Source: Nostoc sp. JL34
Lineage (GTDB): Bacteria > Cyanobacteriota > Cyanobacteriia > Cyanobacteriales > Nostocaceae
Direction: 5' to 3'
Assembly (NCBI RefSeq): GCF_017114945.1
Contig: NZ_JABXKQ010000042.1
Location: forward strand, 46,108-110,107
Length of the DNA: 64,000 nucleotides
The position numbers and the translations under genes are program-made. Under the pieces are notes generated by a model. That model searched no databases, was not told the DNA's origin, and saw only the letters and a list, made by a program, of their open reading frames with translations. Below are positions 1 through 64,000 of the stretch, piece by piece. The stretch's first letter is position 1, and each line of letters starts with the position of its first letter.

Positions 1-253
1 GGTGCGGTGTGTAGTAGTTCAGCGCCACACATACTAGCGATCGCGCTTCTGGCATCACTAAGCGAATATCTTGACGCTTTGGGTTAGCCATCCATTCCAT
101 ATCGGCCTGATAACCCAGTTCAATCCATGCTTGCAACCTCTGCGCTTCTGTGGCATCTACTCTATCTACAGCAGCAATTCCAACTTTGTGAAAGCCCAAC
201 TCGCTGGCTTTTCCTTTCACTACACTACTGCTTGTTACGGAATACTGGTTCAT
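1..253 (-). CDS. queG: Epoxyqueuosine reductase QueG, N-terminal part (runs off left edge)
   Basis: The first 84 codons of a minus-strand gene begin with ATG at 253 and stay open to the window edge. The translation contains KASELGFHKVGIAAVD, then LQAWIELGYQADMEWM, NPKRQDIRLVMPEARSLV and VALNYYTPH, which is the conserved N-terminal signature of QueG. The enzyme is a cobalamin- and 4Fe-4S-dependent cytoplasmic reductase that performs the last step of queuosine synthesis in tRNA, epoxyqueuosine to queuosine. The iron-sulfur motifs lie in the part of the protein outside the window. The gene stands alone here, with about 450 bp of AT-rich DNA upstream. Assignment is from the N-terminal signature only. 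Confidence 0.85.
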   Translation of the reverse strand, partial: MNQYSVTSSSVVKGKASELGFHKVGIAAVDRVDATEAQRLQAWIELGYQADMEWMANPKRQDIRLVMPEARSLVCVALNYYTPH

Positions 254-699
254 TTTTTTATTTGGATTTTGCCTAACTAAAGGCGTTTATATTATACATT
301 ACATAGTCAATACCTTTGATTAACATTTGTCCTTTATCATACATATAAGTTTTATTTATAGTTTAATGCACTGCCTCCTTGATCCTGGAGTGAGCTTAAT
401 TTCCTCCTTTTAAAGGAGAGGTAGGAAAAATCAAGTCTTAACCCAGGCATATTGATTTATAGCTGGAAACTAATTCTTTAGAAGATGCTAATTCCGGCTT
501 GTCTCAATTACAGCGGATTGAAATTTAGTGAAGTATACAACCTCAGTCTCCAAGCTAGATATAAAAACCTGTTTGTTCTGTAAAACTTCCATCGTAGGGA
601 AGATTTAGCAATATGTAGCAATCTATCTCAACAGCAGCTTTTTTTTTACCTATTTTTGTATTGAAATTAATATTTATATAGCATAATGCAGGTAATTTT
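254..699. other. Intergenic region between queG and the OCP-CTD homolog
   Basis: This is AT-rich DNA between divergent genes. It carries a small palindrome, CTCCTTTTAAAGGAG, near 406-420 and presumably holds promoters for both neighbours. A CATAAT hexamer at 682-687 resembles a -10 box, but the upstream TTGAAA at 661-666 is only 15 bp away, so no promoter is called. I see no gene. Confidence 0.5.
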
Positions 700-1131
700 A
701 TGACCTCTGCTGAATTTATATCCCCAGCGCAGTTTCAAGAAGAATTCCAGATTGAGGGAATTATAGAACCAAGTGTACTGCGTTATTTTGAAACCTTAAA
801 TGCAGGAGAATTTGAGGCAACTGCTGCCTTATTTGCGGTAGATGGTGTGATGCGTCCACCATTTGAATCTGATATTGTGGGGACAGATGCGATCGCAGCC
901 TACTTAAAACAAGAAGGCCAAAACATTAAGGCTTACCCCAAGACAGGAATAGCCGAGACTTTAGAAAATGGTAAAATCCAAGTCCAGGTAACAGGCAAAG
1001 CACAAACTTCGTGGTGTAGTGTGAATGTCTTGTGGTTATTTATCCTCAACCAACAACGGCAAATTTTCTATACTAGAATTAAACTTTTAGCTTCTCCCCA
1101 AGAGTTACTTTCTTTACGTCGTGAAAAGTAG
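700..1131 (+). CDS. OCP C-terminal-domain homolog (CTDH), NTF2-fold carotenoid carrier
   Basis: The protein has 143 residues and is a single NTF2-like domain. The block LRYFETLNAGEFEATAALFA (residues 27-46), the VTGKAQTSWC stretch (about 97-106) and the tail IKLLASPQELLSLRREK match the C-terminal domain of the orange carotenoid protein. Stand-alone copies (CTDH) in Nostoc-type cyanobacteria are known to bind a keto-carotenoid between two monomers and pass it to OCP or helical carotenoid proteins. Cys106 lies where known CTDHs carry the cysteine involved in dimer redox control. A GG-containing Shine-Dalgarno match (AGG at 690-692) lies 7 bp before the ATG. No OCP or helical carotenoid protein gene is adjacent in this window, so its partner must be encoded elsewhere. 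Confidence 0.85.
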   Translation: MTSAEFISPAQFQEEFQIEGIIEPSVLRYFETLNAGEFEATAALFAVDGVMRPPFESDIVGTDAIAAYLKQEGQNIKAYPKTGIAETLENGKIQVQVTGKAQTSWCSVNVLWLFILNQQRQIFYTRIKLLASPQELLSLRREK

Positions 1132-1234
1132 CAAATAAGTATAATGGCTTAGGCAACGTTTGCTCGTACCCAAAACAAAATCAAGCCATCAAAATCCCTA
1201 TAAATCACATGACTTGAAAAATAGTAACTTTTGT

Positions 1235-1660
1235 CTATTGGACTAACTCAGGTAAAGTAGCTTCTAACTTGAGACAGTTAGCACCATTAATCTGCAACTG
1301 GTAATCTACTTTATCCATGAGACGATTCATAATCAGCCAACCATAACCACCTTCTTGTTTTTCCATAGGGTTGGGAGCGTAGTAGTTAGACATATCAAAA
1401 CCTTCGCCGTAGTCCCAAATTTCTAGGGCAAAATCCCGGTCTTTCACTTCCAAACGCAGTAAAATCGGTAAATTTGGTTTGTCCTTGTGGGCATGACGGA
1501 CTGCATTTGAGTAGGCCTCCACTAAAGCCAGTCTCAAACGACTTGATTGCCGCGACCAATCCACAGATTCCCCTAACTGGATTTTCAAACATCCCAGCAA
1601 CCAGTTTTCAACAATATTAAGAAAATTCAAGTCACTTGGTACATGAAGCTCACTTTTCAT
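1235..1660 (-). CDS. RsbW-like anti-sigma factor / serine kinase (HATPase_c_2)
   Basis: This 141-residue GHKL ATPase has an N-box (VEAYSNAVRHAH), a G1 box (WDYGEGFD) and a glycine-rich G2 box (GGYGWLIM). It has no dimerisation or sensor domain, as in RsbW/SpoIIAB-type kinases that phosphorylate an anti-sigma-factor antagonist or sequester a sigma factor. It starts 3 bp after the stop of the SpoIIE-type phosphatase gene, so the two are surely cotranscribed. The natural reading is a partner-switching pair in which kinase and phosphatase act oppositely on a STAS-domain antagonist. No STAS protein is encoded in the window. Cytoplasmic. Confidence 0.85.
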   Translation of the reverse strand: MKSELHVPSDLNFLNIVENWLLGCLKIQLGESVDWSRQSSRLRLALVEAYSNAVRHAHKDKPNLPILLRLEVKDRDFALEIWDYGEGFDMSNYYAPNPMEKQEGGYGWLIMNRLMDKVDYQLQINGANCLKLEATLPELVQ

Positions 1661-1663
1661 GAC

Positions 1664-3337
1664 TTACAAAATCTCCAGTGAAAGTATAGTTTGATCGTCT
1701 TCTTGAACGTGATTATCTGCCTGGATGCGAGCTAGTAAATGGTTAAGAGAAAGTGGTTTCTGCTCCTGTTGTAAGAGTTGCCAAAGACCATCTTGATTCA
1801 GCATAGAACGGTTTATCGGCTCAACCCCAGTCACTGTTTTTCCGGCTGAGTCAGAATCATTTGATATCATTGCTTCCGTAATTCCATCGCTAGCTAGTAA
1901 CAATGTGTCTCCAGCAGCGAGAACCAAGCGACCAGATTGTGCCTGCCACTTAGGCAAGATTCCCAGAGGAACACTGCGGACTTTGAGGTAATTGGGATTG
2001 TCGGCTAAAGCCGAGCAGTTTGACCATAATAGTGGATAGATATGACCGGCATTAGTGTAGACGAGTTCCTTAGTGCTAGGGGTATAACAAGCTAACACAA
2101 GGGTGATGAAATAATTGTTGCTAATTAAATCTTCACTGAGAGCGTGGTTGAGGTTCTGCATGACCACATTCGGCTCGGCTGGCGCTTCTTGAGATAATTC
2201 TCGGCGCAAGACTGAAATAATACTAGCCATGAATAAAGCCGCTGGGACACCCTTACCAGAAACATCACCCACTGCCAACCATAAGTCACCTTTGGGATGG
2301 ACAAAAACTTCAAAAAAATCTCCTCCTACTTCCCGCGCTGGGTAACAGCAAGCTTGCACCTTCACACCTTTAATGTCAGGTAAACTTTGGCGTAGCAAGT
2401 TGTATTGAATTTGGCGAGCCACCTCCAACTCAGTGTGAATTTGCTGTTGCTTTTCTTGGAGGCGCTGGTAGAGTTTTGCTTGGGAGAGGGCTAAAGCTGC
2501 TTGTTCGGCAACACCTGCAATCAGTTGGATGTCTTCGTCTTGCCAGGGGCGATCGCTTCCCCATTGGTGGAGAGCCAGCACAGCCAACAGATGCTGCTGG
2601 TAGCTAAGTGGGACAACCAGGTGGTGACAAGGATTACCGTTATATACATCTTGAGCAAGTTGATAATGACAGGTTTCCAGCACCTTTTCAATTAAAACAC
2701 TGGGGTCGAAGAAGCAATCGGATACAGGGGATTCAGGATTGTGGTAAAAAAACTGGTCTTGTGTGAGGCGATCGCCCTCTACTGGTTTAAGCAAGCAACT
2801 GGTAGCTTCAAATGTTTGTCCAATAGTTGCTACAATTTTTTGCAGCATACTGTCGTAGTCTAAAGACTCCCGAATTGCTGTTGTTACCGCATTAAACAAA
2901 GATTCTCGCCGTAGGGCCCGACGCAACTCTTGGGTGCGCTTCTTAACTAGGCGATATGTATCAGTGGCTTGCTCAACTAACGCTCTCAGCCGATCCGGAT
3001 TCCAGGGTTTGGTAATGTACTTGAATACCTGACCAGAGTTAATCGCATCCACCAAATCTTCGACATCAGTAAAACCAGTTAATAAAATCCGAATCGTGTC
3101 TGGAAAGCGCTCTACAGTGCGACTAAAAAATTCGGTGCCATTCATTTCTGGCATTCTTTGGTCAGAAATAATCACTGCCATTTCGCCAAATTGATCCAAT
3201 ATTTCCAGAGCATTAAAAGCATCATTGGCTTTATATACTTGAAAATCTCGTCTAAAAGTGCGGTAGAGTAAATCTAAGTTATCTGGCTCATCATCTACCA
3301 CCATGAGCTTAAGTTTTTCCACCCCGATCTCAGCCAT
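1664..3337 (-). CDS. Response regulator with GAF and SpoIIE/PP2C phosphatase domains
   Basis: The protein has 557 residues. An N-terminal receiver domain (about 10-130) carries VVDDEP and phospho-acceptor Asp59 in IISDQRMPEMNG, with the KPW lysine near 112. A linker and a GAF domain follow (about 150-290), then a coiled region (LQEKQQQIHTELEVARQIQ) and a SpoIIE-type PP2C domain (about 330-557) with AREVGGDFFEVF, VGDVSGKGVPAALFMA, TNAGH and LLLASDGITEAM. This is the architecture of RsbU/RssB-like phosphatases switched by phosphorylation. It probably dephosphorylates a STAS antagonist, opposing the RsbW-like kinase directly downstream. The histidine kinase that feeds it is not in the window. 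Confidence 0.92.
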   Translation of the reverse strand: MAEIGVEKLKLMVVDDEPDNLDLLYRTFRRDFQVYKANDAFNALEILDQFGEMAVIISDQRMPEMNGTEFFSRTVERFPDTIRILLTGFTDVEDLVDAINSGQVFKYITKPWNPDRLRALVEQATDTYRLVKKRTQELRRALRRESLFNAVTTAIRESLDYDSMLQKIVATIGQTFEATSCLLKPVEGDRLTQDQFFYHNPESPVSDCFFDPSVLIEKVLETCHYQLAQDVYNGNPCHHLVVPLSYQQHLLAVLALHQWGSDRPWQDEDIQLIAGVAEQAALALSQAKLYQRLQEKQQQIHTELEVARQIQYNLLRQSLPDIKGVKVQACCYPAREVGGDFFEVFVHPKGDLWLAVGDVSGKGVPAALFMASIISVLRRELSQEAPAEPNVVMQNLNHALSEDLISNNYFITLVLACYTPSTKELVYTNAGHIYPLLWSNCSALADNPNYLKVRSVPLGILPKWQAQSGRLVLAAGDTLLLASDGITEAMISNDSDSAGKTVTGVEPINRSMLNQDGLWQLLQQEQKPLSLNHLLARIQADNHVQEDDQTILSLEIL

Positions 3338-3500
3338 ATTTGACTTTTGTTTTCACATATTTGAATGGCGAGATAGCATAATGTTTATCTCACCTGATAA
3401 ATAACAGAAAATCAGAGAATTCATTCACTTTGAAAATATCACTTTCTCAAAGTTCTGAGTTTCCCTCGATCATCCTCAATTGTCCAGACTAAAATTGACT

Positions 3501-4220
3501 TTATCCAACTAACCCAGAACGCAAGGCGCGGACTGCTGCTTGGGTACGGTCATCGGCACATAGCTTATTCAAAATATTGCGAACGTGAGTTTTAACAGTC
3601 CCAACAGTGATGTAAAGTCTTTCTGCAATTAATGCATTACTACAACCTTCGACAATCAACTGTAACACTTCCAATTCCCTTTCTGTCAGGGTGTAAGGTT
3701 GAATTCCTTCGAGATTCTCAAAAGAATCAGGGTTAGAGGCAATAGTCTTGGAATCGACAAAAGCTGATTCCAACTTTTGGGGATTTTGTTGTGCTTGTTG
3801 TAATACAATCCGAGCGATCGCTGGATCGATCCAGGCGTTGCCATTGTAAGTTACTCGCACTGCTTCCAGCAAATTATCAAATTTGATATCTTTCATGCAG
3901 TAAGAGTCTGCGCCAGCAGCAAAAGCTGCCAACACCGCTTCTTTGTTATCCCGCAGCGTCAAAATTAACACCTTTGTAAGTAGCTGTTGCCCGTTAGTAG
4001 TAGATTTTACCTCCCGTGTTAACTCAATGCCATCTTTATCTGGTAAACCAATATCTACAATGGCAATATCTGGTTGTAGCATTTTTAACATTTTTAGCCC
4101 CTCGACAGCATTGGCAGCTTCACCTACAACTTCAATTTCATCCTTTTGCTGTAGTGCTGTCCGAATACCTACACGAGTTAGGTCATGATCTTCAATCAGA
4201 GCGATACGAATTTTACTCAT
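3501..4220 (-). CDS. NarL/FixJ-family response regulator
   Basis: The protein has 239 residues from the ATG at 4220; the frame can be extended two codons to a TTG at 4226, which I consider less likely. The receiver domain (about 4-120) has IEDHD, phospho-acceptor Asp56 in IVDIGLPDKDG, and K in MKDIKF. A LuxR-type helix-turn-helix (TLTERELEVLQLIVEG, then VGTVKTHVRNILNKL) occupies residues about 170-235. It would be a DNA-binding transcription regulator phosphorylated by an unidentified histidine kinase. It lies 163 bp upstream of the SpoIIE-type gene on the same strand and may belong to the same signalling cassette, though the gap leaves room for a separate promoter. Confidence 0.9.
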   Translation of the reverse strand: MSKIRIALIEDHDLTRVGIRTALQQKDEIEVVGEAANAVEGLKMLKMLQPDIAIVDIGLPDKDGIELTREVKSTTNGQQLLTKVLILTLRDNKEAVLAAFAAGADSYCMKDIKFDNLLEAVRVTYNGNAWIDPAIARIVLQQAQQNPQKLESAFVDSKTIASNPDSFENLEGIQPYTLTERELEVLQLIVEGCSNALIAERLYITVGTVKTHVRNILNKLCADDRTQAAVRALRSGLVG

Positions 4221-4706
4221 AGCCAACTTCAGCCCGTTACACTACCTTAACCATAAAGTCGAGTTTCGTGACATACTCCCACACTAACTGTAAGCAGTAT
4301 AGTGGGGGCTTCTGTTCCCGGAACCAGAGTTGCAAGTTGAGCGTTTTATACTGAGTGAATATTACACTTTAACAATAAAAGTTGGACTGGTTCAGTCCAA
4401 GTACAAGCGCCCAAGACTAATTAGTTTAATTATGCTTTCTATTCTTGCTGGGCAATGGAGTATCTCTCCTGCCTCTTACTTTTCACAGCATCTGTAAAAC
4501 CTCACTTCCATTCATCTCCCCTACAAGGAGAGAGGCTTTGATTTTTTCCTCTTCCCTACTAGGAAAGCTTGCTCGGAGGTTAGGTTTTTCGTTGGTTTTT
4601 CCACATGACGTGGAAAGTAAGATACTGTCTAAGTTCTAATATAAAAAAATTTGATAAACTTAACATTCAAGCGAAATCTGGTGTGAGGGTTACTTAAGAA
4701 TAGGCT
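4221..4706. other. Intergenic region with a dispersed repeat
   Basis: This stretch separates divergent genes. It holds one copy (4497-4590) of a dispersed element that recurs inverted at 26231-26318, described separately. Apart from that it is AT-rich and presumably contains the promoters of the NarL-type regulator and the WecG-type gene. I see no gene; the open frame at 4445-4639 consists mainly of the repeat. Confidence 0.5.
4497..4590 (+). repeat. Dispersed intergenic repeat, copy A
   Basis: The segment reads AACCTCACTTCCATTC, then an AAGGAGAGAGGCTTTGA block, then a CTTCCCTACTAGG hairpin part, ending GGTTAGGTTTTTC. The reverse complement of 26231-26318 has the same blocks in the same order with several differences. 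It is non-coding and includes short hairpins. The family is inferred from these two copies within the window. Confidence 0.65.
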
Positions 4707-5462
4707 ATGTCTAACGACAATCAAGCATTTTCAGTGTTGGGAATACCAGTTCATGTGATGACTAACTATCCAGGCTGGTTGTTAGAATGCCTGCACGCAG
4801 GCAAAGGAACTCATGTAGTAACGCTCAATGCAGAAATGACTATGCAGGCAGAGCGAAATCAATTATTAGCTCAGGTCATTAAAAATGCTGAACTTGTGAT
4901 TCCAGATGGAGCCGGGGTTGTTCTGTATTTGCGGTGGCTATTATGGCAAAAAGTGCAGCGTTATCCAGGGATTGAATTAGCAGAAAAACTTTTGCAAGAA
5001 CTTGGGCAACAGAAGACAGGGGCAAAGGTATTTTTCTATGGAGGAGCGCCTGGAGTAGCTGCAAATGCGGCAGATTTTTGGCAGCAGCAAATTCCAGATT
5101 TGAGTATAGTAGGCACTCATTCAGGCTATCATTCCCCAGAAGAAGAAGCGCAATTGCGACAAACTCTTGCTCAATTGCAGCCACAAGTGATTTTTGTCGG
5201 TTTGGGAGTGCCACGTCAAGAGTTATGGATTGCCGAAAACCGCCATTTGTGTCCTCAATCAATTTGGATTGGCGTTGGTGGCAGTTTTGATATTTGGTCG
5301 GGAACTAAAACTCGTGCTCCCGCCTGGTTAGGAAATAATAATTTGGAATGGTTGTATCGCCTTTATCAAGAACCTTGGCGCTGGCGACGGATGTTGGCTT
5401 TGCCAGCGTTTGCGGTGAAAGCGTTTGTTTATCGTGTGACAGCAAGGGGGGCAATTAGTTAA
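4707..5462 (+). CDS. WecG/TagA/CpsF family glycosyltransferase
   Basis: The protein has 251 residues, the family's usual length. The signatures are all present: VVTLNAEMTMQAE, AELVIPDGAGVV, YPGIELAEKLLQ, FFYGGAPGVAANAA, GLGVPRQELWI, IGVGGSFDIWSG and NLEWLYRLYQEPWRWRRM. Relatives transfer N-acetyl-D-mannosaminuronate or a similar sugar from a UDP-donor to an undecaprenyl-linked acceptor at the cytoplasmic face of the membrane, in wall or surface polysaccharide synthesis. The donor in cyanobacteria is not defined from sequence. It is followed by a hairpin terminator at 5543 and then ftsE on the same strand. Confidence 0.92.
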   Translation: MSNDNQAFSVLGIPVHVMTNYPGWLLECLHAGKGTHVVTLNAEMTMQAERNQLLAQVIKNAELVIPDGAGVVLYLRWLLWQKVQRYPGIELAEKLLQELGQQKTGAKVFFYGGAPGVAANAADFWQQQIPDLSIVGTHSGYHSPEEEAQLRQTLAQLQPQVIFVGLGVPRQELWIAENRHLCPQSIWIGVGGSFDIWSGTKTRAPAWLGNNNLEWLYRLYQEPWRWRRMLALPAFAVKAFVYRVTARGAIS

Positions 5463-5542
5463 GAGTGCTGAATTCTGAGTGTTATTACTTAGTTAGTATT
5501 AAGGTCTTCAAAAAATTTTAAATTTTCTTTGTTGAATTTTAA

Positions 5543-5575
5543 ATTCCCAGGCGAAACCTGGGAATCCTTATTTTT
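5543..5575 (+). terminator. Rho-independent-type terminator after the WecG-type gene
   Basis: An 8-9 bp perfect stem (ATTCCCAGG / CCTGGGAAT) with a CGAAA loop at 5543-5565 is followed by CCTTATTTTTG. It lies 80 bp after the stop codon and separates the gene from ftsE. Confidence 0.65.
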
Positions 5576-5637
5576 GAGAGGAATGTCACATCTAAGCAGG
5601 CAAACTGTTTGGTTTTGGGTATGAGGAAAATTTAACA

Positions 5638-6384
5638 ATGCCAGTATTAACAACTCAAGCTAAGAAAGACAAATCCCTTCATAGAGAGGACTGTAAAACT
5701 CAACAGCACGGAGGCCATACTACTGCAAAGGTGCAATTGCAATCTGTAAGCAAGACCTATACTAACGGCACTCACGCCTTGTTGAATGCGAACCTTGAGG
5801 TAAAAAAGGGAGAATTTCTGTTTATCACGGGGCCAAGTGGTTCTGGTAAATCAACGCTCTTGAAACTGCTGTATGGCCAGGAGTTGCCTACACAGGGAGA
5901 AGTAATTGTTGATGAATGTAATGTAGCGGATTTGCGGGGCGATCGCTTGTCATTATTGCGGCGACGGATTGGCATTGTGTTTCAAGACTACAAACTGATT
6001 ACCCAACGAACAGTAGCGGAAAATGTGACTTTTGTGCTGCAAGCTCAAGGGTATACCCGTAAAGAAATTCAACGACGCCTAGAACCAACCTTGAAGCTGG
6101 TAGGTTTGCTGAATAAAGCTGACTGTTTTCCAGATCAACTGTCTGGAGGAGAGCAACAGCGGGTGAGTATTGCCCGTGCGATCGTTGGGACACCACCCCT
6201 GCTATTGGCAGATGAGCCGACTGGAAATCTCGATCCAGATAATTCCTGGCAAGTTATCCAGATTCTCCAGAAGTTAAATTCCTTTGGAGCTACAGTAATT
6301 GTTACCACCCACGATGAACAATTGGTGCGGCGATGCAATCATCCAGTAGTGCAAGTTCGCAATGGACGGCTGTCTCAAAAATAG
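5638..6384 (+). CDS. ftsE: Cell-division ABC ATPase FtsE
   Basis: The protein has 248 residues with an extra N-terminal tail of about 30 residues. The ABC ATPase motifs are Walker [10 protein letters not shown] (65-73), Q-loop [11 protein letters not shown], signature [14 protein letters not shown], Walker [13 protein letters not shown] and the H-loop [27 protein letters not shown] is typical of FtsE rather than LolD-type ATPases. FtsE with the membrane protein FtsX couples ATP hydrolysis to periplasmic peptidoglycan hydrolysis during septation. No ftsX gene adjoins it; the next gene is convergent. The ATG follows a weak AGGAAAA ribosome-binding region at about 5622. Confidence 0.88.
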
Positions 6385-6419
6385 TCATTAGTCATTTGCA
6401 AAGGTCAGAGGACAAAGGA

Positions 6420-7193
6420 CTAATAAACATGGTGTTTGACTTTTGCTGATACAGGTACAAAAGTTGCTGCTGTTTTGGGGGGTAAAACTTGTAGGCGATC
6501 GCAGGCTTGTAAACTCTTAAAAGCTGCCTCTCGAACTACAACTTCTTCCTCTCGACTGAGTAGGAGTTGCAAGCATTCGACAATATCTTGCTCCACTGAA
6601 GAATCAACTCGCTTACGGCTGATCAATTTAGTTAGTTGACGTAGGGCAATTAACCGCTTCAATGGATCTTTTTCTGTTAAATTGACCAACAGCTGATCGA
6701 GGTAGTCTTCTTCTCGATTTTCATAAAAGTTGACAATTTGCCATACCAATAAAATTAAAGTTAACAGTGTTCCCACACCTTGCACAATAGCACCAGCGGC
6801 AATCCAGGAACTGTGAGAGTCAACCCATATTGCGGCTGCCATGTAAGTGCTGACAGTAGCAAGACCACCACTGACGACTGCTAAAACTAACCGACGATTT
6901 GAACTGTTTAAGAACTTACGTATTTTAGACCAGCGCAATTGCCAGTCCCACTCCTGCATTGAGTAAACCAATACCATTACTCCAACGCCGATCAAGAGAG
7001 CCAATAGCAGTTTCCAGTTCCACAACAACATGGCAACGACGATTGTCAGGAACCCAAGAAAGCCCCCAGGCCCAGAGAAGCGCTTAAATGTTTGCTGCTT
7101 TGTAGCTCCTTTTGTCTTGGATTTTGTCAGCGACCAGTTCCAGTTGGGAATCTGGTTGATCAATTGCTGCCAAGAAGATGAAGCCTGTGCCAC
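6420..7193 (-). CDS. Conserved cyanobacterial membrane protein with a C-terminal helical-repeat region
   Basis: The protein has 257 residues and a GTG start. A basic, Pro/Trp-containing N-terminus is followed by four predicted membrane spans: FLGFLTIVVAMLLWNW, LLLALLIGVGVMVLVYSM, LVLAVVSGGLATVSTYMAAA and IVQGVGTLLTLILLVWQIV. The C-terminal third is soluble and predicted helical (KDPLKRLIALRQLTKL, VEQDIVECLQLLLSREEEVVVREAAFKSLQAC), resembling HEAT/armadillo repeats. I recognise it only as a conserved cyanobacterial membrane protein of unknown function. It is convergent with ftsE with 35 bp between stops, so nothing links it functionally to division. Confidence 0.75.
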   Translation of the reverse strand: MAQASSSWQQLINQIPNWNWSLTKSKTKGATKQQTFKRFSGPGGFLGFLTIVVAMLLWNWKLLLALLIGVGVMVLVYSMQEWDWQLRWSKIRKFLNSSNRRLVLAVVSGGLATVSTYMAAAIWVDSHSSWIAAGAIVQGVGTLLTLILLVWQIVNFYENREEDYLDQLLVNLTEKDPLKRLIALRQLTKLISRKRVDSSVEQDIVECLQLLLSREEEVVVREAAFKSLQACDRLQVLPPKTAATFVPVSAKVKHHVY

Positions 7194-7397
7194 AGTGTTT
7201 ACCTACTTGATGATGAAATTACCTATTGTATAAGTTTTACTAGGGATGAAGAAAGGGTGAAGCCCCAAACTACAAGATGCCCGGTTTTCATGGACGGATA
7301 GTAGACTATTACAGCACGGCGGAAATTAAGATACCATTTTCAATGGCTTAGAGCAAGGGCATAAAGACTTTTTAAAGTTTGAATTTTAGGAATTAGC

Positions 7398-7982
7398 TTA
7401 AAAACAAAAACGAAAGCGATCAAGGGTGAATTGACCATCAAAAGCACAAAAAGTAATGCTGTAGATGTTATTCCCAGTTATAGATAATAAAGTATTGGGG
7501 GAAATTGTCGAGTCTGAATTGGCAAGATTAGAGCCTGGTAGTGCAGTTTGAGCGAGCAGTTGGCGATCGCGATCGTAGGCGGAAAGCACTAGCCGTTGCG
7601 AACTAGTGACAAAGGCGCTAACCGAGTTAACGGGACGCAAGAAAGTAGCTTCTAAAAATCCGCTTTTGGGCGCTCCCATTAAGACTGTTAGCCCTGAATA
7701 GGTTGGAAATGCTGGATTTGATGGCTGTATTGCTAGAGAATTGTGAAAAATGACTCCCCAGCGTTCATACTGGCGCTCTACTGCTTCAAAATACTTTAAG
7801 TCTTCTAAGTCTAAACAAATACAAGTAGGTACAGTCACTCCGGCAGGGTCAATAGCTGATTCGACCTGACCCTGCCAAGCTGAAGCTTTAATTTCACTTT
7901 GTATATTAAACTTGTCAAGCGCAAATTTAGCGTCTTCAATCGTTGGTAATTTATTTGATTGAAGAGTAGCCTGCTTTCCCAT
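7398..7982 (-). CDS. Hypothetical protein, predicted beta-sandwich C-terminus
   Basis: The protein has 194 residues and no signal peptide or membrane segment. The N-terminal 40 residues are polar. The remainder alternates hydrophobic and polar residues in short predicted strands (FPTYSGLTVLMG, GFLEATFLRPVNSVSAFVTS, RLVLSAYDRDRQLLAQT, IYSITFCAFDGQFTLDRFRF). This resembles the jelly-roll cores seen in secreted cyanobacterial beta-sandwich proteins, but no export signal is present. The function is unknown. The ATG at 7982 is followed by MGKQATLQSNKLPTIEDAK. The gene stands alone, with more than 500 bp of non-coding DNA upstream. Confidence 0.65.
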   Translation of the reverse strand: MGKQATLQSNKLPTIEDAKFALDKFNIQSEIKASAWQGQVESAIDPAGVTVPTCICLDLEDLKYFEAVERQYERWGVIFHNSLAIQPSNPAFPTYSGLTVLMGAPKSGFLEATFLRPVNSVSAFVTSSQRLVLSAYDRDRQLLAQTALPGSNLANSDSTISPNTLLSITGNNIYSITFCAFDGQFTLDRFRFCF

Positions 7983-8500
7983 GACATCCCGCCTTACTAT
8001 TACTTAGACAATAATTAGATTAGTTATACATAAAATGCTATTTCCTCTACATATAGAAGTAGAATTAATAGCTTAATTAGAATAAGCGTTTTAACTATTT
8101 TTGCCACTCAAAATTATTTATGCTTTTTTTGATAGATTACCATATAAACTTATGCTAGATTCACGGTTGAGTGATACTCACTACCATGAGAAAGCCTTAT
8201 AAAACAGTAATTACAACGTTAAGTTACTTTTGATGGTGAAAAAAAATCACCAAATCTTTACAAGTAATCTAATAGTTTTACATCTACTTAATCTGACGGT
8301 AGCAAGAAGTCTTAAAGTGATTGGTTCGCTGATAATAACAATGAGTGGGGAGTTTGAACTAAACACGTAAATCCAGCGTAACTACAGAAGACGCAAGGAC
8401 GCGGATAAATTATTAAATACTCTCTCCGTGTCATGGTGTCTCTGCGTACTAGGTTTCTTCTTTCACTTGTGTCAACGAATCACTACAGTCAACAATACTT
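7983..8500. other. Long AT-rich intergenic region
   Basis: This stretch separates divergent genes. Around 8385-8460 it contains sequence of the kind ACGCAAGGACGCGG ... CTCCGTGTCATGGTGTCTCTGCG, a degenerate short-repeat motif that recurs near 45379-45402 and 50401-50422 and is common between Nostoc genes. I see no gene and no clear promoter. Confidence 0.5.
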
Positions 8501-9397
8501 ATGTTTCAACCATTAGGATTTGAACAACATTCCATAAATACCTCACTAGGTAGAATGGTATATTATATTGCCGCTGGGTCACCTTGGCAGGACAACGTAA
8601 CTGCCAAAGATGATCGGGAAACTTTGGTGTTCCTACACGGCTTTGGTGGTGGATCTTCTGCTTATGAGTGGTCGAAAGTTTATCCAGCTTTTGCCGCTGA
8701 ATATCGGGTAATTGCACCAGATTTGATCGGTTGGGGTAGGTCTGAGCATCCAGCCCGGAGTTATAAGATTGAGGATTATTTGACAACGATTCGGGAGTTT
8801 TTCGAGCAAACTTGTAGCGGGCCAGTAACTGCGATCGCTTCTTCTTTGACCGCAGCATTTACAATTCGAGTAGCAGCAGATCATCCTGATTTATTCAAGT
8901 CTTTAATTCTTACCACCCCCGCCGGACTTTCCGACTTTGGTGAAGACTATTCCCGTAGTTTTTTTGCTCAGTTAGTTAGCGTTCCCATTGTTGATCGTTT
9001 ACTTTATAGCACTGGAATTGCTACTAGTGGTGGCATTCGCGGCTTCCTAGAGCAACGGCAATTTGCCCAACCCAATCGAATCTACCAGGAAATTGTAGAT
9101 GCTTATCTACAATCCGCTCAACAGCCTAATGCTGAGTATGCAGCACTGTCCTTTGTCCGTGGTGATTTATGCTTTGATTTATCTCTTTACATTCACCAGT
9201 TGACCACTCCTACTGCCATTATTTGGGGACAAAAGTCAGAATTTACAGGCCCCTCAATTGGTCGCCGTCTTGCCGAAATTAATCCCCAAGCGATCCGATT
9301 TTTTCAAGAGTTGGAAGATGCCGGGTTAACACCACAGTTGGAATTGCCCGCAGTGACAATCGGGTTAATTCGCAAATTTTTGCCCTTGCTTAATTAA
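8501..9397 (+). CDS. Alpha/beta-fold hydrolase with a degenerate catalytic triad
   Basis: The protein has 298 residues in the alpha/beta-hydrolase fold. The oxyanion-hole region LVFLHGFGGGSSAYEWSKVY and the following strand VIAPDLIGWGRSEHP are canonical. The usual nucleophile elbow G-x-S-x-G is replaced by ASSLT (Ser115). The acid position reads IIWGQKSEFTG. The region that normally carries the catalytic histidine (GH.P..E.P) reads AGLTPQLELP, with Leu in place of His. As read, the triad is incomplete, so the protein may bind rather than hydrolyse, or act by another residue. No hydrolase substrate can be inferred. ATG at 8501; the gene stands alone. Confidence 0.85.
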   Translation: MFQPLGFEQHSINTSLGRMVYYIAAGSPWQDNVTAKDDRETLVFLHGFGGGSSAYEWSKVYPAFAAEYRVIAPDLIGWGRSEHPARSYKIEDYLTTIREFFEQTCSGPVTAIASSLTAAFTIRVAADHPDLFKSLILTTPAGLSDFGEDYSRSFFAQLVSVPIVDRLLYSTGIATSGGIRGFLEQRQFAQPNRIYQEIVDAYLQSAQQPNAEYAALSFVRGDLCFDLSLYIHQLTTPTAIIWGQKSEFTGPSIGRRLAEINPQAIRFFQELEDAGLTPQLELPAVTIGLIRKFLPLLN

Positions 9398-9467
9398 TAT
9401 CAAAAACGCTGTCCACGTTGTGGTTCCAGGATATTATGTAGCAATCCTGAATCATTGGTAATAAACA

Positions 9468-9500
9468 AGATCCCCAACTTTTGAAATAAGTCGGGGATCT
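9468..9500. repeat. Dispersed palindrome, ATCCCC(G/A)ACTT family, copy 1
   Basis: Inverted arms AGATCCCCAACTT and AAGTCGGGGATCT flank a short loop. The same element occurs at 39641-39671 and 49095-49127. It sits 70 bp after the alpha/beta hydrolase stop and between convergent genes, where it could also stop transcription. Confidence 0.7.
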
Positions 9501-9567
9501 GCGGATTGTAATTCTCACAAATCAAATAGGATTGCAAAAGAAAATATTATTAACAAAAGTGATAATA

Positions 9568-10101
9568 CTATTTGTCTTTCAATCTGATATCAATAACAGT
9601 TGCATTGAAGTTGTAGTTAAAGCCTTCTAACTCAAATGGCATCCCAATTTTCACTTTACTGTTACCCAGAACTGGCCCATTTTCTGTAACTTGGGCTTTA
9701 CCATCTAAAGTCAAAAGTAAATCTGTACTATAGTTGTTGGCTTTTGGATCTGGTAGTTCTTTAACAGTCCCATCAGGTTGAGAAACATTTACTGTTCTGG
9801 GTAGCTGTTGAACAGATTTAATTTCAATCTGTCCATAAGGTTGGTTGCGGATAATCACATTAGTTTTCCCGCCTTTTTTTAACCCGTTGTCAATTAATTT
9901 TTCCGGGTCACGGACATTCAAACCACGAACTACTAAGTCTACTTCTATAGGTACTGTTTTCGCACCGACTTGGGCAACAGAACCAGAAGTGCCAGGAAAG
10001 ACAAAGATGCCAAATATAACTAGCAGAATTACCAGCGCAGCACCTAAATCTAGGAGGTTGATTTTGCCGAACAAGCGACCTTTTGAATCTAAAATAGCCA
10101 T
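9568..10101 (-). CDS. DUF4330 family membrane-anchored protein
   Basis: The protein has 177 residues from the ATG at 10101 (MAILDSKGRLFGKINLLDLG). The frame is open for 43 more codons upstream, but that extension is Arg/Cys-rich and unlike the family, whose members start at this motif. A single membrane span (AALVILLVIFGIFVFPG, about 20-36) anchors a periplasmic or lumenal domain of about 140 residues with repeated beta segments (IPIEVDLVVRGLNV-type, VIIRNQPYGQIEI, DLLLTLDGKAQV). The family is conserved in cyanobacteria; its function is unknown to me. No operon partner. Confidence 0.85.
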   Translation of the reverse strand: MAILDSKGRLFGKINLLDLGAALVILLVIFGIFVFPGTSGSVAQVGAKTVPIEVDLVVRGLNVRDPEKLIDNGLKKGGKTNVIIRNQPYGQIEIKSVQQLPRTVNVSQPDGTVKELPDPKANNYSTDLLLTLDGKAQVTENGPVLGNSKVKIGMPFELEGFNYNFNATVIDIRLKDK

Positions 10102-10494
10102 AAAAACTTTTCCGAGGTAATAGCGAAGTAATTGATTGTAGCAAGAAGGTTTTCGATGGGAACGGCAATTTTCCCTATTTGGTAATAACTCAAAATATCT
10201 GGGGGTTGCGGTTATGCGACAGTTTATCACGAGTTCGTAAGTTCCAAGTCGAGGTAGGTAACCCTCAAACTTTTACCTGTTAAGACTGACGCACCTAGAA
10301 AGTAAAATCTAGTGTTTAAGCCTGTCTCTAGAGAGAATCCCTAGCCCGCCGCAATTCGGTAGATTTGCGTAAGGATTATCTGTATCACAACTCCTTTGGT
10401 CTGGAGTTAAGAATGCAACTTAGAATACTCTAAATCCGTCTCCTAATTTGTCTCATTATTTTATGTTCTCCCGAAATAATCTTCAAAGCCTATT
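10102..10494. other. Intergenic region between divergent DUF4330 and M48 genes
   Basis: Non-coding DNA between divergent genes that must contain both promoters. I see no convincing promoter pair, repeat or small gene. Confidence 0.45.
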
Positions 10495-11358
10495 ATGTTC
10501 AACTGGAAAGATTTTGTTGCAAATTACCGTATATGGCGGCGTCGCTGGTATTATCCCCTAATTTCGGTGGTAGTCGCCCTGAGTCTGTGCCTGAGTACAC
10601 CCTTGCCTGGAAGAACTTTAGATTTCTTGCCTCTTTTACTCCAAGGATTTCAGGCATTTCAGCTTTCTAATATATCTCCTAATCAAGAAGTTGATCTCGG
10701 TAAGCAGATTAATCAGGAATTAGTCGGCAGTCAAGTCCGGCTTTACCGCAATCCTGAAGTTAATCGTTATGTAGATCAAGTTGGTCGGCGTTTAGCAGCT
10801 AATAGCGATCGCCCCGATCTCCCCTATACCTTCCAGATAGTTCAGGATGACGCTATTAACGCCTTTGCAACTTTGGGCGGCTATGTATATGTCCACACGG
10901 GTTTGCTGAAAACCGCAGACAATGAAGCGGAACTGGCAAGTGTACTCGCCCATGAAATTGGTCACATTGGCGGGAAACACGTAGTCAAACAGATGCAGCA
11001 AAAAGCCCTCGAAAGTGGTCTATTAACAGCAGCTGGCTTAGATCGAAATTCAGCAGTGCAAATTGGCGTACAGTTAGCGCGAGACTTGCCACGCAGTCGT
11101 AAAAATGAATTTGAGGCTGATCAAAGAGGACTACGAACCTTGACACGTACTGGTTATGCCCAGTCTGGGATGGTTTCTTTTATGCAAAAACTGCTAAAAA
11201 AGGGTGGTTCTGCTCCAACATTTTTGAGTACACACCCCGGAACTAGCGATCGCATTGATGCCCTCAGACGGGCAATTAACTCTCAACCTAGTAATGGAAA
11301 ATATGGCTTGGATAACGCTAGTTATAAAGCTAATATTCGAGCATTAGCGGGGTCTTGA
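10495..11358 (+). CDS. M48-family zinc metalloprotease (BepA/LoiP-like)
   Basis: The protein has 287 residues. An N-terminal basic stretch and a hydrophobic segment (about 20-35) act as signal or anchor, placing the protease domain in the periplasm. The zinc site is HEIGH at 153-157, with the third ligand in NEFEADQRG (204-212). The conserved NAFATLGGYVYVHTGLL block precedes the active site. A late STHPGTSDRIDAL motif matches the M48 substrate-side histidine segment. The TPR domain of full-length BepA is missing, as in short LoiP/YcaL-type members. It likely degrades misfolded envelope proteins. Confidence 0.9.
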   Translation: MFNWKDFVANYRIWRRRWYYPLISVVVALSLCLSTPLPGRTLDFLPLLLQGFQAFQLSNISPNQEVDLGKQINQELVGSQVRLYRNPEVNRYVDQVGRRLAANSDRPDLPYTFQIVQDDAINAFATLGGYVYVHTGLLKTADNEAELASVLAHEIGHIGGKHVVKQMQQKALESGLLTAAGLDRNSAVQIGVQLARDLPRSRKNEFEADQRGLRTLTRTGYAQSGMVSFMQKLLKKGGSAPTFLSTHPGTSDRIDALRRAINSQPSNGKYGLDNASYKANIRALAGS

Positions 11359-11443
11359 GGGAATTGGGCATTGGGAAAGGGAAGGCAGAAGTTCTTGAAT
11401 TTTGAATTGATTTCTCCCCACTCCCCCTCATCTCAAATATTGC

Positions 11444-12199
11444 TCAATTCTGATTGCGGCGATCGACTTTGATTTTGGCTGGATCAACGTTAATTACAAC
11501 CTCTTCTAAAGGCAAGGTACGGATATAGTTTTTAAAGATATTAACTTGATAAACCAAATGATTTGTGACATCCAGTCCAGTCAACCAGCCACTACGGGGA
11601 TGATAAGCGCCAGTATCTATGTCTAGCCATCCCTGTCCTTGTGCCAGTTTCCCAGGAGAAACTCCCGGCAGGGTAAAGGTAATGGTGTGACCGATGATAA
11701 TTTGCTTATCTGGGAAGTAGGGTTTTTCAATGCTGTGAAATTCCTCTCGTATCCAGCACAGTTCATCGGCAGTTTGTTCTATCACCGACTTAGAAGGGTC
11801 AACACCAGCATGAGTTAACCAAATGTCTCCCAAGTCAAGGTATGTAGGTAAAGTTTTTAACCAATCCAGATGGTCATCAGGAATTGGAGCCTCTTGGTAA
11901 CTGGCCACGGTAGCTTGCCCTCCACCATACAGCCATGCTTGCATCGTTGAAGAGGAAGTCCTTTCATTGGTCAGAATGTTTAATAACATCTGCTCATGAT
12001 TTCCTAGCAAACATGGGTAGTTATTTCGCTTGACAAAATTAACTACTTGTGCGCTATGAGGCCCGCGATCAATTAAGTCTCCCAGAAAATAGATTTGATC
12101 ATCTGACGTGGGGGCGATCGCCTCCAACAATGTCATTAAACCTTCATAGTGTCCATGCACATCCCCAATTACAATTCGTCTGGGGCTAATTTCGCTCAT
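11444..12199 (-). CDS. Metallophosphoesterase / serine-threonine protein phosphatase (PPP family)
   Basis: The protein has 251 residues with the ordered PPP metal-binding motifs: GDVHGHYEGL (about 12-21), YFLGDLIDRGPHS, LLGNHEQM, a later IGHTI and a final DTGAYHPRSG. These supply the His/Asp/Asn ligands for two metal ions. Bacterial members such as PrpA/PrpB and ApaH-like phosphatases dephosphorylate phosphoproteins or dinucleotides; which applies here cannot be told from sequence. Cytoplasmic. It is convergent with the M48 gene and stands alone. Confidence 0.88.
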   Translation of the reverse strand: MSEISPRRIVIGDVHGHYEGLMTLLEAIAPTSDDQIYFLGDLIDRGPHSAQVVNFVKRNNYPCLLGNHEQMLLNILTNERTSSSTMQAWLYGGGQATVASYQEAPIPDDHLDWLKTLPTYLDLGDIWLTHAGVDPSKSVIEQTADELCWIREEFHSIEKPYFPDKQIIIGHTITFTLPGVSPGKLAQGQGWLDIDTGAYHPRSGWLTGLDVTNHLVYQVNIFKNYIRTLPLEEVVINVDPAKIKVDRRNQN

Positions 12200-12486
12200 T
12201 GTCTCTTAGCTGCAATAGTTTTGGCTAATACTTCTGCTACAGTTTACGCTGTCTGCTTTCCGCAATGAAAGGTGAAAATACTGGATAATGTTTATTTTAA
12301 TTTAATTGTTGTACGAGTCATAAACTTAACTTATCAAATATATACAACGGCAATTGTTTTTCAGATATGACTTATAATAGCGATGGCGTCAGACCAGCTT
12401 TTTTTGCTAATTTGAAATATCAGCGAATTTCATATACTTAGCGGAAAATTTAGGCTCTTGCCATATTGATCACTTTCAACTTCACA

Positions 12487-12771
12487 ATGTCAAAGGATTT
12501 CTCTACTGAAATTAGTTCGCGCATCTGCAAACACATGAATGATGATCATGCTGATGCTGTAGTTATTTATGCTAAAGCTTTTGGCGGTGTAACAGATGCA
12601 AGTGCAGCCGAAATGCTGTCGATTGATGCACAAGGTATGGATTTAACAGCGCAAGTAAATGGGGAAACTGTACCAGTTCGTATTCAGTTTGATCATGTAT
12701 TAACAGATGCGGAAGATGCCCATCAAACTCTGATTGCGATGGTGAAGCAGGCGCGGGTGAAGGCTAAGTAA
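12487..12771 (+). CDS. DUF2470 domain protein
   Basis: The protein has 94 residues from the ATG at 12487 (MSKDFSTEIS). The frame reaches back to a TTG at 12466, which is unlikely to be the start. Residues about 8-85 form a DUF2470 domain with the HMNDDHADAVVIYAKAFGG signature, also found at the C-terminus of HugZ-like heme oxygenases and pyridoxamine-phosphate-oxidase-like proteins. Stand-alone copies are common in cyanobacteria; a heme- or flavin-related role is inferred, not shown. Single gene. Confidence 0.85.
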   Translation: MSKDFSTEISSRICKHMNDDHADAVVIYAKAFGGVTDASAAEMLSIDAQGMDLTAQVNGETVPVRIQFDHVLTDAEDAHQTLIAMVKQARVKAK

Positions 12772-12805
12772 GTTACATAGGTTTTCAATTTAATAGACTA
12801 CACGC

Positions 12806-12833
12806 GTAGGGGCACAATATATTGTGCCCCTAC
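12806..12833. repeat. Perfect 28-bp palindrome, GTAGGGGC-type dispersed repeat
   Basis: The arms GTAGGGGCACAATA and TATTGTGCCCCTAC are exact reverse complements. Related but imperfect copies are at 26369-26399 and 35813-35838. In Nostoc-type genomes such GTAGGGGC palindromes are scattered between genes. Here it lies 35 bp after the DUF2470 stop and may fold as a transcript-end hairpin. Confidence 0.75.
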
Positions 12834-12875
12834 AGTAATTTTTATTTCACTTATTTGAAAATTATTTTTATCTCT

Positions 12876-12935
12876 ATGCATAAAATTCTGTTTGTGGATT
12901 TATTTTCAGGAATAGGGGGAATTAGATTAGCCTAA
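12876..12935 (+). pseudogene. 5' fragment of a C5-cytosine DNA methyltransferase gene
   Basis: ATG at 12876 opens a 19-codon frame reading MHKILFVDLFSGIGGIRLA followed directly by TAA. FVDLFSGIGGIRLA is motif I, the S-adenosylmethionine-binding N-terminus, of C5-cytosine methyltransferases. None of the later motifs (PCQ, ENV) follow in any frame, so this is the left stub of a deleted gene. An alternative is chance, but a 14-residue match starting at an ATG makes that unlikely. Confidence 0.6.
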
Positions 12936-13029
12936 CATCAATAAAACGGTCTTGGTCTAGTCCATTCTTTGGTGTTGCTTTCACATTCACAACGTAGGAG
13001 GCTTGTTTACTTCCGGAGCGAAATGGCAT
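12922..13029 (-). other. Small minus-strand frame overlapping the methyltransferase relic
   Basis: ATG at 13029 gives 35 codons with segments SKQASYVVNVKATPKNGLDQ and DRFIDVRLI. The composition looks protein-like rather than random, and it abuts the methyltransferase stub tail to tail. It may be the 3' end of a lost neighbour, such as a restriction or phage gene, but I do not recognise the family. Low confidence. Confidence 0.25.
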
Positions 13030-13256
13030 AACAATTAAGGTAATTATGACTTTGAGTATCTATAATTAATTTTTAGTATTACTATTTAGTATGACTTTAT
13101 CATCATCCAAAATTTACTAAACTCATACACCTCATCTATTCTATATAGACAAATTACAGTAAAGTGAAAACATGTAGTGTCTTGCAGTCAGAAATCGCTT
13201 TAGTCTATTTTTTTGACTACAGAAATTAGGCGGACACATGTTTTTGGTAATTAATA

Positions 13257-14051
13257 TCAATTTTCTGACCGCAATAACCAAAAGCCGCTATAAGTCATAC
13301 CAGAATCATCGGGTTGAACTAACAAAAAATGCAATCCTCGACTTTGCTGTTTTCGTTGTTCAAATGCTTGGGCTGCTGTTGTAACTTCTGGATCTTCAAA
13401 AGTGGCAACAATCCATCTATCCACCAAGCCAGCTTCTAATATTAAGCCATCCGGTGCGCCAGAAATATAGTTCAAGGCTACAGAACGGGCTTGCTGCAAC
13501 CACCGTGCTAGACGCATTGATTGCCGTCCACCATAAATTACTACACCAGGAACGGGAACTGTTGATGCCAAACCCAAATTGATCGGTTTAAGATGTTCTG
13601 GGATGTGCAAAATGGGAATAGGGCGATCGCTAAATCTTGTTTCCACATCACTAGCAGCTAGAGTTGCAAAACGCCACTGTTCTCCCCAGAGGTTTTCTGG
13701 TAATGGCGCTGGGGGTGGTTTATCCAGCGCTGAGGGATATTGCTTTTCTTGTAACCACTGCTTTAACGCCAAGGTGTGGCGGGTAGGTTCGACATTAATA
13801 CTTAAATGGCGTCCAGCCGCCTCAATTAAACTTAGAGACTGAGGACGAAACACCTGAATCACATCTGGCAATTTTTCGCCAGCAGCTAGCTCAAGTTGAG
13901 TCGCAACCCAATTAGAATTTGCTGCTGACTGGAGACAGGTGGCTTCATACTTAAAGCTGCGAGTTGCGTCACAAATCAACAACTCCCATAAAACTTGTCC
14001 AGATGTATCCTGTAAGGGACGACGATAAAAATCAACCTGCCAAATTTTCAT
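13257..14051 (-). CDS. Tab2/Atab2 family RNA-binding protein
   Basis: The protein has 264 residues from the ATG at 14051 (MKIWQVDFYRRPLQD). The frame continues 12 codons upstream into heptamer repeats, so the inner ATG is chosen. The conserved family blocks are GQVLWELLICD, LPDVIQVFRPQSLSLI, PPAPLPENLWGEQWRFA and GLASTVPVPGVVIYGGRQS, ending SGFWLLRS. Plastid homologs (Tab2 of Chlamydomonas, ATAB2 of Arabidopsis) bind the 5' leader of photosystem mRNAs and are needed for photosystem I translation. A matching role in cyanobacterial photosystem synthesis is inferred. Cytoplasmic; the usual length. Confidence 0.92.
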   Translation of the reverse strand: MKIWQVDFYRRPLQDTSGQVLWELLICDATRSFKYEATCLQSAANSNWVATQLELAAGEKLPDVIQVFRPQSLSLIEAAGRHLSINVEPTRHTLALKQWLQEKQYPSALDKPPPAPLPENLWGEQWRFATLAASDVETRFSDRPIPILHIPEHLKPINLGLASTVPVPGVVIYGGRQSMRLARWLQQARSVALNYISGAPDGLILEAGLVDRWIVATFEDPEVTTAAQAFEQRKQQSRGLHFLLVQPDDSGMTYSGFWLLRSEN

Positions 14052-14073
14052 AAGTGGGGAGTGGGGAGAAATC

Positions 14074-14106
14074 AATTCAAAATTCAAAATTCAAAATTCA
14101 AAATTG
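14074..14106. repeat. Heptamer tandem repeat (AATTCAA)n
   Basis: Four to five copies of AATTCAA lie directly before the Tab2 start codon. This is a short tandemly repeated repetitive (STRR) sequence typical of heterocystous cyanobacteria. Confidence 0.8.
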
Positions 14107-14233
14107 AAGAAAAAGACAAAGGGAGATGTAGCTTCAGCTTTCCGCAGAGTGGAGGATGAGGGAGAGTTAAAACTGAAAGTTTCAAGTTCAAAGGCTCAAC
14201 CTCCAAGCTCATCTCCCCATACCCAACACCAAT

Positions 14234-14503
14234 TTAAAAAGCCTGAATCCATTCTTTGACAGAATATTCAGTCCAGATGCCATTTTTCCAGTAAGGGTCA
14301 TTTTCAATCAACTGGCGCACAGTGGCTTCGTCTTCAGCTTCGTAAATCCCAAAAACTTTTGTGACATCCTTGGTGGGGCCAATAGTAATCAGCACACCGG
14401 ATTCTTTCTGTTTTGCTAATCCGTCTAAATGAGCTTGACGGTGGGGGGCGCGTTTTTCGAGAACGTCTTCGCAGTAAGTTCCCCAGAGTACATATTTAGG
14501 CAT
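14234..14503 (-). CDS. YciI family protein
   Basis: An 89-residue protein with the YciI/PF03795 ferredoxin-like fold. MPKYVLWGTY starts the first strand, RAPHRQAHLDGLA carries the conserved His pair, and GPTKD ... VFGIYEAEDEATVRQLIENDPYWKNG is the family core. Members are small cytoplasmic proteins, some with dehydrohalogenase-like or unknown activity. It lies 105 bp downstream of pheT on the same strand, separated by a heptamer repeat. Confidence 0.88.
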   Translation of the reverse strand: MPKYVLWGTYCEDVLEKRAPHRQAHLDGLAKQKESGVLITIGPTKDVTKVFGIYEAEDEATVRQLIENDPYWKNGIWTEYSVKEWIQAF

Positions 14504-14513
14504 AGCTAAGACT

Positions 14514-14547
14514 ATTTTGGATTTTAGATTTTGGATTTTAGATTTTG
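14514..14547. repeat. Heptamer tandem repeat (ATTTTGG/ATTTTAG)n
   Basis: Alternating ATTTTGG and ATTTTAG units, five in a row, lie between pheT and the YciI gene. The same units recur singly at about 23643-23662 and 63571-63590. Confidence 0.75.
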
Positions 14548-14608
14548 CAGCCAGTGCATAGGGGAGTGAGGAATTATTAATTTCTCACTCCTAGCGAATG
14601 ACAAATGA

Positions 14609-17059
14609 CTAACTTCTGAGGTTTACGCCGAATTTTTCCACCAAGGCTTCGCGGACTTTATTGTGTACTGGTTGTACTTCTGCCTCAGTAAGAGTCCGAT
14701 CGCTAGCCCGATAAACTAAGCGAAATGCTAAACTCCGTTGTCCTTCGGGGACATTTTCGCCACGATATTCATCAAATAATTCCACCGATTCGAGCAAATC
14801 TTTGCCCGCTTTGGTAATTACTTTTTGAATTTCGGTAACTGAGATTTTTACGGGTGCGAAAAAGGCGATATCGCGATCGCTAGCTGGATAGGTAGAATAG
14901 GGCTGGAATGTTGGAACGAGAACCTCATCTTGTTCTAGAGAATCTAAAAGCACATCTAGATCCAACTGAAAAACATAAACGGAATCTGGTAAGCCTTTTT
15001 CTCGCCGCAATTGGGGATGGAGTTGCCCAAAAATACCCAGTCTGCTACCCCGAATCCACAGGGAAGCGGTACGTCCTGGATGTAAGCGATCGTCGCGGCG
15101 ATCGGGTTGAAATTCTACCTGCAAGCTAAGTTGCCGAAATACACTTTCTAAAATACCTTTAGCTTCAAACCAGGTGATGGGTTGTTCGCGTCCACTTTTT
15201 GACCATTTGCCAAGGGAAATATCCCCTCCCACAATCCCCGCCAGGGTTTCTGTTTCTTGCAAACCGTCTTCTTCTTGCCAGAAAATTTGCCCGATTTCAA
15301 AGCCGTTAAGGGCACCATTACCTTGCTCTAAATTGTATTGAAAGGCATCAATTAACCCAGATATCAAATCAGTTCGCAGCGCTGAATATTCGACAAATAA
15401 GGGGTTTGACAATACTATGTTTCTGTCTTCTCCTGGTTTGACTAAAGAATAGTGGATTAATTCTGTCAATCCTTCAGCCCGCAGGAAAGCTCGTAACTTG
15501 CGAATTAGTTCCTGATCTAAAGGCAAATAGCCAGCTTCCGCTTTTTCTGGTAATGTATCGCAGAATTTGTTGTAGCCATAGAGACGGGCAATTTCTTCAA
15601 TTAAATCAATTTCCCGCTCTAAATCGCGGTAACGATAGGGTGGGACAGAGACAGACCATGTGGGTTGATGGCTGCTATCTTCTCCTGAAGGAGTTAACTT
15701 ACATCCCAATGCAGTCAAGATGCGCTCAACATCTTGTTCTTGGAGTTCACCTGCGTCCTCTTCCAATTCGATTGGCCCCAGTATTTGATTAACTCGGTCT
15801 AAACGCAGTTCGATGGAACGACTCCAGGTAGACGGATCGGGGCGGGTGTCGGCAATTTCCTGCTGGACAATAATTCCACTCGCTAATTCGTTAATTAAAG
15901 ATAAGGCGCGGCGATTAGCTATTTCCAACTCAGCGCGGTTAACTCCCCGTTCATATCTCCCAGAAGCCTCACTTCTTAACCCTACACTCCGGGAAGAACG
16001 GCGAATTGCCACGGAATCAAATAAAGCTGCTTCTAAAACTAGGCTTTGAGTCCCTTCATGGACTTCTGTTTCTTCCCCGCCCATAACTCCCGCTAGTGCA
16101 ACGGGTTTGTCGTTAGCGGTGATTAACAAATTTTGGGATGCTAGGGTGCGAGTTTGTCCATCTAAGGTTTTCAGGGATTCTCCATTATTGGCGAAGCGAA
16201 CACCGATGGTTAAATTTTTGCTACTTGCAACAGATTGTATGCGATCGCCATCAAAGGCGTGCAGTGGTTGTCCCCATTCCAACAAAACGTAGTTAGTAAT
16301 ATCCACTACATTACTGATGGGACGTACCCCAGCCGCCCGCAAACGCTGTTGCAGCCATTCGGGAGATGGAGCAATTTGCACCTGTTCAATTACCGTACCA
16401 ATGTATGCAGGACAAGCTTGGGTATCGGCAATTTTTAAAGTTAAATTTCCGGTATTTTTGGGAATAGAGACTTCACCAGGTTCAGGAATGCTCAACTTTC
16501 CACCCGTCAAAGCTGCTACTTCTCTGGCTACGCCTACCATACTCAGAGCATCAGCGCGATTGGCAGTTGCGGTTAGGTCTAAAATTACATCATCTAGACC
16601 TAACAACGGTCGCACATCACTACCCAATGGTAAATTTTCCTGGGTAAAAATATGAATTCCATCGACATCAGTGGGCAAACCAAGTTCTTTTAAAGAACAA
16701 ATCATGCCCTGAGATGGGACACCACGGAGTTTTGCAGGTTTAATTTTTAAATCGATATTGGGTAAGTAAGTACCCGTAGTTGCCACTGGCACATAGATAT
16801 CTGCCTTCACATTGGCAGCACCACAGACAATATTTAAAATCTCATCTGCACCGATATCCACTTGGCAAACACTCAATTTATCGGCGTTGGGATGGGGTTG
16901 ACGCTCAAGTACTTTCCCTATAACCACGCCATTTGCCCAAGTGCGCCGATCTTCAATTTCTTCAACCTCAAACCCCGCCATTGTCAGGGTTTCGGCTAAT
17001 TCTTCTGGACTAAGTTTTATCTCTACTAGTTCGCGCAGCCAATTTAGAGAAATACGCAT
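14609..17059 (-). CDS. pheT: Phenylalanine--tRNA ligase beta subunit
   Basis: The protein has 816 residues, the normal length for bacterial Phe[21 protein letters not shown] begins the protein. The tRNA-binding OB domain (about 40-150) contains [20 protein letters not shown]. The B3/B4 editing region and the B5 domain follow, with the catalytic-core-like domain having [19 protein letters not shown]. The C-terminal anticodon-binding FDX-ACB domain contains [17 protein letters not shown] and [21 protein letters not shown]. It pairs with PheS (encoded elsewhere) to charge tRNA-Phe. It is an essential single gene, transcribed alone or with YciI. Confidence 0.97.
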
Positions 17060-17456
17060 GGAGTGTGCTTGTTTTAGGAATCGTCTTTTGTTCTCATTTT
17101 AGGGTGCAAGAAGCGATCGATAGCTACTCTTCCCGCAAGGCGTACCCTTTCACTTGAACAATCCTACTACGTTAGACTGGCAGAACAATATCGCTTTTTT
17201 ACTTTATCTTTACATTTTTGGCGATCGCCCCTAGTAAGCCGCAACACTTCTAGATTAAAACTTATGTAGCTTGTGAATGCAGATAACATTGTTCCATCTA
17301 ATCTACGGAGAATTTTTATGAGTTCTTTGCACACTCTAGAAGAACTTGAGCAGATTATTGAAAACGATAGAAAGTACGGTAATTTGACATAACTTCAGAT
17401 TTATGATTATCTTCAACTGCTTCTATATGCATAAAAAACTCATTGGGGTGGTTAAT
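17060..17456. other. Intergenic region with a small broken frame
   Basis: AT-rich DNA between the divergent-in-effect pheT promoter side and the PatA-like gene's 3' end. It contains HIP1-like sites and the short frame at 17318-17392, described separately. Nothing else is recognisable. Confidence 0.45.
17318..17392 (+). other. Possible small ORF, perhaps interrupted by a stop
   Basis: ATG at 17318 follows a good Shine-Dalgarno-like CGGAG at 17306-17310. It encodes 24 residues (MSSLHTLEELEQIIENDRKY, then GNLT) ending at TAA. Reading through the TAA gives 13 more codons (LQIYDYLQLLLYA) of similar composition before the next stop. It may be a genuine micro-protein or the remnant of one with a point-mutation stop. 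No family recognised. Confidence 0.3.
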
Positions 17457-18863
17457 TTAAGTCAAATGCATAAAGACTATTTTCAGTAATTCGGCGCGAG
17501 TAAACGGTTTAGTCAGATATCCAGATGCCCCGACCAATTTCGCTTTTACTTTGTCTACAATTCCTTTACTACCAGTAACAAAGATGATAGGAGTCTTTTG
17601 AAATATGGGATTATTTCGGATAATTCGACACAACTCATAACCATCAATTCCTAACATATTTAAATCCAGCAAAATTAAGTCTGGTTTGTGCCTTATAATT
17701 GACAAAACGGCTTTCACCGGATCGTTAATAGTCACTACAGAAAAATTTTCATTTTCTAAGAAATAACTAATTTCTTTAAGAATGGTGGGGCTATCATCTA
17801 CAGAAACGATTTTGTGGACTTTTTGTGCCGTTACAGTAGCAGCCGTTACTCTTTGGGAAGCAGGATTTATGTTATTTGATATTGTTGGTTCCTGAAAGTT
17901 CTCTTTTGGAGGAGTAGAAATCTGTGGTAATTGCTGAACAGGAGCTATATTCTCTTCAGAAATATTTGGGTAAGAGTTGACGGTAACACTTAATTCTTCT
18001 TTGGTGTCAACTACCTCTGGAATCAATTTTGAGAAAAGCGTAGGCGTAGCCCGTCGTAGACATCGCTCTTCAAAAATCTTTGGTAATTTATCAAATGGTG
18101 GATCGGGTTCATGCAAAATAATTGCACCCTTAAGGATATAAGGGTATAAATTACGAGCCAGTTGGATCTCATCTTGATTCAAAATTGCAGCTAGATGACA
18201 TAGGCTAAAGCCCTTCATCCAGTTAGTTAAATCTGGCTGGAGGTTTGGTAAATCTTGGTTCTCAAGTTTACTGTTAATCAACAGATATGGACGTTGATAT
18301 GGAGAAGAGATTTGGGGAATAAAAGCCTGCCAATTCTGTAATCTTACTTGGCAACGGTCTAGAATTTTTTCTGCATCTAGCCTACAAATTCTTGGCATTC
18401 TATCAAGTGGTTCTGTTAATTCATAAGTACCTTCTTTGATGAGCAAAAATGATTCAATCACCTCTTTAACTAATTCCTGAACTAGCACTGCTGCTTGTGT
18501 AGAATGTAAATGTTGTTGACTAACAAGCCAGGATATAGCTTGATATTCAGGAGGATGGATTCTCGAATTGCTGTCATCTTCGATTAACTGACTGTGTGAG
18601 TCAGCTTCAAACATCAGTCGTACTTGAACACGAACCTCACTAGTAAGGAGTGGAATTTGGTAACTGAGGCGACGCAAATGGCGTTCTAGTCGATCAAAGG
18701 GTTCCACTGAATGGGTAGCGTAAGTTATTTTGCCCTGTTCTAAGTAAATCGACCAAATAACGGAGTTACTCAATGCTTGTAAACAAGTACTATCGGAGCA
18801 ATTGGATAACTGTCTTAACAAACTTAAAGGACGTAATTTAGTGAATGCACCTGAGTTATTCAT
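17457..18863 (-). CDS. PatA-like response regulator (PATAN + REC)
   Basis: The protein has 468 residues from the ATG at 18863; a TTG three codons upstream is less likely. The N-terminal half is a PATAN domain (LRPLSLLRQLSN ... WSIYLEQGKITYATHS, FLLIKEGTYEL) followed by helices. The C-terminus is a receiver domain (about 350-468) with SVDDSPTILKEI, phospho-acceptor Asp in LILLDLNMLGIDGYEL and the lysine in YLTKPF. PatA of Anabaena controls heterocyst spacing; many paralogs act with CheW/MCP arrays. None of those genes follows here, so it is an orphan. A 29-bp dispersed repeat lies inside the frame (18038-18066) and encodes the linker residues RCLRRATPTL. Confidence 0.9.
   Translation of the reverse strand: MNNSGAFTKLRPLSLLRQLSNCSDSTCLQALSNSVIWSIYLEQGKITYATHSVEPFDRLERHLRRLSYQIPLLTSEVRVQVRLMFEADSHSQLIEDDSNSRIHPPEYQAISWLVSQQHLHSTQAAVLVQELVKEVIESFLLIKEGTYELTEPLDRMPRICRLDAEKILDRCQVRLQNWQAFIPQISSPYQRPYLLINSKLENQDLPNLQPDLTNWMKGFSLCHLAAILNQDEIQLARNLYPYILKGAIILHEPDPPFDKLPKIFEERCLRRATPTLFSKLIPEVVDTKEELSVTVNSYPNISEENIAPVQQLPQISTPPKENFQEPTISNNINPASQRVTAATVTAQKVHKIVSVDDSPTILKEISYFLENENFSVVTINDPVKAVLSIIRHKPDLILLDLNMLGIDGYELCRIIRNNPIFQKTPIIFVTGSKGIVDKVKAKLVGASGYLTKPFTRAELLKIVFMHLT
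18038..18066. repeat. Small dispersed repeat inserted in frame in the PatA-like gene
   Basis: The 29-bp sequence GCGTAGGCGTAGCCCGTC followed by GTAGACATCGC is GC-rich against its AT-rich surroundings. It has the form of the small dispersed repeats that interrupt Nostoc genes, judged from memory. It is translated in the linker between PATAN and receiver domains and keeps the frame. Confidence 0.6.
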
Positions 18864-19590
18864 ATTTTTCAAGTTTTTTTTGCGGAATCAACAACCGAAC
18901 ATTTGTAGATTGAAAATATGAGCTATGAAGTATTTTGTTCTTTGTAATATTTCTCTACGCACAAACTATTTCTTTTAAAATATGTATATATATTAAAAGT
19001 TATAAGTTTTATAACCTATTTGTTACATTTGGTACGCTCTACTTAATTTATCTCAAAAAACAAGTAGGTGGGTATGAATAAAGGTAAACACTTATTATGA
19101 CTAGACTAACAGTAGATGTTAGTTGCTTCTAAACTTTACTCACTACCGACAACTCTTGTATAAAGACCTTAATTGATGACGTTTATTTATGCCCACTCAC
19201 TTAAAAAGCCAAATGGGATTCTAAGTTGGCGCAGTTACACTGGTATGCTTCTAGAGTTGATGATTTTAATTATGGTTAATTACTTTTCGAGAAAGGAACT
19301 ATTTTCCTACATAAAATCTTTAAAAAGTTATATAGGAAAGTTTACGTATTTATTGTACTGTAGGTTTAATGGATATAAATTTTTGGTAGATACATTACAA
19401 CACGTAATGCTGAATTTTGCTAAACTCTTTTTTGCTAAACTAAGCTGTCCTCAAGTTCATCTTAAATATATAGAGAACTTCATGAAAATAATTTGTTTAA
19501 TAAAGATTAGACCATCTATCACTAGATACTATATTCTATAGTCGCCTCGGCGACTGGAATTATATACTCTGAGCAAAGGGAAATAAAGCT
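18864..19590. other. Long AT-rich intergenic region
   Basis: 727 bp between the PatA-like gene (minus) and the vWA gene (plus). It contains an AT-rich 122-codon frame at 19173-19541, rejected as a gene, and a short perfect hairpin AGTCGCCTCGGCGACT at 19540-19555. Promoters of both flanking units must be here, but none is clear. Confidence 0.5.
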
Positions 19591-20292
19591 TTGAACTTTA
19601 ACATAACACAAAAAGTTATGCATGATACATTAAGACTTGATGAAGTAGTAGAATTTGCTGAGAACCCAGAACCACGTTGTCCTTGTGTACTTTTACTAGA
19701 TACATCTGGGTCGATGCAAGGAGATCCGATCGAGGCTTTAAATCAGGGTTTACTGAGTTTGAAGGATGAATTAGTCAAAAATTCCTTAGCCGCCAGACGG
19801 GTGGAAGTAGCGATCGTCACTTTTGATAGTAATATCAATGTAGTACAAGACTTTGTGACTGCCGATCAATTCAATCCGCCTATTTTGACAGCACAGGGCT
19901 TGACTACGATGGGTGCAGGAATTCATAAAGCTTTGGACATAATTCAAGAGCGGAAATCTCAGTATCGTGCCAATGGCATTGCTTACTATCGTCCTTGGGT
20001 ATTTATGATTACTGATGGAGAACCGCAAGGGGAGTTAGATCATGTGGTAGAGCAAGCATCCCAGCGCCTACAGGGAGATGAAGCAAATAAGCGCGTAGCA
20101 TTTTTTACAGTGGGTGTAGAGAATGCGAATATGACGCGTTTAAATCAGATAACTGTGCGGACTCCCCTGAAGCTCAAGGGATTAAATTTTATCGAGATGT
20201 TTGTCTGGCTGTCAACTAGTATGTCAGCTGTTTCTCATTCACAGGTAGACGAACAGGTAGCACTACCGCCGATTGGTTGGGGGACTGTTTAA
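19591..20292 (+). CDS. TerY-like von Willebrand factor A domain protein
   Basis: The protein has 233 residues and is a single vWA domain with a complete MIDAS: DTSGS (37-41), a Thr in GLTTMGAG and Asp in FMITDGEPQG. NPEPRCPCVLLLDTSGSMQG is characteristic of TerY-type proteins. The TTG at 19591 is taken as start because AAAGGG lies 10 bp upstream; an ATG at 19618 is the alternative. It is the first gene of a vWA / PP2C / kinase triad, 49 bp from the next gene. In TerY-P triads the vWA protein is thought to be a metal-dependent scaffold regulated by the kinase and phosphatase. Cytoplasmic. Confidence 0.9.
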   Translation: MNFNITQKVMHDTLRLDEVVEFAENPEPRCPCVLLLDTSGSMQGDPIEALNQGLLSLKDELVKNSLAARRVEVAIVTFDSNINVVQDFVTADQFNPPILTAQGLTTMGAGIHKALDIIQERKSQYRANGIAYYRPWVFMITDGEPQGELDHVVEQASQRLQGDEANKRVAFFTVGVENANMTRLNQITVRTPLKLKGLNFIEMFVWLSTSMSAVSHSQVDEQVALPPIGWGTV

Positions 20293-20341
20293 TTAAAAAT
20301 TGCAGCTTGATGTTTACACAGCTGGCTGCTGGAAAAAACCT

Positions 20342-21124
20342 ATGAATATATCAAAACAGATTGCTCAATGGCGGATTGTGGCTGCGTCTGTATGTGGTAC
20401 AAGTCATTTAAAAAACAAGCAGTTATGTCAGGATGCTCATCACTGGCAGATATTGTCAGATAATGTTTTAGTGGCGGCCGCAGCAGATGGTGCTGGTTCT
20501 GCTAGCCTTGGGAAAGTGGGAGCGATGATTGCTGTGGAAACAGCAATAGAAGACATTTCCACTAAAGGACTGACCCGAAAAAGTTTGACTGATGATGCCT
20601 ATGTGCGATCGCTTTTAAATGATGCCATATTAGCGGCTAAAAAAGCTGTGGAAGCTGAAGCGGTTACTTCTGACAAACAGCCTCAAGATTTAGCAACTAC
20701 CTTAATTATCATGGTGGCCACACCAGAAGTTGTAGCTGTGGTACAGATAGGTGATGGTTTAGCAGTGGCAAAAGATCGTATGGGCAACCTGCTGGCACTG
20801 ACTATGCCTGACAGCGGTGAATACATCAACGAAACCACTTTTTTAACTTCGCCTAGTGCCTTAGATACAGCGCAGATGAGATTGTGGCGCACAGAAATAG
20901 TAAATGTTGGTATTATCACCGACGGACTACAAATGCTGGCTTTGAATATGGTTGTTGGCGAACCTCACAAACCCTTCTTTTTTCCGCTGTTTGAATTTGT
21001 AGCCAATACCGAAGATAAGACAGAAGCGAAAGAGCAGTTGGTAAAATTTTTACGTTCTGAGCGGATTACGCAACGCACTGATGATGATTTGACACTCATT
21101 ATAGCCGCATTCAACGACTCATGA
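20342..21124 (+). CDS. PP2C-family protein phosphatase of the TerY-P triad
   Basis: The protein has 260 residues from the ATG at 20342; the frame extends 14 codons to a TTG but that part is not conserved-looking. PP2C motifs are CQDAHHWQ, AADGAGSASLGKVGA, LATTLIIMVATPE, VQIGDGLAV, IITDGLQ and DDDLTLIIAAF, giving the acidic metal ligands. The short form without extra domains is typical of TerY-P phosphatases. It would reverse phosphorylation by the downstream kinase, with which it is separated by 57 bp. Confidence 0.92.
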   Translation: MNISKQIAQWRIVAASVCGTSHLKNKQLCQDAHHWQILSDNVLVAAAADGAGSASLGKVGAMIAVETAIEDISTKGLTRKSLTDDAYVRSLLNDAILAAKKAVEAEAVTSDKQPQDLATTLIIMVATPEVVAVVQIGDGLAVAKDRMGNLLALTMPDSGEYINETTFLTSPSALDTAQMRLWRTEIVNVGIITDGLQMLALNMVVGEPHKPFFFPLFEFVANTEDKTEAKEQLVKFLRSERITQRTDDDLTLIIAAFNDS

Positions 21125-21181
21125 GCAAAAAATCTACAGGTTTGACATCTTACAATAACTCCCGTTAGCGGTAATTTCATT

Positions 21182-23350
21182 ATGCAGGTACTACGTTGTT
21201 CCCCTAGAAAAGAAATCCTTAGCCTCAATGTCAGTTTGGGGCGTGGCGGTGAAGCTTGTGTTTACACAGTGCCATCCGATAGCAACTTGGTGGCGAAAAT
21301 TTACCACAAGCCAACCACTGCTCATGCTGATAAACTTCAGGCAATGCTTGCCAACCCGCCAGAAAATCCCACGGCTAGTTTGGGGCATATATCTATCGCT
21401 TGGCCAGAGGATTTATTGCGGGCGGCAGATGGCAAAAATAGCATTCTGGGCTTTTTGATGCCACGGATTGAGGGGATGCGTCCAATCATCGACTTTTACA
21501 ACCCCAGAACCCGTCGCCAACACTGCCCCCTATTCAACTATCAGTACCTGCTCCGCACGGCTCGTAACCTAGCGGCAGCTTTTGCAGCTTTACACGCTAG
21601 TGGATATTGTATTGGTGATGTGAACGAGTCTAATATCCTCGTCAGTGACACCGCACTAGTGACTTTGATAGACACAGACTCTTTCCAAGTAACCGACCCA
21701 AACAACAATGTTGTTTATCGCTGTCCAGTGGGGAAACCAGAGTTTACTCCACCAGAACTACAGAATAAAACTTTTGCCCAGCACGATCGCGAAATCTCTC
21801 ACGATTTATTTGGGTTAGCGGTGCTGGTATTTCAACTCTTAATGGAAGGCACGCACCCATTTTCGGGAATATTTCAAGGTGCTATTGAGCCACCACCTTA
21901 CGAAGCACGCATTGCATCCGGTCATTTCACTTACAGCGAAAAGCGTTACGTACCCTACCTACCGACCCCCATTGCACCGCCTTGGGAAATTCTCCATCCC
22001 AGCTTACAAGAACTATTTGTCCGTTGTTTTGAAGAGGGTCACAATAACCCACAGCTGCGTCCCAGTGCCCAAACTTGGCTCTCAGCAATAGCTGAAGCCG
22101 AAGATTCCTTAATTACCTGCACGACAAATCCCCAGCATCGCTACAACAACCACATGCGTAGCTGTCCGTGGTGTGAACGGACCGTGCGATTAGGTGGACG
22201 CGACCCCTTTCCATCACATCGGGCTATAGAAGCTAGAGAACATCTACAACCGCGAATCAAACCGAGAAAGCACTACACCCAGACACCGCGTTTTCCACAG
22301 CGGGCTATGTCATCGCACCTAGCTAATTACTGGCAGCCAGTAATGACTCCCAGTCGTTCATCATATAAACCTTCCAATAAGTCAAAATTGTACCCGATTA
22401 TTTGTTGCTTGTTGGGTTTTGGTTTATTGGGATATGCGGACATAATGATTAAATTTACTCAGCCGTTGGTTTCCCAAAATGCTTACACCCAACAAACATT
22501 GAAGTCTCGGCAGACTAATAACAAACTCAGCTTCGCTGATTACTATCAGCAAGGTTATACTGCTTACAAAGACCGAGAATATGACAAAGCAATTGTCAAT
22601 TTTAGCGAAGCAATTGAACAAGAACCTACACATGCCAGAGCGATTGTAAATCGTGGCAATGCCCGCTATAACCTGAAAGACTACGAAGGAGCAGTTACAG
22701 ATTATAGCCAAGCTCTCAAAATCAAGCCCAATCAAATTAAAGCCCTGGTGAATCGGGGCAATGCCCGCTATATGCTTGCCGAATATAGCAACGATCCTGA
22801 TACAGAGTATAACCTAGCGATCGCTGACTATAATCGGGCCATCGGTCTGGATAATAATGAAATTGAAGCTTATATCAGACGGGGAATTGTCCGCGCCCAA
22901 ATGGCTAAATACAGCGGTGAATCTCAACAAGATTATAAAAAAGCGATCAAAGATTTTACTCAGGCAATAAAACTTAATGTATCGAAAGCAGAAGCTTATT
23001 TTCAGCGGGGTGTTGTCTATTATCAAATTGCTCAATATAGCAGCAATTATGAGCAAGAATATAATCAAGCGATCGCTGACTTTAACCAAGCATTAACCAT
23101 AAGCCCCAGACTAGCAAAAGCATATCTCAAACGAGGTATGGTTCGCTATGAACTGGCACAATATGGCGGTAGTCAATCTAACAAAAACCAGACGAAAGCT
23201 GTCGAAGATATACAGGCATCTGCCAAAATCTTTCTTGAGCAAGATGACATGGATAATTATCAGCAAGCACTCAGTAACATGTGCGTAGTCGTAGAAAACA
23301 AATGTGACCCTTTATTCCAAGGCTCAAGTAATGGGGAAAAAACAAACTAA
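21182..23350 (+). CDS. Membrane-anchored protein kinase with TPR repeats (TerY-P triad)
   Basis: The protein has 722 residues. The kinase domain (about 14-300) has a glycine loop LGRGGEACVY, Lys39 in VAKIY, catalytic GDVNESN (Asp146, Asn151) and a metal-binding DTD (164-166) in place of DFG. A small Cys/His cluster follows: C313, H319, H324 and CPWC at 328-331, probably a zinc site. A membrane span (about 404-424) leads to at least five TPR-like repeats (about 448-700) such as YDKAIVNFSEAIEQEPTHAR and YNQAIADFNQALTISPRLAK. The kinase is therefore cytoplasmic and the TPR array on the other side. The membrane-TPR extension is an elaboration on the usual triad kinase. A terminator follows at 23408. 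Confidence 0.9.
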   Translation: MQVLRCSPRKEILSLNVSLGRGGEACVYTVPSDSNLVAKIYHKPTTAHADKLQAMLANPPENPTASLGHISIAWPEDLLRAADGKNSILGFLMPRIEGMRPIIDFYNPRTRRQHCPLFNYQYLLRTARNLAAAFAALHASGYCIGDVNESNILVSDTALVTLIDTDSFQVTDPNNNVVYRCPVGKPEFTPPELQNKTFAQHDREISHDLFGLAVLVFQLLMEGTHPFSGIFQGAIEPPPYEARIASGHFTYSEKRYVPYLPTPIAPPWEILHPSLQELFVRCFEEGHNNPQLRPSAQTWLSAIAEAEDSLITCTTNPQHRYNNHMRSCPWCERTVRLGGRDPFPSHRAIEAREHLQPRIKPRKHYTQTPRFPQRAMSSHLANYWQPVMTPSRSSYKPSNKSKLYPIICCLLGFGLLGYADIMIKFTQPLVSQNAYTQQTLKSRQTNNKLSFADYYQQGYTAYKDREYDKAIVNFSEAIEQEPTHARAIVNRGNARYNLKDYEGAVTDYSQALKIKPNQIKALVNRGNARYMLAEYSNDPDTEYNLAIADYNRAIGLDNNEIEAYIRRGIVRAQMAKYSGESQQDYKKAIKDFTQAIKLNVSKAEAYFQRGVVYYQIAQYSSNYEQEYNQAIADFNQALTISPRLAKAYLKRGMVRYELAQYGGSQSNKNQTKAVEDIQASAKIFLEQDDMDNYQQALSNMCVVVENKCDPLFQGSSNGEKTN

Positions 23351-23816
23351 AAACAAGTAATTTTTGTTACTTGGATATTATTGGTTTTGATTGAAAAATC
23401 AAGCCTGACTAGGGTTAGCGTCAGCTAATCCTAGTTATTTTATGGGTGACATTTTTATTTTATTGAGTAGTTTATTTCTGTATTTATAGATATTCATACA
23501 GCTTTTATATAGAAAAGATTTTAATTTATCTTTCCTTCATAATTTTGCCGGAAATTACAGTTAGATTATTGACGGAGAAAAAGAAATCAGAAAGAAATTT
23601 TTCTCCATCTAAGTGCATCCTCTTCATGTCGATAAAGTTAATCGATTTTGGATTTTAGATTTGCGTTAGCGAGTCTGCAAGGGTCTTTGGGATTAGTCAT
23701 CGAACGTCATGAGCGGATGAGTAGATTTGCTCTGCCCTCACGGCTTCACCAAAATCCAAAATCTAAAATTGGCACGGTCAAATAATCATATCCCTACAAA
23801 TCTCCGAGGTAATTGC
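23351..23816. other. Intergenic region upstream of the HEP-type island
   Basis: Contains the terminator at 23408-23442, then AT-rich DNA, then heptamer units (GATTTTGGATTTTAGATT at about 23645) whose inverted relatives (CCAAAATCCAAAATCTAAAAT) occur at about 23751-23770. Together they could fold into a long hairpin just before rfbF. The island promoter presumably lies here. No gene seen. Confidence 0.5.
23408..23442 (+). terminator. Terminator after the TerY-P triad
   Basis: A 12-bp near-perfect stem (ACTAGGGTTAGC / GCTAATCCTAGT, one mismatch) with a GTCA loop is followed by TATTTTAT. It lies 57 bp after the kinase stop. Confidence 0.75.
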
Positions 23817-24590
23817 ATGAAAGCGGTGATTTTGGCTGGAGGTCTTGGTACACGCCTCAGTGAAGAAACTAGTATCAGACCCAAGCCGATGGTTGAAATT
23901 GGTGGTAAGCCAATTCTCTGGCACATAATGAAAACTTACTCAGCCCACGGCATTAATGACTTCATCATTTGTTGTGGTTACAAAGGTTACATAATTAAAG
24001 AGTATTTTGCTAACTACTTCTTACACATGTCAGATGTTACCTTTGACATGCGCTTTAACCAGATGAACGTGCATTCTGGATATGCGGAACCCTGGCGTGT
24101 CACCTTAGTAAATACGGGTGATAATACAATGACAGGTGGACGCTTAAAGCGAATCAGCGAACATCTTGGTAATGAGACTTTTTGCTTTACTTATGGTGAT
24201 GGTGTCAGTAATATTAATATCACCGAGCTAGTTAACTTTCACAAACAACAAAATAGCTTAGGAACACTCACAGCCGTTCAACCAGCCGGACGTTTTGGTG
24301 CTATTTCCTTAGGATATGAGCAAACTAAAATCACCAGCTTTCGGGAAAAACCTGAAGGTGATGGAGCTTGGATTAATGGCGGTTATTTTGTGTTAGAACC
24401 AGAAGTAATCAACTTAATTGCCGATGACTCTACGGTATGGGAGCAAGAGCCATTAGAAAAGCTAGCTGATATGGAACAGCTATCTGCTTTCAAGCATGAT
24501 GGGTTTTGGCAGCCGATGGATACTTTACGTGATAAAAACTATCTTGAAGGGCTGTGGAAGAACAATCAAGCTCCTTGGAAAGTATGGTAA
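23817..24590 (+). CDS. rfbF: Glucose-1-phosphate cytidylyltransferase
   Basis: The protein has 257 residues from the ATG at 23817, with GAGG 7-8 bp upstream; the frame is open 30 codons further into repeat DNA. MKAVILAGGLGTRLSEET is the nucleotide-binding signature, followed by RPKPMVEIGGKPILWHIMK, FCFTYGDGVSN and FWQPMDTLRDKNYLE, all typical of RfbF. It makes CDP-glucose from CTP and glucose-1-phosphate, the entry to CDP-deoxysugars. It is the first gene of the plus-strand polysaccharide block that matches the HEP island of Anabaena. The usual partner, CDP-glucose 4,6-dehydratase, is not recognisable in the block. Confidence 0.95.
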   Translation: MKAVILAGGLGTRLSEETSIRPKPMVEIGGKPILWHIMKTYSAHGINDFIICCGYKGYIIKEYFANYFLHMSDVTFDMRFNQMNVHSGYAEPWRVTLVNTGDNTMTGGRLKRISEHLGNETFCFTYGDGVSNINITELVNFHKQQNSLGTLTAVQPAGRFGAISLGYEQTKITSFREKPEGDGAWINGGYFVLEPEVINLIADDSTVWEQEPLEKLADMEQLSAFKHDGFWQPMDTLRDKNYLEGLWKNNQAPWKVW

Positions 24591-24726
24591 GGAGACTGGG
24601 GACTAGGGACTGGGGATTGGGGACTGGAGACTAGGTATTGGGAAGATTTGAATGAAGATTCACATCCAAACCAAATTTTACTCATATTTTCTTACCCATT
24701 ACCCAGTACCCAGTACCCAATCCCAA
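24591..24726. repeat. Inverted pair of heptamer arrays (GGGGACT)n ... (ACCCAGT)n
   Basis: Right after the rfbF stop, 24591-24643 consists of degenerate GGGGACT/GGAGACT units. 24692-24726 consists of the reverse-complement type (ACCCATTACCCAGTACCCAGT). They are short tandem repeats of the STRR kind arranged head to head, so the transcript could form a long imperfect hairpin between rfbF and the oxidase gene. Confidence 0.75.
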
Positions 24727-24769
24727 ATAACTTTATGGATTTACTGTAATTTGAAGTGCGATAATACTA

Positions 24770-25984
24770 ATGTATGATTTTGCGATTATAGGTGGCGGAA
24801 TAGTTGGACTCTCTACAGCGTTAGCTTTAGGAAAACGCTATCCCAATGCGCGTATTTTAGTACTAGAAAAAGAGAGCCAATGGGCATTTCATCAAACCGG
24901 CAATAATAGTGGGGTGATTCATTCTGGTATTTATTACAAACCCGGAAGTTTCAAAGCTAAATTTTGCCGTGATGGTTCTCGTTCAATGGTAGAATTCTGC
25001 CAAGAACATGGAATTGACCATGAAGTTTGTGGTAAGGTAATTGTTGCAACAGAAGAACAAGAACTACCACGTTTAGAAAATCTCTATAAACGCGGCTTAG
25101 ATAATGGCATAGAAGTTAAGAGAATCAGCCCCGAAGAAGTCAGGGAAATTGAACCTCACGTAAAATGTGTAGGTGGACTTCGGGTATTCTCAACTGGTAT
25201 TGTTAATTACAAGCAAGTTTGTTTAAAATATGCCCAGCTAATTCAACAGCAGGGTGGAGATTTACATCTCAATACAAAAGTTCTGAAAATCTCCCCTAGT
25301 GGTAAAAATCAGGTACTGCAAACAAACAGCGGTAACTTTGAAACCCGCTTTGTAATTAATTGTACTGGATTGCATAGCGATCGCACCGCTAAACTAGGTC
25401 AAGTTGAACCCCAAGCAAAAATTGTCCCATTCCGGGGAGAATATTACGAACTCACACCAGAAAAACGCTATCTGGTCAAGACACTAATTTACCCAGTTCC
25501 CAATCCAGATTTTCCCTTCTTGGGTGTCCACTTTACCCGGATGATTGATGGTAGCGTCCATGCAGGGCCAAACGCCGTTCTGTCGCTCAAACGCGAAGGT
25601 TACAAAAAAACCGACTTTGACTTACGGGATTTTCTGGAAGTCATCACTTATCCCGGTTTCTGGAAATTGGCAGCCAAACACGCTGATGAAGGCATTCAAG
25701 AAATCATTCGTTCCTTTAGTAAAGCAGCCTTCACCAGAAGTTTGCAAAAACTAATTCCCGAAGTGCAAGCAGAAGACTTAGTTCCCACCCATGCAGGAGT
25801 CCGCGCTCAAGCCTTAATGAACGATGGCAAGCTTGTAGACGACTTTTTGATTGTTTCTGGTCAAAACTCCATCCATGTTTGCAATGCTCCTTCTCCTGCT
25901 GCTACATCTTCTCTAGAAATCGGCAAAGCGCTTGTGGCAGAAATTCCGCAACTTTCGCACCTAGATAGTGTAGTCACTGCATAG
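24770..25984 (+). CDS. lhgO: L-2-hydroxyglutarate oxidase-like FAD oxidoreductase
   Basis: The protein has 404 residues. The N-terminal FAD site is FAIIGGGIVGLSTALALG; other LhgO family blocks are FHQTGNNSGVIHSGIYYKPGS, CGKVIVATEEQELPRLENL, VPFRGEYYELTPEKRYLV, LIYPVPNPDFPFLGVHFTR and a C-terminal HVCNAPSPAATSSLEIGK. LhgO oxidises L-2-hydroxyglutarate to 2-oxoglutarate, passing electrons to quinone. Its place between rfbF and an epimerase in a polysaccharide island, matching the corresponding gene in Anabaena's HEP island, suggests it could instead oxidise a sugar-derived hydroxyacid or recycle a by-product. The symbol reflects family only. Confidence 0.85.
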   Translation: MYDFAIIGGGIVGLSTALALGKRYPNARILVLEKESQWAFHQTGNNSGVIHSGIYYKPGSFKAKFCRDGSRSMVEFCQEHGIDHEVCGKVIVATEEQELPRLENLYKRGLDNGIEVKRISPEEVREIEPHVKCVGGLRVFSTGIVNYKQVCLKYAQLIQQQGGDLHLNTKVLKISPSGKNQVLQTNSGNFETRFVINCTGLHSDRTAKLGQVEPQAKIVPFRGEYYELTPEKRYLVKTLIYPVPNPDFPFLGVHFTRMIDGSVHAGPNAVLSLKREGYKKTDFDLRDFLEVITYPGFWKLAAKHADEGIQEIIRSFSKAAFTRSLQKLIPEVQAEDLVPTHAGVRAQALMNDGKLVDDFLIVSGQNSIHVCNAPSPAATSSLEIGKALVAEIPQLSHLDSVVTA

Positions 25985-26230
25985 ATAGCTTAGTTATTAT
26001 TTCCGGGACTGCTGAATTAAGGCATGAATCTTGTATAGTGGGCATCTTTGTCTGCCTGGAAATGCAAGAGACGGGTAAGATACCCATCCCACAAAATAAA
26101 AGTGTAGTGCATCTAATTAAGAACCGCTATAGAGTGCTGCTACCCAATGGGTAAGCCTGCAAAGGTTTTAGTAACTACGTAATGACTGTTAGCCAAGTCA
26201 TATATAGCGCTTCTGGGTTGAGTTCAATGA

Positions 26231-26318
26231 CCTAACCCTCAACCCCTTCCCTACTAGCGTTGGGGAGTAAGATTCAAAGCCTCTCTCCTTTTAGGAAAGA
26301 GGAATGGAAGTGAGGTTT
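26231..26318 (-). repeat. Dispersed intergenic repeat, copy B
   Basis: The reverse complement reads AACCTCACTTCCATTCC, AAGGAGAGAGGCTTTGAA and GTAGGGAAGGGGTTGAGGG, aligning block by block with 4497-4590 on the other strand. Confidence 0.65.
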
Positions 26319-26368
26319 ATTGCATACAAACGAAAAATATAGTGGTTCCCTCTTGGATGCAACACCCT

Positions 26369-26399
26369 TTAGGGCGTACATCTGTGCGCCCCTACTAAA
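26369..26399. repeat. GTAGGGGC-type dispersed palindrome, degenerate copy
   Basis: AGGGCGTACA and TGTGCGCCCCT form imperfect inverted arms around TC. It belongs with the palindromes at 12806-12833 and 35813-35838. Confidence 0.55.
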
Positions 26400-26438
26400 C
26401 GAAGAATTTAACTCATCAATACAAAGGCATTAACTACA

Positions 26439-27467
26439 ATGAAAATATTAGTAACTGGAACAGAAGGCTATCTAGGTTCGTTATTACCGCCTCTGTTAAT
26501 CGAACGAGGACATGAAGTTATTGGTCTAGATACTGGTTTCTATAAAGTTGGTTGGCTATATAACGCTAGTGGGGTGACACCCAAAACCCTCAACAAAGAT
26601 ATCCGTAACATCACCCCTGATGATTTGGAAGGTGTCGAAGCAATAGTTCACATGGCGGAACTCTCCAACGACCCAGCCGGACAATTAGCACCCAATATTA
26701 CCTACGAAATTAATCATGTAGGTTCAGTTCGTCTGGCTAGTCTGGCTAAGGCTATGGGTGTGCGTCGTTTTGTATATATGTCTTCGTGCAGTGTCTACGG
26801 TGTTGCTACCGCAGGTGATGTCACAGAAGAATCGCCAATTAATCCCCAAACAGCCTACGCAGACTGCAAAACTCTCGTAGAAAGAGATGTCAAACCACTC
26901 GCTGATGATGACTTCTCTCCCACCTTTATGCGGAATGCTACAGCCTTTGGTGCTTCTCCCAGGATGCGCTTTGATATTGTTTTAAACAACTTAGCAGGCT
27001 TGGCATGGACTAGCAAAGAAATCAAAATGATTAGTGATGGTACACCTTGGCGGCCATTAGTCCACGCATTGGATATTTGCAAAGCAATAGTCTGCACTTT
27101 AGAAGCACCACGGGATATTGTACATAACCAAATCTTCAACGTGGGAGATACAGCAAATAACTATCGCGTTAAAGAAATCGCAGAAATTATTGCTGATGTT
27201 TTCCCAGATTGTAAATTGTCCTTTGGTGACAACGGCGCAGATAACCGCAGCTATCGCGTATCCTTCGAGAAAATCAACACAATCCTACCCGGATTTAAAT
27301 GTGATTGGAATGCCCAACTTGGTGCCCAGCAGCTATTTGATTTATTCAATCAAATACATATGGCTGAAGATACCTTCTTGTTTAGAGGATTTACTCGCTT
27401 AAAACAGCTAGAGTATCTGATTCGTACAGAGCAAATTGACAAAGATTTCTTTTGGAATAAAAAGTAA
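26439..27467 (+). CDS. NAD-dependent epimerase/dehydratase (extended SDR)
   Basis: The protein has 342 residues. An N-terminal Rossmann fold (MKILVTGTEGYLGSLLPPLL) binds NAD(P). FVYMSSCSVYG provides the catalytic Ser, and YADCK the Tyr-x3-Lys pair. The later blocks NATAFGASPRMRFDIVLNNL and WRPLVHALDICKAI are typical of nucleotide-sugar epimerases and dehydratases. In the Anabaena HEP island the corresponding gene is annotated as an epimerase/dehydratase. With rfbF two genes upstream it may act on CDP-glucose or a derivative; substrate is inferred from context only. Separated from the methyltransferase gene by a hairpin at 27507. Confidence 0.9.
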   Translation: MKILVTGTEGYLGSLLPPLLIERGHEVIGLDTGFYKVGWLYNASGVTPKTLNKDIRNITPDDLEGVEAIVHMAELSNDPAGQLAPNITYEINHVGSVRLASLAKAMGVRRFVYMSSCSVYGVATAGDVTEESPINPQTAYADCKTLVERDVKPLADDDFSPTFMRNATAFGASPRMRFDIVLNNLAGLAWTSKEIKMISDGTPWRPLVHALDICKAIVCTLEAPRDIVHNQIFNVGDTANNYRVKEIAEIIADVFPDCKLSFGDNGADNRSYRVSFEKINTILPGFKCDWNAQLGAQQLFDLFNQIHMAEDTFLFRGFTRLKQLEYLIRTEQIDKDFFWNKK

Positions 27468-27506
27468 CTAGAGTCGTCTAGCAGCAGCGAAAAAATAATC
27501 TAAGCT

Positions 27507-27540
27507 TCCGAATCAATAATATTTGATTCGGACTTATTTC
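27507..27540 (+). terminator. Hairpin between the SDR and methyltransferase genes
   Basis: A perfect 10-bp stem (TCCGAATCAA / TTGATTCGGA) with a TAATAT loop is followed by CTTATTTC. It may terminate or attenuate transcription, or stabilise the upstream message. Confidence 0.55.
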
Positions 27541-27577
27541 ATCCATCAAATTATTTGCAATCAGTGAGTTGAAATTT

Positions 27578-28846
27578 ATGGCGATCGCAAAATGTCGTTT
27601 TAGTGGTCAACCCTTGCACCAAACCTTTATTGATCTAGGAATGTCACCTTTAGCCAATGCTTACCTGAGGGCAGAACAGCTAAATAATGCCGAAAAATTT
27701 TATCCTCTCCATGCTTATGTCTCTGAAGATACTCTCTTAGTTCAACTAGAACAGTTTGAAACCCCAGATCACATTTTCAGTGACTATGCTTACTTTTCTT
27801 CCTACTCAGTAAGTTGGCTAAAACATGCCAAGACTTACACCGATATGATGGTAGAAAAGTTTGGCTTTAATCATCATAATCAAGTTATTGAAATTGCCAG
27901 CAACGACGGCTACCTACTGCAATATTTCTTAGAGAAAGGAATACCAGTTTTAGGAATAGAACCAGCGGCAAATATTGCCAAAGTTGCTGAAAGTAGAGGT
28001 ATTCCTAGTATCAACAAGTTTTTTGGAGTTGAAACTGCTAAAGAACTCGTGATACAAGGAAAACTGGCTGACCTTTTGATAGGCAATAATGTTTTAGCTC
28101 ATGTACCGGATCTAAATGATTTCATCGCTGGAATGAAACTCATTCTTAAAGATAATGGAATCTTGACGATGGAGTTTCCTCATATTTTACAACTCATTCA
28201 AAAAAATCAGTTTGACACAATTTATCACGAGCATTTTTCTTACTTCTCATTCCTCACTATAGAAAAGATTTTTGCAGCCCACAATTTGCAAATTTTTGAT
28301 GTAGAAGAATTATCAACTCATGGCGGTTCTTTAAGAATTTATGCCAAACATGACTACGCTGATAATCCTGGCATTAGTGAACGAGTTAGGCATCTGAAAG
28401 TAAAAGAAATTGCCGCTGGACTGCATCGCATAGAGACTTACATTACATTTGCCGAAAAAGTCAAAGAAACGAAGCACAAGCTATTAAATTTTCTCTTGAC
28501 GGCTAAAGCAGAAGGTAAATCAATCGCTGGCTATGGCGCACCAGCTAAAGGTAACACATTGCTCAATTACTGTGGAATTGGGAAAGATTTTATTGATTAC
28601 ACAGTAGATTGCAATCCCTACAAACAAGGCTTATTTTTACCTGGAACTCATATTCCTATCTTTGAACCAGATAAAATCCGCCAAACCAAACCAGATTATG
28701 TCCTAATTTTACCTTGGAATCTCAAGGAGGAAATTATGGAACAAATGGCATTTATTGGCGAATGGGGTGGACAGTTTGTAGTGCCAATTCCTGAAGTAAA
28801 AATTTATCCCTGTCCTATTCCGGATAGGCTTTTAATAGCATCGTAA
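27578..28846 (+). CDS. Sugar C-methyltransferase-like SAM-dependent methyltransferase
   Basis: The protein has 422 residues from the ATG at 27578; a TTG three codons upstream is less likely. The order is N-terminal LHQTFIDLGMSPLANAYL region, SAM-binding VIEIASNDGYLLQYFLEKGI (about 103-122), FPHILQLI...QFDTIYHEHFSYFSF, and a C-terminal Rossmann-like domain (IAGYGAPAKGNTLLNYCGIG). This is the TylC3/NovU-like sugar C-methyltransferase layout. The family's N-terminal zinc site (CxxC ... CxxC) is largely gone: CRFSG keeps only Cys6, and the second pair reads VSEDT. It would add a methyl branch to a keto-sugar nucleotide made by its neighbours. Confidence 0.88.
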   Translation: MAIAKCRFSGQPLHQTFIDLGMSPLANAYLRAEQLNNAEKFYPLHAYVSEDTLLVQLEQFETPDHIFSDYAYFSSYSVSWLKHAKTYTDMMVEKFGFNHHNQVIEIASNDGYLLQYFLEKGIPVLGIEPAANIAKVAESRGIPSINKFFGVETAKELVIQGKLADLLIGNNVLAHVPDLNDFIAGMKLILKDNGILTMEFPHILQLIQKNQFDTIYHEHFSYFSFLTIEKIFAAHNLQIFDVEELSTHGGSLRIYAKHDYADNPGISERVRHLKVKEIAAGLHRIETYITFAEKVKETKHKLLNFLLTAKAEGKSIAGYGAPAKGNTLLNYCGIGKDFIDYTVDCNPYKQGLFLPGTHIPIFEPDKIRQTKPDYVLILPWNLKEEIMEQMAFIGEWGGQFVVPIPEVKIYPCPIPDRLLIAS

Positions 28847-28864
28847 TTACTAAATATAAGCAAA

Positions 28865-28920
28865 AAACGCCTCTTATTACTAATAATTTAAGTATTTTGA
28901 GTAATTAAAAGGCGTATTTC
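28865..28920 (+). terminator. Imperfect hairpin after the methyltransferase gene
   Basis: AACGCCT and AGGCGT flank an inner inverted pair (TTATTACT / AGTAATTA). The structure is followed by ATTTCTTAT. It lies 20 bp after the stop and could end transcription. Confidence 0.5.
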
Positions 28921-29101
28921 TTATAAAGTTTTTGTCGTTAAAGTGCAAACAAATAAACTGGAAAGTAGCTTTTAAATTACTAAGCTGCTGTTATAGGGTT
29001 CCTATTTGATTTTTGAAAAGACACACTCTATATACCTAAATTATTTCAGAAATCAAACTGGATTCCTATACTACCTACTTAACTACAGATATGAGCTTAA
29101 T

Positions 29102-30055
29102 ATGAATAAATTACTGACCATTGCCATTCCAACATTTAATCGTGCCCAGCTTTTAGATAAACAACTTACCTGGTTAGCTAAATCTATTAAAGGGTTTGAG
29201 TCTGACTGTGAAATCTTTATTTCTGATAATTGCTCTACAGATAATACCCAAGAAATAATTAAAAAGTGGCAGCTAATTCTCAGTAATGTCAAATTTACAT
29301 CAAATAAAAATAGTGAAAATATTGGTGTAATGGGTAATATCGCTTGTTGCTTAAAAGCCCCAAACAGTAAATATGTTTGGACAATTGGTGATGACGATCC
29401 AATTCAGGAGAGAACTCTAGATTATGTGTTAACAACACTAAAAAAACATTCAAATTTGGCATTAATGTTTTTAAATTTCTCCGGTCGCCAAAAACGAACA
29501 GGTCAACTTGTTGTAGAACGCTGGTTAAATAGTGATAATGATGAGCTAAGAGTTGATGGTAAAGCTGTATTCCAAGGTTATCTGAACGAAAATTTTGGTG
29601 GTGTACTTTTTATATCAGCAGCAATCTATCGCACAAATCTAGTACAACAAGCTTTAAAAAAGTGGCCATCTGCTACTAGTAATTGGGCATCTCAAGCATA
29701 TTGGACTGGGTTTTGTGCAGCTCATGGAAGTGTCATCGTCACTAAAGACACTTATTTAGAATGTACTATGGGTGCTAGTCTTTTGGATCTTGATCCAACA
29801 TGGAACTTTAGAATGCGATATGCGTACATACCTGAAGTTTATATAAAACTATTAAAGGTAGGATATCCTCATAAATTTTGTCAGGAAATGATTTGGCAGA
29901 ATTTCCAACAAAAAACCGACCTAAAAATATTATTAGGTGCTTTAAAACGTTGGCCTTTTTTGACAATCAAGATATTTATTCCTTATCTACGTTTGTTGAG
30001 CATATCAGCTTGGGCAATTCTTTTTCCACCCAAGCAGCTAGAGAATAGCTTGTAA
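29102..30055 (+). CDS. Family 2 glycosyltransferase (tandem paralog 1)
   Basis: The protein has 317 residues from the ATG at 29102 (MNKLLTIAIPTFNRAQLLDK), preceded by GATATGAG. The frame runs 32 codons further upstream but that part lacks family sequence. GT-A fold motifs are TIAIPTFNRAQLL, EIFISDNCSTDNTQEII and YVWTIGDDDPIQ (the metal-binding DDD). It is alignable along its length with the next gene, so the pair arose by tandem duplication. It would transfer a sugar to a lipid-linked intermediate at the cytoplasmic membrane face. Donor unknown. Confidence 0.88.
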   Translation: MNKLLTIAIPTFNRAQLLDKQLTWLAKSIKGFESDCEIFISDNCSTDNTQEIIKKWQLILSNVKFTSNKNSENIGVMGNIACCLKAPNSKYVWTIGDDDPIQERTLDYVLTTLKKHSNLALMFLNFSGRQKRTGQLVVERWLNSDNDELRVDGKAVFQGYLNENFGGVLFISAAIYRTNLVQQALKKWPSATSNWASQAYWTGFCAAHGSVIVTKDTYLECTMGASLLDLDPTWNFRMRYAYIPEVYIKLLKVGYPHKFCQEMIWQNFQQKTDLKILLGALKRWPFLTIKIFIPYLRLLSISAWAILFPPKQLENSL

Positions 30056-30143
30056 CTTAGTGTGTTAATTGCTAAGTTCTGTTAACACTAGTTTTTGACG
30101 AAAACCACTCATATATCAATTTTATTAACTACTATTTCTTTCC

Positions 30144-31151
30144 ATGCATAAATTACTGACCATTGCTATACCCACTTATAATCGTGCTGAATTACTTGAT
30201 AAACAGTTAGCGTGGCTAGCTCAAGCTATTAAAGGTTTTGAAGATGACTGTGAAATTTTAGTTTCTGATAATTGTTCAACAGATAATACTCAGGAAGTAA
30301 TTCAGAAATGGCAAGTAGCCCTTAGCAATATTACATTCAAATCAAATAAAAACTATAAGAATTTAGGCGTCGTTAAAAATATTATGTATTGCCTAAATTC
30401 TACAACAACCAAATACGTTTGGACAATTGGTGATGATGACCCAATTCAAGATAGAGCCATTGCTTATGTCCTCAGTAAACTCAGACAACATGAAAATTTA
30501 TCATTATTATTTCTCAACTTTTCTGGTCGGAACCAAATTACTGGTGAACCAGTTCATCCACCCACAATTATTGGTAATCGCTGGTTTGATATAGATAGTG
30601 AAGATGGTGATGGTGATGGTAAAGCTATATTTGAGCATTGTTTCTCAAAAAGTGTCGGTGCAGTCATTTTTCTGACTGCTACAATCTACCGCACTGATTT
30701 AGTGAAATGCGCTCTACAAAATTGGCAAGATGCTGAAAATAACTGGATATCATTAGCATATTTAGCCGGCTATTGTGCTGCTAATGGCACTGTAATTGTC
30801 ACTAAAGATACTTTTTTAGAATGTGTTGTTGGTGTGAGTTATTGGCAGAAAGAACCAAAGTCTGCACTGTTAATGCAATACAAACACATACCCGAAGTGA
30901 TTTTGAAATTGGAGAAGAGTGGATATTCTAAACAGTTTTGCAGGCGGATGCTTTTGCAGAATGGTAAAGAAGTCAACTTGAAAGTTTTCTTGGGAGCTTT
31001 AAGAAGATGGCCCATGTCCGCTATCAAAACAGTAGTTCCATTTTTGGCTTTAGTGAGTTTGTGTGCTTTTGACGTGATGGTTTCTAAAGAATTTGGGTTA
31101 GCAGAATCAAGTGAAATGTCTACTCAAGAAATACGGAGCTATAAGCCTTAA
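30144..31151 (+). CDS. Family 2 glycosyltransferase (tandem paralog 2)
   Basis: The protein has 335 residues. MHKLLTIAIPTYNRAELLDK, CEILVSDNCSTDNTQEVIQK and YVWTIGDDDPIQDRA closely parallel the preceding gene, as do FLNFSGR, TKDTFLECV and the C-terminal FLGALRRWPMSAIK. Compared with paralog 1 it has a small acidic insertion (DIDSEDGDGDGKAIF) and a longer polar tail. It is a GT-A transferase in the same polysaccharide pathway with unknown donor. Confidence 0.9.
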   Translation: MHKLLTIAIPTYNRAELLDKQLAWLAQAIKGFEDDCEILVSDNCSTDNTQEVIQKWQVALSNITFKSNKNYKNLGVVKNIMYCLNSTTTKYVWTIGDDDPIQDRAIAYVLSKLRQHENLSLLFLNFSGRNQITGEPVHPPTIIGNRWFDIDSEDGDGDGKAIFEHCFSKSVGAVIFLTATIYRTDLVKCALQNWQDAENNWISLAYLAGYCAANGTVIVTKDTFLECVVGVSYWQKEPKSALLMQYKHIPEVILKLEKSGYSKQFCRRMLLQNGKEVNLKVFLGALRRWPMSAIKTVVPFLALVSLCAFDVMVSKEFGLAESSEMSTQEIRSYKP

Positions 31152-31201
31152 GCTACTCAATCACTGATAAATATACATCAAAACTAGAAGGGATGTACAA
31201 C

Positions 31202-32053
31202 ATGTTTAGTGCAATCAAACGCAAAATAGTTACACTGTCTTCTGACTTGCAATATTACGTAGCTCGTTGGAAGCATAGCAGAAATCTGACAGCATTGGAA
31301 GGAGGCGATCGCAAGATCCTTAATGCTCTCAAAAAAGATGGCGTTTGCGTCACAACATTGGGAGATTTAGGGTTAAATTCTAGCTCCGAACTGCTCAAAG
31401 CTGCTTACCATCAATTGTCTCAGATGGAAAATCCCAATAACGACCATCTAGATGAAAAATTACCGCAAATTTCCACAGTTACAGGTTTACCAGAATTCTA
31501 TGCCTGGGGGATAGAGAAAAGACTGGTCAACATCATCGAAAATTATATCGGTCTTCCTATTGCCTTTCATGGTGTACATTTACGCAAAGATTTTCCTAGT
31601 AGACATCAGTTTGGGACACTGTTATGGCATAGTGATGCAGAAGACCGTCGGATTATCAAAATCTTTATTTACTTAAATGATGTAGAAGAAAAAACTGGGC
31701 CTTTTGAATACATTCCCCGCTCTTTAACTTCCTTATTTAGTTGGAATTATTTTCGACTTTATTACAAACTTTGGAAGTCAGGCTATATGGGTATCGATGA
31801 CGAAGAAGTAAAACCAGTCATCCCTAAATCAGCTTGGAAATCCTGCCCAGGCCCAGCAGGTACAGTCATTCTTGTAGATACGAAAAATGCCTTACATCAC
31901 GGCACAGTCCGCACAGAAGAACGGTCAGCGTTATTCTTTTGTTACACCGCTAACCCTCCCGAACGACCAGACCTCTGCACCCAATACTGGGATGATACTT
32001 ATCCCAGAGCAGAGTTACGTTCTTCATCAGATGCAGTTAAAGTTACGACTTAA
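31202..32053 (+). CDS. Phytanoyl-CoA dioxygenase-like 2-oxoglutarate/Fe(II) oxygenase
   Basis: The protein has 283 residues. The ATG at 31202 is chosen because GAAGG (31189-31193) sits at correct spacing; an ATG at 31193 overlaps that site. Iron ligands are the HxD of LLWHSDAEDRR and the distal His in KNALHHGTVR, with Arg in RTEERSALFF for 2-oxoglutarate. KIFIYLNDVEEKTGPFEYIP is typical of the phytanoyl-CoA dioxygenase fold. Lying among sugar-modifying genes and next to rfbC, it probably hydroxylates or oxidises a sugar or lipid-linked precursor; the substrate is not known. It corresponds in position to an unassigned gene of the Anabaena HEP island. Confidence 0.8.
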   Translation: MFSAIKRKIVTLSSDLQYYVARWKHSRNLTALEGGDRKILNALKKDGVCVTTLGDLGLNSSSELLKAAYHQLSQMENPNNDHLDEKLPQISTVTGLPEFYAWGIEKRLVNIIENYIGLPIAFHGVHLRKDFPSRHQFGTLLWHSDAEDRRIIKIFIYLNDVEEKTGPFEYIPRSLTSLFSWNYFRLYYKLWKSGYMGIDDEEVKPVIPKSAWKSCPGPAGTVILVDTKNALHHGTVRTEERSALFFCYTANPPERPDLCTQYWDDTYPRAELRSSSDAVKVTT

Positions 32054-32153
32054 TAGCCTTTCGTTAGCAACAGCATAATGCAGCGAAAGCAGCTGCAAAA
32101 CTAAGTAGTTAGCAAGTACTTTCTGTCCTCAACATTCATCTCAAAAGAATCAC

Positions 32154-32711
32154 ATGATTTTCACCGAAACCGCACTCAAAGACGCATTCATTATTGATTT
32201 AGAAGAAAAGCCAGACCACCGTGGTTTTTTTGCTCGGTCTTTCTGCGCTCAAGAATTTGAAGCACACGGATTAAAGCCAACAGTTGCCCAATGTAACTTG
32301 TCTTTTAACTACAAAAAAGGCACTATCCGGGGAATGCACTATCAAATTCTGCCAGCAGCAGAAACGAAATTGATTCGCTGTACTAAAGGCGCAATTTATG
32401 ACGTAATTATTGATATGCGTCCTGAATCTCCCAGCTTTTTATCACACATTGGTGTAGAGCTAACGCCAGAAAACCGCCGCGCTTTGTATGTTCCAGAAAT
32501 GTTTGCTCACGGCTATCAAGCACTCACAGATGAGACTGAAGTCGTATATCAAGTGGGTGAATTTTACACGCCAGGGTATGAGAGAGGTTTACGCTATGAC
32601 GACTCATTCTTTAACATTGATTGGCCTCTAGATGTAACTGAAATCTCCGAAAAAGATTTAAATTGGCCTTTGTTGAGAATGATGACTGTTGGCGGTGCAG
32701 CTTCCAGATAA
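32154..32711 (+). CDS. rfbC: dTDP-4-dehydrorhamnose 3,5-epimerase family protein
   Basis: The protein has 185 residues, the usual RmlC/RfbC length, in a cupin fold. Family blocks are DHRGFFARSFCAQEF, QCNLSFNYKKGTIRGMHYQ with the catalytic His, KLIRCTKGAIYDVIIDMR, YVPEMFAHGYQAL and TEVVYQVGEFYTPGYERGLRYDD. It epimerises a 4-keto sugar nucleotide at C3 and/or C5. Since rmlA, rmlB and rmlD are absent and rfbF is present, the real substrate may be a CDP-linked keto-sugar rather than the dTDP form; this is inference. Confidence 0.9.
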   Translation: MIFTETALKDAFIIDLEEKPDHRGFFARSFCAQEFEAHGLKPTVAQCNLSFNYKKGTIRGMHYQILPAAETKLIRCTKGAIYDVIIDMRPESPSFLSHIGVELTPENRRALYVPEMFAHGYQALTDETEVVYQVGEFYTPGYERGLRYDDSFFNIDWPLDVTEISEKDLNWPLLRMMTVGGAASR

Positions 32712-32827
32712 CTTTAGGCTCTTTCTCTGCGCTTCTTTGCGACGCCAGTTGCTACAACGCTCTTAACCAGCGCAACACACTGGCTCATCTGCATGAGGTA
32801 AAAAATAATTAATTAGGGTAGAAATAA

Positions 32828-34054
32828 ATGTCAAATAATATTCTATCTCGCGTCAGCAATACTATCTCTTTTGTATCCAAAAAAGTCCAAGATCGCATCA
32901 ATTACGCCAAGACTTTGCAGGTTGTTTCCCTAAAGCCTAAACAACCTTCCAAAGGAAATGTACTTCTTTCTTATCGAATTGAACCATTTCTCATCAAACC
33001 AGGTCAGCTTATCCCTAATGACCAGAGTTGGAACTGGGAATGTTTATTAATCGCCCAAACTTTTTTAGACTTGGGCTATAACGTTGATGTTATCCAATTT
33101 CATAATGATAAATTCGTTCCTCAAAAAGACTACGCATTTTTCATTGATATCCGTCATCGCCTAGAAGCGCTTGCACCAAAACTGAATAAAGATTGCATCA
33201 AGATTTTCCACGTTGACATTGCTAATATGATTTTTCGCAATGCAGCGGAATGCAACAGACTTCTAGAACTCCAACAGCGGAGAGGAATTACCTTACGTCC
33301 ACAGCGATTTGAGACGCCCAATTTAGGAATTGAATATGCTGATTACGCTACCGTATTAGGTAACAATTTCACAGTTGATACGTTCAAATATGCGAACAAA
33401 CCAATGTATCGTATTCCCATTTCTTCGTCATTCGTTTATCCCTCTCCTGACGAGAAAGACTTTGAAGGGGTAAGAAAGAATTTTCTCTGGTTTGGTGGTA
33501 GCGCTTTAGTTCTCAAAGGATTAGACTTAGTTTTAGATGCTTTTGCCCAAATGCCGGAATACCATTTAACAGTTTGTGGCCCGGTAAGTAATGATAAAGA
33601 GTTTGAGCAAGCTTTCTATAAAGAACTATACGAAACACCCAACATTCATACCTATGGTTGGATTGATGTTAGCAGCCCTGACTTTTTAAAAATTACAAAT
33701 AATTGTTTGGGACTTGTTTATCCTTCCGTTTCTGAGGGGCAAGCAGGAGCAGTAATCACTAGCTTACAAGCCGGATTAATTCCGATTTTAAGCTACGAAT
33801 CTGGTGTAGATGTTCATGATTTTGGTGTGATTTTCGATAACCTTTCCCTTGAAGAAATTAAGGCGAAAGTTAGAAGTATTTCTAATTTACCTGCTGAAGA
33901 CCTCAAGCTGATGTCTCGGAAGGCATGGGAATACGCAAGAGCAAATCATACCAAAGAAAAGTTTGCCCAAGCCTACAAAAATGCTGTGGAGCAAATTATC
34001 GAAAATCACAGCCAGAAAAAACAGACATCTAGCAAACAACTGGTTAGTATTTAG
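32828..34054 (+). CDS. Glycosyltransferase, GT4-like
   Basis: The protein has 408 residues. The N-terminal 50 residues are basic and probably peripheral. The remainder is a GT-B fold: NFLWFGGSALVLKGLDLVLDAF starts the nucleotide-binding half, LGLVYPSVSEGQAGAVITSLQAGLIPI carries the conserved loop, and the family's usual E(x7)E pattern is degenerate here. It would use a nucleotide sugar to extend the repeat unit. The stop at 34054 is followed immediately by a nested repeat element. Confidence 0.8.
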   Translation: MSNNILSRVSNTISFVSKKVQDRINYAKTLQVVSLKPKQPSKGNVLLSYRIEPFLIKPGQLIPNDQSWNWECLLIAQTFLDLGYNVDVIQFHNDKFVPQKDYAFFIDIRHRLEALAPKLNKDCIKIFHVDIANMIFRNAAECNRLLELQQRRGITLRPQRFETPNLGIEYADYATVLGNNFTVDTFKYANKPMYRIPISSSFVYPSPDEKDFEGVRKNFLWFGGSALVLKGLDLVLDAFAQMPEYHLTVCGPVSNDKEFEQAFYKELYETPNIHTYGWIDVSSPDFLKITNNCLGLVYPSVSEGQAGAVITSLQAGLIPILSYESGVDVHDFGVIFDNLSLEEIKAKVRSISNLPAEDLKLMSRKAWEYARANHTKEKFAQAYKNAVEQIIENHSQKKQTSSKQLVSI

Positions 34055-34459
34055 CCCTGGCGATTAGAAATCGCACGCCAGTTGCTCATGGGGGAAACCC
34101 CCAAGACCGCACTGGCTTGGCTATACAAACCAAGTCTGCCTGCGCGGACTAAGGAAAAATTAAGGGTTTTATATCAAATCCGGTTAATTACTTGTGATTA
34201 CCGCATCCGTGCAAAAAGTCAGGAAAACCTCTTTCTCCCTGCCCCCTGCACTCCTGCGGTCTAAATGATAAGTCTTTACCCGAACATGATATTAAACCCA
34301 CCTCCGTGGGTTTTGCCTGTGTAGCCGCGACTTCTAGTCGCTTGGTTTAAGATGTCGCTAACACCAAATGTACTTAATATTTAGCTGTAACAAATTATTA
34401 AGTGCAAAATTATCGAGAATTTGTAACACAACAAACAGTTCCAAAAAGGAGTTTAGTTC
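34055..34459. other. Intergenic region occupied by a nested MITE-like element
   Basis: The gap between the GT4-like gene and the SAF-domain gene. About 285 bp of it is the repeat described at 34060-34341. The remaining 120 bp before 34460 is AT-rich, with a Shine-Dalgarno AAAAAGGAG just before the next start. Confidence 0.6.
34060..34341. mobile_element. MITE-like non-coding element with terminal inverted repeats, carrying a nested repeat
   Basis: Terminal arms GCGATTAGAAATCGC (34060-34074) and GCGACTTCTAGTCGC (34327-34341) are inverted with 13 of 15 matches. Inside are GGCTATACA / TGTGTAGCC, hairpins GTCTGCCTGCGCGGAC and AACCCACCTCCGTGGGTT, a layout I recall from non-coding repeats in Nostoc genomes. 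The left arm is interrupted by a second small repeat, 34078-34116, which itself has GCCAGT / ACTGGC ends and a GGGGGAAACCCCC core. No transposase is encoded; a 60-codon open frame here is not a gene. Confidence 0.6.
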
Positions 34460-35773
34460 ATGATTATTATCGATCGCGCCTTACAAGCCCGTGCAGCAGC
34501 AGGAAACCCTATTAAAGTGGGAATGATTGGTGCTGGTTTTATGGGTCGAGGAATTGCCAACCAAATTGTCAATTCGGTGCCAGGAATGGAGTTAGTTGCT
34601 ATCTCTAATCGCCAGATTGGTGCAGCGAAACAAGCTTATTCGGAAGCAGGAATTGAAGATATTCAAGTTGTTGCAACTGTCAGCGAATTAGAAGATGCGA
34701 TCGCTAACGGTAAATATGCAGTCACAGAAGACGCTAAGTTACTGTGTCGGGCTGAGGGCATCGATGCATTAATCGAAGTCACAGGTGCAGTGGAATTTGG
34801 CGCTGGGATCGTCATGGAAGCGATCGCTCATTGCAAGCATGTGATCATGATGAATGCCGAACTCGACGGCACCATTGGCCCCATTCTGAAAGTGTATGCC
34901 GACAAAGCAGGCGTCATTCTCAGCGCTTGTGATGGCGATCAGCCAGGGGTACAAATGAACCTTTACCGCTTTGTAAAAAGCATTGGTTTAACTCCCTTAT
35001 TGTGCGGTAACATTAAAGGACTCCAAGACCCCTATCGCAATCCCACCACCCAGGAAGGATTTGCTAAACGTTGGGGTCAAAAGCCCCACATGGTGGCTAG
35101 CTTCGCCGATGGAACTAAAATTTCCTTTGAGCAAGCGATCGTTGCCAATGCCACAGGCATGAAAGTCGCCAAACGGGGAATGCTGGGATATGACTTCAAC
35201 GGTTATGTCGATGAAATGACCCATATATATGATGTTGAACAACTCAAAGAACTGGGCGGCATTGTCGATTATGTAGTTGGAGCAAAACCAGGCCCAGGCG
35301 TATATGTATTTGCCACTCACGACGACCCCAAGCAACAGCATTATCTCAACTTATACAAATTAGGTGAAGGCCCACTTTACAGCTTCTATACTCCTTATCA
35401 CCTCTGTCATTTTGAAGTTCCCTTGTCCGTAGCGCGTGCTGTTCTCTTCGGTGATGCCGTTATGTCTCCACTAGCAGGCCCGCTAGTAGATGTTGTCACC
35501 ACTGCCAAAATCGACCTGAAAGCAGGAGAAACCATAGATGGCATCGGCTACTACATGACCTACGGACAATGTGAAAATTCCGATATCGTCCAACAGCAAA
35601 ATCTTCTACCAATCGGTCTAGCTGAAGGGTGTCGCCTCAAACGAGATATTTCTAAGGATCAAGTCCTCACATACGAGGATATAGAATTACCTGAAGGCAG
35701 ACTTTGCGACCAACTACGAACTGAGCAAAACAATTATTTCGCTCCAGAAAAAATCTTAGTAGCAGTTGGATAA
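34460..35773 (+). CDS. NAD(P)-dependent oxidoreductase with SAF domain
   Basis: The protein has 437 residues. The N-terminal Rossmann domain (VGMIGAGFMGRGIANQIV, about 19-36) resembles homoserine dehydrogenase. The middle blocks are LIEVTGAVEFGAGIVMEAI, HVIMMNAELDGTIGPIL and SACDGDQPGVQMNLYRF. The C-terminal SAF domain (about 360-430) contains GLAEGCRLKRDISKDQVLTYEDI. Relatives act in carbohydrate-acid and branched-sugar metabolism; the substrate is not evident. It is the counterpart of the oxidoreductase gene next to rfbC in the Anabaena HEP island. A strong AAAAAGGAG ribosome site precedes the ATG. Confidence 0.85.
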   Translation: MIIIDRALQARAAAGNPIKVGMIGAGFMGRGIANQIVNSVPGMELVAISNRQIGAAKQAYSEAGIEDIQVVATVSELEDAIANGKYAVTEDAKLLCRAEGIDALIEVTGAVEFGAGIVMEAIAHCKHVIMMNAELDGTIGPILKVYADKAGVILSACDGDQPGVQMNLYRFVKSIGLTPLLCGNIKGLQDPYRNPTTQEGFAKRWGQKPHMVASFADGTKISFEQAIVANATGMKVAKRGMLGYDFNGYVDEMTHIYDVEQLKELGGIVDYVVGAKPGPGVYVFATHDDPKQQHYLNLYKLGEGPLYSFYTPYHLCHFEVPLSVARAVLFGDAVMSPLAGPLVDVVTTAKIDLKAGETIDGIGYYMTYGQCENSDIVQQQNLLPIGLAEGCRLKRDISKDQVLTYEDIELPEGRLCDQLRTEQNNYFAPEKILVAVG

Positions 35774-35812
35774 TATCGGTTTCAAAGATATTTGCCACAA
35801 ATGAATTGGCTG

Positions 35813-35838
35813 TAGGGGTGTACAGCTGTACGCCCCTA
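35813..35838. repeat. GTAGGGGC-type dispersed palindrome, copy with one mismatch
   Basis: TAGGGGTGTACAG and CTGTACGCCCCTA are inverted with a single mismatch. Same family as 12806-12833. Confidence 0.7.
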
Positions 35839-35853
35839 ATACGTTTCGGATAA

Positions 35854-35936
35854 GATCCCCCCGCCTGCGGCGACCCTCTTTTTAAGGGGGTAAAAAGAAG
35901 AAAAAGCCCCCCTTTTTAAGGGGGGTTGGGGGGATC
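35854..35936. repeat. G/C-run hairpin repeat (GATCCCCCC ... GGGGGGATC)
   Basis: GATCCCCCC at the left and GGGGGGATC at the right are inverted. Between them is a second exact hairpin, CCCCCCTTTTTAAGGGGGG (35907-35925), and a half-copy CCCTCTTTTTAAGGGGG. This is a dispersed intergenic element with strong folding potential. Confidence 0.7.
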
Positions 35937-36075
35937 TCCGACGCCCCTACCAACGTATTTGTAACAATAATTTCATCAAGAGGATAGAAAGCTATACTGC
36001 GGGACACTAAAGTTGTTGATAATAACTTGCTGGGGAGCGTTCAAACAAACCCGATCGAAACTTTAGGTCAAATTC

Positions 36076-37176
36076 ATGAAAATTGCTCTCGTCCATGATT
36101 ATTTAACCCAGCGAGGTGGGGCAGAGCGTGTGTTTGAACTGCTTTGTAAGCGCTATCCTGAAGCAGATATTTTCACATCTTTGTACGATCCCCAAAAAAC
36201 TATCGATCTAGGCGATCGCATAGTCAACACAACCTTCTTGCAAAAGATTCCTGGGGCAGCAAAATATTTCCGGTCAATGGCTCCTCTATATTTTCCTGCC
36301 TTTCGTGCCTTGGATTTGCAAGACTACGATTTAATTATTAGCAGTAGTACTAGCTTCGCCAAAGCAGTGCGAAAAAACCCCAATGCCCGCCACATTTGCT
36401 TTTGCCATAATGTCACCCGTTTTTTATGGGATACAGCAACTTATTTAAGAGAGTACGGAGATTATAGATATTTTGCTCCTTTAATCGAACAAGTTTTTCA
36501 AGTAATGAGAAAGGTAGACCTGAAATATGCACAGGAACCTGACCTTTACATTGCTAATTCCAGTGTTGTTGCCCGCCGGATTGAAAATATCTATGGCAAA
36601 AAGGCAATGATGGTGAACTATCCAATTGATACTAGCAAATTTGTTTTTTCTGATATAAAAGATGAATATTATCTGGCCTCTGCCCGGATGATCAGTTATA
36701 AGCGACTTGATATAATAGTCGAAGCTTTTAATTGGTTAGGGTGGCGGCTATTAATATCTGGTGATGGGCCAGAACAAGCACGGTTAAAATCCAAAGCATT
36801 ACAAAATATTGTGTTCTTGGGACACGTAAGTGATAGAACCCGCAAAGACTTGTTTTCCAAAGCCAAGTCTATTATTGTCGCAGCATTAGAAGACTACGGA
36901 TTAGTTCCAGTAGAGGCTAATGCTAGCGGTACACCAGTCATCGCCTACGGAGCCGGTGGAGTATTAGATACTCAAATTCCAGGTGAAACAGGAGTCTTTT
37001 TCAAAAGACAAACACCGGAATCTTTACAACTTGCATTAATAGAAGCCAAGGGCATTTCTTGGGATTACGATCGCATCCGTAATCATGCAGTAGCAAACTT
37101 TTCAGAGAATGCCTTCTTTGGTAAGGTTGAGCAAATTATTAACCAAGCTTGTGGTGTGCATCAATTATTCATTTGA
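36076..37176 (+). CDS. Glycosyltransferase family 4 (WbaZ-like)
   Basis: The protein has 366 residues. MKIALVHDYLTQRGGAERVFELLCKRYPEADIFTSLYD opens the GT-B N-terminal domain, with the GGAE loop. ARHICFCHNVTRFLWD and LYIANSSVVARRIENIYG follow. The donor-binding half has SARMISYKRLDIIVEAFN, LLISGDGPE and AALEDYGLVPVEANASGTPVIAYGAGG, which includes the E(x7)E-type pair. Members such as WbaZ transfer mannose or a related sugar from a GDP-donor. It starts a run of genes leading to the Wzc-like protein 125 bp downstream. Confidence 0.9.
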   Translation: MKIALVHDYLTQRGGAERVFELLCKRYPEADIFTSLYDPQKTIDLGDRIVNTTFLQKIPGAAKYFRSMAPLYFPAFRALDLQDYDLIISSSTSFAKAVRKNPNARHICFCHNVTRFLWDTATYLREYGDYRYFAPLIEQVFQVMRKVDLKYAQEPDLYIANSSVVARRIENIYGKKAMMVNYPIDTSKFVFSDIKDEYYLASARMISYKRLDIIVEAFNWLGWRLLISGDGPEQARLKSKALQNIVFLGHVSDRTRKDLFSKAKSIIVAALEDYGLVPVEANASGTPVIAYGAGGVLDTQIPGETGVFFKRQTPESLQLALIEAKGISWDYDRIRNHAVANFSENAFFGKVEQIINQACGVHQLFI

Positions 37177-37301
37177 TTTCTGAATCTCTTTTCACAATAA
37201 GATTACCTATTTATTTTCTCTCTCGTCCTTGGCGGTTCGGAAAAAATAGGTATTCTTCGGAGAATCTCTTAGCGTAAGTCTTGAAGACAAGGATAATAAA
37301 A

Positions 37302-39530
37302 GTGGTTCAAACTAGTCTAAATCCTCAAATAAGTGCAGCTTCTGAAAGTGAACCAAGTTACGGACAAATGTTTGCCGTATTTGTGCGGAGATTTCCTTGG
37401 TTCTTAGCAGTACTAATTAGTTGTATTGCTATTGCCAGCATAGTAACTGTAAAGACAAAGCCTACTTATAAAAGTTCCATGCAACTGCTAGTAGAACCTA
37501 ACTATCAAGGTAAGAAAGAAGGTGCTGGCTTAGACAACCAGTTTACTGACTCGGATGTAGTTATAGATACTGCTACCCAGCTTAATTTGATGCAAAGTTC
37601 AGGACTTATCCAAAAAGCAGTTGATAAACTTCAGTCTGATTATCCAGATATAAGTTCAGGTGAAATTAAAGCTTCTTTGGTCTTAACTCAATTAAGGAGC
37701 AAAGAAGATAATGTCGCTACTAAAATATTTCAAGTTGAATACACTGCTGGAGATCCAGAAAAGACCCAAAAAGTTTTGGCCGCAATTCGACAAGTTTATG
37801 TGGAATATAACAAGCAACAACAGAATTCGCGTTTACAAAAAGGTCTGCAAATCATCAGGGAACAGTTAAGTAAAGCCAGTGAAGAAGTAAACGCGGCTGA
37901 GACAAATTTACAAAGATTTCGGAGAAATCAAAACTTAATCGATCCAGAATCGCAAGCCAAAGCGATTGAAACAGCTTTGAACAATATTGCCCAAGAACGA
38001 CAAACAACTCGTTCTCAATATGGAGAAGCTTTGGCACGCCAAAAATCTTTAGAAGAACAACTTAACCGTTCTCCTCAAAATGCTCTAGTTGCTTCTCGTC
38101 TGAGTCAGTCTACTCGCTACCAAAGCTTATTGAACGAAATCCAAAAAAGTGAACTGGCATTAGCACAGGAACGCTTACGCTTTACAGATCAAACTCCAAG
38201 TGTGCAAAAGCTCAAAGAACAGCTTCAGGGCCAGAAGGAATTATTGCAACAAGAGGTAGGAAGAACTTTAGGCGGAAAGTCTGCTGGTGCATTCACTTCT
38301 GGAGACTCTCTTCTTGAACGAGGACAACTTGGTGAAATTGATCTCAGCCTTGCCGGTCAGCTAGTAGAAACGCAGACCACTATAGTTGCTTTAACTGCTC
38401 GCGATCAAACTTTGGCTCAGAAAGAAAACGAGTTGCGTTTTGAAATCAAACGCTTCCCACCTCTGTTGGCTTATTACAATCGGATGCTACCACAGTTGCA
38501 ATTTAGTCGTGAAAGATTAGAGCAGCTTTTAAGAGCAGAACAACAATTACGGCAAGAACTTTCCAAAGGTGGATTTAATTGGGAAGTGGTAGAAGATCCC
38601 CAAAAAGGCGCACAATTAGGCCCCAATCTCCAACAGAACTTGCTGTTAGGTGCTGTAGTTGGGTTAATGTTAGGAGGCATTGCTGCCTTTATTCGCGAAT
38701 CGGCTGATGATGCAGTTCACACCACTGCTGAATTAGAGAAGCAAATGGCCATGCCGTTGTTGGGAACAACTCCCAAGTTACCGCCAGCCAAACCGAAAGA
38801 ATCAATGATCAAGTTGCCTTTTGGTAAGCCAGAAGTTCTTGCTCCTTGGACAATTCAGGTATTGCAATCTCCACCGCGTTGGGAATCGCTGGATCTGATT
38901 TACAAAAACATTGAACTTTTAAATACTGTTACTAATTTAAAATCTTTGATGATCACCTCGGCTTTAGCCGATGAGGGGAAATCAGCTTTGGCGTTGGGTT
39001 TGGCAATGAGTGCTGCCCGTTTACACAAAAGGGTGTTACTGATTGATGCCAATTTACGCGATCCTAGCCTGCACGAACAACTCAATCTTCCTAATGAGCA
39101 GGGGCTTTCAACTTTATTGGCGAGTGATGCAACTCTACCTAATCAAATTAGTCTTCAATACTCAGGCTCCGCCTTCATCGATATTTTAACCGCTGGCCCC
39201 AAACCTGCTGATCCAGCAAATCTGTTGAGTTCCCCTCGGATGATGCAATTAATGGCAGCATTTGAGGAAAACTATGATTTGGTACTGATAGATGCTCCCC
39301 CAGTTCTCGGCTTGGTGGATGCTATGCTTACTGCATCATCTTGTCGTAGCGTGGTCATGGTGGCAAGTATTGGTATTGTGACGCGAAGTCAGCTGACTCA
39401 AGCTACAGCCATGCTGAGTAAGTTAAATCTGATTGGGGTTGTAGCGAATGGGGTATCAAACTCTAGCAGTAATTACGTACCAAATATCAAACAACAGCAA
39501 TTAGCTCTACGTCAAGCTGTAGAAAAGTAG
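37302..39530 (+). CDS. Wzc-like polysaccharide co-polymerase / BY-kinase
   Basis: The protein has 742 residues. The GTG at 37302 is preferred because AAGGA (about 37288-37292) sits 9 bp upstream; a TTG at 37281 is the frame limit. A Wzz domain with a first membrane span (FPWFLAVLISCIAIASIVTV), a long periplasmic coiled-coil (LQKGLQIIREQLSKASEEVN and following) and a second span (NLLLGAVVGLMLGGIAAFI) precede the cytoplasmic kinase. This has Walker A ALADEGKSAL, Walker A' LLIDANLRDP and Walker B LVLIDAPPVLG. The C-terminal tail has only one Tyr and no tyrosine cluster. It controls chain length and export of the polysaccharide. Confidence 0.92.
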   Translation: MVQTSLNPQISAASESEPSYGQMFAVFVRRFPWFLAVLISCIAIASIVTVKTKPTYKSSMQLLVEPNYQGKKEGAGLDNQFTDSDVVIDTATQLNLMQSSGLIQKAVDKLQSDYPDISSGEIKASLVLTQLRSKEDNVATKIFQVEYTAGDPEKTQKVLAAIRQVYVEYNKQQQNSRLQKGLQIIREQLSKASEEVNAAETNLQRFRRNQNLIDPESQAKAIETALNNIAQERQTTRSQYGEALARQKSLEEQLNRSPQNALVASRLSQSTRYQSLLNEIQKSELALAQERLRFTDQTPSVQKLKEQLQGQKELLQQEVGRTLGGKSAGAFTSGDSLLERGQLGEIDLSLAGQLVETQTTIVALTARDQTLAQKENELRFEIKRFPPLLAYYNRMLPQLQFSRERLEQLLRAEQQLRQELSKGGFNWEVVEDPQKGAQLGPNLQQNLLLGAVVGLMLGGIAAFIRESADDAVHTTAELEKQMAMPLLGTTPKLPPAKPKESMIKLPFGKPEVLAPWTIQVLQSPPRWESLDLIYKNIELLNTVTNLKSLMITSALADEGKSALALGLAMSAARLHKRVLLIDANLRDPSLHEQLNLPNEQGLSTLLASDATLPNQISLQYSGSAFIDILTAGPKPADPANLLSSPRMMQLMAAFEENYDLVLIDAPPVLGLVDAMLTASSCRSVVMVASIGIVTRSQLTQATAMLSKLNLIGVVANGVSNSSSNYVPNIKQQQLALRQAVEK

Positions 39531-39547
39531 CTAGTACTGCTTTGCAT

Positions 39548-39565
39548 AATTCGTAATTCGTAATT
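39548..39565. repeat. AATTCGT heptamer repeat
   Basis: Two and a half units of AATTCGT directly after the Wzc-like gene. Further arrays are at 47501-47525 and 59100-59124. Confidence 0.7.
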
Positions 39566-39640
39566 ACTGTTCTGTAAAGGTTTTAGACATTTCAAATGGG
39601 TGGATTATTTACGCCGTAGTACTAGTACTGCTAGATGATA

Positions 39641-39671
39641 AATCCCCGACTTCTTAGAGAAGTCGGGGATT
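39641..39671. repeat. Dispersed palindrome, ATCCCCGACTT family, copy 2 (perfect)
   Basis: AATCCCCGACTTCT and AGAAGTCGGGGATT are perfect inverted arms around TAG. It is followed by TTGCG, so termination of the upstream transcript is possible. Confidence 0.75.
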
Positions 39672-40229
39672 TTGCGTTTCGCATTTATAATCAAACTTGA
39701 ATTTTGTTGTGATCAGGAAAAATTCAGTATATTTATGCTATCTTTATGGTTTTTCAGAGAAATCACTGGCTCTTTAAAGAGTAAATAAAGAGTTTATTTG
39801 AGCGATCGCTATTTCTAAATAGTCTTATATTCTAGAGATTAAAGCACCTTCATAAAGGCTAGAAGACAAGAGCAGACTGGTTTTTCAAATCTATCGAGAC
39901 AATGAACGCCTCAGCGTAATTAAACGTAGATATAGATTCATGGGTAATTTCCCTCTACACTTCTCTACTGTCAGTAGTTTCCGGAAAATCAAGATTTGCC
40001 CATGAATGTTAATAGTAGCGGTGATTGCTACCTATGTAATTAGTATCTGTCTAATTTGTAAATCTCTACATCAGCAGAATTCTACGCAATATGTGCTTGG
40101 CCGAGTGGCAAATACTATAGCATATTTTTGCCCTCAATTATCTCCAACTTTTTGGACTTACAACAAGATTCGGATTTGGGTCTTTGATAACGCCTCAGTA
40201 ATTCACTCCTGTATAAACCCAAAGACATT

Positions 40230-40958
40230 ATGACAACTTCAATAATTCCAATTCTACAGAATTTATATGATGTAACCCAGTCACACCAAGATAATCGTGC
40301 GTACTGCACACTCCAGTGGCGGCGGGGTAAGTTGTTGGTGAAGCCGCTTGGACGAGTTAAACAACCATATTTACCTGCATTAGATAATAAGCGATCGCTA
40401 GTAGAATGCTTACAACATTCTCCAGTAAGTTTGGTCAGCATAGATCCAAAATTGGGCGAGGCTTTGCTCAAATTTTGGGCAGATGCATGTGAAGCAGCTA
40501 AAAAACCAATATTCCTAAGCATATCCCCTGGCAATAAACTGGCTAACCAACCCTGGAGACAATTGCAGCGACTAATTGATTGGATTGCTGCTTTCATGTT
40601 GCTGCTATTGGTCAGTCCAGTAATGTTGGGATTGATTGTATTAATGCAGGTTTACTCGCCAGGGTCACTTTTTTGTCGTGAGTGGCATGTTGGAGAACGG
40701 GGTAAACTCTTTCGGGCGATCAGGTTTTGCACAACTACAAAGCACAACATCACTCCACTAGGGCGTTGGATGCATAAATATGGTCTTGACAATCTACCCC
40801 AGTTATTTAATGTGCTGCGGGGTGACATGAGTTTGACCGGATCTTATTGTTGGACTTTAGAAGATGCAGTACAGCTAAATAAACTACCAGAAATTACGGC
40901 TTCATGGGAAGTAGAGGCGCAGTCTCACCTGTTACATCTGGATAGCCAAACACTGTAA
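40230..40958 (+). CDS. hepC: HepC, sugar-phosphate transferase-like protein of heterocyst envelope polysaccharide
   Basis: The protein has 242 residues. The C-terminal half is a bacterial sugar-transferase (phosphoglycosyl transferase) domain with the hydrophobic hairpin RLIDWIAAFMLLLLVSPVML (about 114-133), FCREWHVGERGKLFRAIRF and YGLDNLPQLFNVLRGDMSLTG (about 185-204). The N-terminal half is family-specific. It lies directly upstream of hepA, as in Anabaena, where hepC mutants fail to make the envelope polysaccharide layer. It should transfer a sugar phosphate to undecaprenyl phosphate. The catalytic Asp-Glu of the SLDELPQ motif reads Asp187-Asn188 here, and the terminal GPRP is GSYC, which raises doubt about activity. 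Confidence 0.88.
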   Translation: MTTSIIPILQNLYDVTQSHQDNRAYCTLQWRRGKLLVKPLGRVKQPYLPALDNKRSLVECLQHSPVSLVSIDPKLGEALLKFWADACEAAKKPIFLSISPGNKLANQPWRQLQRLIDWIAAFMLLLLVSPVMLGLIVLMQVYSPGSLFCREWHVGERGKLFRAIRFCTTTKHNITPLGRWMHKYGLDNLPQLFNVLRGDMSLTGSYCWTLEDAVQLNKLPEITASWEVEAQSHLLHLDSQTL

Positions 40959-41072
40959 CTTATCTGTGCGGTAATTGATGATTTCATCTACCGCACTAGG
41001 GCCACAGAAAAAATTACTTACGTAGCATCTATGGCGGTCTATCTACCTTGCCAAACTATTATTATAAAATTC

Positions 41073-42923
41073 ATGCATTTCAAACTTCCTCAACCACTCG
41101 GTAATCTGCTCAAAGCTACTAGCTTCTGGCAGGATAACTATTTGATATTGCGAGAATTTAAACACTTCCGCAAAATTGCCACTTTAGCTCTAATATTCTC
41201 GGTTCTAGCGGCAACTTTTGAAGGTGTAAGTATTGGTTTCTTACTTTCTTTTTTGCAAAGCTTAACTAGTCCTAATGCTCAACCTGTCCAAACAGGAATA
41301 AGCTGGTTTGATATTTGGATTTTGGGAGCTAAGACATCGGCAATTAATCGTCTATACCGCGTATCTTTGCTGATTTTATTGAGTACTTGGTTACGTGCTA
41401 CCTTCAATTATTTTTCTCAAGTTTATACTGAATTATCTCAATTACATCTTGCCGATCGCTTACGTAAACAAATTTTTGAACAGCTACAATCCTTATCATT
41501 AAGTTACTTTGCCAAAACCCGTTCTGGGGAACTAATTAATACAATTACCACAGAAATCGAGAGGATCAGACAGGGTTTCAGTGGTGGAGCATTTTTAGTA
41601 ACTAGAGGATTGACAACCTTTGTCTACTTAATATCAATGTTTTTGATATCATGGCAACTGACGCTGATATCAGCATTACTATTTACACTTTTAGGTGTGG
41701 GGCTGTCAAATCTGAATGCTAGAGTCAGAGAATCAAGTTTTGGCATGACAACTGCTAATGCTAATTTTACATCAACAGCCATAGAATTTATTAATGGTAT
41801 TCGCACTGTTCACTCCTGTGGTACTCAAGAATTTGAGCGTCAGCGTTACTATAAAGCTAGTGACAAGGTAATAAGTACTACAACAAAAGTTGTATTCACC
41901 TGGACACTTGTGAAGCCAATTGCCGAAGGGGTAGCGACTACGGTATTGGTCGGAATGATTATTTTAGCATTCACTAGTCTTGTTACCAACGGAACACTAC
42001 AAGTTGCTTCTTTGCTAACCTTTTTCTTTGTACTATTTCGCTTTATACCATTTGTTCAAGATATTAATGGCACGAGAGCATATCTTAGTACTCTACATGG
42101 TTCGGCAGACAACATTAAAAATCTGTTGCAAAGTGATGAAAAATATTATTTCCAAAATGGCAGAGTTGAGTTTAAGGGATTAAACAGGTCAATAGATTTA
42201 GTATCTGTGGATTTTGGCTATGATGATGATAATCTAGTGCTGCATAATATTACCCTGACGATTGAAAAGGGAAAAATGACAGCATTAGTCGGAGCATCTG
42301 GTGCTGGTAAAACAACCCTTGCTGATTTAATTCCCAGATTTTATAATGCTACAGATGGATATCTTTACATTGATGAAATGGATATCCGGCAGTTTGAAAT
42401 TAACTCCCTACGTCGCAAAATATCTGTCGTTAGTCAAGATACTTTTATCTTCAATACTAATGTTTGGCAGAATATTTCTTACGGGACTCCAGAAGCTAGT
42501 AATGAAGAGATTCAAGAAGCGGCTAAACTAGCAAATGCACTAGAATTTATTTTGGAAATGCCCGAAGGTTTTGATACCCAATTAGGAGATCGGGGTGTTA
42601 GGTTATCTGGAGGACAAAGGCAGCGAATTGCTATTGCACGTGCTTTACTGCGGAACCCAGAAATTTTGATTTTGGATGAGGCAACTAGCGCCTTAGATTC
42701 TGTATCCGAGCGCTTAATTCAAGATTCCTTAGAAAAGCTATCTGTTGGGAAAACAGTAATTGCGATCGCTCACCGTCTTTCTACTATTTCTAAGGCAGAT
42801 AAAGTTGTAGTTTTAGAACAAGGACGGATAGTAGAGCAAGGTAAATATCAAGAACTCCTGGAACTCAAAGGTAAGCTTTGGAAATATCATCAAATGCAGT
42901 ATGAAGTAAGACAATCAGATTAG
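41073..42923 (+). CDS. hepA: HepA, heterocyst envelope polysaccharide ABC exporter
   Basis: The protein has 616 residues from the ATG at 41073 (MHFKLPQPLGNLLKATSF), chosen because that is how I recall HepA homologs starting; an ATG at 41031 would add 14 residues. Neither has a strong ribosome site. A six-span membrane domain (about 30-340) precedes the ATPase with Walker A GASGAGKTT (407-415), Q-loop SVVSQDTFIF, signature RLSGGQRQRIAIARAL, Walker B ILILDEATSALD and H-loop IAIAHRLST. It is an MsbA-type half-transporter that dimerises. In Anabaena, hepA is required for the envelope polysaccharide layer that limits oxygen entry to the heterocyst. Confidence 0.93.
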   Translation: MHFKLPQPLGNLLKATSFWQDNYLILREFKHFRKIATLALIFSVLAATFEGVSIGFLLSFLQSLTSPNAQPVQTGISWFDIWILGAKTSAINRLYRVSLLILLSTWLRATFNYFSQVYTELSQLHLADRLRKQIFEQLQSLSLSYFAKTRSGELINTITTEIERIRQGFSGGAFLVTRGLTTFVYLISMFLISWQLTLISALLFTLLGVGLSNLNARVRESSFGMTTANANFTSTAIEFINGIRTVHSCGTQEFERQRYYKASDKVISTTTKVVFTWTLVKPIAEGVATTVLVGMIILAFTSLVTNGTLQVASLLTFFFVLFRFIPFVQDINGTRAYLSTLHGSADNIKNLLQSDEKYYFQNGRVEFKGLNRSIDLVSVDFGYDDDNLVLHNITLTIEKGKMTALVGASGAGKTTLADLIPRFYNATDGYLYIDEMDIRQFEINSLRRKISVVSQDTFIFNTNVWQNISYGTPEASNEEIQEAAKLANALEFILEMPEGFDTQLGDRGVRLSGGQRQRIAIARALLRNPEILILDEATSALDSVSERLIQDSLEKLSVGKTVIAIAHRLSTISKADKVVVLEQGRIVEQGKYQELLELKGKLWKYHQMQYEVRQSD

Positions 42924-42963
42924 AAGTAATATCTAATTTCTAAAATACTTGCAAAATATTAAT

Positions 42964-42985
42964 CGGCTGTACATCGCTACAGCCG
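42964..42985 (+). terminator. Hairpin after hepA
   Basis: A perfect 8-bp stem (CGGCTGTA / TACAGCCG) with a CATCGC loop lies 40 bp after the hepA stop. There is no T-run, so it may stabilise the message rather than terminate it. Confidence 0.45.
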
Positions 42986-43110
42986 TAACCCCTAGCTATG
43001 TATCTTCATCAGTATCACGAAAAATATGAGTCTAAAGTCTTGTTATTTATAAAAATAAGTTATTAAAAACTATTTAAATTAGTACCATATACTTAACAGT
43101 AATAGAAAAG

Positions 43111-44277
43111 ATGTACCAGAAAACATTTGACCAAGACCTGATTTATCAATGCTCAAATTTTGAGGTAGGTGGGGGCGGAGGTGTTGAAACTTATTTAGCA
43201 TCTCTGTTTGAACATCGACCACCTGATGTTAGCGATCGCGTGATAAAATCGCTTAAAAATGTTGACCAAAGTCAGTTTAAATTGCTGCACATTCACAGCC
43301 CAGATTTGCTATTGGAGCTTACAGGCGAGTGTCCCGCAGTTTTCAGCGTACATAATCACTCATTCTACTGCCCTAGCGGCACAAAGTATTTAGCAGGGCA
43401 GCGGACAATCTGCGATCGCAACTTTTCTTACTTAGGATGTACCTGGGGTAAATTAGTAGATAAATGTGGTAGCCGTAGACCGTTAAGAACTCTTAAAGAA
43501 CTTCAAACTACTCAGCAGTTTTTAGATGTATTAAAAAAGGTAAAAATTACTTTTATTGCTAATAGCGAATACGTTCGACAAGAGTTGATTCAAAACGGTG
43601 TACCTTCTGAGCAAACTGTAACGCTACACTGTGGCATCTCTGTACCGCAAACAGCAACAGCACCTCTGAGTTTAGAAGTTCACCAAAATCATAGAATTTT
43701 GTTTGCTGGACGGATTGTTTCTGATAAAGGTCTAGAATGGCTACTCAAAACTTTAATACATACAGATCCGCAAATTCAACTTGATATTGCAGGTGAAGGA
43801 TGGGAAAGACCCCGCTTAGAAAAGTTAGCAAATACATTGGGATTAAGTAAGCGAATCACTTGGCATGGTTGGTGCGATTCTAATAAATTAAATAAACTTT
43901 ATCAACAGTGTTTTGCAGTCATCTTTCCCAGTGTTTGGCCTGAACCTGCCGGTCTTGTAACTCTGGAAGCTTACTCTCGTTATCGACCTGTAATAGGTAG
44001 TGCAGTCGGAGGGATTCCAGAACATTTACGAGATGGAGAAACGGGTATTCTTGTTCCAGGTAATGATATCCAAAAGCTGGTTGATGCCATGAATGAGTTG
44101 TATCTAGATCATCAAAAAAGCCGATACATGGGTGAACAAGGTCATACTTTATTGATGAAGGAATTTACAATGACTGCTCATGTCAAAAAGCTGCGGACAA
44201 TTTATACAAAAACAATAGATGAATTTCCTTCTAGAGCTAAAAGTTTATATAGATATAGTATCCCTCAAGCTAAGTAA
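43111..44277 (+). CDS. Glycosyltransferase family 4
   Basis: The protein has 388 residues in a GT-B fold. FEVGGGGGVETYLASLF is the acceptor-side glycine loop. PAVFSVHNHSFYCPSGTKYL and the Cys-containing segment ICDRNFSYLGCTWGKLVDKC are typical of a GT4 subgroup. RILFAGRIVSDKGLEWLLK starts the donor half, and FPSVWPEPAGLVTLEAYSRYRPVIG includes the E(x7)E motif. It follows hepA, as a glycosyltransferase gene does in Anabaena's HEP island. Sugar donor unknown. Confidence 0.9.
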   Translation: MYQKTFDQDLIYQCSNFEVGGGGGVETYLASLFEHRPPDVSDRVIKSLKNVDQSQFKLLHIHSPDLLLELTGECPAVFSVHNHSFYCPSGTKYLAGQRTICDRNFSYLGCTWGKLVDKCGSRRPLRTLKELQTTQQFLDVLKKVKITFIANSEYVRQELIQNGVPSEQTVTLHCGISVPQTATAPLSLEVHQNHRILFAGRIVSDKGLEWLLKTLIHTDPQIQLDIAGEGWERPRLEKLANTLGLSKRITWHGWCDSNKLNKLYQQCFAVIFPSVWPEPAGLVTLEAYSRYRPVIGSAVGGIPEHLRDGETGILVPGNDIQKLVDAMNELYLDHQKSRYMGEQGHTLLMKEFTMTAHVKKLRTIYTKTIDEFPSRAKSLYRYSIPQAK

Positions 44278-44340
44278 TTAGATTTGGATAAAAATATCAA
44301 TTGGTGCATCTTTTACTTAAAAAAATCAAGAGACAAAAAT

Positions 44341-45333
44341 ATGTCATCGCATCAAGAATCTCAACAACCTTTAGTTAGCGTTATTATCCCTACTTATAAT
44401 CGACCAGAGTATCTCAAGCAAGCGATCGCTAGTGCTATAAAACAAACTTATCAAAACATTGAAATTCTTATTTCTGATAATTGTAGTTCAGAAAATCCCC
44501 AAGCACTGGTCGCATCTTTTGGTGATTCACGCATCAAGTTTTGGCAGCAGCAGCAAAATGTGGGTATGTTAGCTAATCAGCAGTATGGCTTCAAGATGGC
44601 GCAGGGGAAATATGTTGCTAGTCTCCATGACGATGATATGTGGAATGAAGACTTTTTAGCAAAGCTTGTACCACCACTAGAAGCAAATTCTGATTTGATC
44701 ATCGCTTTTTGCGACCAATATATCATAGATGCTAATGGCATAATTAATGAGATTGGAACTGAAGAAAATACACGGGGTTATAAGCGAGATAAACTAGCGA
44801 AAGGAATTCATCAACCTTTCTATAAAGTTGGGTTGATAGATAAAAGTATACCTACTGCGGCATCTTGCGTGATTCGCAATAATTTGGTGGATTGGTATAG
44901 TATTCCCTCAGAAGTTGGCGGGATGTGGGATTTATATTTAACTTATCTGTGCTGTATATCTGGTCATGGCGCTTACTATTATCCAGAAAGATTGACGCGA
45001 TATCGTGCCCATGAGCAAACTGATACTATGCTCAGTGGTAGTCGAGATGTGCAAGCAAAAATCCGCAAAGCTAAAAGCGAAATATTTTGTTATCAAGTCT
45101 TTATGGAAGACCCTCGTCTACAGAAATTTAGAACTCATTTTCAACAGAAATGGTTAGAAGCTAATACCACTTTGGGAATTGGTTTACTACGAAGTGAACA
45201 GATAACAGCAGCACGTTCTCATTTTTGGCAGGTGCTGAATAAACAAAAATTTAATGTGCGAAATCTGGCAGCACTTGGTCTTAGTTTTACACCGCCTTTT
45301 TTAGCAAGTAAGTTGATGAAAACATCGAAATAA
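44341..45333 (+). CDS. Family 2 glycosyltransferase
   Basis: The protein has 330 residues from the ATG at 44341, with AAGAGA upstream. The frame can be extended 19 codons to a TTG, which is less likely. VSVIIPTYNRPEYLKQAIAS, NIEILISDNCSSENPQAL and YVASLHDDDMW (the metal-binding DDD) define the GT-A fold. MWDLYLTYLCC and RYRAHEQTDT form the acceptor end. It belongs to the downstream part of the polysaccharide block. Confidence 0.9.
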   Translation: MSSHQESQQPLVSVIIPTYNRPEYLKQAIASAIKQTYQNIEILISDNCSSENPQALVASFGDSRIKFWQQQQNVGMLANQQYGFKMAQGKYVASLHDDDMWNEDFLAKLVPPLEANSDLIIAFCDQYIIDANGIINEIGTEENTRGYKRDKLAKGIHQPFYKVGLIDKSIPTAASCVIRNNLVDWYSIPSEVGGMWDLYLTYLCCISGHGAYYYPERLTRYRAHEQTDTMLSGSRDVQAKIRKAKSEIFCYQVFMEDPRLQKFRTHFQQKWLEANTTLGIGLLRSEQITAARSHFWQVLNKQKFNVRNLAALGLSFTPPFLASKLMKTSK

Positions 45334-45473
45334 TCGGGCAATCATATCTGAGTATTAGAAATTATTTTTTATAACCCACAGAGACACAGAGGACACAGGG
45401 TAATAAAAATCAGAATGCTTTTAAATCTTTGCTTGCGTTTTTCGTAAGTTTATATTATTCAGGAAGATAGTGG

Positions 45474-46676
45474 ATGAAACTTTGTATTGTCACTCATAAA
45501 ATCAAAAAAGGTGATGGTCAGGGGCGGGTAAACTATGAGGTTGCTAATGAAGCAATTCGTCGTGGTCATCACTTGACATTATTAGCTAGTGAAGTTGCAC
45601 CAGAACTAGAACAGAATAGTCAAGTTAATTGGATTAAAATTCCAGTCAAAGGCTATCCTACAGAATTTGTACGTAATTTCATCTTTGCCCAAAAAAGTGC
45701 AGATTGGTTACGGAAACATCGCTCTGATATTGATTTAGTTAAAGTCAATGGAGCAATTAATCTGGCTGCGGCTGATGTGAATGCTGTACATTTTGTCCAT
45801 AGTTCATGGTTGCGATCGCCTGTTCATATTTCTCGCAACCGCCGCGATTTATATGGTTTTTACCAATGGCTGTTTACGGCTTTTAATGCCCGTTGGGAAA
45901 AACAGGCTTTCCAAAAAGCGCAGGTTGTCGTAGCTGTATCCGAAAAGGTAGCCCAAGAATTAGTCAACATTGGTGTACCGCGTTCTCGGATTCGGGTAAT
46001 TGTCAATGGCGTTGATTTAGAAGAGTTTACCCCCGGTGAAAGCAATCGCCAAAAATTAGGTTTACCGGAGAATGTCACCTTAGCCCTGTTCGCCGGAGAC
46101 ATCCGCACACCTAGAAAAAATTTAGATACAGTCCTACAAGCCTTGGTGCAAGTTCCCGATTTACATCTGGCAGTGGTAGGTCATATAGAAGATAGTCCCT
46201 TCCCACAATTAGCGGCATCCTTGGGATTAAGCGATCGCGTGCATTTTCTCGGATTTCGCCGTGATATCCCCGAAATTATGCGGTCAGTAGATTTATTTAT
46301 TTTTCCTTCCCGATATGAAGCTTGTAGCCTCGTATTGTTAGAAGCACTTTCTTCAGGACTACCAGTAATTACTGCCACAGCTACCGGAGGTGCAGAGTTG
46401 GTGACACCAGAATGTGGCATTGTCTTAACCGACTCAAATGATATCGATGCTTTGGCTGTGGCGATGATGTCCTTGGTAAGCGATTTTGCCTTGATGCAGC
46501 AAATGAGTCAAGCTGCTCGTTCTGTCGCAGAACAACACAGCTGGACTACTATGGCACAAACTTATGTGGATCTATTCGAGGAGTTAAGCAAAAATGCGGA
46601 ACACCGTTCTGATACCGACTTATCGTCGTCCACAAGACCTCTCACGCTGCCTTTTGGCGCTACAGGAGCAAACTAA
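45474..46676 (+). CDS. Glycosyltransferase family 4
   Basis: The protein has 400 residues. MKLCIVTHKIKKGDGQGRVNYEVANEAIRRGHHLTLLASE is the acceptor domain. VVVAVSEKVAQELVNIGVP and VIVNGVDLEEFTP mark the hinge. LALFAGDIRTPRKNLDTVLQAL and FIFPSRYEACSLVLLEALSSGLPVI with E(x7)E mark the donor domain. The last 28 codons overlap the next gene by 83 bp in another frame, and the C-terminal Ser/Thr-rich tail (HRSDTDLSSSTRPLTLP) is encoded by that shared DNA. Confidence 0.9.
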   Translation: MKLCIVTHKIKKGDGQGRVNYEVANEAIRRGHHLTLLASEVAPELEQNSQVNWIKIPVKGYPTEFVRNFIFAQKSADWLRKHRSDIDLVKVNGAINLAAADVNAVHFVHSSWLRSPVHISRNRRDLYGFYQWLFTAFNARWEKQAFQKAQVVVAVSEKVAQELVNIGVPRSRIRVIVNGVDLEEFTPGESNRQKLGLPENVTLALFAGDIRTPRKNLDTVLQALVQVPDLHLAVVGHIEDSPFPQLAASLGLSDRVHFLGFRRDIPEIMRSVDLFIFPSRYEACSLVLLEALSSGLPVITATATGGAELVTPECGIVLTDSNDIDALAVAMMSLVSDFALMQQMSQAARSVAEQHSWTTMAQTYVDLFEELSKNAEHRSDTDLSSSTRPLTLPFGATGAN

Positions 46677-47523
46677 ACCAGTCGATCAGGTGATAGTGGT
46701 TGTCCGCGATACGGATGCAGAAACTTGGCAATTTCTTGCCCAATACACAGCGCACAATCTGCCATTGCATACCGTAAAAGTAACACAATCAGGGGTAGTA
46801 GCAGCCCTGAACGCCGGACTAGCAGCAGTGGAGGGCGATATTGTTTCCATTACTGATGATGATGCCGCACCTCACCCCGATTGGTTAGAGCGTATTGCCG
46901 CTTACTTTACCTGCGATAGTCGCCTTGGCGGTCTGGGAGGGCGTGATTGGATACACCACGGCAGCAAATTAGAAGACGAATCCCGTCCAGTAGTAGGACA
47001 GTTGCAGTGGTTTGGGCGAGTCATTGGCAACCATCATCTGGGAGTGGGAGAACCCCGTGAAGTGGATATTCTCAAGGGCGTGAACATGAGTTTTCGTACC
47101 CAAGCAATTGGACAACTGCGCTTTGACGAACGGATGCGTGGTACTGGAGCGCAGGTACACTTTGAAATGGCATTTACCCTGGCATTAAAGCGGGCTGGTT
47201 GGAAAATAATTTATGATCCTAACGTTGCTGTAGATCATTATCCAGCACAACGTTTTGATGAAGATCAGCGAAATAACTTTAATGAAATTGCCTTTATTAA
47301 TTTAGTTCATAATGAAACCTTAGTTTTACTAGAGCATTTACCATTTATCCGCCGGATTGTATTTTTATTCTGGGCAATATTCGTGGGTACATGCGATAGT
47401 TTGGGCTTAGTACAATGGCTGAGATTTTTACCCAGCCAAGGGCAGTTGGCTGGGAAAAAGTTATTAGCATCCTGGCGTGGGCGTTGGCAAGGATATAAAC
47501 AATTCGTAATTCGTAATTCGTAA
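46594..47523 (+). CDS. Family 2 glycosyltransferase, overlapping the upstream gene
   Basis: The protein has 309 residues. MRNTVLIPTYRRPQDLSRCL, VDQVIVVVRDTDAET, VAALNAGLAAVEGDIVSITDDDAAPHPDW (metal-binding DDD) and VDILKGVNMSFR define a GT2 enzyme with a C-terminal hydrophobic stretch (FIRRIVFLFWAIFVGTC) that may attach to the membrane. The start lies 83 bp inside the upstream GT4 gene, with AAGC weakly complementary to the ribosome. The last seven codons (QFVIRNS) and stop are supplied by an AATTCGT heptamer array, so the natural end of the gene has been replaced by repeat DNA. Confidence 0.9.
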   Translation: MRNTVLIPTYRRPQDLSRCLLALQEQTKPVDQVIVVVRDTDAETWQFLAQYTAHNLPLHTVKVTQSGVVAALNAGLAAVEGDIVSITDDDAAPHPDWLERIAAYFTCDSRLGGLGGRDWIHHGSKLEDESRPVVGQLQWFGRVIGNHHLGVGEPREVDILKGVNMSFRTQAIGQLRFDERMRGTGAQVHFEMAFTLALKRAGWKIIYDPNVAVDHYPAQRFDEDQRNNFNEIAFINLVHNETLVLLEHLPFIRRIVFLFWAIFVGTCDSLGLVQWLRFLPSQGQLAGKKLLASWRGRWQGYKQFVIRNS

Positions 47524-47525
47524 TT
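47501..47525. repeat. AATTCGT heptamer array forming the end of a gene
   Basis: Three full AATTCGT units plus AATT span the stop codon of the GT2 gene at 47523. The array is the same kind as at 39548 and 59100. Confidence 0.75.
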
Positions 47526-47593
47526 AAAAATGAATTCAATTTCTTCTTAGCTATAGTGGTCTGTCAAGTTGAAATTGATGGGTAAATAAGTTT

Positions 47594-47643
47594 GTAGTAA
47601 GGACTTTAGTCCTTATTTTCTAAGCACTAAAGTCCTTACTGCA
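47594..47643. repeat. AAGGACTTTAGTCCTT dispersed palindrome, copy 1
   Basis: GTAGTAAGGACTTTAGTCC and CACTAAAGTCCTTACTGC flank a short AT loop as inverted arms. A second copy is at 50303-50357. Confidence 0.7.
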
Positions 47644-47674
47644 AACCTTTGGTAAATCCAAAATCTAAAATTGA

Positions 47675-49129
47675 ATGAATTCTAGACAGATACTTTTCAA
47701 TAGTTTTTCACAAGAAAGCTATTCTCCCGAAGAGCGATCGCTACAGGGTTGGATGGCGATCGCAGGCTTTATACTACTAACTGTAGTTTGCTATTTTGCT
47801 GGTGCTACTGCCGCATTACGCCTAATTTACCCGGTGACAGCTTTACTAGTAGCGGTATTTTTATACTTGCGGCATCCCATTCTCTACGTCAGTTTTACCT
47901 GGTGGATCTGGTTTCTCACACCTTTAGCTACCCGCTTAGTTGACTATCGAGTGGGTTGGGACCCTACCCGTCAAATGCTCATAGCACCCTACTTAGTAGT
48001 ATTTGTCACTATAGCAACATTCTTCCGACACTTTCCCCGCGCTTCTCGTCAAGGGGCTTTGCCGTTTGTTTTAGCTTTTATCGGAGTGTTTTATGGCTTT
48101 CTCATCGGTCTGGTTTATAACCCACCTATCCCTGTAGCGCGCGGATTAATGGATTGGCTCAGTCCGATTATCTTCGCTTTTCACTTATTTATTAACTGGC
48201 GAGATTATCCCAGCTATCGTCAGAACATTCAGCGAACATTTCTCTGGTGTGTGTTGATTTTAGGAACTTATGGCGTATATCAATTTGTGGTAGCTCCTGA
48301 GTGGGATAGGTACTGGCTAATACAATCAAAACTATTCATGAGTTCTGGAAATCCTGTACCTTTTGGGATGCGCGTCTGGAGTACATTGCACTCAGTCGGC
48401 CCCTTTGGTTCCGTTATGCAGGCTGGGTTACTGTTATTATTTACCAGTTCAGGCAACTTAATTTTTCCAGCTTCAGCTGTTGGTTACTTGTCCTTTCTGT
48501 TAACACAAGCACGGACTAATTGGGGGGGCTGGTTATTTGGAATAATTATGATTATGGGTTCAGTCAAAGCTAAAATTCAAATGCGCTTAATTACCATAAT
48601 TGTGGTCATGGCAATTTGTGTTATACCGTTGACAACCATCGAGCCAATTGCTGGAGTTGTAGCAACTCGTTTAGAAACTTTTTCTAATCTTCAAGAAGAT
48701 GGCAGCTTTAAAGATAGATCGGGAAGTTACGACAAAAACCTTGGTTTAGCTCTTTCTAATGGTCTAGGTAACGGCTTAGGAAATATTTGGAAGGTCAACG
48801 AAAAAACTGGTCAAATTGAAGTAGTAGTAATTGATAGTGGCATTTTAGATATGTTTTTCACCCTTGGCTGGTTTGGAGCCATCTTTTATATGGGTGGATT
48901 AATTTTGTTAATTGTTAGTGTTAGCAGCTATGGTGAAGGTCGTTTCGATAGCTTTATCAGTGCTGCCCGCGCCATTGGTATCAGTTCTGCTTCACAGTTA
49001 GTTATCGGTAGCGGTATGTTGAGTGTAGCTGGGATGATTCTGTGGGGATTTTTAGCTATGGCTATGGCAGGACATAAGTACTATAGCAATCCCAAGATCC
49101 CCGACTTCTTTAATAAGTCAGGAATCTGA
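47675..49129 (+). CDS. O-antigen ligase/polymerase-like membrane protein
   Basis: The protein has 484 residues and about 11-12 membrane spans, including MAIAGFILLTVVCYFAGATA, ILYVSFTWWIWFLTPLA, GALPFVLAFIGVFYGFLIGL and ILWGFLAMAMAGH. A larger extracytoplasmic loop before the last spans (TRLETFSNLQEDGSFKDRSG ... DSGILDMFFTLGWFG) matches the Wzy/WaaL family layout. It should polymerise or ligate lipid-linked repeats on the outer face. It would serve the Wzc-like and HepA partners of the island. The last residues (KIPDFFNKSGI) come from a dispersed palindrome at 49095-49127 that supplies the stop. Confidence 0.85.
   Translation: MNSRQILFNSFSQESYSPEERSLQGWMAIAGFILLTVVCYFAGATAALRLIYPVTALLVAVFLYLRHPILYVSFTWWIWFLTPLATRLVDYRVGWDPTRQMLIAPYLVVFVTIATFFRHFPRASRQGALPFVLAFIGVFYGFLIGLVYNPPIPVARGLMDWLSPIIFAFHLFINWRDYPSYRQNIQRTFLWCVLILGTYGVYQFVVAPEWDRYWLIQSKLFMSSGNPVPFGMRVWSTLHSVGPFGSVMQAGLLLLFTSSGNLIFPASAVGYLSFLLTQARTNWGGWLFGIIMIMGSVKAKIQMRLITIIVVMAICVIPLTTIEPIAGVVATRLETFSNLQEDGSFKDRSGSYDKNLGLALSNGLGNGLGNIWKVNEKTGQIEVVVIDSGILDMFFTLGWFGAIFYMGGLILLIVSVSSYGEGRFDSFISAARAIGISSASQLVIGSGMLSVAGMILWGFLAMAMAGHKYYSNPKIPDFFNKSGI
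49095..49127. repeat. Dispersed palindrome, ATCCCCGACTT family, copy 3, inside a gene end
   Basis: AGATCCCCGACTT and AAGTCAGGAATCT are inverted arms with one mismatch. The repeat covers the last 11 codons of the membrane protein gene and the first base of its stop. Confidence 0.7.
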
Positions 49130-49164
49130 TAAATATTACAACTTAAATAGGACTCTTATAGATT

Positions 49165-50298
49165 ATGAAAGTAATTATTGTTATGCCACTAGCCGAACAA
49201 CGAGGCGGTGGTGAAATGATGCTTTGGGATTTGGTGCAGCAGGGACGTAATGCTGGTGTTGAGTGGCTGGTGATATTTTTAGAAGATGGCCCGATGGTCG
49301 CACAAGTAAAGTCTCTCGGTATTGATGCGCGAGTTGTGGAAAGTGGACGTTTACGCCAAATCCACCGTTTTATTGGTGCTGTTTTGCGGATAGCTGCGAT
49401 CGCTCGCCGCGAACGTGCAGATATAATTGTCAATTGGATGTGGATTACGCATATATCTGGAGGTTTGGCGGCAATGTTGGCGGGCTTGCCTGCTGTGTGG
49501 TATCAACTAGAAGTACCTAGTGATAAAACTTGGTTGGTGCGACTCGCAACTTTAATTCCAGCGCGGGCAATTATCACTCTTTCGCAAGATGGTAAGCAAG
49601 CACAGGCAGAGATTTGGCCCCACAGACCAACACCTTTGGTTTATCCTGGTGTGGCATTAGACCGATTTGAGCCAAATGCTTTACCAACTCCAGAAGAAGC
49701 ACGGCGAAAACTAGGCCTACCTTTACACGGGCCGTTGATTGGAATTGTGGGACGATTGCAACGATGGAAGGGAATGCACGTATTGGTGCAAGGGATGCCC
49801 AAAATTTTACAGAAGTATCCCAATGCCCATTGTGTGGTGGTTGGTGGTAAGCACGATTTGGAACCGGATTATGAGGACTTCTTAAAAGCCGAAATCACCG
49901 CTTTAGGTTTGAAAGACCAAGTAATTATGGCTGGACTACAGCGTAATATCCCAGAATGGGTGCAGGCAATGGATGTATTTGTTCATGCATCAGATAATGA
50001 GCCATTTGGGATTGTGATTATTGAGGCGATGGCGCTGGGTAAACCTGTAATTGCTGGCAGTGCAGGCGGCCCAACAGAAATTATTACCGATGGGATGAAT
50101 GGACTATTAACACCTTACGGCGATGCGGAGCAATTAGCGATCGCAATTCTCCGCTATCTTGACGAGCAAGAATTTGCCCAAAGTGCGGGAGTCGCTGCCA
50201 GACAACGCGCCCTCGATTTCTCAACGCAGAATTATGCTCAAAATTTTATTAGTGCAATTCGCTCTGTAATGCCTAGTCCTCTATCGCAAAAGTTTTGA
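49165..50298 (+). CDS. Glycosyltransferase family 4
   Basis: The protein has 377 residues. MKVIIVMPLAEQRGGGEMMLWDLVQQ gives the acceptor-side glycine loop. LPLHGPLIGIVGRLQRWKGMHVLVQGM begins the donor half, AHCVVVGGKHDLEPDYE follows, and ASDNEPFGIVIIEAMALGKPVIAG carries E(x7)E. It closes the run of transferases in the block, 35 bp after the ligase-like gene. Donor and linkage unknown. Confidence 0.92.
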   Translation: MKVIIVMPLAEQRGGGEMMLWDLVQQGRNAGVEWLVIFLEDGPMVAQVKSLGIDARVVESGRLRQIHRFIGAVLRIAAIARRERADIIVNWMWITHISGGLAAMLAGLPAVWYQLEVPSDKTWLVRLATLIPARAIITLSQDGKQAQAEIWPHRPTPLVYPGVALDRFEPNALPTPEEARRKLGLPLHGPLIGIVGRLQRWKGMHVLVQGMPKILQKYPNAHCVVVGGKHDLEPDYEDFLKAEITALGLKDQVIMAGLQRNIPEWVQAMDVFVHASDNEPFGIVIIEAMALGKPVIAGSAGGPTEIITDGMNGLLTPYGDAEQLAIAILRYLDEQEFAQSAGVAARQRALDFSTQNYAQNFISAIRSVMPSPLSQKF

Positions 50299-50302
50299 TA
50301 GG

Positions 50303-50357
50303 TTTGTAATAAGGACTTTAGGGCTTAAAAATTCAGGACTAAAGTCCTTACTACAAA
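50303..50357. repeat. AAGGACTTTAG dispersed palindrome, copy 2
   Basis: TTTGTAATAAGGACTTTAG and CTAAAGTCCTTACTACAAA are inverted around GGCTTAAAAATTCAGGA. It is related to 47594-47643. Confidence 0.7.
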
Positions 50358-50453
50358 CACATTTATACCTCGTAATTAATGCGATAAATCATTATAAAAC
50401 TCTCTGCGCGTCTGCGTTAGACAAAAAATATTTATGCAAAAGGAACTAAATCA

Positions 50454-52103
50454 ATGTTGATTGATAGCCGCAAATTGCCAATAGATGAAATTATCAATAC
50501 TGAAGTTTGTATAGTTGGTGCTGGCCCAGCAGGAATTACACTCGCACGAGAATTAATTGGGCAAGACTTTCGAGTGTGCTTACTAGAAAGTGGTGATTTG
50601 GAATTTAATCAAGAAACTGCATCTCTTGGTGAAGGCGAAACGGTTGGAGATCCTTTTCCACCACTGCAAGATATGCGTCATCGTCAATTTGGTGGAATGG
50701 CTAATGTCTGGAATATTGAAATTAATAAAAATCAACTTGGTCTGAGGCACGTACCGTTAGACGAAATAGATTTTGAAAAACGAGATTGGGTTCCATACAG
50801 TGGCTGGCCTTTTAGTAAATCTCACCTGAATCCATTTTATGAGCGCGCTCAATCAGTCTGTAAACTCGGTTCTTTTGCTTATGAGGCTGAGGCTTGGGAA
50901 AATGCTCAATCTCCTCGGACACATTTCACAAGTGACCGAGTTACTACTAGTATGTTTCAGTTTGGCCCGCGCGATATTTTCACCAATGAATATCGCCATC
51001 AAATTAATCAATCTCCTAATATAACTACATTCCTCAACGCCAATGTGGTAGAAATTGAGGCAGACGAAACAGCCCAAACAGTGAAACGCGTGCAAGTTGC
51101 TTGTTTATCTGGTAAGAAATTTTGGGTTGTTGCAAAAGTATTTATTTTAGCCGCAGGTGGGATTGAAAACGCGCGTTTATTATTACTATCAAACAGAATT
51201 CAAAAGAATGGATTAGGCAATCAACATGATTTAGTGGGTAGATTCTTTATGGATCATCCTTTTATTCGTTGTGGTATGCTTTTTCCGCAAAATCGCAAAA
51301 TCTTTAATTCGATGGCTTTGTATGACTTACGCCGCGTGAATAATGTCACAGTGATGGGGAAATTTGCTCTCACGGAACAAGTGATGCGCCGCGAGAAATT
51401 ACTAAATATGACCGCGTTGCTATATCCCAGAGATGAAAGGTATAGATCGGCAGCAAAGGCTTCTGCAAAAATTTTGTTCTCTTCAGTTCGACAAAGACAG
51501 TTACCTAAAAATATTTTTCAGCATTTGCAAAATGTAATTACGAATATTGATGATTTAGTAGCTGATTGGTATAAATATAATCTCAAAAAGGAATATTTAT
51601 TCCCTGATTTAAGTCATGGAGGATGGTCTGACCATGAAGGTAATGAACAGAAATATACAAAGTTTGAAGTTCTCAGCCAAACTGAACAAACCCCAAATCC
51701 AGATAATCGGGTGACACTCAGTAATCAACTAGATAAGCTGGGTTGTCCGCAAGCAAAATTAATTAATTATTGGAGCGAAATAGATATTAATAGTGTGAAG
51801 CGATCGCAGTTAGTATTTGCACAAGAATTTGCTAGTGCCGGACTGGGTGAGTTGCAGATTGAATTGGATGGAGATCGTCCAGTTGCTTCTCTTAGTACCC
51901 ATCACAATATGGGTACAACGCGTATGCATCACGACCCAAAACAAGGAGTAGTCGATGCAAATTGTCAAGTTCACGGCATCTCTAATTTATTTATGGCAGG
52001 TAGCTCTGTTTTCCCTACAGGAGGCTATGCTAATCCGACGCTTACCATTGTTGCGTTGGCAATTCGATTGGCTGACTATGTGAAAGCTGAATTGTCTCAC
52101 TAA
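50454..52103 (+). CDS. GMC-family FAD oxidoreductase
   Basis: The protein has 549 residues. The FAD-binding EVCIVGAGPAGITLARELIG lies at about 18-37, and FILAAGGIENARLLLLSNR at about 225. The C-terminus has STHHNMGTTRMHHDP, where His in HHNMG is the usual catalytic region, and VHGISNLFMAGSSVFPTGGYANPTLTIVALAIRLADYV. GMC enzymes oxidise alcohols or sugars. As the last gene of the polysaccharide block it may oxidise a sugar hydroxyl of the polymer or precursor. AAAGGA lies 9 bp before the ATG. Confidence 0.9.
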   Translation: MLIDSRKLPIDEIINTEVCIVGAGPAGITLARELIGQDFRVCLLESGDLEFNQETASLGEGETVGDPFPPLQDMRHRQFGGMANVWNIEINKNQLGLRHVPLDEIDFEKRDWVPYSGWPFSKSHLNPFYERAQSVCKLGSFAYEAEAWENAQSPRTHFTSDRVTTSMFQFGPRDIFTNEYRHQINQSPNITTFLNANVVEIEADETAQTVKRVQVACLSGKKFWVVAKVFILAAGGIENARLLLLSNRIQKNGLGNQHDLVGRFFMDHPFIRCGMLFPQNRKIFNSMALYDLRRVNNVTVMGKFALTEQVMRREKLLNMTALLYPRDERYRSAAKASAKILFSSVRQRQLPKNIFQHLQNVITNIDDLVADWYKYNLKKEYLFPDLSHGGWSDHEGNEQKYTKFEVLSQTEQTPNPDNRVTLSNQLDKLGCPQAKLINYWSEIDINSVKRSQLVFAQEFASAGLGELQIELDGDRPVASLSTHHNMGTTRMHHDPKQGVVDANCQVHGISNLFMAGSSVFPTGGYANPTLTIVALAIRLADYVKAELSH

Positions 52104-52164
52104 ATATAAGTTTGCATAAAATTGTCACGTTTTAGATGTAGCTTTTCTTTGTGCCATTCGCTAA

Positions 52165-52184
52165 AGACGCGATTCATCGCGTCT
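52165..52184. terminator. Palindrome between convergent genes, likely two-way terminator
   Basis: AGACGCGAT and ATCGCGTCT form a perfect 9-bp stem with a TC loop, followed by CTACAAATGG. A related hairpin is at 55082-55106, so it also belongs to a dispersed repeat family. It sits between the GMC gene (plus) and the MFS gene (minus). Confidence 0.5.
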
Positions 52185-52226
52185 CTACAAATGGTCTATT
52201 TGTCGCATTCTTTTTTCAAATTGGTA

Positions 52227-53414
52227 TTACTTGCCTTTTACCGAATGTTGTACTAGCCAGCAATGTAAGCCTACCATTAGAAACGCTAATGGCAGCATCA
52301 ACATTGGGATGATTTCTAAACTTGTCCAACTTGCAACCCAACCGGCTCCAGTGGGTACGATCGCAGCCCCAAAACTGGCGGCACTAGTGGCAATGCTAAC
52401 AGCCGCAGGAACATGGAGAGCAGGTAATCGTTGAGGGATTAACCAAATGGTTGCAGGAAAGATGGCTGCCAACCCAAAGCCTATCAACGGCAAGCTAATC
52501 AATTGATCTGGCAGTTGCCACCAAGCAAGCAATCCAATGATTACAAGACTGAGCGACATACTGATTGTGCGGACTGCTCCAAGCCGTTGCAAAAAATAAC
52601 CTAAGATGAAACGTCCCAATGTTAATCCCACCCAATAGGCGCTAACGCTGTAACCAGCAATCAGCGTGGGAGTGTGACGAGCGACAGACTGCACGGTGTA
52701 TGCCCAGTTGCCGATGCAGGCTTCAGTACCAACATAAACTAGCAAAAGTAACCCAGTTAGCAGTACTATCGGAGTTTGCAGCGCTCTGCCCAGATTTTCT
52801 AACGCAGTTGTCTTTGATGGCAATACCCTTACTGTCATTGGTGTGTAGTTGAAAATGATTACGCCCAGGACGCTCACAATTAATAGGCTGACAATCCCGG
52901 CTAATACCCCATAAACTTGTCGCCAGTTCATGCCAACTGCTAACAAAGTAGTAGCGATCGCGGGGCCTGAAAGTGCCCCGACACCATAGAAAGCATGGAG
53001 CAAACCAATCAAACTGGCACTGCGGGAATCTTGCACAACGTAAGTGTTAATACCTGCATCAATCAACCCAATGCCCAATCCTAACCCCGATCCAGCCGCA
53101 ACCATAAGAAACCAGGAGGGTGAGGTAGCATAGATCGTCAGTGCGATCGTCAGCGCACCCGCAGCAATCAACAGCATTCGCGCTAACCCCAACCGACTAC
53201 TCACGATACTGCTGGTAAATGCTGCCAGAATGTAACCGCTAATTTGACTGAGAAACAGCAGGGTGACGGTTGCTGGAGTCAGGTTATAGGTAGACAGAAT
53301 CGAGGGTAGAAGAACTCCTAATCCTGCTTCAGCGATGCCAATGGCAATAAAGGCATAGAAAGCGATCGCCGAACCTATCCACAGAGGCGGTAAGGTGCGT
53401 TGATAGTCTGTCAT
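52227..53414 (-). CDS. Major facilitator superfamily transporter
   Basis: The protein has 395 residues and 12 predicted spans, among them LWIGSAIAFYAFIAIGIAEAG, FLMVAAGSGLGLGIGLIDAG, LIGLLHAFYGVGALSGPAIA and ALHVPAAVSIATSAASFGAA. LIGLLHAFYGVGALSGP and VVQDSRSASLIGLLHAFYG resemble the FucP/BSC6-like MFS group. It lies 28 bp downstream of the ATP-grasp gene on the same strand, so it is probably cotranscribed and could export that enzyme's product. Substrate unknown. Confidence 0.88.
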   Translation of the reverse strand: MTDYQRTLPPLWIGSAIAFYAFIAIGIAEAGLGVLLPSILSTYNLTPATVTLLFLSQISGYILAAFTSSIVSSRLGLARMLLIAAGALTIALTIYATSPSWFLMVAAGSGLGLGIGLIDAGINTYVVQDSRSASLIGLLHAFYGVGALSGPAIATTLLAVGMNWRQVYGVLAGIVSLLIVSVLGVIIFNYTPMTVRVLPSKTTALENLGRALQTPIVLLTGLLLLVYVGTEACIGNWAYTVQSVARHTPTLIAGYSVSAYWVGLTLGRFILGYFLQRLGAVRTISMSLSLVIIGLLAWWQLPDQLISLPLIGFGLAAIFPATIWLIPQRLPALHVPAAVSIATSAASFGAAIVPTGAGWVASWTSLEIIPMLMLPLAFLMVGLHCWLVQHSVKGK

Positions 53415-53442
53415 TGGCTGGAATGCTCCTAGACTGCTAAGT

Positions 53443-54738
53443 TTAAGGGAGCCATTGTAATCCCTTATTCTGTAGTTTCTGCTCGATCTGCTGCATTTCC
53501 TGGATAGTTTCTCCAGTCACGATCGCATAAATTTCGGTGTAAAATTTTCCGTATTTGACCCTCTCTAAAGCCGACAAAACGATCAAGTCCTTGCGATCTA
53601 GTTCTGGTTTTAAGGTGACTAAAATTAAATCTAACGTTCCTTCCATGCGGTAGCTACTAGAATATTTAGCAACTTCCTTTCCCAGTCCCAGTAGGGTGTG
53701 ACGCTGCAAGCATAACGGAGTCGATCCATTGACTCGGAAATTGGCATCGATTGCATAGAATTGTCCGTCTCGATCTTCAAGCACATCGAACCCAATCACG
53801 CCGAAATAACCCTGTTTGTGAGCATACTCACCAATAGCGGCAATCATCTCAAAGAACTTGCTCATGTCAGTGTTGCGGTAGTCAATCAGTCCCCCTAAAT
53901 AGTTACCTTCTGGAGTGACGAGTTGGCTGGTAGTGCCGATGAGGGTTATCTCTCCCGTTTTGTTGACATAGAACTGTACGCAGTAATTCTGTATCTCATT
54001 CTTAACGAACTCCGAGACAATAATCCTATCGAGCAACTTAATATCCAGATATTTCTTGATTTCTTCAAGACAGTAGTTCAGATCGCTGAGGCTTTTGATG
54101 ATATAAGTGCCTTCTCCTGAGAGTCCGTGGGACGTTTTAATTAAGTAGGGAAATTGTGGTAAATAAATGTCTTCTAGATTACAAGTGTGTAAATCGTAAC
54201 TCTCGTATTTTGGACATTGCACCCCCAGTTCGGCTAGGGTTACTTTGCTGAGTAAACGGTAATGAGTGTCTGAATCAATAGCGTGTTTTTCAGGTTTTAG
54301 ACGATCAAAGGGAAATAGAGTGATGAGTTTGTCAAAGCGTTCGCCCTTGGCGTTGGCGCAGCCATCGCTGTGGCTGAGATCGTCCAAATAAGTTAAGCGA
54401 TCCATCATCAACCTATTGGAGTAGCTGAAGCCGAAATGCTCTTGCCAGTATGCAAGCAGCGACTTTGGCGGCGGATTAATCGCAATTCCTGGAATGCGAT
54501 CGCCTAATACAGCTAAAATTTTCCAAGGTTCCTTTTGGCAAATCTTGTCAAAGGAGGTTTTGGTGGCTTCACTACTGCCATCTTGAATAAAATATTTTTC
54601 CAGGTTGGGATAAGCAGCCCAACTTGCAGTTGCAGGGTAATTTAGAATAAACCCATAAGATGCATCTGTGATATCTTGAGCAAACAGATCGGAAAGAGAA
54701 CTCCCTTGAAAGTATTGAAAGTTATATTTTGAGTTCAT
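53443..54738 (-). CDS. ATP-grasp ligase (PGM1-like)
   Basis: The protein has 431 residues. A pre-ATP-grasp N-terminus (about 1-170) precedes the ATP-grasp core: FPYLIKTSHGLSGEGTYIIKS (about 190-210) holds the nucleotide-binding lysine and glycine loop, and GFDVLEDRDGQFYAIDANFRVNGST (about 320-345) holds the metal-binding Asp/Asn. The IDANFRVNGST block and following helical tail recall peptide ligases of the PGM1 (pheganomycin) group. Such enzymes join amino acids or peptides through an acyl-phosphate. ATG overlaps the stop of the upstream 79-residue gene (ATGA), a sign of translational coupling. Residues DGCANAKGER appear to be encoded by a GC-rich dispersed repeat at 54337-54368. Confidence 0.82.
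   Translation of the reverse strand: MNSKYNFQYFQGSSLSDLFAQDITDASYGFILNYPATASWAAYPNLEKYFIQDGSSEATKTSFDKICQKEPWKILAVLGDRIPGIAINPPPKSLLAYWQEHFGFSYSNRLMMDRLTYLDDLSHSDGCANAKGERFDKLITLFPFDRLKPEKHAIDSDTHYRLLSKVTLAELGVQCPKYESYDLHTCNLEDIYLPQFPYLIKTSHGLSGEGTYIIKSLSDLNYCLEEIKKYLDIKLLDRIIVSEFVKNEIQNYCVQFYVNKTGEITLIGTTSQLVTPEGNYLGGLIDYRNTDMSKFFEMIAAIGEYAHKQGYFGVIGFDVLEDRDGQFYAIDANFRVNGSTPLCLQRHTLLGLGKEVAKYSSSYRMEGTLDLILVTLKPELDRKDLIVLSALERVKYGKFYTEIYAIVTGETIQEMQQIEQKLQNKGLQWLP
54337..54368. repeat. Possible small dispersed repeat inside the ATP-grasp gene
   Basis: GCGTTCGCCCTTGGCG followed by TTGGCGCAGCCATCGC is markedly GC-rich in an AT-rich gene and has the look of Nostoc small dispersed repeats that start and end with GCGAT/ATCGC parts. 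It keeps the reading frame and encodes a loop before the ATP-grasp core. Assignment is from appearance. Confidence 0.4.
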
Positions 54739-54974
54739 TTAGCTCTCCCAGAAACCGCATCCTCAAACAGTTGCACAGATACATCTTCTGTCTGCACTCC
54801 TGCCAGCAGCATCCTGTCTTGGTCAGAGACAATTTCTTTAGTAATTGCAGCGAGTATTTCAACAAATTTCGGCAAAATGAATCTATCTTTTGGTTGATTT
54901 TGTTTAAAATACTGTTGCAATTGTTTTGTTTTACTAGATTTTCTACCCTGAATATTGCTATATTTTGTTTGCAT
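54735..54974 (-). CDS. Small protein coupled to the ATP-grasp ligase
   Basis: The protein has 79 residues and no signal peptide or membrane span. The N-terminal half is basic and Gln/Lys-rich (SSKTKQLQQYFKQNQPKDR), the middle is amphipathic (LPKFVEILAAITKEIV) and the end is TEDVSVQLFEDAVSGRAK. Its TGA overlaps the ligase ATG as ATGA, so it is translated together with the ligase. It may be a peptide substrate, a carrier or an accessory subunit of the ligase; I do not recognise a family. An overlapping frame at 54722-54985 is rejected in its favour. Confidence 0.6.
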   Translation of the reverse strand: MQTKYSNIQGRKSSKTKQLQQYFKQNQPKDRFILPKFVEILAAITKEIVSDQDRMLLAGVQTEDVSVQLFEDAVSGRAK

Positions 54975-55081
54975 AAAGCTAACATTTGATAATTTGCTTT
55001 TATTTATATATCCTATTTATATTTTAATTAACTCTATCAAACGAAAGAAGTAAATTAGTTTATTTATTATCTAATTATTGT

Positions 55082-55106
55082 AGAGACGGCGATTTATCGC
55101 GTCTCT
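55082..55106. repeat. GAGACGCGAT-type dispersed hairpin
   Basis: AGAGACGGCGAT and ATCGCGTCTCT are inverted with one extra G in the left arm. The core is shared with 52165-52184. Confidence 0.55.
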
Positions 55107-55120
55107 TGTCTTAAGCGAAA

Positions 55121-55201
55121 TTATTTAGCAGACACCTTCATCTCAGATGCTCTTAATTCAGCTTTTTCTAAAACGCGCGATGTACGTTTTTGACGAGACA
55201 T
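55121..55201 (-). CDS. Possible 26-residue basic micro-protein
   Basis: ATG at 55201 opens MSRQKRTSRVLEKAELRASE, followed by six residues and TAA. The Arg/Lys-rich start and RVLEKAELRA resemble the N-terminus of small cyanobacterial proteins of unknown function that are usually longer, so this may be a truncated copy ended by the neighbouring repeat. AAGAG lies about 10 bp upstream. Low confidence. Confidence 0.3.
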   Translation of the reverse strand: MSRQKRTSRVLEKAELRASEMKVSAK

Positions 55202-55280
55202 AAATTTGCTCTTTTAAGCTGAAGGGTGCGCCGATTTCCAGCGAGAGCGCGGCGTTAGCAAAGATGCACCAGATTCAGAA

Positions 55281-56216
55281 TTAGCTGCTAGGAACAGATA
55301 AGCTTGGCTTAACGCGTTTCACGAAGGTTAGCGGCATTACTCCCAACCATTTCTCTCGAATTATACCTTCCTCTAACAATACACCAGTTGGAAAAGCATT
55401 GGTTAAGCGTGCCACGACGGTAGGACTCATTGCCACTACCGGAAAGTTGATATTATTAGATTGAACAAATTCTTCAACTTGTTCTGATGTTTGGGGAATT
55501 CCCGCTACTACATCAGGTAAATCAGTTCTTTGGTGAACGACTTTTAGCACTTTGAGCCAGTTTTTGCACGTTGGACAACCAGGCATTAAAAATACAACCA
55601 GTTTTTCTTCTGTTGTTAAACTTTCGGGATATTCTTTTAGCCATTGGGGTTGCCAAGGACGATTAACCTTAAGCGGATCTAAGTCTAGAATAGGTTTTTT
55701 CTTCTTCCAGAAATACACATAAGAAACAGCAGTTAATAGACAACTTGTTGTTAAAGAAATCAATAATGCTGTCACTTGTTGGGAAACAGTTAAAATATCG
55801 GCAACCGGATAAAACCAAGCCAACCCCATCAAAGTAATGTAGAGAGCATTGAGGAGTAAGCTTTGTTTGGGACTGATATCAATTATACCGTTATAACAAC
55901 CACAATCATCTGTGCGTTTGGTCGAAGTACTCCAGTAAGTTAAACTTGATAGGAGCAATAGTAAAACAATTGTACCGATAAATAGCCACTGGGGAAACAG
56001 CCGCAAAATCAGGGATATTCCCAGGACACACTCTATAATTGTAAAAGCGATCGCTGCACCTATATTCACTTTTTGTGGAAATAACTGCAATTGACTGATG
56101 TGGATAAGAAACCTTGTTGGTGCAAGTGCTTTGATAACACCAGTCACCAGAAATACACTGCCAACCACCAAAGAACTTATCAGAGAGATTGAATACATAA
56201 TGCTTGCGATCGTCAT
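55281..56216 (-). CDS. MauE/DoxX-type membrane protein fused to a thioredoxin-like domain
   Basis: The protein has 311 residues. The N-terminal half (about 1-170) has four to five membrane spans with a MauE-type DCGC motif at 104-107 in a loop. The C-terminal half (about 200-305) is a thioredoxin-like fold with FLMPGCPTCKNW (CPTC at 214-217) and a FPV cis-proline at 258-260. Such proteins move electrons or form disulfides across the membrane. It starts 61 bp after the rodlin-like gene on the same strand. A role in the disulfides of the two Cys-paired peptides upstream is inferred from adjacency. Confidence 0.85.
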   Translation of the reverse strand: MTIASIMYSISLISSLVVGSVFLVTGVIKALAPTRFLIHISQLQLFPQKVNIGAAIAFTIIECVLGISLILRLFPQWLFIGTIVLLLLLSSLTYWSTSTKRTDDCGCYNGIIDISPKQSLLLNALYITLMGLAWFYPVADILTVSQQVTALLISLTTSCLLTAVSYVYFWKKKKPILDLDPLKVNRPWQPQWLKEYPESLTTEEKLVVFLMPGCPTCKNWLKVLKVVHQRTDLPDVVAGIPQTSEQVEEFVQSNNINFPVVAMSPTVVARLTNAFPTGVLLEEGIIREKWLGVMPLTFVKRVKPSLSVPSS

Positions 56217-56236
56217 TTAATCGTAATAGTCAATAG
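56200..56236. repeat. 37-bp direct repeat, copy 1 (start of MauE gene)
   Basis: The sequence (plus strand ATGCTTGCGATCGTCATTTA, then ATCGTAATAGTCAATAG) recurs at 56717-56753 with one mismatch. It contains the ATG and first codons of the MauE-type gene plus 20 bp upstream. Confidence 0.85.
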
Positions 56237-56277
56237 CTATATATACCATCTAAGTTTCAGCTACCGGCAGAACCATT

Positions 56278-56634
56278 TTAAGACAAAACTGGTATATTAT
56301 CTAGTATGTGTGACAGGGGTTCATCTCCTTTTGCTTGTGTTGAATTCTCTGTACATTGTTGATTTTGTGGGTTACTTAAAATATTAATATCTTGAACTCC
56401 TACATTTACTACACCAAGTAGGGATTGAGCATTAATTTTAGCAGGTAAACCTATACATGGTTTATTGAGAGTTCCTTGAACTAATCCTAACTGAGGAGAT
56501 AGATCGAGACCTCCTACTACTGCCATTAATTCTGCATCACTCAATTCTTCAAACAAGCTAGTTTCCAAGTCAGCAATTTTGTTGTTTGTCATAAGTTCTT
56601 TGTTCATTAATTGAAGTTGCATTGATTTAAGCAT
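56278..56634 (-). CDS. Rodlin-like protein with a double-glycine leader
   Basis: The protein has 118 residues; an internal ATG at codon 15 could also be the start. Residues 27-42 ([16 protein letters not shown]) are a bacteriocin-type double-glycine leader, predicting cleavage after Gly42 by a C39-peptidase ABC exporter. The remaining 76 residues ([54 protein letters not shown]) match, as I recall them, the rodlins RdlA/RdlB of Streptomyces, which organise chaplin fibrils into surface rodlets. Cys60 and Cys94 are the two conserved cysteines. Streptomyces rodlins use Sec signal peptides, so the leader has been exchanged. Flanked by 37-bp direct repeats. Confidence 0.8.
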
Positions 56635-56716
56635 ATTATAATGCTTAATTTACTTCAGATTTAGATGTATTAATTTTTCAAAAAAAATCCCTTAACCTTT
56701 TAAAGATTTATCTAAT

Positions 56717-56753
56717 ATGCTTGCGATCGCCATTTAATCGTAATAGTCAATAG
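56717..56753. repeat. 37-bp direct repeat, copy 2 (truncated second start of MauE gene)
   Basis: Copy of 56200-56236 with one mismatch. On the minus strand it holds ATG at 56733 with MAIASIL, continuing only to 13 codons before TAA, so it is the broken 5' end of a duplicate MauE-type gene. Confidence 0.85.
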
Positions 56754-56764
56754 AGCGCAAATGG

Positions 56765-57037
56765 TTACGCATTTACACAAGTATTCCCGAAAGCTGGGTT
56801 AAGTAGACCAATCACATTGATAGTATTACCACAAACATTAATGGGTACATGAACAGGTACTTGAATAACGTTCCCCGAAATAACTCCAGGAGAACCAATA
56901 GCAATTACGGCATCAACTCCGCCAACTATAGTTAATAAATCAGCATCATCTAGTTCTTCAAACAATTCTAGTTCTTCTTGAGTGACTGTAGGTACTTGTT
57001 TTATTGCTTGTTTCTTTGTTGAAAATAGTTTTAACAT
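56765..57037 (-). CDS. Chaplin-domain protein with a double-glycine leader
   Basis: The protein has 90 residues. Residues 25-40 (LFEELDDADLLTIVGG) form a double-glycine leader almost the same as in the neighbouring rodlin-like gene. The predicted mature 50 residues are a chaplin domain: GSPGVISGNVIQVPVHVPIN, CGNTINVIGLLNPAFGN and TCVNA, with the paired cysteines Cys69 and Cys87. Short chaplins of Streptomyces assemble into amyloid fibrils that make aerial hyphae and spores hydrophobic. They are exported by Sec; here an ABC exporter with a C39 peptidase would be needed and none is in the window. First gene of an apparent chaplin / rodlin-like / MauE-thioredoxin unit. Confidence 0.92.
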   Translation of the reverse strand: MLKLFSTKKQAIKQVPTVTQEELELFEELDDADLLTIVGGVDAVIAIGSPGVISGNVIQVPVHVPINVCGNTINVIGLLNPAFGNTCVNA

Positions 57038-57371
57038 ATGATTTGACTCTTTTTGGTTATTTTAAAACTGTGTAATTGAGTGTGCTATGACTCTCTTGGA
57101 TGAATTATCAAAAAACAGATAATTCCTATTTGATAAGGCATAAGCCGTTTACTTTTAAATTTATTGTGCCTGAGAGCCACTTGAAAACTAACAGGTTATT
57201 TGACAGCTTGTCAACAGTTTTTACTCAAGATCCTACTTTTCCCACCTTTCCCACCTTTCTTACTTAGAGATGTCAAACTAACAGTTAAAAGACTTCTATA
57301 GCAGTTAGAAATGAGTTGACACTCAGGAGTCGATACTCTATTAGTATTTTTAGATTAATTTTCGGTATAAC
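57038..57371. other. Intergenic region upstream of the chaplin gene
   Basis: 334 bp between the chaplin gene and the DOMON-like gene's stop on the same strand. It has an inverted pair TTGACA-GCT-TGTCAA near 57200 and repeated CCCACCTTT units near 57240. The chaplin promoter should lie here, but no convincing -10/-35 pair is seen. Confidence 0.45.
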
Positions 57372-57911
57372 TTACAACGTTGCAATAAAGCTGTTTCGGA
57401 GATGAAAATCAGCCTCCGCACCTTGATGAGTTAACGCCCAGTAAGTCACCTCACCATCTCTGTGTTTGATAACGGTAGTAATACCAATTTCAATTTCTTG
57501 TTCTGCCGAGACGATTTTATCCAAATCGACATCTAACACAAGTGCTAAACCGTCGGCTTGATTATGAACACTAAATGGTAGCTTTTCAAAAGCTGTTTCC
57601 TCTTGCATTCCTTGACGATACCCATCAAAGCGATAGATATTCCAGTGTCCGGCGGGAGAGAGGTTAAATTCCCAATACCGTAGAGAATCTTTGATGCCAA
57701 GAAAGAACTCAAAACAAGTGTCTCCCCACAGTTCATACTTGCGTGATGGTGCATTTGATGGTGGAACAATTGCAATTTCTTTTAAATCGCCTCCAAGGTT
57801 GTAGCAGATGGTAAGTTGATTAGCATTTCGGCAGATATTGCCTGTAATTTTCAAATTAGGAGAAGACTCGGTAGAAGGGAAGGGTTGCAGGGAAAATGTC
57901 TGGTTGTTCAT
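57372..57911 (-). CDS. DOMON-like domain protein
   Basis: The protein has 179 residues without a signal peptide. It is a beta-sandwich of the DOMON/CBM9-like type: LTICYNLGGDLKEIAI, RKYELWGDTCFEFFLGIKD, YWEFNLSPAGHWNIYRFDGYR and LDVDLDKIVSAEQEIEIGIT. GDTCFEFFLG and YWEFNLSP are characteristic. Such domains bind heme or sugars. The ATG overlaps the stop of the upstream kinase gene by 4 bp (ATGA), so the two are translationally coupled, and with a sugar-kinase-like partner a carbohydrate-binding role is plausible. Confidence 0.85.
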   Translation of the reverse strand: MNNQTFSLQPFPSTESSPNLKITGNICRNANQLTICYNLGGDLKEIAIVPPSNAPSRKYELWGDTCFEFFLGIKDSLRYWEFNLSPAGHWNIYRFDGYRQGMQEETAFEKLPFSVHNQADGLALVLDVDLDKIVSAEQEIEIGITTVIKHRDGEVTYWALTHQGAEADFHLRNSFIATL

Positions 57912-59026
57912 TTCATATCTTTGATAATATTGCGAATCTGCGTTTCTTGAGATTCAATACTTTCAGTCAGCTTAAACTGAACGATCGCTCTTGCTAAGTT
58001 ATGTTCTGGGTGCTTAACTTTAAAGTAGACATTCCCTGCTAAATAATCAGCAAAAAATCTCAGTCCTAGTTCAAAAGTAATTAGACGGATGGCATCATAG
58101 ATGTATGCATAATCATTCTCGGTCAGAAATGCCTTAGCCACAGCGAGATAACCCTGGAGGATTTCCTGACACAGATCGGTATCGAAATAAATACTTTCCC
58201 AATTCTCGGTTTCTTCGCCAGCCGGATTGCAACCCGATCGCAGGCAATCACCAATATCGTAATGTACCAGACCGGGTTTTACGGTGTCTAGGTCGATGAC
58301 GCTGACGGCTTGCTGGGTAACAATGTCAAACATCATGTTATTAATTTTGGGATCGCCGTGCATCAGACGTAGGGGTAGCTTACCTTCAGCTTTGGCATTT
58401 TCTAGGATATGTGCAAAGATTTGGCGATCGCTAACAAACTGTAAACAATAATTAACTTCCGAAGATTGAGACGCACTAGTTTTTGCCAAAACTTCCTCGT
58501 AATGCTGGAGATAAAACGGTGTAATATGAAAGCCTTCAAGGGTGTCAGCAAGTTTTTCTGCTGGCAAATCACTGATCAGATTGTGGAACATCCCCAAGGC
58601 ATAACCGATTTCTTTCGCGTGGGAGCGATCGCACATACTATCAAAGGACTGGGAGCCTTGAATAAAGCTGATTGCCCGCCAAAATGAGCCGTCTGCATCC
58701 TTCCAGTGGTCTTGAGCGTTTTTGGTCAACAGTACGCGTGGCACTTCCCAGCGACGATTAAGGGGTGTATCCTGCAACCTTTTTTGAACGTGTTCAGTTA
58801 AGGTACGCATATTCTGCATAATCAGTTGTGGCTGACGAAACACCTGTGTGTTAATGCGTTGCAAGACAAAATGTTGTTCCTTTGAGGAATCTAGAGTTGC
58901 TAAAAAGGTGTCATTTATATTACCACTGCCAAATGCTTTAACGCCTATAACCTTCCCCAGTTGGGCGAATTGGTTAGCGATCGCCACCAGATTCCGAGCA
59001 TCCTGTGTATTGAATTCTTTTGTCAT
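57908..59026 (-). CDS. Phosphotransferase, NahK-like aminoglycoside phosphotransferase family
   Basis: The protein has 372 residues from the ATG at 59026 (MTKEFNTQDARN), with AGGT 8 bp upstream; a GTG at 59041 is too close to GAGGAG. FGSGNINDTFLATL with HFVLQRINTQVFRQPQLIM forms the N-lobe. LMHGDPKINNMMFD is the catalytic HxDxxxxN loop and VSVIDLDTVKPG the metal-binding Asp. This pattern resembles N-acetylhexosamine 1-kinase (NahK), which makes sugar-1-phosphates; the actual substrate is unknown. It is coupled to the DOMON-like gene. Confidence 0.85.
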   Translation of the reverse strand: MTKEFNTQDARNLVAIANQFAQLGKVIGVKAFGSGNINDTFLATLDSSKEQHFVLQRINTQVFRQPQLIMQNMRTLTEHVQKRLQDTPLNRRWEVPRVLLTKNAQDHWKDADGSFWRAISFIQGSQSFDSMCDRSHAKEIGYALGMFHNLISDLPAEKLADTLEGFHITPFYLQHYEEVLAKTSASQSSEVNYCLQFVSDRQIFAHILENAKAEGKLPLRLMHGDPKINNMMFDIVTQQAVSVIDLDTVKPGLVHYDIGDCLRSGCNPAGEETENWESIYFDTDLCQEILQGYLAVAKAFLTENDYAYIYDAIRLITFELGLRFFADYLAGNVYFKVKHPEHNLARAIVQFKLTESIESQETQIRNIIKDMK

Positions 59027-59099
59027 GTGTTTGACCTGCACTACTCCTCACGTACATTGCACAAAAGCAATAGGGGATATCGTAGCGCAAGTATCAATG

Positions 59100-59124
59100 T
59101 AATTCGTAATTCGTAATTCAATTA
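59100..59124. repeat. AATTCGT heptamer array
   Basis: Two to three AATTCGT units upstream of the kinase gene, same type as at 39548 and 47501. Confidence 0.7.
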
Positions 59125-59149
59125 GGAATTTTTAAAAGTACCATACACT

Positions 59150-59209
59150 AGCACCGGGCGAGTAGACGTAGCCCATTGGAGATATTGCTATCGTCTTTGC
59201 CCCGTGCTA
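59150..59209. repeat. 60-bp element with inverted ends
   Basis: TAGCACCGGGC at the left and GCCCCGTGCTA at the right are inverted with one mismatch. The interior includes GAGTAGACGTAGCCC, similar to dispersed repeats elsewhere in the window. It is non-coding and lies just after the agenet-type gene's stop. Confidence 0.5.
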
Positions 59210-59226
59210 ATTGCTAATTCAACTAG

Positions 59227-60531
59227 TTAGGAAATCTCATCGTTATCAACCCACTCGTCATAAGATGAGTCATAACCAATGTAATGAAGAAAGTATTGCT
59301 GACCTTGGATTTGCTCAATAGTTGCAGAATACCAAGCCTCTTGCTCATCATCCCAACATTTTACCTTTTGACCTACTGCATATCCATTGTCATCAGCAGC
59401 GCGAAGATCGCGAGTGCGAATGTCATCTTCGCCCACCCACTCATCATAAGATGAACCGTAACCAAGGTAATGAATAAAGAATTGGTCATCTTGCATTTTC
59501 TCAATTGTTCCCTGATACCAATCCTCGTCTTCATTATCCCAGACTTCCACTGTTTTGCTTACTTCATACTGATTCTTATCTGACTTGACAGCAGATGAGA
59601 CATCTTGGATCGGCTTTTGCTCTTCTTGTTTAATTTCCTCTTTCACTAAAGTGTATGCTTGCAAAATCAAACTGCGAGCTACAGTTTGAATTCCCGTATG
59701 CTCATAGTAATTGGTAGTTTGATCTAGGAATGCTGCAACCAAATCTAAATTATCATCAGCAATCTGAATAAAATTACCCAAATTACTAGAAATTGATTGC
59801 GGGGTTACGCCTGTCTTGGATACTAAGTTATTCATCCAGCCTTGCACGGAGTTGAAACCCTGACTGATAAAACCAACTTTATCAGACGGATTACTGCCTG
59901 GGAGAAAGTTATTAACAGCTAAGAAAACGGGATTTTGAGCTATGACGCTAGTATCAGTACCACTAATAACTCCGTGAATTTTGCTGAGGAAGTCGGGGCC
60001 TAATGGCAGAATTCCGTCTAGACAAACTAGAGCTACCATCCGCATTAGGGATGCATTTTGATAGTTATTAGCAAGGGAATTAGCAAACTCTTGAGGATTA
60101 GGTTGAGGAATACCATTTAGTTTGCAAAAGGCGATAATTTCGACAGCTATTTTTAGTACCAAGTCAATGGATTGAGTGACATCAGCTTTGGGAGTAATTT
60201 TACCTAAAAAAGACAGAAAGCCGATTTTCTCACTAACTTTATTTGCTAAAGCCGCTGCTCCCATAGCTGTGTCTGCTTTATCAATCGTTTGATAAAGTTT
60301 GATTGCGAACCCGTAGCCTTGTTGAGGATCTTCGTATAAGGTGACAGCGCGATCGCGGATTTTCTGAATTACCTTAGCATCGGTTTCTCCAGTAATGGTG
60401 CGAATATTATTCTCAAACCCCGTTAAATTGCTCCATTCACCTGGTGCGACATAATCAAGAGCCTTTAAAACTTTGACAGTAATATTGTCAGTCGGTAATT
60501 CGTCAACCAACTGAATAATTGATTTATCCAT
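59227..60531 (-). CDS. Protein with a helical N-terminus and two C-terminal Tudor-knot/agenet-like modules
   Basis: The protein has 434 residues. GAGGAG six bases before the ATG at 60531 decides the start; the frame extends 18 codons to a GTG. Residues about 1-310 are predicted mainly helical with no family I recognise (DKSIIQLVDELPTDNITVKV at the start). Two near-identical modules follow at about 328-372 and 390-434: VEVWDNEDEDWYQGTIEKM ... HYLGYGSSYDEWV and VKCWDDEQEAWYSATIEQI ... HYIGYDSSYDEWV. These are the chromo-barrel/Tudor-knot type known from eukaryotic chromatin proteins. In bacteria their ligands are unknown. Probably cytoplasmic. Confidence 0.8.
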   Translation of the reverse strand: MDKSIIQLVDELPTDNITVKVLKALDYVAPGEWSNLTGFENNIRTITGETDAKVIQKIRDRAVTLYEDPQQGYGFAIKLYQTIDKADTAMGAAALANKVSEKIGFLSFLGKITPKADVTQSIDLVLKIAVEIIAFCKLNGIPQPNPQEFANSLANNYQNASLMRMVALVCLDGILPLGPDFLSKIHGVISGTDTSVIAQNPVFLAVNNFLPGSNPSDKVGFISQGFNSVQGWMNNLVSKTGVTPQSISSNLGNFIQIADDNLDLVAAFLDQTTNYYEHTGIQTVARSLILQAYTLVKEEIKQEEQKPIQDVSSAVKSDKNQYEVSKTVEVWDNEDEDWYQGTIEKMQDDQFFIHYLGYGSSYDEWVGEDDIRTRDLRAADDNGYAVGQKVKCWDDEQEAWYSATIEQIQGQQYFLHYIGYDSSYDEWVDNDEIS

Positions 60532-60638
60532 CAGCCGCTCCTCAAAACTCAAAATATCGTTAGAATCCGGTTCAGAGCAGCCCACACCCTACAGCAAGCC
60601 TTTCTCTGGTTGGTGCTGGGCAAATTACTGAACTGTAT

Positions 60639-60821
60639 TTATAGAGTTCCCTGACCTGACCAAAAAATAACGATGTAAACAACAGGTGCTACACCTAAAG
60701 ATATTCCACAGGCGATCGCAAGTAGTCTTTCAAGTTTAAATTTATTGCCGTAGGAAGGCAGCACCAAGAGCCTCACTGCACTCAAATACCAAATTTTGAT
60801 CCGAATTAACCTGCCATCCAT
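60639..60821 (-). CDS. Possible small single-span membrane protein
   Basis: The ATG at 60821 gives 60 residues: a basic N-terminus (MDGRLIRIKIWYLSAVRLLV), a central NKFKLERL and a hydrophobic span (LLAIACGISLGVAPVVYIVIFW). The positive-inside pattern is coherent. No family recognised, and no clear ribosome site. It lies 107 bp upstream of the agenet-type gene on the same strand. Confidence 0.4.
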   Translation of the reverse strand: MDGRLIRIKIWYLSAVRLLVLPSYGNKFKLERLLAIACGISLGVAPVVYIVIFWSGQGTL

Positions 60822-60899
60822 GTCAACATTCGGACTCAAGATGATGTGATTAAGATGGAATGGGATGTTGTTGCTTTGGGTGACGCGAGTCAGTTTAAT

Positions 60900-60973
60900 G
60901 TTTTGATTCCTTTACCCCTCACGGGGATGGAAACTAATAATTTTGGTATCCTCGTCCTCACGGGGATGAAAAC
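60900..60973 (+). CRISPR. CRISPR-repeat relics without an array
   Basis: 60900-60934 reads GTTTTGATTCCTTTACCC followed by CTCACGGGGATGGAAAC. This 35-bp sequence has the look of cyanobacterial CRISPR repeats ending in GGGGATGGAAAC. A decayed second copy ends at 60973 (CCTCACGGGGATGAAAAC), starting only a few bases after the first, so a spacer has been lost. No further repeats and no cas genes occur in the window. Confidence 0.5.
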
Positions 60974-61052
60974 AAAGTAAAAATTCCTAACTATGATGTG
61001 CTTGAATAGAGATATCAAGTTAACTATAGAAAAATCAATATTTTAATTAACT

Positions 61053-61709
61053 TTGGCTACAGAACTCAAACATCTCACAACAGCGAAATACGCTTTATCA
61101 CTGCACACGACCACTCCTGAATTGGGGCTAGAAATTAGTAATTTTGCAGGTGAAACTCGCTCTCAAGTTTGGAATTTGGGGCGTGATTTATCTAGCCTCA
61201 TACATCAATATTTAATTGAATTCATCAAACCGCAAACTTGGGCAGATTTGTCCTTTATCGCAGTTGCAAAAGGCCCAGGCGGCTTTACGGGAACTCGGAT
61301 TGGTGTTGTCACTGCTCGGACATTAGGACAACAGTTAGATATTCCTGTATTTGCGATTTCAACTTTGGCTGCGGTAGCTTGGTCAGAAGCAGCCAAAAAT
61401 CAAAATCCCAAAACTATTGCTGTGGAAATGCCAGCACAACGAGGTCAAATTTTTGCTGCTATTTATCAGTTTAAGTCAAATACTTCTCAACTAAAAGTAT
61501 GTTTACCAGATAGAGTGTTGACACCAGAAGCATGGCAGGAAACTTTAGCGAATTGGAACACTAATTATCAGCTAATTCAAGCCCAATCTGGATTAGCTGC
61601 GACGGTGACAAGTATTTTGGAACTAGCTAATCTCGATTGGCAAGAGGGCAAGTGTCCTAATTGGTCAGAGGCTTTACCATATTATGGGCAGCATCCAGTA
61701 GAAGTTTAA
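61053..61709 (+). CDS. tsaB: tRNA threonylcarbamoyladenosine biosynthesis protein TsaB
   Basis: The protein has 218 residues. No ATG precedes the conserved start of the domain, so the TTG at 61053 is taken. YALSLHTTTPELGLEISN corresponds to the LALDTS...G strand of the ASKHA fold, and FIAVAKGPGGFTGTRIGVVTARTLGQQL is the TsaB hallmark. It scaffolds TsaD and TsaE in making the t6A modification of ANN-decoding tRNAs. Essential in most bacteria. Single gene, directly after the CRISPR relic. Confidence 0.93.
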   Translation: MATELKHLTTAKYALSLHTTTPELGLEISNFAGETRSQVWNLGRDLSSLIHQYLIEFIKPQTWADLSFIAVAKGPGGFTGTRIGVVTARTLGQQLDIPVFAISTLAAVAWSEAAKNQNPKTIAVEMPAQRGQIFAAIYQFKSNTSQLKVCLPDRVLTPEAWQETLANWNTNYQLIQAQSGLAATVTSILELANLDWQEGKCPNWSEALPYYGQHPVEV

Positions 61710-61740
61710 CTGATATACATCACAATAAATAAATCCAAAA

Positions 61741-62661
61741 TCAAAATAGCCACAGCCAAACTGGGAGAGTAAGCAGCAATACTATAGCCCCAGCAGCTAA
61801 GGCAGTAACTGCCAGATCGCGATCGAGATTGAACGTCTCAGCAATTACCAGTGTGCCGAAAGCTGGAGGCATGGCCATTTGTAGCACGATTATCTTTGCT
61901 ATCGGCCCAGTTAATCCGATCAGTGGTAGGATACTGCCCAATATCAAGGGAACTAGCAGCATTTTAATTCCCAAGCTCATCCCTGCTTGTGGTAGGCTAC
62001 GCCAAGATTTGAGCAGCCCTAGTCGCATTCCGATTAACACCAGAGATAAAGCTACACTACACCAAGCAAATTTCTCCAAGCAGAATTCTACAACTGTGGG
62101 AATTGTCGCTTCTCTAACTAGCAAGCCAAATCCGAAACTCCATAGGGCAGGATTAATTAACATAGCCCTAGCAGTCGTCTGCCAATGATTCTGGACACCG
62201 CCACCAAAACTAGCTGCAAGTAACACACCCAAGGCATAAGTTCCTGGGAATGAACCTAGTAAATCGTAAAATAACGCCCAAGCAAAGTATTCCTTGCCTA
62301 CCATTGCTAAAGTAATGGGAAAACCAAGATAACCTGTATTACCCAACATTGCGGCTAATATCAAGCTAGTCTGAGTTGATTGTTGGGGGACGGTATTTTT
62401 AAAATAGGCTTGTCCTTTAATCCCTAACCAAGCTAAAAATGCTCCTAGTACAATGGCTAGGTAAGCGATCGCAGGTGCAATCCAAATTTGACCCGACAAG
62501 CTAGATTGACGCAAAAACGATACTATGCTTATAGGTACTCCCACCCAAAAAAGAAACTGTCCTAAATGTGTAGGAACTGTCACAGGTAGTTTGCGTCCCA
62601 GAATAAAACCTACCAGGACTAATCCTCCCAGCTTGACGTATAGTTCTAAAAGGTTTGTCAA
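61741..62661 (-). CDS. AEC-family transporter (auxin efflux carrier type)
   Basis: The protein has 306 residues if the TTG at 62661 is used (LTNLLELYVKLGGLVL), with AGG 7 bp upstream. The frame extends to another TTG at 62724, which would overlap the neighbouring promoter region. About ten spans include GQFLFWVGVPISIVSFL, AAMLGNTGYLGFPITLAMVG and VLQMAMPPAFGTLVIAETFN. NTGYLGFPI and MPPAFGTLVIAE are family signatures. AEC proteins move organic anions or amino acids across the cytoplasmic membrane; the substrate is not predictable here. Divergent from the VanY-type gene. Confidence 0.85.
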   Translation of the reverse strand: MTNLLELYVKLGGLVLVGFILGRKLPVTVPTHLGQFLFWVGVPISIVSFLRQSSLSGQIWIAPAIAYLAIVLGAFLAWLGIKGQAYFKNTVPQQSTQTSLILAAMLGNTGYLGFPITLAMVGKEYFAWALFYDLLGSFPGTYALGVLLAASFGGGVQNHWQTTARAMLINPALWSFGFGLLVREATIPTVVEFCLEKFAWCSVALSLVLIGMRLGLLKSWRSLPQAGMSLGIKMLLVPLILGSILPLIGLTGPIAKIIVLQMAMPPAFGTLVIAETFNLDRDLAVTALAAGAIVLLLTLPVWLWLF

Positions 62662-62763
62662 GATTGCGCCTAATAACCACAGATGTAAAATGCTACCTGT
62701 TACGTCTACTTTTGTCCAGTGCAAAATCTGTTATGGCTATCCCACAAAAACAGGAGTTTACCC

Positions 62764-63567
62764 TTGAATAAGGCAGGGTTTTCTGGAAGACCGCAAAACT
62801 CATCGAATGACCTTGGTGATGATATTCCAGTGGCTGTACGCGATACCCCTAGTGCAACACCTAAAATTTGGTTGCAACCCAGAATTATGCTAATTGGGGG
62901 AGTAACAGGATTTATCCTGCTAGCTTTAATTAGCGGTTTTTTGTTTTTTGTCACTGCACCCAAAAAAACCGCTGATTCTCAACCTTTACCAGCTACTTCT
63001 GCTCCTGCGACTCCAGCAGCTTCTAATAATTCTAGTGATACTGTGTTAGGGCATTTTCCATACCCAGAAGCCCCTGAGTCAGAACTAGTAACCATCTCCG
63101 CAAATAGGGGCATTAGAATGCGAAAATCTGCTGCCCAAAAGTTTGAGGAGATGGTAGCAGCAGCGCGGAGTGCAGGTGTAATTTTAGTACCAATTTCTGG
63201 CTTTCGCTCAGTCAAAGACCAGGAGCAGTTATTTTTTGGTGTCGGTGCCCAGCGAAATCAGACGCCAGCAGAAAGAGCTGCCCTCAGCGCTCCTCCTGGT
63301 CATAGCGAACATCACACAGGTTATGCTGTGGATATTGGAGACGGAGCAGTACCAGCAACTAATCTCCAAACTAACTTTGACAATACCAAGGCTTATCGTT
63401 GGATGCAAGCAAATGCAGCACGTTTTAGCTTTGAAATGTCATTTCCCAAAGATAATGTTCAAGGTGTGAGTTATGAGCCTTGGCACTGGCGTTTTGTAGG
63501 CGATCGCAATAGCTTAGAAATGTTCTATAAAGCCAGAAATTTGAAACCCGCTAAGATATCGCCATAG
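62764..63567 (+). CDS. VanY-type D-alanyl-D-alanine carboxypeptidase (M15B)
   Basis: The protein has 267 residues. AGGAG at 62752-62756 is 7 bp before a TTG at 62764, which is taken as start; the frame opens 15 codons earlier at a GTG. A cytoplasmic tail of about 40 residues leads to one membrane span (IMLIGGVTGFILLALISGFL). A Pro/Ala/Ser-rich linker follows and then the peptidase domain, with GFRSVKDQEQLFF, the zinc motif HSEHHTGYAVDIGDG and EPWHWRFVG. It trims the terminal D-Ala of peptidoglycan stem peptides in the periplasm. Confidence 0.92.
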   Translation: MNKAGFSGRPQNSSNDLGDDIPVAVRDTPSATPKIWLQPRIMLIGGVTGFILLALISGFLFFVTAPKKTADSQPLPATSAPATPAASNNSSDTVLGHFPYPEAPESELVTISANRGIRMRKSAAQKFEEMVAAARSAGVILVPISGFRSVKDQEQLFFGVGAQRNQTPAERAALSAPPGHSEHHTGYAVDIGDGAVPATNLQTNFDNTKAYRWMQANAARFSFEMSFPKDNVQGVSYEPWHWRFVGDRNSLEMFYKARNLKPAKISP

Positions 63568-63636
63568 GAGTTACTCGATTTTAGATTTTTCATTAAATCC
63601 AAAATTCAAAATTGGCAGAGTCAGGAGTAACTGGTT

Positions 63637-64000
63637 TTACTCCCTCTCCCCTAATGGAGGCTGAAGCACTAGTTCTGTAAGAACTGGACAGTAGTATTCA
63701 GCAATTTTCTTAGTGATCGCATCTGGTCGAGAAATTTTATCTAGATTGCAAAGTAAAATCACAGTAATTTTGTCATCAATAAAGCGGGTAATGTTACTTG
63801 CGAATCCTAATATTGAACCATTATGACCAACTACTCGGCGATCGCCATAATTGAATACCCACCAACCTAAACCTGCAACATATCTCAACTTTTCCCAATC
63901 ATCGCCCTGATTGGGAAAATAAGGAGTCCACATCAGATCAAGGGTCAGGGCAAACGCATCTAAATATTGACGAGCCAGGATTTGAGTCGAATTCAGCGAG
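63637..64000 (-). CDS. Beta-lactamase-family serine hydrolase, C-terminal part (runs off right edge)
   Basis: The frame is open from the stop at 63637 to the window edge, giving about 121 residues of the C-terminus; the start is outside. YVAGLGWWVFNYGDRRVVGHNGSILGFASNITRF contains the H-x-G segment (GHNGSILGF) that replaces the KTG box in class C beta-lactamase-like D-Ala-D-Ala peptidases and esterases. DDKITVILLCNLD is the usual next strand. The catalytic SxxK and YxN lie outside the window. Probably a periplasmic serine hydrolase; substrate unknown. Convergent with the VanY-type gene. Confidence 0.85.
   Translation of the reverse strand, partial: SLNSTQILARQYLDAFALTLDLMWTPYFPNQGDDWEKLRYVAGLGWWVFNYGDRRVVGHNGSILGFASNITRFIDDKITVILLCNLDKISRPDAITKKIAEYYCPVLTELVLQPPLGERE

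Follow-up and report, generated by a model that had tools for sequence, protein, structure and literature searches.

Chaplins and rodlins are the textbook tools of Streptomyces aerial growth and make spores water-repellent, and the known chaplins and Streptomyces rodlins typically carry a Sec signal peptide. According to a passage in PMC5618249, there are two cysteines in each of the short chaplins D, F, G and H; those of ChpH are important for fibril formation in vivo, while the disulphide is not needed in vitro. Obvious rodlins are placed in streptomycetes only by an excerpt of PMC4255298, and section 8 of PMC5314377 gives that the RdlB 28-42 peptide alone forms fibrils, and that deletion of 17-42 abolishes RdlB fibrils but deletion of 17-29 or of 31-42 does not. 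For double-glycine (GG) leaders, PMC6363468 sets out a pattern of Leu-12, Glu-8 and Leu-7 ahead of the double-Gly motif. EbfG1-4 of Synechococcus elongatus, which go with the exporter PteB, are small GG-leader proteins that are needed for biofilm, three of which are amyloid-forming in a test system; they are not described as chaplins or rodlins. An extract of PMC9981879 likewise reports amyloid formation, on expression in E. coli, by GG-leader proteins of a cyanobacterium other than ours. A literature search returned no paper on a cyanobacterial chaplin or rodlin among the matches listed. The names 'chaplin' and 'rodlin' are already attached to Nostoc proteins in NCBI-type naming, with no mention of leader or operon, and the presence of both in Nostoc is thus already on record; the GG-leader form is a real and rare variant that was not found described in the literature searched.

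The window, the whole stretch of 64,000 nucleotides analysed from Nostoc sp. JL34, carries on its minus strand, read from 57037 to 55281, a chaplin gene, a rodlin gene and a gene (mauE) whose product joins a MauE-type membrane protein to a thioredoxin-like domain (Table 1), the last of which begins 61 bases past the rodlin ORF on the same strand. The host genome (7.82 Mb, 184 contigs, 99.97% complete, contamination 0.17%) and that of a lichen Nostoc, G404, belong to one genus.

Table 1. Features of the chaplin-rodlin-mauE region of the window.
Feature	Position	Strand	Remarks
Chaplin gene	56765-57037	(-)	90 aa; PF03777 domain behind double-glycine leader
Chaplin double-glycine leader, 40 aa	56918..57037	(-)	similar leaders in relatives P0122-P0133
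Mature chaplin domain, 50 aa, 2 Cys	56768..56917	(-)	PF03777 E 6.9e-24
Rodlin gene	56278-56634	(-)	longest ORF 118 aa; 104 aa from internal ATG 56592
Rodlin double-glycine leader, 28 aa from internal ATG	56509..56592	(-)	TIGR01847 over cut-off, alignment
Mature rodlin, 76 aa, 2 Cys	56281..56508	(-)	NF041022 129.8 bits, alignment
Rodlin early stop and untranslated 3' remainder	56257..56280	(-)	full-length relatives 7 residues longer
MauE-type membrane protein fused to thioredoxin-like domain, 311 aa	55281..56216	(-)	PF07291 E 2.8e-17
37-base direct repeat, copy at mauE start	56200..56236	not assigned	
37-base direct repeat, copy just after chaplin	56717..56753		read as mauE 5' end remnant, 97% identical

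A first-pass annotation, made from the sequence alone, had recognised a chaplin and a rodlin-like sequence here, and profile searches confirmed both far above the cut-offs of their families: the chaplin matched PF03777 in a Pfam scan (E 6.9e-24, 83.9 bits, cut-off 21), and the rodlin matched NF041022 (E 6.4e-38, 129.8 bits, cut-off 75) over profile positions 54-128 of 134. Neither family was matched in any of 14 control genomes. The Pfam scan of the rodlin gave no rodlin family and only lantibiotic models below cut-off; the rodlin relatives among the matches listed bear the precomputed label PF25848. With the Streptomyces short chaplins (ChpD-H, PF03777) the window chaplin shares the mature domain and the two cysteines characteristic of chaplins D, F, G and H, and several of its cyanobacterial relatives have the same N-terminus over 12 residues. 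However, the Streptomyces proteins have a Sec-type signal, whereas the cyanobacterial chaplin has a GG leader and, as neighbours, mauE and (in Brasilonema) an exporter. The core of Streptomyces RdlA/RdlB (NF041022/PF25848), from KPC to NIPVLS, is conserved in the window rodlin, which among the matches listed is up to 95% identical to Streptomyces rodlins over 64% of the protein, but in contrast to them it has a GG leader, misses about the first 26 mature residues and is 7 residues short. The probable start codon of the rodlin is the internal ATG, at which most of the aligned cyanobacterial relatives also begin. The protein is not of full mature length, beginning near position 26-27 and, with one TAA inside the family match, ending 7 residues before the full-length relatives, among which longer copies free of this early stop are present. 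Alignment of 14 cyanobacterial chaplins and of 8 rodlins showed both cysteines to be invariant.

The leaders end in VVGG (rodlin) and IVGG (chaplin). That of the rodlin matched TIGR01847 (bacteriocin_sig) with 16.9 bits (cut-off 15.7), and that of the chaplin scored 16.5 bits against ComC (PF03047), below the cut-off of 20.4. At positions -12/-8/-7/-4/-2/-1 the rodlin has L/E/L/V/G/G, the C39 leader pattern in full, and the chaplin has L/D/L/I/G/G, the same pattern with Asp at -8, which fits substrates of C39 peptidases and agrees with the double-glycine leaders first proposed for both proteins. The combination of L-12, E/D-8, L-7 and a hydrophobic residue at -4 was found in all 17 cyanobacterial GG chaplins (window copy included), one of which has Ala-Gly in place of Gly-Gly, and in the window rodlin together with all 7 listed GG rodlins; a regular expression for GG leaders does not catch the window chaplin. 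Neither window leader has a Sec-like hydrophobic core, the highest 15-residue Kyte-Doolittle mean being 0.66 in the chaplin and 0.86 in the rodlin, and, judged by hydropathy and the GG leader, neither protein has a Sec signal. When the rodlin leader was used as a query for further copies in its own genome, as had been suggested, it returned, besides the pair itself, a single additional GG peptide with a weak match (E 1.2).

The junction of leader and cargo lies differently in the two proteins. Six of the 17 GG chaplins continue after the leader with 12 residues that are found unchanged in listed actinobacterial, mostly Streptomyces, chaplins, and these 12-mers occur in 38, 16 or 6 of 104 listed actinobacterial chaplins, depending on the 12-mer. 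In the actinobacterial proteins the 12-mer is commonly preceded by AxA, the commonest endings being such as LAVA, MAVA and LASA, which are presumed to be signal-peptidase sites. This 12-residue identity suggests that the signal was exchanged at the presumed processing point; the window chaplin itself is altered within the stretch. In the rodlin, the junction falls within what is presumed to be the mature protein, and the alignment shows the residues of the Streptomyces proteins up to about 26 to be gone; the window copy keeps a 15-residue stretch equivalent to RdlB 28-42, which is absent in 3 of the 7 listed GG rodlins (P0005, P0010 and P0016). From sequence features of this kind we infer export, disulphide formation, fibrils and coating, and consider it probable that a C39-peptidase ABC exporter cuts both cargoes at Gly-Gly and releases them outside, where they would likely cover the cell or colony with an amyloid film.

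Among the best 120 of 3729 and the best 120 of 4223 matches in protein searches for relatives, chaplins with such leaders were found in Nostoc, Brasilonema and Tolypothrix, and GG rodlins in Nostoc. In genome sets that overlap, a chaplin was present in 1/386 genomes of the phylum, 7/217 of the family and 4/53 of the genus, and a rodlin in 2/53 of the genus; genomes G404, G455, G459 and G454 appear to be those of loci L013, L014, L015 and L016 and are not independent cases. Carriers include a lichen cyanobiont locus, and the strain names Nostoc ChiVER01, CmiVER01, DedSLP03 and ChiQUE01b occur in a paper on cycad coralloid roots (PMC10999742), the first three in its sample tables. Actinobacterial contamination of the contig, considered from the outset as what might undo the assignment, was checked and is very unlikely: third-position GC is 18% in both genes and 35% in mauE at a window GC of 41%, such genes stand in contigs of several other cyanobacterial genomes with relatives in the three genera named, and the contamination estimate for the genome is as low as given above.

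The chaplin and rodlin domains with their double-glycine leaders stood up, but the accompanying proposal that the two had been acquired together did not. No rodlin match was found in the three Brasilonema genomes that have the chaplin, and in the window a copy of the mauE 5' end stands on either side of the rodlin: the stretch after the chaplin stop is repeated at the mauE start, over 37 bases at 97% in the window and over 51 bases at 88% in L013. Since these repeats flank the rodlin and the Brasilonema chaplin-mauE spacer resembles, by eye, the copy after the chaplin, the chaplin-mauE arrangement is probably older, with the rodlin inserted between; loss of the rodlin in Brasilonema is the less economical alternative. 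The window genome also encodes a second rodlin (L031:1297-1716 (-), contig C97), with a Sec-like start (hydropathy 2.74, AYA site) and a full-length C-terminus, the close relatives of which are P0242 and P0243 (Nostoc) and P0241. The GG rodlin shares codons with it, 53 of 62 same-residue codons being identical against 31.6 expected, and the two rodlins therefore share a cyanobacterial ancestor. Independent acquisition of the window GG, own Sec-like and L013 GG rodlins was rejected on the same comparison, with 53/62, 49/51 and 50/56 codons identical against 31.6, 27.0 and 28.4 expected; the expectation is drawn from the genes' own AT-rich codon use, as window codon use gave smaller p values and was too lenient. 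It is thus more likely that the GG rodlin derived from one that cyanobacteria already possessed. The chaplin codon test was weaker, with p from 0.0008 to 0.11 for nine Nostoc-Brasilonema GG chaplin pairs, and from 0.05 to 0.27 for the Sec-like chaplin of G409 against six others, which does not establish one origin. The tree that had been proposed for the rodlin (117 rows, 61 columns) placed the cyanobacterial GG rows scattered among Streptomyces and was mostly unresolved, the one supported grouping being that of the four cyanobacterial rows of the Sec-like kind (98/83). A grouping table of this tree that omits the Streptomyces rows was set aside, and since it holds the closest listed relatives only, it says nothing on the donor lineage. 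The order of events would then be that the bacteriocin slot next to mauE first received a chaplin domain of Streptomyces type and that later, in Nostoc, a rodlin domain from a rodlin adapted to cyanobacterial codon use was inserted between chaplin and mauE.

Horizontally acquired genes could also be kept by chance, and the pair may be decaying passengers, the window rodlin being already truncated. The early stop in the rodlin, a chaplin remnant in G431, the patchy spread in phylum and genus given above, and genome G456, where the interval from HlyD to mauE contains neither a chaplin ORF nor a match to PF03777, all speak for this. Between the window and L013, dN/dS of the mature parts was 1.03 for the rodlin (68 codons), that is near 1, and 0.69 for the chaplin (50 codons), with 1.15 for the chaplin leader (36 codons), 0.23 for the rodlin leader and 0.21 for mauE, the values of the short parts resting on 28 to 68 codons; this pattern possibly reflects relaxed constraint, recombination or adaptation. 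Against decay stand the invariance of both cysteines across the aligned chaplins and rodlins, the kept leader pattern and the link to mauE. Streptomyces genes are GC-rich, and because the mature rodlin is up to 95% identical to Streptomyces proteins at 18% third-position GC, long purifying selection is needed. Passive decay is thus unlikely, and an exported surface film of chaplin and rodlin remains the preferred reading.

A gene that regularly accompanies this putative coat is mauE. In the 217 family genomes it was found at 75% identity or more in 7 and at 41-46% in 2 more, the chaplin being in 7; the two occur together in 6 (Fisher p 4e-10, not corrected for relatedness). A GG chaplin is present in 6 of the 7 genomes with a close mauE (at least 75%), G456 being the exception, and the only chaplin without one is the Sec-like one of G409 (L043:9763-10122 (+)). 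The CGC and CxxC pairs of the fusion protein are invariant in 8 of 8 proteins aligned. A profile search matched its thioredoxin part to PDB 8t4c (E 2e-4), and by structure this part resembles ResA-like folds; the structure model is poor (mean pLDDT 53.5), with the thioredoxin part alone usable, so that the structural matches in the PDB contribute little more than the profile search had given. In a literature search on MauE nothing relevant was found, only papers that look unrelated. With two cysteines in the chaplin, two in the rodlin and four in a bacteriocin-like cargo of G431, the protein may, with less confidence, have a role in disulphide formation of the cargo. Substrates of one-step exporters skip the periplasm, and a membrane thioredoxin acting on the cargo fits badly with this.

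The slot beside mauE appears to exchange its contents. In G431 the order is chaplin, a protein with a hybrid leader, a chaplin remnant and mauE, and the hybrid joins the leader start of the chaplin to the leader end of the rodlin in front of a different cargo; P0134 is a chaplin bearing the rodlin leader start. Leader and cargo thus appear to recombine at the mauE site. This G431 protein, a GG peptide (L042:10177-10407 (+)) with four Cys, matches PF04604 (lantibiotic) just above cut-off (21.9 against 21.7 bits), with PF10439 below cut-off. Such a neighbour would suit proteins used as weapons or signals, in which Streptomyces look-alikes, sent out by bacteriocin machinery, join into or damage the rodlet layer of Streptomyces living nearby, as would the core of Nostoc rodlin P0001, identical over the 61 tree columns to Streptomyces P0009 despite the 18% third-position GC of the window genes. 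However, a Sec-like rodlin and a Sec-like chaplin also occur in Nostoc, which points to use on the producer, and small GG-leader proteins serve biofilm formation in Synechococcus according to an extract of PMC4997328. We regard a weapon or signal as improbable. Within the favoured reading of a coat on the producer, we would suggest, tentatively and on sequence comparison, that the mauE-adjacent slot takes interchangeable Cys-bearing cargoes (chaplin, rodlin, bacteriocin-like) behind one leader kind, and that a cyanobacterial lineage has in this way remade the rodlet coat of Streptomyces with the machinery of bacteriocin export, by means of a one-step exporter.

A C39 exporter had been predicted as the route, and 11 C39-peptidase matches were indeed found in the window genome. 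Exporter genes stand beside a GG chaplin in three Brasilonema loci (L014-L016; B. bromeliae, B. sp. CT11 and B. angustatum), where an HlyD-like gene, the chaplin, mauE and a C39 ABC exporter form a row on one strand, with a 201-aa ORF between mauE and exporter in B. bromeliae, but none adjoins the window pair. In L015 (CT11), the only locus scored, the adaptor matched TIGR03794 with 347 bits (cut-off 156) and the exporter TIGR03796 with 1168 bits (cut-off 853). These are the types of NHLP-type bacteriocin export, from which the chaplin loci differ in that their cargo is a structural coat-protein domain and not a recognised bacteriocin. In the window genome, contig C121 carries the exporter closest to the Brasilonema type, identical at 77% over 732 aa and accompanied by an HlyD of its own (55%); a further three such exporters reach 58-62%. 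A full-length exporter of the Brasilonema type (75-77%) is present in 14 of the 53 genus genomes, 12 of which have no chaplin. The lichen Nostoc G404, which has the pair, has a broken exporter gene (55-69%, 3 TAG) and a 32% relative, with no intact one, and G431 has a 63% relative; since both carry further C39 exporters, the exporter partner is not fixed, and the link between exporter and chaplin is not exclusive. That the leader is read by a different protein with a C39 domain, for example an exporter resembling HetC in differentiating cells, with the coat limited to specialised cells (heterocysts, akinetes or hormogonia), draws on these 11 matches and on HetC being a peptidase-type exporter in Nostoc (part of PMC10986499), but with an NHLP-type exporter as the neighbour of the Brasilonema chaplin it is very improbable.

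For the NHLP-type route to a surface film, the mechanism would run as follows. The GG leader takes the place of the Sec-type signal of the Streptomyces relatives on both chaplin and rodlin, and an NHLP-type exporter with HlyD adaptor and TolC-like pore would move the cargo through the two membranes in a single step. Such transport would account for the preference of a cell with two membranes for this route over Sec. The MauE-thioredoxin protein may make or repair the disulphide possible between the two cysteines of each cargo, and the exported chaplin and rodlin would form the amyloid film over cell or colony. If true, coat proteins of single-membraned bacteria would have become an outside film on a two-membraned, photosynthetic and often symbiotic cell. 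The cross-phylum signal swap at the presumed cleavage point suggests that functional-amyloid coats can move between envelope types by a change of export tag alone, and the pair is a candidate, open to testing, for a part in the water repellency of lichen and cycad Nostoc or in their contact with the host.

Several further arrangements were observed in these genomes. In Nostoc G428 (L055:5052-10256) a row of HlyD-like gene, C39 ABC exporter and mauE (46%) stands without a chaplin, and GG-type precursors were seen by eye about 2 kb downstream. In genome G078 (L056:8403-10646) a MauE-thioredoxin relative (~40%) adjoins two small proteins, of 218 and 200 aa, that begin almost identically. Brasilonema angustatum has an array of near-identical GG-leader peptides, MNALNAIETATNALASVNWELQDELNDADLMAISGG, at L016:18880-20002 (-) and L057:412-1534 (+). 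Contig C97 of the window genome encodes a GG peptide (L032:1435-1623 (-)) whose leader has an internal repeat, ELRELSEN-ELRELSEE. In the window itself, positions 53443-54738 (-) encode an ATP-grasp protein weakly like L-aspartate-L-methionine ligase, which is also near the unit in L013 and was not seen in the Brasilonema or G431 loci. Positions 59227-60585 (-), and likewise L013:6413-7729, encode Tudor-knot/Agenet-type domains (PF11717 E 3.5e-9), names that are known from chromatin readers.
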